Of a DNA stretch of 32,882 bases, positions 1-32,882 are shown piece after piece. The stretch lies in assembly GCA_014879865.1 (NCBI GenBank), contig JACSRG010000143.1:1-32882 (forward strand), written 5' to 3'. This DNA comes from Anaerolinea sp. GTDB taxonomy: Bacteria; Chloroflexota; Anaerolineae; Aggregatilineales; Phototrophicaceae. Position numbers and translations under genes: made by a program. Within the stretch, counting starts at the first letter, position 1; the number at the start of each line of letters is the position of its first letter. A model generated the notes under the pieces. It saw only the letters and a program-made list of their open reading frames with translations, did not search any database and had not been told where the DNA came from.

Positions 1-46
1 CCCTTCGCCCTGAGGGAGAAGGGGACGGGGGATGAGGGCTACAATG

Positions 47-65
47 AGTTTGCAGACAGACCCTA
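47..65 (-). repeat. Terminal dispersed repeat, left copy (AGTTTGCAGACAGACCCTA), next to a GC hairpin at about 1-28
   Basis: Exact 19-bp inverted match to 32817-32835; flanked by CCCTTC.CCCTGAGGG.GAAGGG-type hairpin sequence. Confidence 0.85.
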
Positions 66-66
66 G

Positions 67-1248
67 TCAGCGCCGCCGTTTTTTCGCCAGCAGACCGCGA
101 TACAGCCCGTCCAAATCTTTGACGAGGCGGTCGATCCCGTAGCGGTCGAGCATCAAGGCTTGCGCGCGCTGCGTGTCCGGCGGCGTCTTGATCGCCGTGA
201 GGATCGCCTGTGCCAGTGCGTCGGCGTCGTCGGAAGGGACAAGCGCGCCGAGCGCCCCTTGATCGAGCAGATCGGGCAGACCGCCGACCGCCGTCGTCAC
301 GACCGGGCAGCGCGCCGCCAGCGCTTCGATCACCGAGACGGGCGTGCCTTCGTTGCGGCTGCTGATCACCAGCGCGTCGAGGTCGCTGTAGACCGCTGCG
401 ACCTCGCGCACCCAGCCCGTGAACGTCGTGCAGGCGCTCAAGCCGAGCGCCGCCGCCGTCGCTTCGATTTCGGCGCGCAGTTCGCCATCCCCGACGATCA
501 CAAAATACGCCTCTGGCAGCGCTGCCTTGACCTTGACCGCCGCCCGCAGAAACAGATCGTGGTTCTTGATCGGCACGATGCGCCCGACGATCCCGATCAG
601 CGGCACGTTGGACGGGATTTCGTGTTCGCGCCGGAATGTCCCCGACTTGCGGGGCACACCTGCAAAGGCGTGCAGATCGAGTCCGAGCGGCAGCACGGTG
701 ATCCGGCTGCGGCGCGTGACGCGGTACGTATCCGCCAGTTCGCGGCGCAAGCCTTCGGTGAGCGTGATGACCGTATCGGACATGCGCGCGGTGATCTGTT
801 CCAGCAGGATGAACACGCGCGTCAGCAGCGGGTTGAAATAGCCCTGAAACACATGACCATGAAACGTATGTACGATCACCGGGACGCCCGCGATCCGCGC
901 CGCGATGCGCCCGACGAAACCGGCTTTCGCGGTGTGCGTATGGACGACATCCGGTTTGAGCTGGCGCATCAGGCGGACGAGCTTGCGAATCGTGTTCAGG
1001 TCACGGATCGGGTGCAGCGAACGCCCCAACTCCGGCATGATCAGCGGCGTGACGCCGTGCTGCTCGGCAAAGTAGCGCATATCGCCCTCGTCCTCGTCGA
1101 TGTTGCCGCACACGAGGACGCTCTCGTAGTCCGGGGCGTTCAGTTTCTCGGTCAGCAGCGTGACGTGGATGGCGGGACCGCCGATGTTGAGGCGGGCGAT
1201 GATGCGCATGATGCGGATCGGTTGCGCTTGGCTTGACGCTTGGCTCAA
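67..1248 (-). CDS. Glycosyltransferase family 4 (GT-B) protein
   Basis: RIIARLNIGGPAIHV N-terminus, HTHTAKAGFVGR, GIVGRIVPIKNHDLFLRA, SSRNEGTPVSVIEALA motifs. Upstream part of the 462-aa ORF lies in asnB; start is probably TTG at 1248 (overlaps the asnB stop) or ATG at 1209. Confidence 0.9.
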   Translation of the reverse strand: MSQASSQAQPIRIMRIIARLNIGGPAIHVTLLTEKLNAPDYESVLVCGNIDEDEGDMRYFAEQHGVTPLIMPELGRSLHPIRDLNTIRKLVRLMRQLKPDVVHTHTAKAGFVGRIAARIAGVPVIVHTFHGHVFQGYFNPLLTRVFILLEQITARMSDTVITLTEGLRRELADTYRVTRRSRITVLPLGLDLHAFAGVPRKSGTFRREHEIPSNVPLIGIVGRIVPIKNHDLFLRAAVKVKAALPEAYFVIVGDGELRAEIEATAAALGLSACTTFTGWVREVAAVYSDLDALVISSRNEGTPVSVIEALAARCPVVTTAVGGLPDLLDQGALGALVPSDDADALAQAILTAIKTPPDTQRAQALMLDRYGIDRLVKDLDGLYRGLLAKKRRR

Positions 1249-3143
1249 GGTTTCTCCAGAATAGGGGCATCGATAAACAGGCGGTGCCACCATTCTAACG
1301 TAAGTAAGCTCCAAAGTCGTCCGCCATGATCGCGCTGACCGCTGGCATGTTCTTCGATCATGCGGCTTAAGGCGGAAGTATCGAACAAACCGCGTTCGCG
1401 GGCAGTGCGATCCAACAGCAGTTCGCGCACATGGCGCATATCCGCGCGCAGCCATGTGCCGAGCGGCACGCCGAACCCGTGCTTCTGCCGGTGGATGATT
1501 TCCGCCGGGAGGAAATCCGCCGCGATCTTCTTGAGCAGGTATTTCGTCGTGCTGCCCTTGAGCTTGAGATTCGCCGGGATCGTCGCCGCCATTTCGACCA
1601 ACCAGTGATCGAGGAACGGCGCGCGCGTTTCCAGCGAGACCGCCATGCTTGAGCGATCCGTCTTGATCAGCAGATCGTCGGGCAGGTAGGTCTGCATGTT
1701 GACGCGCAGTAAATCCGGCAGGTCTACCTGCTGCCCCAAGAATGCGGCGAACGCTTTACCGGAAATATCCTCACTGGGGGCGCTTTTGCCGAGCAGCGTG
1801 CTGATTTGATCGCGGTTGAACAGGCGAATCCAATCGAAATAGGCGAGCGCCGGGGGCAAACTCGCGCCGCGCGCGAAGCGCCCCGCCCGCTTGATCACGT
1901 TGTAGTAGCCCGTGCCTTCGGGAAGATGGCTGACCGCCGAGGCGACGCCGCCCCACAGCGAACGCGGGAGCGCCGACATGCGCTGCACCAGCGCGTGCGC
2001 GTAGAAGCGCTCGTACCCGGCGAACAACTCGTCGCCGCCGTCGCCCGTCAGCGCCACCGTCACCTGCTGGCGGGTGAGCTGGCTGACGAGGTAGGTCGGG
2101 ATCGCGCTGCTGTCCGCGAACGGCTGATCATGATGCCAAACCAGCAGCGGCGCAAGGCTGAACGCCTGCGGGCTGACCGTGAACGCCGTGTGATCTGTGC
2201 CGAGCAGCATGGCGACCTGCTGCGCGTAGCCCGTCTCGTCGAAGCTGTCGTCGCCGGAAAAGCCGATGCTAAACGTCTTGATCGTGCGGTTCTGGTAGCG
2301 CGTCATCAACGCCACGATCAAGCTGCTGTCCAGCCCACCGCTCAAGAATGCGCCGAGCGGCACATCGCTGATCAACGCCTGCTTGACCGCTTCGCCGAGC
2401 GCTTCGGATAGTTCCTGACACTTGTGCGTTTCCTGCTCATCCGTCGTCGCGGCGGCACGAGCGGGCTGCGGCAGTAACCAGTACGGCTGCGGCTGAACGA
2501 CTTTGCGATCTGACACGACGATCATGTGACCGGGCAGCAGCGCTTTGATGCCCTTGAAGGCGGTCAGCGGGGCAGGGATATAGCCGTAACCGAGGTACAG
2601 CGCCAGCAAGTGCGCGTCAAACGCCGATTCGCGCGGCACGCCGGGGTGGTGTAACAGCGCTTTGATCTCGCTGGCGAAAACGATTTTTTCGTCGTCATGG
2701 TAGTAGTAGAGAGGTTTTTCGCCCAGCCGGTCACGCGCTAGCAGCAGCCGCTGTTCGCTGGCATCCCAGAGCGCGAAGGCGAACATTCCGCGCAGTGAGT
2801 AGAGCATGTTCAGTCCGTCGCGGCGGTACAAACGGAGCAGCGTCTCGGTGTCGCTCTCCGAGTGATAACGGACTCCATCCATTTCGATCATTCGCCGCAA
2901 CCGGGGGTGATTATAGATTTCGCCGTTGAACGCGACGACCAAGTCCCGGTGTCGCATCGGCAGCGCGCCGCTCGGCGTCAAATCCTGAATTGCGAGCCGG
3001 CGATTACCTAAGCCGCAGGCAGCGTCGATGACGATGCCGCCTTGGTCAGGTCCTCGGTGGAAAATCGCTTCCAGCATAGGCGCAATTTCGGCTTCGGAAG
3101 GCAGCGATCCGTCGAAGTAGAAGACGCCAGCTATTCCACACAT
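1245..3143 (-). CDS. asnB: Asparagine synthase (glutamine-hydrolyzing)
   Basis: N-terminal MCGIAGV (Cys2 nucleophile), FNGEIYNHPRLR, LSGGLDSSLIVALM PP-loop, GDGGDELFAGYERF. Confidence 0.95.
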   Translation of the reverse strand: MCGIAGVFYFDGSLPSEAEIAPMLEAIFHRGPDQGGIVIDAACGLGNRRLAIQDLTPSGALPMRHRDLVVAFNGEIYNHPRLRRMIEMDGVRYHSESDTETLLRLYRRDGLNMLYSLRGMFAFALWDASEQRLLLARDRLGEKPLYYYHDDEKIVFASEIKALLHHPGVPRESAFDAHLLALYLGYGYIPAPLTAFKGIKALLPGHMIVVSDRKVVQPQPYWLLPQPARAAATTDEQETHKCQELSEALGEAVKQALISDVPLGAFLSGGLDSSLIVALMTRYQNRTIKTFSIGFSGDDSFDETGYAQQVAMLLGTDHTAFTVSPQAFSLAPLLVWHHDQPFADSSAIPTYLVSQLTRQQVTVALTGDGGDELFAGYERFYAHALVQRMSALPRSLWGGVASAVSHLPEGTGYYNVIKRAGRFARGASLPPALAYFDWIRLFNRDQISTLLGKSAPSEDISGKAFAAFLGQQVDLPDLLRVNMQTYLPDDLLIKTDRSSMAVSLETRAPFLDHWLVEMAATIPANLKLKGSTTKYLLKKIAADFLPAEIIHRQKHGFGVPLGTWLRADMRHVRELLLDRTARERGLFDTSALSRMIEEHASGQRDHGGRLWSLLTLEWWHRLFIDAPILEKP

Positions 3144-3218
3144 GAGCCTAACATGAAAACTAGGATTACAAGGTGCCTAATGCCTATTGTGGGGGATAGC
3201 AATCGTTTTGACAACCCC

Positions 3219-4340
3219 TTAATTATCCTTTCGACCCATTAAACGCGAGTACAAAGTATACGTCTGTGCCGTCATGTGGTCGGCATTGAACACCGTTTCC
3301 AGCCGATCTTGACCGATTAGTCCCATGTGCCGCCGCAGCGCCGGGTCAGCCTGTAGATCGTGAATCGCCGCCGCCAGCGCCACCGGATCACGCGGCGGAA
3401 CGAGCCGCCCCGTCTCGCGATCCACGACGATTTCGGGGATCGCGCTCACGCTGCTGGCGATGATCGGCGTTTGCTGCGCCATCGCTTCGAGCAGCACCAA
3501 GCCGAAACCCTCCCACAGGCTCGGTGCGAGGAAGATGTCGAACGCCGCCATCAGCGCCGCCGTGTCTTCGCGCCAACCGAGGAAATGCACCCGCTCCGCG
3601 ATGCCGAGCGCCCGCGCTTCAGCTTCCAGCGCTGCCCGCAGACTGCCTTCCCCGGCGATCACCAGCACCGCATTGTCGATGCGCGGCAGCGCCCGCAGCG
3701 CATAGGCGATTCCCTTCTGCGCGATCAAGCGGCACACGACGCCGAGGATCAGCGCGTCTGCGGGCAGCTTTAGTTCTGTGCTCAGTGCCGCGCGGGCGCG
3801 CTGGCGATCTGCCTGTTGGATCGGCAGCGTCAAACCGTAGTGGATCGTCTGGATTTTGGTCGGGCGCACGCCCTCGACCCGGATGCAAAACTGCCGGATC
3901 GCCTCGGAAATGGCGATCCCGCCGCTCGACATGCCCCACAGCAGGTTGTGAATCAGCCGGAAGGGGAGCAGCGTGCGGAATTGATCGTCGTTGTGGCGGC
4001 TGATGACCACCTTGCGCACGCCCGCCAGCCGCGCCGCGATCACGCCGTAGAGATCGGCGTGGAGCAGGTGCGTGTGCGCGATGTCCGGCTTGAGTTGGCG
4101 CAGCGCACGGCGCAGCCGTCCGAACAGCGTGAAGTCGATGTGGCGCGGGATCGGCACGCGGACGACGGTCACGCCGCCCGCCGTCAGCGCATCCGCGAAG
4201 TCAGCGACGGGCTTGTCCGGCTCGTGGATCAGGATCAGCGACACATCTGCGCCGCGCTGGACGAGCGCAGGCAGCAGCGTCAGCAGGTGACGTTCCGCCC
4301 CCGCGATCCGTGTCGCCTTGATGATGTGCGTGACGCGCAT
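3219..4340 (-). CDS. Glycosyltransferase family 4 protein
   Basis: MRVTHIIKATRIAGAERHLLTLLPAL, HTHLLHADLYGVIAARLAG, PSLWEGFGLVLLEAMAQQTPIIAS. Confidence 0.92.
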   Translation of the reverse strand: MRVTHIIKATRIAGAERHLLTLLPALVQRGADVSLILIHEPDKPVADFADALTAGGVTVVRVPIPRHIDFTLFGRLRRALRQLKPDIAHTHLLHADLYGVIAARLAGVRKVVISRHNDDQFRTLLPFRLIHNLLWGMSSGGIAISEAIRQFCIRVEGVRPTKIQTIHYGLTLPIQQADRQRARAALSTELKLPADALILGVVCRLIAQKGIAYALRALPRIDNAVLVIAGEGSLRAALEAEARALGIAERVHFLGWREDTAALMAAFDIFLAPSLWEGFGLVLLEAMAQQTPIIASSVSAIPEIVVDRETGRLVPPRDPVALAAAIHDLQADPALRRHMGLIGQDRLETVFNADHMTAQTYTLYSRLMGRKDN

Positions 4341-4357
4341 AGAAGCATCCTTGAGTC

Positions 4358-4432
4358 GAAAGTTAAAAGTTGAAAGTGAAAAACGAGAACGGAACGTCCG
4401 CTTTTAACTTCTTCTACTTTCAACTTTCAACT
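4358..4432. repeat. Intergenic inverted repeat, family A (GAAAGTTAAAAGTTGAAAGT / ACTTTCAACTTTC)
   Basis: AGTTGAAAGT at 4368-4377 is the exact reverse complement of 4416-4425; same words at 5420-5520 and 24623-24700. Confidence 0.8.
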
Positions 4433-5381
4433 ATCGTTTGAGAAACCACTCCACCGTTCGTGCCAGCCCGGTGTCGAAATCGACAATTGGCGCGAAGTCG
4501 AGCAGATCGCGGGCTTTGTCCGTCCCGGCGCGCGAGTGCTTGATGTCGCCTTTACGCGGTTCGGCAAACACCGGCGTGATGTCCGTGCCAAGCAGCGTGT
4601 TGATCTTGCCCACGAGGTCGAGCAGGCTGATGCGCCCGCCCGTTGCCAGATTCATCATCTCCCCGGCGGCGTCCGGCGCTGTGATCGCCAGCAGATTGCC
4701 GTGCACCACGTTGTCGATGTAGGTGAAGTCGCGGCTCTGCGTGCCGTCGCCGTAGATGGTCGGCGGTTTGCCCTGCGACATGGCGGCGACGAAGCGCGGG
4801 ATCACGGCGGAATACTGCGACGTTTCATCTTGGCGCGGACCGAATACGTTGAAGTAGCGCAGCGCGACCGTTTCCAGCCCGTAGACCTTCGTGAAGGTCT
4901 TGCAGTAGTATTCGCCCGCCAGCTTGGCAACCGCGTACGGCGACTGCGGATTCGGCACCATGTCTTCGGTCTTGTACTCGCCCTCGACATCCCCATAGGC
5001 GGATGACGACGCGGCATAGGCGACACGCTTGACGCCGGCGTCGCGCGCGGCAAGCAGCACGTTGAGCGTGCCGGTCACGCCGATCTCGTTGCTCGTCAGC
5101 GGATCGGCGACACTGCGCGGCACAGACGGCAGCGCGGCTTGATGGAAGACGTAATCCGCCCCGGCGAAGATACGATCCAGCGCGTCCTTATCGGTGATGC
5201 TCACCTCGTGAAGTTCCAGTGCGCCGCTGGCAGCGTAATCCGCGAGTCCTGCAAGGTTTTCGCGTTTGCCGGTGGCGAAGTTATCGACGATGCGAACGTG
5301 ATTCCCCCGCCGCAGCAGGTGTTCGGCGATGTGCGACCCGATGAACCCCGCGCCGCCGGTGACAATATACGTTTCAGTCAT
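4431..5381 (-). CDS. NAD-dependent epimerase/dehydratase (extended SDR, UDP-glucose 4-epimerase-like)
   Basis: MTETYIVTGGAGFIGSHIAEHLL Rossmann motif, SSSAYGD, YAVAKLAGEYY. Upstream part of the 354-aa ORF is repeat family A, so the start is placed at MTET. Confidence 0.92.
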   Translation of the reverse strand: MTETYIVTGGAGFIGSHIAEHLLRRGNHVRIVDNFATGKRENLAGLADYAASGALELHEVSITDKDALDRIFAGADYVFHQAALPSVPRSVADPLTSNEIGVTGTLNVLLAARDAGVKRVAYAASSSAYGDVEGEYKTEDMVPNPQSPYAVAKLAGEYYCKTFTKVYGLETVALRYFNVFGPRQDETSQYSAVIPRFVAAMSQGKPPTIYGDGTQSRDFTYIDNVVHGNLLAITAPDAAGEMMNLATGGRISLLDLVGKINTLLGTDITPVFAEPRKGDIKHSRAGTDKARDLLDFAPIVDFDTGLARTVEWFLKR

Positions 5382-5419
5382 GCTGCCTTCTTCAATATGT
5401 GGAACGATATGCGACAGAA

Positions 5420-5520
5420 GTTGGAAGTTGAAAGTTAAAAGTTGAAAGTTAAAAGCAAGAAACCCTTTTCCACTTTCTGCTGCTTTTACTTTCACCTTTT
5501 AACTGCTTTTACTTTCAACT
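5420..5520. repeat. Intergenic inverted repeat, family A copy 2; supplies the C-terminal codons and stop of the upstream gene
   Basis: GTTGAAAGTTAAAAGTTGAAAGTTAAAAGC versus GCTTTTACTTTCACCTTTTAACTGCTTTTACTTTCAACT. Confidence 0.8.
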
Positions 5521-6542
5521 GCTTGGCTTGATTGTAGCTGATATTTGCGCCGGATGACCATCATCAGGACAAAAGCCCCGCCCATCAGCGCCAGCCCGAT
5601 CCCGCCGATCAGCAGGGCAGTCGGCGGCGGCATGAAGCTCACGAGGAAGCCGAGCGCCCCGAAGAACAAACACGCGCCGTAGAGCACGAACAGCGTCCAG
5701 CGCTGCGACAAGCCGAGGCTCATCAGCCGGTGCGAGGTGTGATCCTTGCCTGCTTGCCCCGGCGATCTGCCTTCCAGCAGCCGCGTGATCACGACCAGAT
5801 GAATGTCGAAGATCGGTAAGGCGAGGATCAAGATCGGCACCATCCACGTTACGTTGAGCGGCTGAGCCCCGAATTCCAGCTTGATTCCCAGAATCGCCAG
5901 CGTGAAGCCGAGCACCATCGACCCCATATCGCCCATGAAGATGCTGGCAGGGTTGAAGTTGTAGATCAAAAAGCCGACCGCGCTGCCCATCAATGCCGCT
6001 GCCAGCGCGCTGACCAGTGTCAGCCCTTCGTTGAAGGCGATCAGCGTGAACCAACCCGCCGCAATCGCGCTCAACCCGGCGGTCAAACCGTCCATGTTAT
6101 CCAGAAAGTTGAGGGCGTTCGTCAGGGCGACGATCCAGAAGATCGTGATCGCCGTGTCGAGCAGCGGGACGCCGAAGAGTTGAATGTGGATTCCGGCGGC
6201 GATCACGACCAGCCCCGCGATGATCTGCGCGATCATCTTCACCTTGATGCCCAGTTCGAAACGGTCGTCGATCAACCCGACGAGGGCGAGGAATGCCGCG
6301 CCGCCCAGATACGCGCCGAACTCTACGAGATACTGCGGTGGACTGAACAAGAGCAGCGCGATGGCAAGCCCGGAGTAGATCGCCAGCCCGCCCATCAGCG
6401 GCTTGTGATCACGGTGGATTTTGCGCTGGTTCGGCTTATCGACCACGCCGAAGCGCAGCGCCAGCGCCCGCGAGAGCGGCGTCATTCCGAGCGCAGTGGC
6501 GAACCCGACCACGAGGATCGGCAGGAACAAAAGTGAGTCCAT
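5499..6542 (-). CDS. MraY/WecA-like polyprenyl-phosphate glycosyl-1-phosphate transferase
   Basis: PNQRKIHRDHKPLMGGLAIY, ALNFLDNMDGLTAGLSAIAA, FNPASIFMGDMGSMVLGF, multi-TM; start at MDSLLFLP. Confidence 0.92.
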   Translation of the reverse strand: MDSLLFLPILVVGFATALGMTPLSRALALRFGVVDKPNQRKIHRDHKPLMGGLAIYSGLAIALLLFSPPQYLVEFGAYLGGAAFLALVGLIDDRFELGIKVKMIAQIIAGLVVIAAGIHIQLFGVPLLDTAITIFWIVALTNALNFLDNMDGLTAGLSAIAAGWFTLIAFNEGLTLVSALAAALMGSAVGFLIYNFNPASIFMGDMGSMVLGFTLAILGIKLEFGAQPLNVTWMVPILILALPIFDIHLVVITRLLEGRSPGQAGKDHTSHRLMSLGLSQRWTLFVLYGACLFFGALGFLVSFMPPPTALLIGGIGLALMGGAFVLMMVIRRKYQLQSSQAVESKSS

Positions 6543-6673
6543 GCGGGACGCCTCACGAATTAGCACGTCCGCATTATAGCAGGTGGAGTCAAACAGCGGC
6601 GCGGTCAGTGGTATTCCGGTGGGTTGACGTATACTGAGATTGTCCGAGGCGCATTCACCGGAGCAGTATCACC

Positions 6674-7129
6674 ATGACCAACCCCTTAACTCGCCGAGCC
6701 GCGCGCCGTGATCCGCTCCTCATTCGGATACTGGTCACCGCTGGCGGACTCCTCTTGTGCGCGTGGTTCGTGTTCGATTTCGCCCGCCTCGCGCAGATCG
6801 CTTTCACCGGCGCGCCCGCCGACGGCGTGTACGTGCGCCGCTGGACGGGGAGCAACAACAGCCGCCACATCGAATATCGCTATACCGTCGATGGCGTCGA
6901 ATACAGCGCATCGACATGGGTGTGGGGCGATCTCTACGACCGCGCGCCGAATATGCCCGCGCTGCCGGTCGTCTACGCCCGCACCAACCCGGCATTTTCG
7001 GTGCTGGACGGCGTGAACATCTGGGAATTTCTGCTCAAAGGCGCGTTCTCGCTGCTGATCGTCGTCGCCAGCCTCGACTACCTCGTTGAACGCTGGCGCA
7101 AACTTTCGTCGCTCCTAACTTCAGCTTAG
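6674..7129 (+). CDS. DUF3592-like membrane protein
   Basis: N- and C-terminal TM segments flanking HIEYRYTVDGVEYSAS...VVYARTNPAFSVLDG. Confidence 0.6.
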   Translation: MTNPLTRRAARRDPLLIRILVTAGGLLLCAWFVFDFARLAQIAFTGAPADGVYVRRWTGSNNSRHIEYRYTVDGVEYSASTWVWGDLYDRAPNMPALPVVYARTNPAFSVLDGVNIWEFLLKGAFSLLIVVASLDYLVERWRKLSSLLTSA

Positions 7130-7172
7130 GGTTAGACGAATATTTCCGAATCAGATTGTCGAAACCGGGGGA

Positions 7173-7203
7173 TTTCCTCTACGATGAGGCGGAGGAGAGG
7201 AAA
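7173..7203 (+). promoter_or_regulatory. Inverted repeat overlapping the ribosome-binding site of the CDF transporter gene
   Basis: TTTCCTCT (7173-7180) is the exact reverse complement of AGAGGAAA (7196-7203); overlaps GGAGGAGAGG before the ATG at 7209. Confidence 0.4.
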
Positions 7204-7208
7204 CCGAT

Positions 7209-8579
7209 ATGGATACACGTCACGCGGTGCGCCGCGTCTTGATCATCACGCTTGTCCTGAATCTCGCCGTCGCCATCGGCAAGATCGTCGTCGGCGCGCT
7301 GACCGGCGCGGTCTCCATTTCGGCGGACGGCTTTCACTCGCTGATGGACGGCTCGTCCAACCTGATCGGCTTGGGCGCGAATGCCATCGCCGGACGCCCC
7401 GCCGACGAGGATCACCCCTACGGACACCGCCGCTTCGAGACGGTCGCCGCGCTTGGCGTGGGCGTGCTGCTGCTGTTCACCGCCTTCGAGATCATTACCG
7501 GCGCGCTGGATCGGCTGACGACGGGCGAACAACCGGAAGTCACGCCGCTGACCTTCGCCGTCTTGATCGGCACGCTGATCGTCAACCTCATCATCAGCCG
7601 CTACGAGCGGCGCGAAGGCGAACGTTTGCGCTCCGAACTGCTGATCGCGGACGCGGCGAACACAGGTGCGGATGTGTTCGTGACCTCGTCGGTGCTGGTC
7701 AGCATGATCCTCGTCTCGACGTTCGGTTGGGCATGGGCAGACCCGGTCGCCGCGCTCATCATCGTCGTCTTGATCGCGCGGGCGGCGTGGCAAATCCTCA
7801 AGCAGACGGGCGGCGTGCTGGTCGATACCGCGCCGCACAAGGCGGGCGAACTGATGCAGATCGCGGCGGCTGTTCCCGCCGTCAAGCGGGTGATCCGCGC
7901 GCGCAGTCGCGGCACGGTGGACGCCGCGCACATCGACATTGACGTGGAAGTCGCCGCCGGGACGACGACCGAGCAGACGGACGCCATCACCGATGCGATC
8001 CGCGCCAAGTTGATCGAGCGCTTGGGCGGCATCTCCGAGGTCGAAGTGCATTTTACGCCCGAACACAACGGTCAGCGCGATTATGCCCAGACCGCTCGCG
8101 CTCACGCCGACGCCCTCGGCTTGAATACGCACGAAGTCCGCGTCATCGACAGCGGCGATGGTAAGATCATGGAGCTGCATGTCGAAGTGCCGCCGCAGCA
8201 AACCCTCGGCGCGGCGCACGAGCAGGCGACCGAGCTTGAAGGCGCGATCCGCGCGGCGCTGCCCGACGTGGTCGATGTCGTCACGCACATCGAACCGAAG
8301 TTGAACGCCGCCGGGGATCGTTCGGTCGAATTGGCGGGGTTGCGCACACGGGCGCTCGATGTGCTGCGGACGCGCTTTCCCGAAGCCGACTGGCACGATC
8401 TGCGCGTCTCGGCGGATGGCGACACGCTGGCACTGACGCTGCACGCGGCGCTGTCGCCGGATGTCGCGCTCGAAGATGCGCACGCGCTGGCGGAAACCGC
8501 CGAGATGACTCTGCGCACGGCATTCCCGAAGGTCGCGCGCGTCACCATCCACACCGAGCCACAGGAAGCGCGGGACTGA
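7209..8579 (+). CDS. Cation diffusion facilitator (CDF) family transporter with extended C-terminus
   Basis: SADGFHSLMDGSSNLIGL, DHPYGHRRFETVAALGVG, DAANTGADVFVTSSVLVS; long cytosolic tail with repeated ZT_dimer-like segments. Confidence 0.92.
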   Translation: MDTRHAVRRVLIITLVLNLAVAIGKIVVGALTGAVSISADGFHSLMDGSSNLIGLGANAIAGRPADEDHPYGHRRFETVAALGVGVLLLFTAFEIITGALDRLTTGEQPEVTPLTFAVLIGTLIVNLIISRYERREGERLRSELLIADAANTGADVFVTSSVLVSMILVSTFGWAWADPVAALIIVVLIARAAWQILKQTGGVLVDTAPHKAGELMQIAAAVPAVKRVIRARSRGTVDAAHIDIDVEVAAGTTTEQTDAITDAIRAKLIERLGGISEVEVHFTPEHNGQRDYAQTARAHADALGLNTHEVRVIDSGDGKIMELHVEVPPQQTLGAAHEQATELEGAIRAALPDVVDVVTHIEPKLNAAGDRSVELAGLRTRALDVLRTRFPEADWHDLRVSADGDTLALTLHAALSPDVALEDAHALAETAEMTLRTAFPKVARVTIHTEPQEARD

Positions 8580-8580
8580 T

Positions 8581-8852
8581 CTACGCCGACTCGTAGGCTT
8601 GGCGCAGCCAGTCGATCAACTCGTCGTCCACCTGATCCAGCTCGGTCACCTTGACCAGACGCGATGCCGTTGAACCCACCTTCGGTGAGGCGTTCCATCG
8701 GGGCAACACCCTTGAGCTTGATGCACACGTCCATGCGCGTTTTGGTCGCCGGTTGGAGTCAAGCCATGTTCGGATTGCAAGTACTTGAGGATTTCGCCGT
8801 GCGGTTCGAGACCGCTGGCGCGCGCGATTTCTCCAGATTGGCTCTTATGTTC
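8581..8852 (-). pseudogene. Decayed DUF4287/DUF5655-like gene (internal deletion plus frameshift)
   Basis: Minus-strand fragments in different frames: GEIARASGLEPHGEILKYLQSEHGLTP; PATKTRMDVCIKLKGVAPMERLTEGG; STASRLVKVTELDQVDDELIDWLRQAYESA*. Confidence 0.7.
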
Positions 8853-8870
8853 GAATTTCCTTCCGTTCTA

Positions 8871-8888
8871 CTTAAGCTAATGCTTAAG
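8871..8888. promoter_or_regulatory. Palindrome CTTAAGC-taat-GCTTAAG upstream of a TATAAT box
   Basis: 7-bp exact arms with a 4-nt spacer; TATAAT at 8917-8922 and gene start at 8959. Confidence 0.4.
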
Positions 8889-8916
8889 AAATCTGCGGTT
8901 ATTCCGATAATCGCGC

Positions 8917-8922
8917 TATAAT
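8917..8922 (+). promoter_or_regulatory. -10-like TATAAT box for the LysM lipoprotein gene
   Basis: Perfect TATAAT in intergenic AT-rich DNA; no convincing -35. Confidence 0.4.
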
Positions 8923-8958
8923 GCACCTTACAAAGTCTATTAAGCCAAGGATTCTGCA

Positions 8959-9384
8959 ATGCGCTCGACTTTACCCAAGCACGCACTCGCCGCTCTAGCG
9001 CTGATCGCCTTGACATTGTTAGCTTGCACGTTGAGCAATGTGCCGCCGACGCCGACCACTGCGCCATTTCCCACACTTGATCCCGCGCTCCAATTCAGCA
9101 CACCGCTGCCCGGTTCCGGGCTGATTCAGTCCACCGCGACCCTCGATCCATTCTCCGGCTCGGCGGGCGCGACCGGGGCGCTCACCGGCTCTAATCCGAA
9201 CTGTCCGCAGCCGCCCGGTTGGCTGCTCTACACCGTCGAATCGGGCGATACACTCTCGCTCTTGTCGGTGCAAACCAATACCGCCGTCACCGATCTTGCG
9301 ACCGCCAACTGCATCACCGACACGGATACGCTGTATGTCGGTCAGGTGATCTACGTGCCCACGACGCCGATTGTCAGCCCCTAG
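8959..9384 (+). CDS. LysM-domain lipoprotein
   Basis: Signal with lipobox-like LTLLAC; LYTVESGDTLSLLSVQTNTAVTDLATANCITDTDTLYVGQVIYVP. Confidence 0.85.
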   Translation: MRSTLPKHALAALALIALTLLACTLSNVPPTPTTAPFPTLDPALQFSTPLPGSGLIQSTATLDPFSGSAGATGALTGSNPNCPQPPGWLLYTVESGDTLSLLSVQTNTAVTDLATANCITDTDTLYVGQVIYVPTTPIVSP

Positions 9385-9396
9385 GAGAAGCCTACT

Positions 9397-10335
9397 TTGT
9401 CCAGCATCAAGAACCTCTTGGTAATCATCAACCCGGCGTCCGGGCAAGACCAGCCGATGCTGGCGATTATGAACCGCGCTTTCAAGACGGCAAACGTCAA
9501 TTGGGATGTCAAGCTGACGAAAGAAGCGGGCGACGCGGAGCGCTTCGCGCGGGAGGCAGTCGCGGCGGGGGTAGATGCAGTCGCCGTGTACGGCGGTGAC
9601 GGCACGGTGATGGAGGTCGCCAGCGGGTTGAGCGGCACGAACACGCCGCTCGGCATTTTCCCCGGCGGTTCGGCGAACGTCATGTCGATTGAACTCGGCA
9701 TTCCCGGCAATTTAGAGGAAGCCATCGCGCTCGTGTGCGGCGACGCCCGCCAAACGCGCGTGATCGACATGGGGCATGTGCATAACCTGCGCCGCGATCA
9801 CTCGTTTCTGCTCCGCTTGGGCGTCGGCTTCTTCGCGGAGACGACCAAAGGCGCAGAGCGCGAAGCCAAGAACCGGATCGGCGCACTGGCATACACGCTC
9901 TCCGCGCTGCAAGCGCTGCCGAAAGTGCAAAAATCGCGCTACCGCATCACGCTGGATGGCGGCGAAGTCGTCGAGGAGGAGGGCGCGGCGGCGTTCATCG
10001 CCAATTCGAGCAGCTTGGGCATCCCCGGCTTGACGCTGGCGAAAAAGGTCGCCGTCGATGATGGCTTGCTCGACGTGATCGTGCTGCGCGGCATGGACAT
10101 CGGCACGATTTTGACGGCGGCGGCGAACGCGGCGGGCTTGGTCGAGAATCTGCCGCACTGGCAGGCGCACTCGATCACGCTGGAAGCTGATCCGCCGCAG
10201 AGCATCGAATGTGACGGCGAAGTGATCGAGGATACGCCCGTGACCACGAGTATTGTTCCGGGCGCTGTGCATGTGATCGTCCCGAACGTCGCCGCGATTG
10301 AGTCTGCGAAAAACGAGATCGAGGAAGCGAGTTAG
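9397..10335 (+). CDS. Diacylglycerol kinase family / YegS-like lipid kinase
   Basis: LLVIINPASG, AVYGGDGTVMEVASGL, GIFPGGSANVMS; TTG start preceded by AGGAG. Confidence 0.92.
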   Translation: MSSIKNLLVIINPASGQDQPMLAIMNRAFKTANVNWDVKLTKEAGDAERFAREAVAAGVDAVAVYGGDGTVMEVASGLSGTNTPLGIFPGGSANVMSIELGIPGNLEEAIALVCGDARQTRVIDMGHVHNLRRDHSFLLRLGVGFFAETTKGAEREAKNRIGALAYTLSALQALPKVQKSRYRITLDGGEVVEEEGAAAFIANSSSLGIPGLTLAKKVAVDDGLLDVIVLRGMDIGTILTAAANAAGLVENLPHWQAHSITLEADPPQSIECDGEVIEDTPVTTSIVPGAVHVIVPNVAAIESAKNEIEEAS

Positions 10336-10367
10336 TCGGGGGTCGGCTGAGGAGAGAAGACAGAATC

Positions 10368-11120
10368 ATGACGGAACTGCCAGAAAAGGAACTGAAACAG
10401 GTCTCGGCACCGCCGATTCAAAATCCGCAGCGTGAACTGAATCAGCCGGAAATCCCCGAAGTCATCGCCACGCCGAAAGATGTCATCGAACCGAGTCCGC
10501 TCAAACACGCGCTGCATTTATTCCAGCAGCTGCGTAAACAGGGCTTGTTCGTCACGCTGATTGAGGCATACGACCAGATTTTACGGCGGGTGACCGGCGC
10601 GCCGACCGAACGCTTCAGCCGCGTGACCGATCAGATTCATGTCGGCGGGCAGTTCACCGAAGCGGGCTGGCGCACGTTGAGTCAGCGCGGCGTGACGGCG
10701 GGCGTGAGTATGCGCGGCGAATTCGACACGCGCGAAGCGGGATTCGCGCCGCCCAAGTACCTCTACCTGCCGACCGTCGATAACCACGCGCCCACACTGG
10801 AAGCCCTTCAGCAAGGCGTCGAGTTCATCACGGCGGAAGTCGAGCGCGGCGGGCAGGTGTATATCCACTGCTGGGAAGGCGTGGGACGCGCGCCGACTAT
10901 GACGGCGGCGTATCTGGTCAGCACGGGTATGACGCCCGCCGAAGCATGGGGCACGATCAAGGCGGCACGTCCGTTCATCCGTCCGAGCGTCGTGCAGCTC
11001 CAGCAGATTGACATCTACGCCGCCAAGATGCAGGGCATCACGGAACAGCCGCCGCTCTCCGAAAAGCTGCCGTCCGTCCCTGATGGCACGATTCAGCAGG
11101 CAGTCGAAGAGCAGAAGTAA
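10368..11120 (+). CDS. Dual-specificity/tyrosine phosphatase family protein
   Basis: Cys-phosphatase loop VYIHCWEGVGRAPTMTAAYL (HCx5R) and downstream AWGTIKAARPFIRP. Confidence 0.85.
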   Translation: MTELPEKELKQVSAPPIQNPQRELNQPEIPEVIATPKDVIEPSPLKHALHLFQQLRKQGLFVTLIEAYDQILRRVTGAPTERFSRVTDQIHVGGQFTEAGWRTLSQRGVTAGVSMRGEFDTREAGFAPPKYLYLPTVDNHAPTLEALQQGVEFITAEVERGGQVYIHCWEGVGRAPTMTAAYLVSTGMTPAEAWGTIKAARPFIRPSVVQLQQIDIYAAKMQGITEQPPLSEKLPSVPDGTIQQAVEEQK

Positions 11121-11140
11121 AGAAAGAAGGAGAGAAAGGA

Positions 11141-11266
11141 AAAGATTCAACGCAAAGACGCAAGGACGCAAAGGCGCAAAGATAGTGGGAATAGGATGTG
11201 AAGCAAACGTGCACAGTGCGTCTTCCTTCTTGCCCTACTCCCTTTGCGACTTTGCGTTGAATCTTT
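11141..11266. repeat. Intergenic inverted repeat, family B (AAAGATTCAACGCAAAG ... CTTTGCGTTGAATCTTT), between convergent genes
   Basis: 17-bp perfect arms at 11141-11157 and 11250-11266; left arm followed by CGCAAAG-type repeats. Confidence 0.9.
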
Positions 11267-11273
11267 CCCTGCT

Positions 11274-12953
11274 TTAGTCTTTCCGTCGCTGCAGCAGCGC
11301 CGCCGGGATGAGCGCCACCGCGCACAGCACCGCGCCGAGCAAGCCGATTTCCGTGAGCACCTGCACCGTGAGCCGCGAGTACACGTCGAGCGCCGCCATT
11401 GGATCGGCTGCCGCGTCGCCGAGCGCCGCCTGAGCGAGTGTCGCCAAGCGCTGTGAGGCGAACGCCGTCAGCGCGGACACGCTGATCGTCATGCCGAGCA
11501 AACGCATGATGATCACCAACGCCGACGCCGAGCCGAGCTTATCCTGATCTGCCGCGTTGATGACCGCCGCGCTGATCGGCGAGAAGGTCAAGCCCAAGCC
11601 GATGCCGACCAGCGCCATTTCGAGCGCGATCACGCTGTCCGCGACGTCGAGCGTCCACGTCTGCCAGATCGCCACGAAGCCGATCACCGCCAGCAGCAAG
11701 CCGAGTCCGGCGGTGCGGCTGTAGCCGATGCGTTCGCTTAACCAGCCGCCGGGGATCGCCGCCGCCGCCATCGGCACGGTCAGCGCGGAGAGCAAAATCC
11801 CGACTTGCAGCGCCGCCTGTGACAGTTGACTCGCGTCCGGCAGGCGGATGTTGACGAGGATCGGCACGCTGACCAAGCCGATCATGAGCGCGAAGCCGAC
11901 GAACAGGTTGGTCAGCAAACCCGCCGACAAATTACGCCGCCGGAAGAGGCGCAGATCGAACAGCGGATCACGCGCGCGCAGTTCCACGATGATGAACAGG
12001 ACGAACATGATCGCCGCGCCGATCAGCACCGGGACGGCGTAGGGCGGGAGTCCGCCGACCTCCTCGAAGGAACTCGCACTCGACGAAATCTCGATGTTCG
12101 CGCCCAAGCCGAGGACGAGCGCCGTCAGCGCGCCGATGATCAGCAGCGTGCCGAGCAGGTCAAAGCGCCCGGTCGCCCGCTCCTGCTTGACCCCGCGCAG
12201 CGCGAACCACGTCAGCAGCAGCGCGATCAGCGAGATCGGCAAGTTGATCCAGAACAGCGCCCGCCAGTCGGGGGCGTCCCAGTTCAAGCCGAGTGAACGG
12301 AAGAAACTGACGAAATTCCCCGATTCCGAGGCGAACCAGCGCACCATGATTCCGCCGTACAGGTGACCGAGCACCCAACCGAGCGTGTCAATTGCGCCGA
12401 TCACGCCGAGCGGCTGCGCCCGTCGTTCGCGCGGGAACAGGTCGCCGACGAGCGCGAGGCTCACCGGGACGATTGCGCCCGCGCCCAACGCTTGCAGCAC
12501 CCGACCGAGGATGATCGTCACCAGCGCGATGTTGCCCGGATCGGGGCGCGTGCCGCCGAAGCGGAAGGCGAGATCGTAGATCGCGCCCGCGACGCCCGTC
12601 CGCGCTTGCGGATCGACTTCCGCGACGACGAACGAGCCGAGCATGAAGATGATCAGGCAGGCGACATAGGCGCGCCGCCGTCCCACGAGATCGCTCACGC
12701 GTCCCATGAACGTCATGCTGACGGTGTACGCCAGCAGATAACCCGTGACGATCCATGCCGCGTCGTCGATCACGCTTTGCACGGGCAGTTCCAGCTTGAC
12801 GATGATCTCCGGCAGGAACGCGGACACGATGGTCAGGTCGAGCGACCCGACAAAGACCGGAATCGACACCAGTGCCAGCACGAGCCACGGATTAACCCGG
12901 CGCTGGTTGGTGGACGTGGAGACGTTCGTTTGCATAGTGGAGTTATGATCCAA
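11274..12953 (-). CDS. MFS transporter, DHA2 (EmrB/QacA-like, 14-TM) family
   Basis: SLDLTIVSAFLPEIIVKL, AWIVTGYLLAYTVSMTFMGRVSDLVGRRR, GRVLQALGAGAIVPVSLALVGDLFPRERR, WRALFWINLPISLIALLL. Confidence 0.92.
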   Translation of the reverse strand: MDHNSTMQTNVSTSTNQRRVNPWLVLALVSIPVFVGSLDLTIVSAFLPEIIVKLELPVQSVIDDAAWIVTGYLLAYTVSMTFMGRVSDLVGRRRAYVACLIIFMLGSFVVAEVDPQARTGVAGAIYDLAFRFGGTRPDPGNIALVTIILGRVLQALGAGAIVPVSLALVGDLFPRERRAQPLGVIGAIDTLGWVLGHLYGGIMVRWFASESGNFVSFFRSLGLNWDAPDWRALFWINLPISLIALLLTWFALRGVKQERATGRFDLLGTLLIIGALTALVLGLGANIEISSSASSFEEVGGLPPYAVPVLIGAAIMFVLFIIVELRARDPLFDLRLFRRRNLSAGLLTNLFVGFALMIGLVSVPILVNIRLPDASQLSQAALQVGILLSALTVPMAAAAIPGGWLSERIGYSRTAGLGLLLAVIGFVAIWQTWTLDVADSVIALEMALVGIGLGLTFSPISAAVINAADQDKLGSASALVIIMRLLGMTISVSALTAFASQRLATLAQAALGDAAADPMAALDVYSRLTVQVLTEIGLLGAVLCAVALIPAALLQRRKD

Positions 12954-13773
12954 ATGATGGCGTAATTGGCGTGACCGCTTCTGCCGTCGCCTCGGCGGTC
13001 GCTTCCGGCGGCGTCAGTTCCGCCGGGGCGTTGATGTCGTAGAGGTCGATGATCCAGACCACCGGTTCGATCTCCGGCGTAGTGTCCGGCACGGGTTCCG
13101 GCGTTTCGGCATACGGGCTGTTGTACTCGGTGATTCGGAAGCGCGCCGGGTAGCGTGTCTCGCGGTGAACGTAGACATCGACCGTCACATCGCCGACCGG
13201 GGCGATCAACCCCGCCAGCAGCGCCGCTACCTGATCGCCCTGCGCCCGTGAGGTGATGTGGTAGGTTGGCGTCCCGTTTTCGAGCGTTTCCTCGCCGACG
13301 TAATCCAGTTCGATCAAGGCGGCAAGCGCAGATTGGAAGCCGGTATCCGCCGCGATCAGCGTTTCCGGGTTGAAGCCGGGGGCGAATTCTTGATTGATCC
13401 AGTTGTCGCCCGTCCAGATGGCGCTGTACCACTGTGTCGCGCCGCGCGAATAGACCTCGATCTCGATGGGCAAGCCGAGCGCGATTACGCGGATGCGCGC
13501 CTGCATTTCGTTCGGCGCGACGTACTGCGCCGTCGCGCGCCGGAAGAAAACCGCCGCGTAGTCGGTGTAAATCGTGTAATTCGGTCCTTCCTGTGCAACG
13601 TCGATGCGGAATGTATCGGCGGCGCGGATGTTGTCCGCCGCTTCGGTGATGAGCGCGAGCGGGTCAAGCGGCGCGGCGGTGGGTTCGGGTGATCCTCCAC
13701 AGCCCGCCAGCAGAGCGACGAGCGTGATCAGGCAGAGCAGTCGCAGCACGGTCAGTCCTTCCTCAAAGCGCAA
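12943..13773 (-). CDS. LppX/LprAFG-like lipoprotein
   Basis: LLCLITLVALLAGCGG lipobox; PLALITEAADNIRAADTFRIDV, VTVDVYVHRETRYPARFRIT; overlaps the MFS gene start. Confidence 0.7.
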   Translation of the reverse strand: MRFEEGLTVLRLLCLITLVALLAGCGGSPEPTAAPLDPLALITEAADNIRAADTFRIDVAQEGPNYTIYTDYAAVFFRRATAQYVAPNEMQARIRVIALGLPIEIEVYSRGATQWYSAIWTGDNWINQEFAPGFNPETLIAADTGFQSALAALIELDYVGEETLENGTPTYHITSRAQGDQVAALLAGLIAPVGDVTVDVYVHRETRYPARFRITEYNSPYAETPEPVPDTTPEIEPVVWIIDLYDINAPAELTPPEATAEATAEAVTPITPSFGS

Positions 13774-13854
13774 TCTACGGGATTATACGCACTCCGCGCA
13801 AGGATAGTTACACCGAGCCGCAAAGACTCAGGCGGTTTTCACGAACTGGCTGAC

Positions 13855-13895
13855 CGAATGACATACAGTAGCGATACATTCTACGAGGTCATTCG
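13855..13895. promoter_or_regulatory. Inverted repeat CGAATGAC...GTCATTCG directly upstream of a start codon
   Basis: 8-bp exact arms at 13855-13862 and 13888-13895; ATG at 13896. Confidence 0.35.
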
Positions 13896-14480
13896 ATGGA
13901 CATACGCTATTTTGCTACGCCTGCCGATCTTCGGCGCTGGTTCGAGGAGAACCACGAAACGGCGACCGAATTGCAGCTTGGCTACTACAAGAAGGACTCC
14001 GGTAAACCGAGCGTCACATGGGCGGAATCGGTCGAACAGGCGTTGTGCTTCGGCTGGATCGACGGCGTGCGCCGGAGCGTGGACGCCGAACGCTACACGA
14101 TCCGCTTCACGCCGCGCAAATCAAACAGCGTGTGGAGCGCGGTCAACATCGCCACCGTCGAACGGCTGACCGCCAGCGGCTTGATGCAGCCCGCCGGACT
14201 CAAGGCGTTTGCCGCGCGCAAAGCCGAGAAATCGGCGATCTACTCGTTTGAACAGGGCGACGTGAGTCTTGATCCAGCGGAAGAAGCCGCCTTTCGTGCG
14301 AATGCGCCCGCGTGGGACTTCTTCAATGCGCAAGCAGGATCGTATCGCAAGGCGTGTTTGTGGTGGGTGATCAGCGCGAAAAAGCCGGAGACGCGCGTTA
14401 AGCGCCTCGCCGAGTTGATCGACACGTCGGCGGCGGGGCAGACAATCCGCCAGTTCACGCCGCGCTCAAAGCTGAAGTAG
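13896..14480 (+). CDS. YdeI/OmpD-associated-like family protein
   Basis: LRRWFEENHETATELQLGYYKKDSGKPSVTWAESVEQALCFGWIDGVRRSVD...FTPRKSNSVWSAVNI. Confidence 0.88.
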   Translation: MDIRYFATPADLRRWFEENHETATELQLGYYKKDSGKPSVTWAESVEQALCFGWIDGVRRSVDAERYTIRFTPRKSNSVWSAVNIATVERLTASGLMQPAGLKAFAARKAEKSAIYSFEQGDVSLDPAEEAAFRANAPAWDFFNAQAGSYRKACLWWVISAKKPETRVKRLAELIDTSAAGQTIRQFTPRSKLK

Positions 14481-14482
14481 GG

Positions 14483-15334
14483 TCACGCAAACGCTTGTTC
14501 GAGCGCAGTCTTCATGACCGTTTCGTCCGGCTTGACGCCCGTCCACAGCTCGAAGCCGATCACGCCCTGATAGACCAGCATCGCCAAACCGTTGATCGTC
14601 GCCATGCCGCGACTCGCCGCCAGCTTGATCAGCGGCGTGTTGGGCGGGTTCGGGATCACATCGCACACGAGCAGATTGCGGCGCGCTTGATCGAGCGACA
14701 CATCCGGCAGCGCGTCCACGTCGGGATACAGCCCGATAGAGGTGGCATTCACCAGCACATCAACATCGACGCCGACGGGGTACGTTCGCGCCCAGTGGAC
14801 GAACTGAGCGTTCGCGCCGATATTCCGGCGCAGATGTTCCGCCAGCGCCGCGCCGCGATCATAGCCCCGGTTGACGATGATCACTTCGCCCGCGCGCGCT
14901 AACGCCAGCTCCACGCTGATCGCCCGTGCCGCGCCGCCCGCGCCGAGAATGACGATCCGCTTGCCTGCCGGGTCGAGTTTTTCGCGCAAGCCGCGCATGA
15001 AGCCTTTGCCGTCCGTATTCTCGCCGATGAAGCGATCTCCGTCCCGGCGCACGGTATTGACCGCGCCGATCAGCTTGGCATCGGGGGCAACCTCGTCGAG
15101 CAGCGGGATCACCGCGACCTTATGCGGGATCGTGCAGTTGAAGCCGCGCCAGCCCATTGCCCGCGCGCCCGCGACGGCAGCAGGCAAATCTTCCGGCTTG
15201 ACCTCGACGGTCAGGTAGCGCCAGAAGAGGTGAGCAGCGGCAAACGCCGCGTTTTGCATGACGCAGGTCGGATTTTCTGCGACAGGGAAGCCGAATACGC
15301 CAACGAGTTCTTCTTTGTAGTTGACTGCCATCAT
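14483..15334 (-). CDS. aroE: Shikimate dehydrogenase
   Basis: FNCTIPHKVAVIPLLDE, GAVNTVRRDGDRFIGENTDGKGFMRGL, ILGAGGAARAISVELA, NGLAMLVYQG; start at MMAVNYKEE. Confidence 0.93.
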   Translation of the reverse strand: MMAVNYKEELVGVFGFPVAENPTCVMQNAAFAAAHLFWRYLTVEVKPEDLPAAVAGARAMGWRGFNCTIPHKVAVIPLLDEVAPDAKLIGAVNTVRRDGDRFIGENTDGKGFMRGLREKLDPAGKRIVILGAGGAARAISVELALARAGEVIIVNRGYDRGAALAEHLRRNIGANAQFVHWARTYPVGVDVDVLVNATSIGLYPDVDALPDVSLDQARRNLLVCDVIPNPPNTPLIKLAASRGMATINGLAMLVYQGVIGFELWTGVKPDETVMKTALEQAFA

Positions 15335-15574
15335 GAACCTCTCCGGGCGGCACACCATTCGGTCAATTTGTGTATGAATGACACGGAAAATTCGTAATAT
15401 TCATGCAGTTTGCGGCACGCTTTTCAGTGTATATTAACATAAGCGCACGCGAATGATGTTTCTTTATCATACTGGCTTCATCTTGAGCGGATAAAATTGT
15501 GGATGTGTGAATAAATCACGACGCAATTTGATCTGCAAAATTCGCGTTGACGCAGGTACAATGATAGGGTACGT

Positions 15575-16288
15575 ATGAACGAGAAGCGAGCGTTGGTGCA
15601 GATCCGGCATCTCAGTAAGGGTTACGCTGAGGGCAGCCGAGCGCGCCCGATCCTCGCAGATGTGGACTTGGACATCGCGGAAGGCGAATTCTTCGTCCTG
15701 CTCGGCAAGAGCGGGAGCGGTAAAAGCACCCTGTTGAACCTGATCAGCGGCATTGATACCCCGGACAGTGGGTCGCTCATGATCGATGGCACGGACATCA
15801 CGACGTTGAGCGAACGTGAGTTGACGCTGTTCCGGCGCGACCATATCGGCATTATCTTCCAATTCTTCAACTTGATCCCCACACTGACTGTGCGCGAAAA
15901 CATCACGCTGCCCGTCGAACTACGTGGTGGTAGTGCGGATCAACGGGCGCTTGAACTGCTGGAGCGCGTCGGTCTGCGTGACCGCGCTGAAGCCTACCCG
16001 GATCGCTTGAGCGGGGGTGAGCAGCAGCGCATCGCCATTGCGCGGGCGCTGGCGCAAGACCCCGCCATCATCATCGCCGACGAACCGACGGGCAACCTAG
16101 ACGAAGAGACAGGTCAGCAGATTTTGCGACTTCTGCTAGAATTAACCAGAGATGTCGGTCGAACGCTGATCATGGCAACCCATAACCCAGAGATCGTCCC
16201 GCTTGCAGATCGTGTCTGCCGTATTCACGAAAGCAAGTTAGTGATCACCCTGCGGGAATCGCAACCGGTGAAGGAGCTAATTCTATGA
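15575..16288 (+). CDS. ABC transporter ATP-binding protein (LolD/MacB-type)
   Basis: [23 protein letters not shown] Walker [16 protein letters not shown] signature, [16 protein letters not shown] Walker B. Confidence 0.95.
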
Positions 16289-16740
16289 CAGACCCTGACC
16301 CGAATGTCATCAAGCAAATACTATCGGAGCTGCGCGATACCAACAAAGAACGTCGTCGCACTGCTGTGATGAAATTAGGGATGCTCGGTGGAGATGAAGC
16401 CGTCCGTACCCTGATCATGATCATAGGAAATTCCTATGAAGACTTGATTGTGCGCGGACGTGCTGCCTTGATGTTGGGAAAGTTGGGGGACACGCGCGCG
16501 GTCGAACCGCTCATTCGCGCGCTGGACACGCCCGGTTTTCAAACCACGTTGAACGCGGTGCAGGCGCTCGGAATGTTGGGCGACCCGCGCGCGATTCAGC
16601 CCCTCAAGCGCTTCTTGAACACCGATCATGAAAAGTATCGTGAAGCGGCGCAAGAAGCCCTCACGAAACTCGGCTACACTGCCGGGAACGACGACGAGAT
16701 CGAACCGGAACGAATCCCCATTCGCCGCCGGGATTTCTAA
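16285..16740 (+). CDS. HEAT-repeat (PBS lyase HEAT-like) protein
   Basis: Tandem units: [70 protein letters not shown] overlap with the ABC ATPase. Confidence 0.9.
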
Positions 16741-16744
16741 GAGC

Positions 16745-16835
16745 AGGACTGAGTAAAAGCAGGACTGAGTAAACACCGAGCTGATGAAAGCGCGTGTTCT
16801 TTACTCAGTCCTCAGTCCTTTCACCTCAGTCCTTT
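16745..16835. repeat. Intergenic inverted repeat, family C (AGGACTGAGTAAA x2 / TTTACTCAGTCCT plus CTCAGTCCT words)
   Basis: Exact copies at 16745-16757 and 16761-16773; reverse complement at 16800-16812; further CAGTCCT words to about 16895; related AGTCCTTTCACCTTAGTCCT at 21191-21210. Confidence 0.85.
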
Positions 16836-16901
16836 TTCACTCCCTCCTCATCCCGTTCTACGCCATTCGGTCTATACTCAATCCTCAGTCCTGTCTTTTA
16901 G

Positions 16902-19487
16902 GTGTCTTTCATGCGCATCCCCATCATCTTGCGACTCGCGGGACGCTACGTGCGCCGCCGTTTGCTGCAAAGCGTCCTGTTCGTGATCGGCGTGGCGTTG
17001 GGCGTGGCGGTGGTGATTGCCATCGACCTCGCCAACGGCTCTGCCAGTCGCGCTTTTAACCTGAGCGCCGAGAGCATCACCGGTAGGGCGACGCACCAGA
17101 TCATCGGCAGTCCGAGCGGCTTACCGAGCGATTTCTATGTCCAACTGCGCGTCGATCTCGGCTTGCGGGACTCCGCGCCCGTCGTGGAGGATTACGCGCA
17201 GGTGATCGACCTCGGCGACCGTCCGCTGCGCGTGCTCGGCGTCGATCCGTTCGCCGAACCGCCGTTCCGTTCGTACCTGACCGAAGTTCGCGTACAGGGC
17301 GAAACGCAAACCGCCTACGAGGGACTCGCCGCTTTTATCAGCCAGCCAAACACCGTGCTGATCTCGGCGCGCGTGGCGGAGCGCTACGGCATCCAAGCCG
17401 GGGATACGATCACCGTGCAGCCTGCCGCCGAGCAGGTCGAAATGCGCGTGGTCGGCTTGCTGCAAACCGCCGACGAGGTCAGCGCGCAGGCGTTGGATAA
17501 CCTGATCCTGACCGACATTGCCACCGCGCAGGAGATCGTCGGGCGTCCGGGGACGATCAGCCGCGTCGATCTGATTCTGCCGGAAGGCTACGACCTCGAC
17601 CTGATCCGCGCGATTTTGCCTGCTGGCGCGACGATCACCACCCCGCGCGATCAACAGAGCGCGCTCGGTCAAATGACCGCCGCCTTTGAACTCAACTTGC
17701 AGGCGTTGAGTCTGCTGGCGCTGGTGGTCGGCGTCTTCCTGATCTACAACACGGTTTCGTTCAGCGTCGTGCAGCGCCGCCCGATACTGGGAATTTTGCG
17801 CGCACTCGGCGCGACCCGCCGCCAAATCTTCGCGCTGATTTTGTCCGAGGCGCTGCTCTTGGGGTTCGTCGGCACGATCTTCGGCTTGGCGCTGGGGATC
17901 ATCTTCGGGCGCGCGCTGGTCGGCTTGGTCGCGCAGACCATCAGCGACCTGTACTTCGCGGTTGACGTGCAGCGCGTGACGGTCGATCCGCTCACGCTGC
18001 TGATCGGCGCGGGGATCGGGATCGGCGTGAGTCTCGTCTCGGCGCTCGTCCCGTCCATCGACGCCACGTCCACGCCGCCCGCCGGGTCGATGCGGCGCTC
18101 GGCGCTCGAAGAGCGGGCACGGCGGTTGATCATCCCGATCACGGGCGCGGCGCTCGTTCTGATCCTTGCGGGGATCGCGCTGCTCAACCTGCCCACCAAC
18201 TCGCTGATCATCAGCTTCGGCGCGCTGTTCGCGGTGATCGTCGGCGGGGCGCTGTTCACGCCCGCCGCGTTGATCGTCGGAATGCGCGCCGTCACCCCGC
18301 TCACGGATCGGCTGTTCGGCGTGGTCGGGCGGATGTCACCGCGCGCCGTGTCGCGTTCGCTCAGCCGCACGTCGGTCGCCGTCGCCGCGCTGACCGTCGC
18401 CGTCAGCGTGATCGTCGGCGTCAGCGTGATGATCGGCTCGTTCCGTAATACCGTCTCCGATTGGCTCGACACGACGCTCGGCGCGGATATTTACGTTTCC
18501 CCGCCGCAGGTGATCGCAACCCGCGCGACGGCGGATGTTGATCCGGCGGTTGCCGACGTGATCGCCGGGGTGGAAGGCGTCGCACAGGTGATCAGCGGGC
18601 GGTCGGTCAACGTGACCGCGCCCGATTTCCCCGACCTGCCGCCCGTCACGCTCAACGTCGGTTCGGAGGATGTGACCGGGGCGCGCCGCCGCTTCGTCTG
18701 GTCAACGGTGAACGACGCCGATTACTTCGCGGCGCTCAAAACGGGCGCGGTGATCATGGTCAGCGAACCGTTCGCCTTCCGGCGCGGCATCACACAGGCG
18801 AACAACACGCTGACTTTGCTGACAGATCGCGGCGAACAGGCTTTCACCGTGATCGGCGTGTACTACGACTACTCAACCGATCAGGGGTCGGTGCTGATGG
18901 CGGATGATGTTTACCGCCAGTTCTACGACGATCCGTACATCTCGACGCTGGCGGCATTCATCACCCCCGGCGCGGATGTGAACGCGGTGCTCGATGGCAT
19001 CCGCACCGCTTTAGCCGGGAGCGACTTGATCGCGCGCAGCAACGTGACTCTGCGCGCCAGCGTGTTCGAGGTCTTCGAGCGGACGTTCGCGATCACCGGG
19101 GCGCTGCAACTGCTGGCGGTGGTCGTGGCGTTCGTCGGCATTCTCAGCGCGCTGATGGCGCTGCAACTGGAGCAGACGCGGCAGTACGGCGTCATGCGGG
19201 CTATCGGCATGACGGGGCGGCAGTTATGGAACTACACGCTGATCCAAACCGGGCTGATGGGGATCACGGCGGGTCTGCTGGCGATGCCGGTCGGCGTGGC
19301 GCTGGCGATCATCCTGATCTACGTGATCAACGTGCGCTCGTTCGGCTGGACGATGCAGTTGACGCTGAGTCCGGGCGAGTTCGCGCTTTCGTTCGGCGTG
19401 GCGGTGATCGCGGCGCTGGCGGCGGGGGTGTATCCGGCACGGAAGATCAGTCAGTTGGTGACGGCGGTCGCGCTCAGGAATGAATAG
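16902..19487 (+). CDS. FtsX-like/MacB-type ABC transporter permease with two FtsX domains
   Basis: YVRRRLLQSVLFVIGVALGVAVVIAIDLANGSA; FLIYNTVSFSVVQRRPILGILRALGATRRQIF; LEQTRQYGVMRAIGMTGRQLW; start may be ATG at 16911. Confidence 0.92.
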   Translation: MSFMRIPIILRLAGRYVRRRLLQSVLFVIGVALGVAVVIAIDLANGSASRAFNLSAESITGRATHQIIGSPSGLPSDFYVQLRVDLGLRDSAPVVEDYAQVIDLGDRPLRVLGVDPFAEPPFRSYLTEVRVQGETQTAYEGLAAFISQPNTVLISARVAERYGIQAGDTITVQPAAEQVEMRVVGLLQTADEVSAQALDNLILTDIATAQEIVGRPGTISRVDLILPEGYDLDLIRAILPAGATITTPRDQQSALGQMTAAFELNLQALSLLALVVGVFLIYNTVSFSVVQRRPILGILRALGATRRQIFALILSEALLLGFVGTIFGLALGIIFGRALVGLVAQTISDLYFAVDVQRVTVDPLTLLIGAGIGIGVSLVSALVPSIDATSTPPAGSMRRSALEERARRLIIPITGAALVLILAGIALLNLPTNSLIISFGALFAVIVGGALFTPAALIVGMRAVTPLTDRLFGVVGRMSPRAVSRSLSRTSVAVAALTVAVSVIVGVSVMIGSFRNTVSDWLDTTLGADIYVSPPQVIATRATADVDPAVADVIAGVEGVAQVISGRSVNVTAPDFPDLPPVTLNVGSEDVTGARRRFVWSTVNDADYFAALKTGAVIMVSEPFAFRRGITQANNTLTLLTDRGEQAFTVIGVYYDYSTDQGSVLMADDVYRQFYDDPYISTLAAFITPGADVNAVLDGIRTALAGSDLIARSNVTLRASVFEVFERTFAITGALQLLAVVVAFVGILSALMALQLEQTRQYGVMRAIGMTGRQLWNYTLIQTGLMGITAGLLAMPVGVALAIILIYVINVRSFGWTMQLTLSPGEFALSFGVAVIAALAAGVYPARKISQLVTAVALRNE

Positions 19488-19489
19488 GG

Positions 19490-19731
19490 AAGGTTAACCG
19501 CAGAGAGCGCAGAGAAAAGAGAGGAAGAAAAGAAAGGGCGCAACGCAAAGGCGCAAAGTCGCCAAGACGCAAAGGATAGGGATTTAGGGACGCGCGAGAC
19601 TGCGGAATGAGTAAAAAAGGTTAACCACAGAGAACACAGAGAACGCAGAGAAAAGAGAGAAGAAGAAGGAAAAGAAAGGGCGTAACGGAAAGGCGCAAGG
19701 ACGCGAAGACGCAAAGGAGAGGGAGAAAAGG
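19490..19731. repeat. Tandem pair of family B intergenic repeats (GGTTAACC[G/A]CAGAGA..CGCAGAGAAAAGAGAG...CGCAAAGGCGCAAAG...)
   Basis: Two divergent copies at about 19490-19590 and about 19617-19731 with the same word order. Confidence 0.88.
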
Positions 19732-19737
19732 GCTTGA

Positions 19738-21114
19738 TTATGCCGGGATTGCCCCGCCAATGCCCAACACGCGCCAGCCGCCGAGCAGGTAAATCCAGAT
19801 CAGGATCGCGTAGGCGATCAGTGTGAGGATCAATAGAGGGATGCGATGAGGGGGAGTCCCCCGACGAGAAACGAAGAAGCGGACAATGATAAGCTGCAAA
19901 ATTACAGTAATCACCATGACGACCAGCGCTACAACGATGTGGATCAGTAATGATACATCCTTCAGGGATGTAAATAGGTTAATGGCGAAGTACACGCTCT
20001 GCCCCGCCGCCATCGCCACAAGAGGGACACTCATAGAATAAGCTAAGAAGAGAGAAAAGGTTGAACCGTCATATTTGAACACGTAATGCAGCGGTGGTAG
20101 GCTAACAATCGAAAATAGGGTTAGAAGCAAAAGGCTCAACCCGACACCTGCGAGCGAAACTGGCAAATATGAAAAGATCAAAACTTGACTACTTATCACC
20201 CCGACAATGGGTAGACCGAGTGCAAGGACAATTTGATACGGATACGGTTCATAAACGTCTGTCGGAATGACTAGAGTAACCAACACAGTCAATAGGATGC
20301 TGCCGATGATCCAAACAGGCGGCGACACTGTATATACAATACCGGTTTCTGCCGGAATTAACCTATACTGCTCTGAAAGCACCGGGAAACAAGCGATAAG
20401 CAGTGGTAGGACGAGCAAGACGAGCATGATCGGCTGATTTGACAAACCCCGATAGAAATACTTTCTGCGGCTCAAACCATCAACTTGTTCTGGTTGGAAG
20501 AAGTACCAATACAACAACCTGATTTGATCCACCGGATTCCAATGCGATGGTTCGCGCAGATTCGTTCGGGTTTCAACCACTCTATACGATGTTGCTGGCT
20601 TCGGCAGCAACGTTGATTTGTGAGTTGATTGAGGAGCTTTCGTGACTGGTGGGTAGGTTGAACGTGACTCGCTAGGGGTGTAAGTAGATGTTGTTGGCGG
20701 CGGCGGTGATAGCCCTCCCCGATTCTGCTGGATCGCGTCGATCAGTCGTCCCATTTCGCCGGAATAACGCGAGTTATCGCGCACATCGACGTACTGCGTG
20801 CCGAAAATTTGAAACGGCGTACTTTCGGCTTCATCACCGCGCACGAGGATCGGGAAAATCGGCTTTTTCCATGCCTTCGCGTAGCCGATCTCTTTCTGCA
20901 CCCATTCGGATTGTTTCGCATCAGGGGAGAGCAGCACCACCAGCACGCGCGTCGCGTCGATGGCGCGCTCGATTGCCTGAAACCATTCCGGCGTCCCCGG
21001 CGTGAGGTTGGCGTCCGTCCACACTGACAAGCCCGCATCCGCCAGCGATTTTTGCACGCGGTCTTTCATCGCGGAGTCTTTGCGGCTGTAGCTCAGGAAA
21101 ACGTCGTGCGCCAT
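19738..21114 (-). CDS. TIR-domain protein with C-terminal multi-TM region
   Basis: MAHDVFLSYSRKDSAMKDRVQKSLADAGLSVWTDAN...VLVVLLSPDAKQSEWVQKEIGYA is TIR-like with candidate catalytic Glu; about 100-aa linker, then several hydrophobic helices. Confidence 0.88.
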   Translation of the reverse strand: MAHDVFLSYSRKDSAMKDRVQKSLADAGLSVWTDANLTPGTPEWFQAIERAIDATRVLVVLLSPDAKQSEWVQKEIGYAKAWKKPIFPILVRGDEAESTPFQIFGTQYVDVRDNSRYSGEMGRLIDAIQQNRGGLSPPPPTTSTYTPSESRSTYPPVTKAPQSTHKSTLLPKPATSYRVVETRTNLREPSHWNPVDQIRLLYWYFFQPEQVDGLSRRKYFYRGLSNQPIMLVLLVLPLLIACFPVLSEQYRLIPAETGIVYTVSPPVWIIGSILLTVLVTLVIPTDVYEPYPYQIVLALGLPIVGVISSQVLIFSYLPVSLAGVGLSLLLLTLFSIVSLPPLHYVFKYDGSTFSLFLAYSMSVPLVAMAAGQSVYFAINLFTSLKDVSLLIHIVVALVVMVITVILQLIIVRFFVSRRGTPPHRIPLLILTLIAYAILIWIYLLGGWRVLGIGGAIPA

Positions 21115-21190
21115 GCGGGTGAATCACCGGAATGCTGCCGTGCTAGGCTCAACAATAGCCGATTTTGCGTGTGTCGGCAAGCTGCACCCA

Positions 21191-21210
21191 AGTCCTTTCA
21201 CCTTAGTCCT
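21191..21210. repeat. Short family C repeat copy (AGTCCTTTCACCTTAGTCCT)
   Basis: One mismatch to AGTCCTTTCACCTCAGTCCT near 16813-16832. Confidence 0.65.
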
Positions 21211-21304
21211 CTCCGTTAGCCTCCGATGAGCCGGGTTTGAATTTCCACCCTGCTTGGGTTACACTTCGACACATTTCAGGCAGAGTGAACAGCCGAACAA
21301 CAAC

Positions 21305-22321
21305 ATGAAGAAAGTCGGGAAGGGGTTGGCATTGGCAACTCAGACATTGGCGATTGACAAGGAGCGGCTGCTCGACTGGTACTACCAGATCGTGCTGATC
21401 CGCAAATTTGAGAACAAGTGTGACGAGCTGTACCACCAGAAGCGGATCACGGGCGTGTATCTGCACCTGTACAGCGGTCACGAAGCGACGGGCGTCGGCG
21501 CGCTGGCGGCGCTCACGAAAGACGATCACATCATCACAGCGTATCGTGATCACGGCTTGGCACTGGCGCGCGGCGTCCACCCCAACCCGATCATGGCGGA
21601 AATGATGGGCAAGCGTACCGGCACAAGCGGGGGCAAAGGCGGTTCGATGCACCTCGCCAGCCGTGAACACAACTTCTGGGGCGGCTACGCAATTGTCGCG
21701 GGGCATCTGCCGCTCGCGGCGGGGATCGCGCTCAAAGAGAAGTACAACGAAACCAAGAATCTCGTGCTGTGCTTCATGGGCGACGGCGCGACCAACAACG
21801 GCTACTTCCACGAATCGCTCAACCTGAGCGCGGTGTGGGATTTGCCGGTGATCTGGCTGATCGAGAACAACTTCGTCGGCATGGGCACGCGCGTCGAAGA
21901 CGCCGCCGGACAGCCGGAACTCGTCAAGCGGGCGATTGCCTACGGCATGAAGGAAGGTCCGCGCGTCGATGGGCAGGATGTGGTGGCGGTCTACAACGCG
22001 GTGAACGAAGCCGCCGAGTACGTCCGCAAGACCAGCAAGCCGATCCTGATGGAATCGCTGACGTATCGCTACAAGGGGCATGGCGTTTCGGATAAGCAGT
22101 ACGACGCCCGCGAAGACCTCAAGCGCGAACTGGACGAATGGCACGAGAAAGACCCGATCACGATTGTCCGCCGCCATTTGACGAGCAATTTCCCGGACAT
22201 CGAGCCGCAGTTGGATGTGCTGGACTTGAAAGCGGATCAAGCCGTTGCCGAGTCGGTCGAATTTGCCGACAACAGCCCCATCCCGGATTACAACGACCTG
22301 ATCAACAACATCTACGTGTGA
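21305..22321 (+). CDS. pdhA: Pyruvate dehydrogenase (acetyl-transferring) E1 component, alpha subunit
   Basis: LIRKFENKCDELY, YSGHEATGVGALAAL, GKGGSMHLASREHNFWGGYAIVAGHLPLAAGIA, GDGATNNGYFHESLN TPP motif. Confidence 0.93.
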   Translation: MKKVGKGLALATQTLAIDKERLLDWYYQIVLIRKFENKCDELYHQKRITGVYLHLYSGHEATGVGALAALTKDDHIITAYRDHGLALARGVHPNPIMAEMMGKRTGTSGGKGGSMHLASREHNFWGGYAIVAGHLPLAAGIALKEKYNETKNLVLCFMGDGATNNGYFHESLNLSAVWDLPVIWLIENNFVGMGTRVEDAAGQPELVKRAIAYGMKEGPRVDGQDVVAVYNAVNEAAEYVRKTSKPILMESLTYRYKGHGVSDKQYDAREDLKRELDEWHEKDPITIVRRHLTSNFPDIEPQLDVLDLKADQAVAESVEFADNSPIPDYNDLINNIYV

Positions 22322-22331
22322 GGTAGGCTGA

Positions 22332-23309
22332 ATGGCAGAGAAGAACATGCCCATGCGCGAGGCGCTGCGTGCTGCCCTGCGCGAAGAAATGCTGCGCGAT
22401 GAAACGGTGTTCGTCATGGGCGAAGAAGTCGGCGCATGGCAGGGAACACACCGTGTCACACGCGGATTCCTCGAAGAGTTTGGCGCGAAACGCGTGCGTG
22501 ACACCCCGATCAGCGAGATGGTGATCGCCGGGGCAGCGGTCGGCGCGGCGATGGCGGGCTTGCGTCCGGTCGCCGAGATCATGACGATCAACTTCGCCTT
22601 CCTCGCTTTCGACGCGCTGATCAATCACGGCGCGAAAGTCCACTATATGTTCAACGGGCAGTTCAAGGTGCCGATGGTGCTGCGCGTTGCGTCCGGGTGG
22701 GGCAATCAGGCGACGGCGACGCACTCGCACACGCCCGAACCGATCTTCGCCCACTTCCCCGGCTTGTACGTCGCCTGCCCCGCCAACGCCTACGACGCGA
22801 AGGGGATGCTCAAGGCGGCGATTCGTGATGACAATCCGGTGCTGTTCAGCGAGTCGATTGCGCTTTATCCGAAGCCGTCGCCCGTGCCGGAAGAAGAATA
22901 CGTCCTGCCCGTCGGCAAGAGCGATGTCAAGCGCAAGGGCAAGGATGTCACGCTGATCGCCTACGCGCGCGGCGTCGAATGGGCGCTGCAAGCGGCGGAT
23001 ATGCTGGCGAAGGACGGAATCGAAGCTGAAGTCGTCGATCTCCGCTGGCTGCGTCCGCTCGACCTTGACCCGGTCTTCGAGAGCTTCAAGAAGACCAATC
23101 GCGCGGTGGTGGTCGAAGAATCGCTGCCGCATTTCAGCTTTGGCAGTGAAATCGCGGCACAGCTTCAGGAAGCGGCGTTCGACTACATGGACGCGCCGAT
23201 CCAGCGGGTGAGCGCAATGGATGTGCCGCTGCCCTACGCCGCCGAAATCGAACTCATGGCGCTGCCGAACGCCCAAAAAGTCGTGGATGCAGTGAGGAAG
23301 GTGCTTTAA
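22332..23309 (+). CDS. pdhB: Pyruvate dehydrogenase E1 component, beta subunit
   Basis: MREALRAALREEMLRDETVFVMGEEVGAWQGTHRVTRGFLEEFG, DTPISEMVIAGAAVGAAMAGLRPVAEIM. Confidence 0.94.
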   Translation: MAEKNMPMREALRAALREEMLRDETVFVMGEEVGAWQGTHRVTRGFLEEFGAKRVRDTPISEMVIAGAAVGAAMAGLRPVAEIMTINFAFLAFDALINHGAKVHYMFNGQFKVPMVLRVASGWGNQATATHSHTPEPIFAHFPGLYVACPANAYDAKGMLKAAIRDDNPVLFSESIALYPKPSPVPEEEYVLPVGKSDVKRKGKDVTLIAYARGVEWALQAADMLAKDGIEAEVVDLRWLRPLDLDPVFESFKKTNRAVVVEESLPHFSFGSEIAAQLQEAAFDYMDAPIQRVSAMDVPLPYAAEIELMALPNAQKVVDAVRKVL

Positions 23310-24613
23310 TGGCGCAGCAGATCAAGATGCCCAACCTCGGTTCAGATATGACCGAGGGTGTCCTGCTCAACTGGACGAAGAAAGTCGGCGACCAAATCAA
23401 CCCCGGCGACGTGATCGCCGAGATCGAGACGGACAAGGCGACGGTTGAAGTCCCGTCCGAAGTCGGCGGCGTCGTGCTGTCGCTGGTTGGCGAACCCGGT
23501 TCGACGCTCACTGTTGGCTCGGTGATCGGCTACGTCGGTCAAGCGGGTGAACAAGTTCCGTCAGGCAATGGCGGCGCTGCCGCCCCGGCGACTTCCGCGC
23601 CGACCGCCCTGAGCGAATCGGTCACGCCCACCAAACCGCCCACGCCGCCGTCACATGGCGCAGCGCCGAAAGATCGCGGTGAGGAAGAAGGCGAAGACAC
23701 CTACCCGGATGGCGTCAAGGCGTCGCCGGTTGCCCGCGCGATTGCCCGCGAACGGCACATCGATCTGCGGCAGGTACGCGGCACGGGTCCCGGCGGTCGC
23801 ATCCTGAAAGTGGATGTCGAAGGCTGGCAGCCCCCGGCGGCGCAGCCAACCCCAGCGCAAACGCCCGCTGCCCAAGCGCCCGCCCCGATCCCCGCGCCCG
23901 GCTTCGGCGAACTGCCGTCGGGACCGGATGTCGAGATCATCGACACGAGCAAGCTGCGTTCGCGCATTGCGCGGCGCATGGTCGAAGCCAAGCAGCAGGT
24001 GCCGCACTTCTACGTCACGACCGAGATCAACGCCGATCCGCTGCTCGACTTCCGCAAGCAGATCAACGCGGGTGTGGACGACGCGCACAAGATCAGCGTC
24101 AACGACCTGATCGTCAAAGCGACGGCGCTGACGCTGCGCCAGTTCCCCAACCTGAACACGCACTACTACGGCGACAAGCTGGTGCGCCACAAGCGCATCA
24201 ACATCGGCATTGCGGTGGCGCTGCCGGCGGGTGGATTGGTCAACGTGGTGGCGAAAGATGCCGACCGCCTGTCGTTGAGCGAACTCGCGCAGATCAACAA
24301 AGAGATGATCGCCCGCGCTCGTGACGGCAAAGTCAAGCCGGACGATATTCAAGGCAGCACCTTCACGGTGAGCAACCTCGGCGCGTACGATGTGTCGCAC
24401 TTCCTCGCCATCATCAACCCGCCGGAAGCGGGCATTCTGGCGATTGGCAGCGCGGCGAAAATCCCCGTCGTCACGGCGGATGGCACGCTCGGCGTCGGCA
24501 GCCGGATGCGCGTCACGGTGAGCGTCGATCACCGCGTCAGCGATGGCGCGGAAGGCGCGCAGTTCCTCCAAGCGTTCAAGCAGCTGCTCGAATCGCCCAT
24601 GCGCCTCATCTAG
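23309..24613 (+). CDS. Dihydrolipoamide acyltransferase (E2)
   Basis: Lipoyl domain EIETDKATVEVPSEVGG; E3-binding domain ASPVARAIARERHIDLRQVRGTGPGGRILKVDV; catalytic SVDHRVSDGAEGAQFL; TAATG overlap with the E1 beta gene. Confidence 0.94.
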   Translation: MAQQIKMPNLGSDMTEGVLLNWTKKVGDQINPGDVIAEIETDKATVEVPSEVGGVVLSLVGEPGSTLTVGSVIGYVGQAGEQVPSGNGGAAAPATSAPTALSESVTPTKPPTPPSHGAAPKDRGEEEGEDTYPDGVKASPVARAIARERHIDLRQVRGTGPGGRILKVDVEGWQPPAAQPTPAQTPAAQAPAPIPAPGFGELPSGPDVEIIDTSKLRSRIARRMVEAKQQVPHFYVTTEINADPLLDFRKQINAGVDDAHKISVNDLIVKATALTLRQFPNLNTHYYGDKLVRHKRINIGIAVALPAGGLVNVVAKDADRLSLSELAQINKEMIARARDGKVKPDDIQGSTFTVSNLGAYDVSHFLAIINPPEAGILAIGSAAKIPVVTADGTLGVGSRMRVTVSVDHRVSDGAEGAQFLQAFKQLLESPMRLI

Positions 24614-24622
24614 AAGTTACAG

Positions 24623-24700
24623 CAGTTGAAAGTTAAAAGTAGAAAGTGGAAAGCAGTCCGTGCTGCCTACTTTCTACTTTTAACTTTTTACTTTCAACTG
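24623..24700. repeat. Intergenic inverted repeat, family A copy 3 (best-formed hairpin)
   Basis: 24631-24647 AGTTAAAAGTAGAAAGT pairs exactly with 24669-24685; outer CAGTTGAAAG (24623-24632) pairs with CTTTCAACTG (24691-24700). Confidence 0.92.
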
Positions 24701-24708
24701 GGGACACC

Positions 24709-25812
24709 ATGACTGCACCCAACGGAACCAACCCGACCGACACAATGGAATTTCAGCCGAAGCCGCTCACGGATCAGGAACGCAACGCCATGCGCGCGTT
24801 CTTGCAGCGCTGCGAAGTGCGGTTGTCTACGCTGCACCGTATCGCAACCGCTTTCATCGGCGGCGCGGGCTTGCTCATCTTGCTGCCTGTGTTCTTCAAA
24901 GAAGAGATCGTCGTCATCATCCGCGTGTTCCTCGACAACATGACCGAACCGTTCGCGGTCTTGGGGAATAACCCCGGCGTTCTGCCGTTTGTGTTATTTG
25001 CCTGTGTCGCTTATCCCTTCGTGCTGTCGTTGAGCATTCCGCTCTACGCGCTCTTTTTGCTGCTCAAGGACATCATTCACTTCTACTATACGATCTACAC
25101 CCCCGGCTTTAACGCCAGCTTGATCACCCCGTCGTTCGCGCTGTCGGGCGTTGCCTTCTCGCCGGACGAATCCGAAGCGGTCAAGCGCGAAGTCTTCGAG
25201 TACCAGTACCATACCAGCTCGATCAACTTCACGATTCCATTCAGCAACGAGAAGCGCGAGAAGTACTTCGACGAGACGATCCGCACCACCGAGGGCAAGA
25301 TCATCCCTTCGTCGCGACGCTGGGAGGTGCTGACCGCCAGCGGCGCGCTGCCGCCGGACTCTGACCGCCAGACGGTCGAGCGCTTCAATGCGGCGTTAGG
25401 CTTGGCGCGGACGCTCGACCGCAACCTGACCAAAGAGGTTGCCATCACCGAGATTTCGCTCGCGCGCCACATCCTCTACTTGCGCCGGATGATCCTGCGC
25501 TACGTCAAGACGCTGGTCACGTTTATCTGGACGGCGATGATCTCGTTCGTGGTCATTCCGTTCTTAGAGGATGAGCGCCTGCCGACGTTCTTGATGATGG
25601 CGCTCGGCTACTTGATCTGGGCGCTAGGCGTGCTGCCGGTGATGCGTTTGCCGCTGCACTGGATTTATCGTCACCGCAAGGAGATGCCCGACCGGAGTCA
25701 CATCGACCGCCAGTTGACTGTGCTCGAGAGACAGGTGGAGCGGTTCGTCATACTGGGGATCGGGCTGTCAACCATCGCCGTGCTGTTAAGCCTATACCTC
25801 TACTTCGCTTGA
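24709..25812 (+). CDS. Uncharacterised multi-TM membrane protein
   Basis: Several hydrophobic segments; MTAPNGTN start placed downstream of the repeat; no family recognised. Confidence 0.8.
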   Translation: MTAPNGTNPTDTMEFQPKPLTDQERNAMRAFLQRCEVRLSTLHRIATAFIGGAGLLILLPVFFKEEIVVIIRVFLDNMTEPFAVLGNNPGVLPFVLFACVAYPFVLSLSIPLYALFLLLKDIIHFYYTIYTPGFNASLITPSFALSGVAFSPDESEAVKREVFEYQYHTSSINFTIPFSNEKREKYFDETIRTTEGKIIPSSRRWEVLTASGALPPDSDRQTVERFNAALGLARTLDRNLTKEVAITEISLARHILYLRRMILRYVKTLVTFIWTAMISFVVIPFLEDERLPTFLMMALGYLIWALGVLPVMRLPLHWIYRHRKEMPDRSHIDRQLTVLERQVERFVILGIGLSTIAVLLSLYLYFA

Positions 25813-27650
25813 TCGCCGAGGACGCGATCCATCGGCGGCAGAAGTTCGGCGGCAGTCACCGCGATCAGCGGCAGCTTGACCATAAACTGGCTGCCGCTTC
25901 CGACCTTGCTCTCGACGCTGATCGACCCGTTGTGCAGGCGGACGAGTTCGGAGACGATAGACAGCCCCAAGCCTGTCCCGGTGGAGACCTCCTCGCGAGC
26001 GCGGAAGAACGGTTCGAACAGCCGGCTGAGATGCTCCTCGGCGATGCCGATCCCGCTGTCGCGCACGCTGAATACGCCTTCCGTTTCGCTCAGCCGGTAT
26101 ACCTGCACGGTGATCTTGCCGCCATCTGCCGTGTACAGGATCGCGTTGTTGATCAGGTTCGTGGCGATCTGCGTCAGGCGTTTGGCGTCGCCGTAAACAA
26201 ACAGCGGCGTTTGATGCATTTCAGCGCACAGCAGCACGTTCTTGTTTTCCGCTTCGGGGTACTGCGTGTCGATTACGCCGCGCACGACTTCCTGTAACTG
26301 AACGGTCGAGCGATTGAGCACCAGCGCGTCACGCTGAATCCGCGAAAGGTCAAGCAGTTCATTGAGCAGATCGCGCATGTGGGTCGAAACGGACTTCAGC
26401 ACGCGCATATGCACCGCCATTTGCTCCGGTTGGCGTTCCAGCAGGTACAACCGCGTGATGATATTGGTCAACGGAGTACGCAGCTCGTGCGACGCCCGCG
26501 CGAAAAACTCGTCTTTCTGCTGCTGCATGCGCGCTAGCTGAATATTCTTCTCTTCAAGCTCGGCAGTGCGTTCAAACACGCGATCTTCCAGCTCCGAATT
26601 CAACTGCTTGAGCGCGCCGGATGATGTTTCTACCGCCCCAAGCAGATAATTAATCCCCCGCTGCAAGTGCGCCAGTTCGTCTTTGCCGCGCACCGTCACG
26701 CGCTGATTGAAGTTGTCCGAGGATGCAATGACCCGCACCTCGTGACTCAAGCGCAGCAGCGGGCGCAGGACGTAGCGATCCACCACGAAGACCACGCCCA
26801 GACACAGGATCAACCCGCAGAGGAGCGTCGTCAGCAGAAATAGACTCAGACTGCGCTGTCCTTCGAGGTAGATCGTCCGCGCGACGGCTACCCGGATGAC
26901 GATGCTCGGCTGCTGGTGCAGATCGAAGAACATCGCGTAACCGTACGCGATGCGCGCCGACGTTTTGTTGAAGTAATACTCGCTGCCGGATGCGAAATCG
27001 CTTAGGAAGCGCTGTTGATCGATAGCGGAATAAGGCTGATTGACGGCGGTCAGCGCGAAATCCGGCGACGGTATCGTCTCCGAGCCGATCTCGTCGTGGT
27101 CAGGCAAAATCCGTCCCCATACCAGCGTCCCTTGTGGGCTGCCCGCGCCGCTGCTCGGTAAGATCGGGCGTCCCGCCAGCAGGATGACTCCGTCCATGAA
27201 GTTGACATAGCCGGAAAAGCGGTAAGCATCCGGCGCTGCCAGCGCTTGATTGTAAAACTCTGCCAGCAGCGATGTCGGCAGGGCATCACCTTCCGAGTCG
27301 AAGCCGATGGCATGAACGAGATCGCCGGCAGTGTCGATGAAGAGCATGACGTTCACGTGCAGCGCGTTGAGCGCCGTCCGGGTCAGGTTGGACTCGACGT
27401 ATTCCTCATTGCGATCTTGGACGAACTCGTAGGTATCGTCCCAGTATGACCAATCTTCCAGATAGCTGCCGAAGTTTGATGCTTCGACGCTGAGATTCCG
27501 GCTGATGTCTTGAATCTCTTTGATGATCTGCTGGTCTTCCTGTGCGCTCAAGCTGTTCAGCAGGATCGTGCGCAGCACGAGGTACTGTGCGATCACCAGC
27601 GTGATGAGGATCGTCCCGGTTGTTAGCAGCGTTCGTGTACGCAGAGTCAT
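25800..27650 (-). CDS. Sensor histidine kinase with CHASE4-like extracellular domain, HAMP, HisKA and HATPase_c
   Basis: YLEDWSYWDDTYEFVQDRNEEYVESNL (CHASE4-like), FFARASHELRTPLTNI H-box, NLINNAILYT N-box, SVRDSGIGIAEEHL, GTGLGLSIV. Confidence 0.92.
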   Translation of the reverse strand: MTLRTRTLLTTGTILITLVIAQYLVLRTILLNSLSAQEDQQIIKEIQDISRNLSVEASNFGSYLEDWSYWDDTYEFVQDRNEEYVESNLTRTALNALHVNVMLFIDTAGDLVHAIGFDSEGDALPTSLLAEFYNQALAAPDAYRFSGYVNFMDGVILLAGRPILPSSGAGSPQGTLVWGRILPDHDEIGSETIPSPDFALTAVNQPYSAIDQQRFLSDFASGSEYYFNKTSARIAYGYAMFFDLHQQPSIVIRVAVARTIYLEGQRSLSLFLLTTLLCGLILCLGVVFVVDRYVLRPLLRLSHEVRVIASSDNFNQRVTVRGKDELAHLQRGINYLLGAVETSSGALKQLNSELEDRVFERTAELEEKNIQLARMQQQKDEFFARASHELRTPLTNIITRLYLLERQPEQMAVHMRVLKSVSTHMRDLLNELLDLSRIQRDALVLNRSTVQLQEVVRGVIDTQYPEAENKNVLLCAEMHQTPLFVYGDAKRLTQIATNLINNAILYTADGGKITVQVYRLSETEGVFSVRDSGIGIAEEHLSRLFEPFFRAREEVSTGTGLGLSIVSELVRLHNGSISVESKVGSGSQFMVKLPLIAVTAAELLPPMDRVLGDQAK

Positions 27651-27723
27651 CGATAACGCCTAAGTTACAGCACATCCGTGTATGATCGATGATACTGCGA
27701 ATCAGCGCGTGATGGCATAAAGG

Positions 27724-28473
27724 CTAGCTGCTGGCGCTGCGCAAGAAATCCCCGACTACCCGTTTGAACCCTTCCCAATCCTGCTGGTGGATACCGTGCC
27801 CCGTCTTGAACATGACCAGCTTGCCGTGCGGCGTGCGGTCGATGAAGTTCTGTCCGTACTCCTGCGGATTCAGCCGATCCTGTTCGCCGAGCATGAGCAG
27901 CACGGGCGCGCTGATGTTCGGGGCGAGGCTCAAGCTGACATCGCCGCCGGAGTCGATCAGGTGCTTGACCGCCGCGATCCATTCCAGCACCAGCGGGTTC
28001 GGGTCGTCGATGCCATGCAGCTTTTTCGTCGCTTCGTCCATCCATGTCGCCGGGTAGTTCGCCTGCGCGACCGGACGCATCGCGGGTCCGTAATAGCCGA
28101 CCGCGCCCCACACCGCCACCGAGATGCACCGTTCCGGCGCGAATCCAGCGGCGATCAGCGCGACTTCACCCCCGTCCGAATAGCCGAGCAGGTGGGCGCG
28201 TTCGATCTTCAGCGCGTCCATGAAGGCGAGCACGTCACGGGCATCGCGGTGATAGAAGTCGAACGGGTAATCACGCGGCTTGGGCGTCGATTCGCCGTAG
28301 CCGCGCAGCGACGGCGCGAGGACGCGGTAGCCCTGCGGCGTCAGCCAGTCGATGATGCCGCCGAGGTCGGCGCGTCCCGTGCCAAATCTACCGTGTAAAC
28401 CGATGATCGGCGTGCCGCTTCCCTCATCTTCGTAGTGAAAGCGCGCGCCGGTGGCGAGGTCGATATAGGGCAT
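27724..28473 (-). CDS. Alpha/beta hydrolase
   Basis: GTPIIGLHGRFGTGRAD, LLGYSDGGEVALIAAGFAPE nucleophile elbow, GHGIHQQDWEGF. Confidence 0.9.
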   Translation of the reverse strand: MPYIDLATGARFHYEDEGSGTPIIGLHGRFGTGRADLGGIIDWLTPQGYRVLAPSLRGYGESTPKPRDYPFDFYHRDARDVLAFMDALKIERAHLLGYSDGGEVALIAAGFAPERCISVAVWGAVGYYGPAMRPVAQANYPATWMDEATKKLHGIDDPNPLVLEWIAAVKHLIDSGGDVSLSLAPNISAPVLLMLGEQDRLNPQEYGQNFIDRTPHGKLVMFKTGHGIHQQDWEGFKRVVGDFLRSASS

Positions 28474-29463
28474 TTAGGTTTCCTCTGATGTTTGGTCGGC
28501 GGGCATCACGTCCCGCAGCGACACGCCGAGCGTGAGCAAACCGATCACGCCCATGACCGCGTAGCTGATGACCGTGACCCCGTGAAACAAAAAGCCGAGC
28601 GTCGCCGAATCGACGACGGGAATGCCGAGCGCGTCCCCGGCGACCCGCACCGCGCCCTGAAACGGTCCGAGTGCGGCGACCGTCACCGGGATGGCGAGGC
28701 TGAATGCCACCAGCGGCACGCCCATCATGGCGAACAGGATCAAATCAATGCCGCTGATGTTCAGCGCACGGTTGATGGCGTAGAACGTCGCCAGCGACAC
28801 CGTCCACGCGATCACCGTCCAGACGAGCGCGTGAACGGCGCTGCGCCAGTGCGTGAGCGGCTTCAAGCCGTCGAGCACTTCTTCCAGCCGCTTGACCAGA
28901 TTGATCCGCTTGAGGAAGGGGAGGCGCGTCTCGATCCACGTCAGGATGCGATGCGCGAAGGTCGGGTAGCGCGCGAACGTGATCAGTACGACGAAGGTGA
29001 TGACCGCGCCCGCGCCGAACAGCGTGACGGTTTGCGCGACCAGCGGCGGCACGTTCGGCAGCCGTGCCACCGAAATCGCCAGCAGCACCACGACGATCAC
29101 CACGTCGATCAGCCGCTCGACCACGATGCTCGTCGCCGCCGTCACCAGCGGCACGTTATAGCGCGTCGCAAGGAAGACGCGGGCGACTTCGCCGATGCGC
29201 AGCGGCACTTGGTTGAGCATCATCATGATGTTCAAAATGTGAAACGACTGCGCGAAGCGGATTTTGTTATCCAGCAGACCGCACCAGCGTACGGCGCGGG
29301 TCGCCTGTGCGCCGAACACGCCAATGAAACCGAGGATCACCCAGCCGATTTCTGCGCGCTGGATGCCCGCCCAGACTTCGGCAAGCGGGACATCGCGCAG
29401 GGTGAGGTACAGAAAAGCGAGACTGACGAGGATGCTAACTACGAAGATCAAGCGGCGGCGCAT
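28474..29463 (-). CDS. Lysylphosphatidylglycerol synthase TM region / UPF0104-like flippase-like membrane protein
   Basis: LTLRDVPLAEVWAGIQRAEIGWVILGF, RWCGLL, MMMLNQVPLRIGEVARVFLATR, ATSIVVERLIDVVIV. Confidence 0.88.
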   Translation of the reverse strand: MRRRLIFVVSILVSLAFLYLTLRDVPLAEVWAGIQRAEIGWVILGFIGVFGAQATRAVRWCGLLDNKIRFAQSFHILNIMMMLNQVPLRIGEVARVFLATRYNVPLVTAATSIVVERLIDVVIVVVLLAISVARLPNVPPLVAQTVTLFGAGAVITFVVLITFARYPTFAHRILTWIETRLPFLKRINLVKRLEEVLDGLKPLTHWRSAVHALVWTVIAWTVSLATFYAINRALNISGIDLILFAMMGVPLVAFSLAIPVTVAALGPFQGAVRVAGDALGIPVVDSATLGFLFHGVTVISYAVMGVIGLLTLGVSLRDVMPADQTSEET

Positions 29464-29849
29464 TAGACTTCCAATAACCACGCCTTCGCGGCGGCTTCAT
29501 CGTCAAACAGCTTACGCGCCCGCAGATTGTCTTGCAGCCCGCGATCAAGGAACATGGCGAGATTCTTGAAATTCTCGTTCGGGTCGATCAAAATGGCGAT
29601 GCGACCGACGACATCCGGGAACTTGCTCGAAAGTTGGCGCGCGCGCATCATCGCCTCGGCGCTCAGCATATTTGCCGGGGCACGCAGATCGATCAGGATG
29701 CGCACTTTGCCGTCCGGCGGCTGCGCTTCGTAGGTGAGCATCATGTCGGTGTACCATTCTTGCGCCGTCTCTGACCCGATGCTGTTGAAGCGGTAGCTCA
29801 GAATGCCGTTATCGAGCCATTCTTTCTCGTAGGGTTTCTGTTGGGACAT
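29463..29849 (-). CDS. SpoIIAA/STAS-like small protein
   Basis: YRFNSIGSETAQEWYTDMM...KVRILIDLRAPANMLSAEAMMRARQLS...AKAWLLEV, reminiscent of STAS/SpoIIAA-like folds; start at MSQQKPYEK. Confidence 0.55.
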   Translation of the reverse strand: MSQQKPYEKEWLDNGILSYRFNSIGSETAQEWYTDMMLTYEAQPPDGKVRILIDLRAPANMLSAEAMMRARQLSSKFPDVVGRIAILIDPNENFKNLAMFLDRGLQDNLRARKLFDDEAAAKAWLLEV

Positions 29850-29930
29850 CTGGTGCTCCTCGTTGGTCACATCACGGATGTTGCCCACTATTGTAACCGG
29901 ATTTTCTGTGCTGGCATAAGGACGGTTGTC

Positions 29931-30545
29931 GTGAAGCGGATTGGGGTTCTGCTCTTGATTTTAGCGCCACTTCTGGCTGCCTGTTCCGGCGAGACACTGC
30001 CCACGCCGACCCTCATCCCGGAAGCCGTGCCCACGCCTGCCGGGACGGATACAGAGATCGGTGGGGGAGCGCTCGCTGCGGTCGTGCAGGGTGGCGCACT
30101 GCCCGACGAGCGTCCGGCATGGCAGAGCGCCGCGCTCACCGATGCGCGCAGCGGGCAAACCTTCAATCTGCTGGCGTTCGGCGGCAAGACGATCTACGTG
30201 CAGCCGTTTGCCGTCGGCTGTGCCGCGTGTTTGCCCCAGTTGGACGCGATCAATCAGGCGTACAGCCGCGTTGATCCGGCGAATTATGCGTTCGTCGTCG
30301 TCAGCGCCGATGCGCCCGAAGCACTGGCGGCGTTCGCCAGCGAACGCGGCTATGCGTGGACATTTGCGACGGCGGGCGTCGATTTCTTCGCCGGGATCAC
30401 GGTCACGTTCGGCGCGGGCATCACAGCATTGGAGACCGTGCCGCGTTTCTTGATCAGCCCGACCGGCGCGATCTCGACTCTGTCCACCGGCAGCATCACC
30501 GCCGACGACTTGATCGCGCAGCTTGCCGCCGCCAGTGGCGCGTAA
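29931..30545 (+). CDS. Thioredoxin-like (redoxin/TlpA-type) lipoprotein
   Basis: LLILAPLLAAC lipobox; CAAC active-site-like motif in FAVGCAACLPQLDAI; GTG start preceded by AAGGA. Confidence 0.75.
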   Translation: MKRIGVLLLILAPLLAACSGETLPTPTLIPEAVPTPAGTDTEIGGGALAAVVQGGALPDERPAWQSAALTDARSGQTFNLLAFGGKTIYVQPFAVGCAACLPQLDAINQAYSRVDPANYAFVVVSADAPEALAAFASERGYAWTFATAGVDFFAGITVTFGAGITALETVPRFLISPTGAISTLSTGSITADDLIAQLAAASGA

Positions 30546-30560
30546 GGCAGGATAATCTTT

Positions 30561-30597
30561 ATATAGCTTGACAGTTATATAATCGATATGGTATATT
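30561..30597 (+). promoter_or_regulatory. Promoter/operator region of the ArsR-type gene
   Basis: TTGACA (30568-30573), 18 nt, TATATT (30592-30597); also TATAAT at 30578-30583; imperfect palindrome ATATAGCT-tgac-AGTTATAT over the -35. Confidence 0.55.
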
Positions 30598-30603
30598 GAG
30601 GTC

Positions 30604-30927
30604 ATGATGACCATTTACGAAGTCCTAGCCGATCCGACCCGGCGGCGCATCCTCGATCTGCTGCGCGAACAGCCGCGCCTCGTGGGGGAACTGGTGGATC
30701 GCTTGGAGATCAGTCAGCCGGGCGTTTCGAAACATCTGCGTGTACTGCGCGAAGCGGGGCTGGTCAACGTGCGGCAGGAAGCGCAGCGGCACTGGTACGA
30801 ACTGCGCGTCGAACCGCTGGTCGAACTCGATTCGTGGCTGTCGCCCTTCCGCCGTCTGTGGGAAGACCGTATGGATCGCCTCGACGAGTACTTGCAGGAA
30901 TTACAGCGCGGCGAGCAGGGGGAGTAG
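30604..30927 (+). CDS. ArsR-family winged-helix transcriptional regulator
   Basis: YEVLADPTRRRILDLLREQPRLVGELVDRLEISQPGVSKHLRVLREAGLVNVRQEAQRHWYEL. Confidence 0.93.
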   Translation: MMTIYEVLADPTRRRILDLLREQPRLVGELVDRLEISQPGVSKHLRVLREAGLVNVRQEAQRHWYELRVEPLVELDSWLSPFRRLWEDRMDRLDEYLQELQRGEQGE

Positions 30928-31012
30928 CGCGCGCAGGATTGCCGTTTTATACAAGACCTGCCCCGACGCATCGACTATGCTTAGGACAGTCAAACAGATT
31001 GAGGAGACTGTC

Positions 31013-31489
31013 ATGCAGAAGATCACACCCTTCCTGTGGTTCGATGGTGAAGCCGAAGAAGCGATGAATTTCTACGTCGGCTTGTTCCCGAATTCGCGCA
31101 TTATGAATGTGTCGCGCTACAACGACGCGATTCCGGCGATGTCCGGCAAGGTGCTGACCTGCACGTTCGAACTGGACGGCGTGCAGTTCACGGCGCTCAA
31201 CGGCGGACCGGAGTTCAAGTTCAACGAGGCGATTTCGTTCTACGTGGACTGCGCCGATCAAGCCGAAGTGGATCGGCTGTGGTCAGCGCTCACCGCGAAT
31301 GGCGGCGAAGAAAGCCAGTGCGGGTGGCTCAAAGACCGGTTCGGGGTGTCGTGGCAGATCGTGCCGCGCGCGCTGACCGAGATGATGAACGACGCGAATC
31401 CGCTCAAGGCGCAGCGGGTCACCGAGTCGATGCTGCAAATGAAGAAGATCGATGTGGCGGAACTCCGGCGGGCATACGAAAGCGTCTGA
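31013..31489 (+). CDS. VOC superfamily / PhnB-like (3-demethylubiquinone-9 3-methyltransferase-like fold) protein
   Basis: MQKITPFLWFDGEAEEAMNFYVGLFPNSRI...TCTFELDGVQFTALNGGPEFKFNEAISFYVDC...WLKDRFGVSWQIVP. Confidence 0.92.
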   Translation: MQKITPFLWFDGEAEEAMNFYVGLFPNSRIMNVSRYNDAIPAMSGKVLTCTFELDGVQFTALNGGPEFKFNEAISFYVDCADQAEVDRLWSALTANGGEESQCGWLKDRFGVSWQIVPRALTEMMNDANPLKAQRVTESMLQMKKIDVAELRRAYESV

Positions 31490-31565
31490 GACCAGACGGC
31501 TAGGCAAATCAGTCGGAATGCGGCTATGCTTGATCCGTGCCTGATCGATCAGTCGTGGATGATGA

Positions 31566-32819
31566 ATGCCCGCCCAAGCGCAAGCCTCTCAACAGCCGTC
31601 CGAGTCTGCTTTTGCCGTGCATGTGACGGCGGACGGCAGCACGTATTTCGACGTACCGCCGACGCACGGCATCCGCTCGATCCGGCGGACGGAGACGACG
31701 CAGCCCCACGTCCTTGAGGCGATCAACACCCGGTTGAGTCAGCCTGCTCTCGCGCCGAGCGCCGGAGTCGGGCTGACGCTGATCGTCCTGCTGCTGGCGA
31801 TCTTGTTCGCGCGGTCGCTGCTGCTGCTGGCGGTGCTCGGCGTGCTGACGGGCGCAGGCGCGGCGGGCGTCTTCTTCCTGCACCGCCGCGATCAATGGCG
31901 GCGCACGACGCGCCTGCATTTCACCTTCGACATGGCGGGTAAAGCGCGTTACGCCGATTTCCTCGAAAACAGCGGCAGTTTGACGACGGCGCAGGTGATC
32001 TGGGAGATCAAGCCGCATCTGCCGCAGGACTGGCAGTTCCGGCAGCCCGCCAAGCTGGTCAAGCGGCAGGTGGTGCAGTTCGGGATCAGCGCGCCGCCGC
32101 ATCTTAAGCTCAACCAGAGGGTGTTCGGGCTGCGACTGCGGTCGCTGCGGCTGTACTTCCTGCCGGATGTGATTCTGGTGTATCGCGGGCGGCGCTACAC
32201 GGCGATTCGCTATGCCGATCTGGATGTGTCGTGGTCGCGCATCACGTTCACCGAGGAGAAGCGATCCGTCCCGCGTGACAGCCGCGTGGTCAAACATGCG
32301 TGGCGCAGTCGCGAATTCCCCGGTAACCGCGAATACAGCCGTCCGCGCCGCATCCCCGTCGTCGAATACGGACAAATTCACCTGTTCTCGCTGCCGATGT
32401 TCCCGACCGAGTCGCTGAGTGTGTTACTGCATGTATCGAATCTGCGCGCGTCGCGGTTTTTCGTGATGGGATTGGGGCGCTATGCCGATGTCGAGCCGGA
32501 GTTCAGCGAGCAGCGCAGCGCGGATGGTCGCTATGCGGGCGGGGTCGATGACTGGGCGAGCGACGGCGCTCAGCGTGCTTACGACGAACGCGGCGCAGCG
32601 CACACTACCGCGCCTGATGCGACGCCCTATGACATCCTCGGCGTGCCCCCGTCGGCGGCGTTCGCCGAGGTGCAAAAGGCGTATCGCAAACTGGCACACA
32701 AGTATCACCCGGACAAAGTGCTGGATCAGCCGCCGGACGTGCAGCGTTATGCCGCCGAGAAGATGAAGGCGATCAACGAGGCATACGCCGAGGTACGGCG
32801 GATGAAAGCAAACGATTAG
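31566..32819 (+). CDS. Membrane protein with C-terminal J (DnaJ) domain
   Basis: TM region LIVLLLAILFARSLLLLAVLGVL; conserved RLYFLPDVILVYRGRRYTAIRYADL; C-terminal PYDILGVPPSAAFAEVQKAYRKLAHKYHPDKV with HPD. Confidence 0.88.
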   Translation: MPAQAQASQQPSESAFAVHVTADGSTYFDVPPTHGIRSIRRTETTQPHVLEAINTRLSQPALAPSAGVGLTLIVLLLAILFARSLLLLAVLGVLTGAGAAGVFFLHRRDQWRRTTRLHFTFDMAGKARYADFLENSGSLTTAQVIWEIKPHLPQDWQFRQPAKLVKRQVVQFGISAPPHLKLNQRVFGLRLRSLRLYFLPDVILVYRGRRYTAIRYADLDVSWSRITFTEEKRSVPRDSRVVKHAWRSREFPGNREYSRPRRIPVVEYGQIHLFSLPMFPTESLSVLLHVSNLRASRFFVMGLGRYADVEPEFSEQRSADGRYAGGVDDWASDGAQRAYDERGAAHTTAPDATPYDILGVPPSAAFAEVQKAYRKLAHKYHPDKVLDQPPDVQRYAAEKMKAINEAYAEVRRMKAND

Positions 32820-32835
32820 GGTCTGTCTGCAAACT
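32817..32835 (+). repeat. Terminal dispersed repeat, right copy (TAGGGTCTGTCTGCAAACT)
   Basis: Exact inverted copy of 47-65; its first three bases are the stop codon of the J-domain gene. Confidence 0.85.
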
Positions 32836-32849
32836 GCCCTCACCCTAAA

Positions 32850-32872
32850 TCCCTCTCCCTCAGGGAGAGGGA
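32850..32872. terminator. GC-rich perfect hairpin TCCCTCTCCCT-c-AGGGAGAGGGA downstream of the J-domain gene (REP/terminator-like)
   Basis: 11-bp perfect arms; no T-tract, so classic intrinsic terminator is uncertain; coordinates approximate to a few nt. Confidence 0.55.
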
Positions 32873-32882
32873 CTTCACCCCT

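Follow-up and report, generated by a model that had tools for sequence, protein, structure and literature searches.

The window (the whole 32,882-nucleotide stretch of Anaerolinea sp. DNA that was analyzed) carries a minus-strand gene for a protein in which an N-terminal TIR domain is joined by a disordered linker to a domain of seven transmembrane (TM) helices. A preliminary description of the sequence had proposed a single-gene fusion of TIR and multi-TM regions, and the ORF proved to be real, ATG-started and supported by its domains. The features at the locus are:

19738 to 21114, minus strand: TIR-7TM protein, 458 aa, ATG at 21114 and stop at 19738, defined by the ORF and a full-length homologue in genome G035
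20719 to 21114, minus strand: TIR domain, aa 1-132, defined by Pfam TIR_2, the SARM1/PdTIR alignment and the model
20890 to 20892, minus strand: codon of the catalytic-type Glu75, which lies with Trp71 in the TIR domain
20551 to 20718, minus strand: disordered Ser/Thr/Pro-rich linker, aa 133-188, defined by pLDDT, composition and poor conservation between homologues
19741 to 20550, minus strand: membrane domain, aa 189-458, defined by family alignments, search matches and models
19477 to 19730, no strand assigned: degenerate two-unit intergenic repeat, 3' of the stop codon

The linker of ~55 residues, which had been described as low-complexity, has a pLDDT of about 40-47 over most of its length in the AlphaFold model. 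The membrane domain is composed of a WNPVDQIRLLYW amphipathic stretch, seven TM helices and a C-terminal LGGWRVL; the helices, located at about aa 228-443, correspond to the ~230 aa of hydrophobic helices in the preliminary description. The balance of Lys and Arg residues (8 predicted inside versus 3 outside) weakly favors a cytosolic location for the N-terminal TIR domain. A full-length homologue is present in another genus (G035; E 1.4e-46 over aa 1-450) and the C-terminal part is by itself enough to define a family, indicating that the combination of TIR and membrane domain is far beyond chance. Searches of genome contig and viral contig collections with this single protein yielded no close relatives, a phage collection contained no match to the TIR-7TM protein, and matches in a plasmid collection cover the TIR part only. 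An Rfam scan of the window returned nothing, and a promoter and terminator scan gave signals no more frequent than chance.

The gene is flanked on one side by genes for an FtsX/MacB-type permease, its ABC ATPase and a HEAT-repeat protein, and on the other by PDH genes, including that for pyruvate dehydrogenase E1-alpha, such that the housekeeping surroundings initially noted are genuine. It is not a core syntenic gene: the FtsX and PDH groups lie on different contigs in genus mates, and no TIR gene was found upstream of PDH in those genus mates where the place could be read. The preliminary description also placed the gene between repeat arrays, and this did not hold. There is one two-unit repeat, on the 3' side only (19.48-19.73 kb), with units of about 140 nt that share a 61-nt core at 87% identity (GGTTAACCRCAGAG ... 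GCAAAGG) and a signature that matches seven times in the whole 6.4-Mb genome. No comparable repeat was found on the other side of the gene, at 21.12-21.25 kb. We therefore reject a mobile, repeat-bounded cassette, and the downstream repeat probably lies outside the gene's function. No defense models of note adjoin the gene, and PADLOC matches to the protein itself are confined to its TIR part.

The TIR domain and its use across the lineage

The assignment of the TIR domain is well supported. The TIR_2 profile (PF13676) matches aa 5-124 of 458 over profile positions 1-121 of 122 with an E value of 9.9e-23 and 81.4 bits, against a curated cut-off of 28 bits. The domain is modeled by AlphaFold with a pLDDT of about 95, and its best PDB matches are the TIR domains of TRR-2, SARM1 and MyD88, with SPARTA TIRs lower in the list. 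Within the motif SEWVQKE, W71 and E75 align with WVHKE of SARM1 and with PdTIR, and E75 corresponds to E642 of SARM1. The profile search and structural comparison that had been suggested earlier thus bear out the proposed TIR domain with its SxWxxxE pattern, and the catalytic-position Glu is present. The window protein is a candidate TIR NADase on this basis, although the Glu by itself does not prove activity. The same Glu is kept in seven of the eight proteins in which the membrane domain follows a TIR domain (TIR-TM proteins), the exception being that of G035, which has Gln, and nearly all other TIR domains compared in the lineage carry it as well. At L114 the TIR domain is degenerate and the membrane domain is retained. 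Together with the Gln in G035, this suggests that not every member depends on catalysis.

TIR domains are abundant in these bacteria. The genome containing the window (G000, 6.4 Mb) contains 35 TIR matches (two marginal), with partners that include TPR, WD40, AAA/NACHT-like, response-regulator and other domains, indicating that TIR is a shuffled module here. Matches at E <= 1e-10 occur in 58 of the 61 genomes searched. In a TIR tree, the TIR domains of TIR-TM proteins are scattered among those with other partners, and the G064 TIR groups with TIRs that lack the membrane domain; on this tree the TIR-TM fusion may have arisen once or repeatedly. Among the other combinations is one at L034, judged by eye, which couples TIR to a SUMF1-type (formylglycine-enzyme-like) domain; domains of this kind are targets of diversity-generating retroelements.

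A seven-helix membrane domain family in Anaerolineae

The membrane domain is marked by two conserved motifs, WNPxDQxRLLxW..P near its start and LGGWxVL at its end, and the window protein has both, with seven TM helices between them, as the family definition requires. Searches that began with the C-terminal part and continued with an alignment identified members in 16 of 98 genomes from the window's own taxonomic family, in 10 of a class-wide sample of 396 genomes, and almost nowhere in a phylum-wide sample; the named records that contain members are Anaerolineae or Chloroflexi MAGs. Among the 14 further genomes of the genus, only G014 yielded relatives of this domain, as copies that lack TIR. 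The domain exists as stand-alone proteins of about 240-260 aa (those at L046/L061, L048 and L063-L066 belong to the same family), and its N-terminal part also follows TPR-containing (L055) and zinc-ribbon (L053) proteins. It follows a TIR domain in eight proteins from six genomes: the one containing the window, G035, G065 (twice), G069 (twice), G081 and G064. A separate observation is a long protein at L129, which has a WNPLDYLRLLYW motif and, after it, a low-complexity hydrophobic tract (GGVAVGVA) of >100 residues.

We found no convincing match to the membrane domain in Pfam, NCBIfam or PHROGs. The model of a central family member has a pTM of 0.82, and comparison of the membrane domain model with the PDB and with viral folds gave no match at E <= 0.001. 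The 7TM domain is therefore a recurrent Anaerolineae family that is unnamed in the libraries and literature searched, and this family, plus its repeated fusion to TIR, is our main finding. Seven-helix TIR proteins of genus mates G001 and G006 have a similar layout, and we excluded them from the count because their TM part matches the family over 51 columns only (hhalign 69%).

The two parts of the protein appear to be under different constraint. In two pairs of relatives, dN/dS was about 0.12 for the TIR domain versus 0.22 and 0.48 for the TM domain; these Nei-Gojobori values are rough, because dS exceeds 1 in one pair and the second pair consists of the divergent G001/G006 proteins. Lower values for TIR suggest a conserved output module joined to a faster-changing membrane module. 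Composition differs as well: GC3 of the window gene is 0.74 in the TIR, 0.55 in the TM and 0.43 in the linker portion, compared with about 0.8 in the neighboring genes. The same split is seen in the homologue at L110 and is absent from most homologues; it may reflect a mosaic origin or merely relaxed codon use.

The eight TIR-TM genes have mostly housekeeping neighbors that differ at nearly every locus, except at sites shared by pairs of related genomes. Screening of these neighbors (by PADLOC for selected ones, by eye for the remainder) revealed no recurrent defense island. Ordinary toxin-antitoxin pairs lie within about 2 kb in G035 (Gp49/HTH) and G064 (HepT/MNT). In G065 a NUDIX gene overlaps the TIR-7TM stop codon (ATGA), and in G069 the TIR-7TM gene, a second TIR gene and a NUDIX gene lie in a row; the row spans 661-2736 of L043 and 6133-8704 of L107. 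ADP-ribose compounds are frequent substrates of NUDIX enzymes, so this neighbor is a hint of NAD-linked chemistry, and one that represents a single orthologous locus (G065/G069) rather than independent recurrence. TIR-7TM genes in G065 and G069 are also found antisense to and adjoining nuoL (L110 9272-10492 and L111 9209-10288), and in G069 the gene lies between nuoL and the apparent nuoM of a complex I operon.

These surroundings do not sustain the label of immune effector given in the preliminary description. Apart from the toxin-antitoxin pairs at two loci and the NUDIX gene at one orthologous pair, homologues are largely away from defense genes. Because none of the TIR-TM loci screened lies in a defense island, the TIR-7TM protein is not a proven phage-defense system; a role in phage defense is possible but unproven.

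Known TIR systems and candidate mechanisms

The protein does not belong to any described TIR system that we compared. Thoeris is rejected: the ThsA partner (SIR2-SLOG or TM-macro) is absent among the permease, ATPase, HEAT-repeat and PDH neighbors, ThsB models align to the TIR region alone, and the NCBIfam model for ThcB4 of type III Thoeris scores 25.7 bits against a cut-off of 220. Type II Thoeris (TIR ThsB plus TM-macro ThsA) likewise places TIR and TM parts within one pathway, but it uses two genes and a macro sensor, whereas here there is one gene without a macro or SLOG domain. A CBASS or Pycsar TIR effector is rejected since SAVED, STING and cyclase are neither fused nor adjacent; the SAVED_TIR model matches only through its TIR part (positions 14-136 of 404), and the CAP12-PCTIR_TIR match is below cut-off. 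Retron-TIR membership is ruled out by cut-offs and context.

TIR NADases become active on self-association, as described for SpbK (PMC12847820), TIR-STING (PMC9402430) and Cat1 (PMC12162218). SpbK, an antiphage protein of Bacillus subtilis, is similarly the product of one gene and pairs TIR with another domain through which TIRs are brought together (PMC12847820), but that partner binds YonE, a phage portal protein, no 7TM domain is described for SpbK, and the resemblance is in the TIR alone. Cat1, a CARF-TIR protein of type III CRISPR first found in a Chloroflexota genome, is also a TIR NADase switched on by assembly (PMC12162218); its TIR came up weakly in the PDB search (E 0.06), and it differs in having a CARF ligand-binding domain and CRISPR context, in place of which the window protein has a 7TM domain. 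Animal TLR and IL-1R proteins share a membrane part, a cytosolic TIR and possibly a receptor logic, yet they are single-pass proteins with an ectodomain and a C-terminal TIR, whereas here the TIR is N-terminal and the 7TM domain has no ectodomain. That resemblance is one of layout only.

The reading we favor, tentatively and at somewhat short of an even chance, is a TIR switch tethered to the membrane, whose output would be NAD+ cleavage, since TIR NADases need self-association and a linker-tethered 7TM domain is a natural clustering device. With the topology predicted above, the 7TM domain would anchor the protein and probably sense or oligomerize. Membrane domains might cluster in response to a ligand, envelope stress or phage injection, which would bring the TIRs together for TIR-TIR assembly or enzyme activation. 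NAD+ cleavage, the most likely output because TIR enzymes are active on self-association, would then deplete nucleotides or generate an ADPR-type signal in a cell under infection or stress. We consider it unlikely that the protein is a self-sufficient membrane TIR receptor, in which a 7TM domain of new fold would monitor the envelope or detect an infecting phage and, from within the cell, cluster TIR NADases without a partner gene.

The main rival, possible though on the unlikely side, is a non-catalytic hub whose TIR would dock other TIR proteins (TIR-WD40, TIR-TPR, TIR-AAA) at the membrane in ordinary signaling rather than immunity. The about 35 TIR matches with varied partners, the Gln of G035, the degenerate TIR of L114, and a housekeeping context with sites shared by related genomes (e.g. 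by nuoL in G065 and G069) are all consistent with a hub, but a pure scaffold would not need the Glu that is kept in seven of eight members and in nearly all TIRs compared. Improbable, in our view, is an abortive-infection effector in which the 7TM domain kills as a pore or depolarizer and the TIR is sensor or scaffold, close to the membrane-targeting effector first proposed. TM-domain effectors are known in type II Thoeris (TM-macro ThsA; PMC11204291), and the NUDIX genes of G065 and G069 and the toxin-antitoxin pairs of G035 and G064 would suit such a role; however, the domain is also encoded by itself, a strange arrangement for a killer lacking a control domain, the fold search gave no resemblance to known channels or pores, and a defense island is absent. 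An accessory gene of recent assembly or acquisition, with little function, would account for the lower GC3 of the TM and linker portions and for the absence of this form from genus mates, yet it is very improbable given that the ORF is intact, the motifs are conserved, relatives show purifying selection, and the domain family is spread through Anaerolineae.

The TIR effectors compared here (SpbK, Cat1, TIR-STING and Thoeris) respond to nucleotides or phage proteins, and none has a membrane domain of this type. The direct joining of a TIR to a polytopic membrane domain, in bacteria whose genomes each encode dozens of TIR proteins, would make this protein a candidate for TIR-based sensing at the envelope. 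The undescribed 7TM family is in its own right a new Anaerolineae domain family that is tractable for study.
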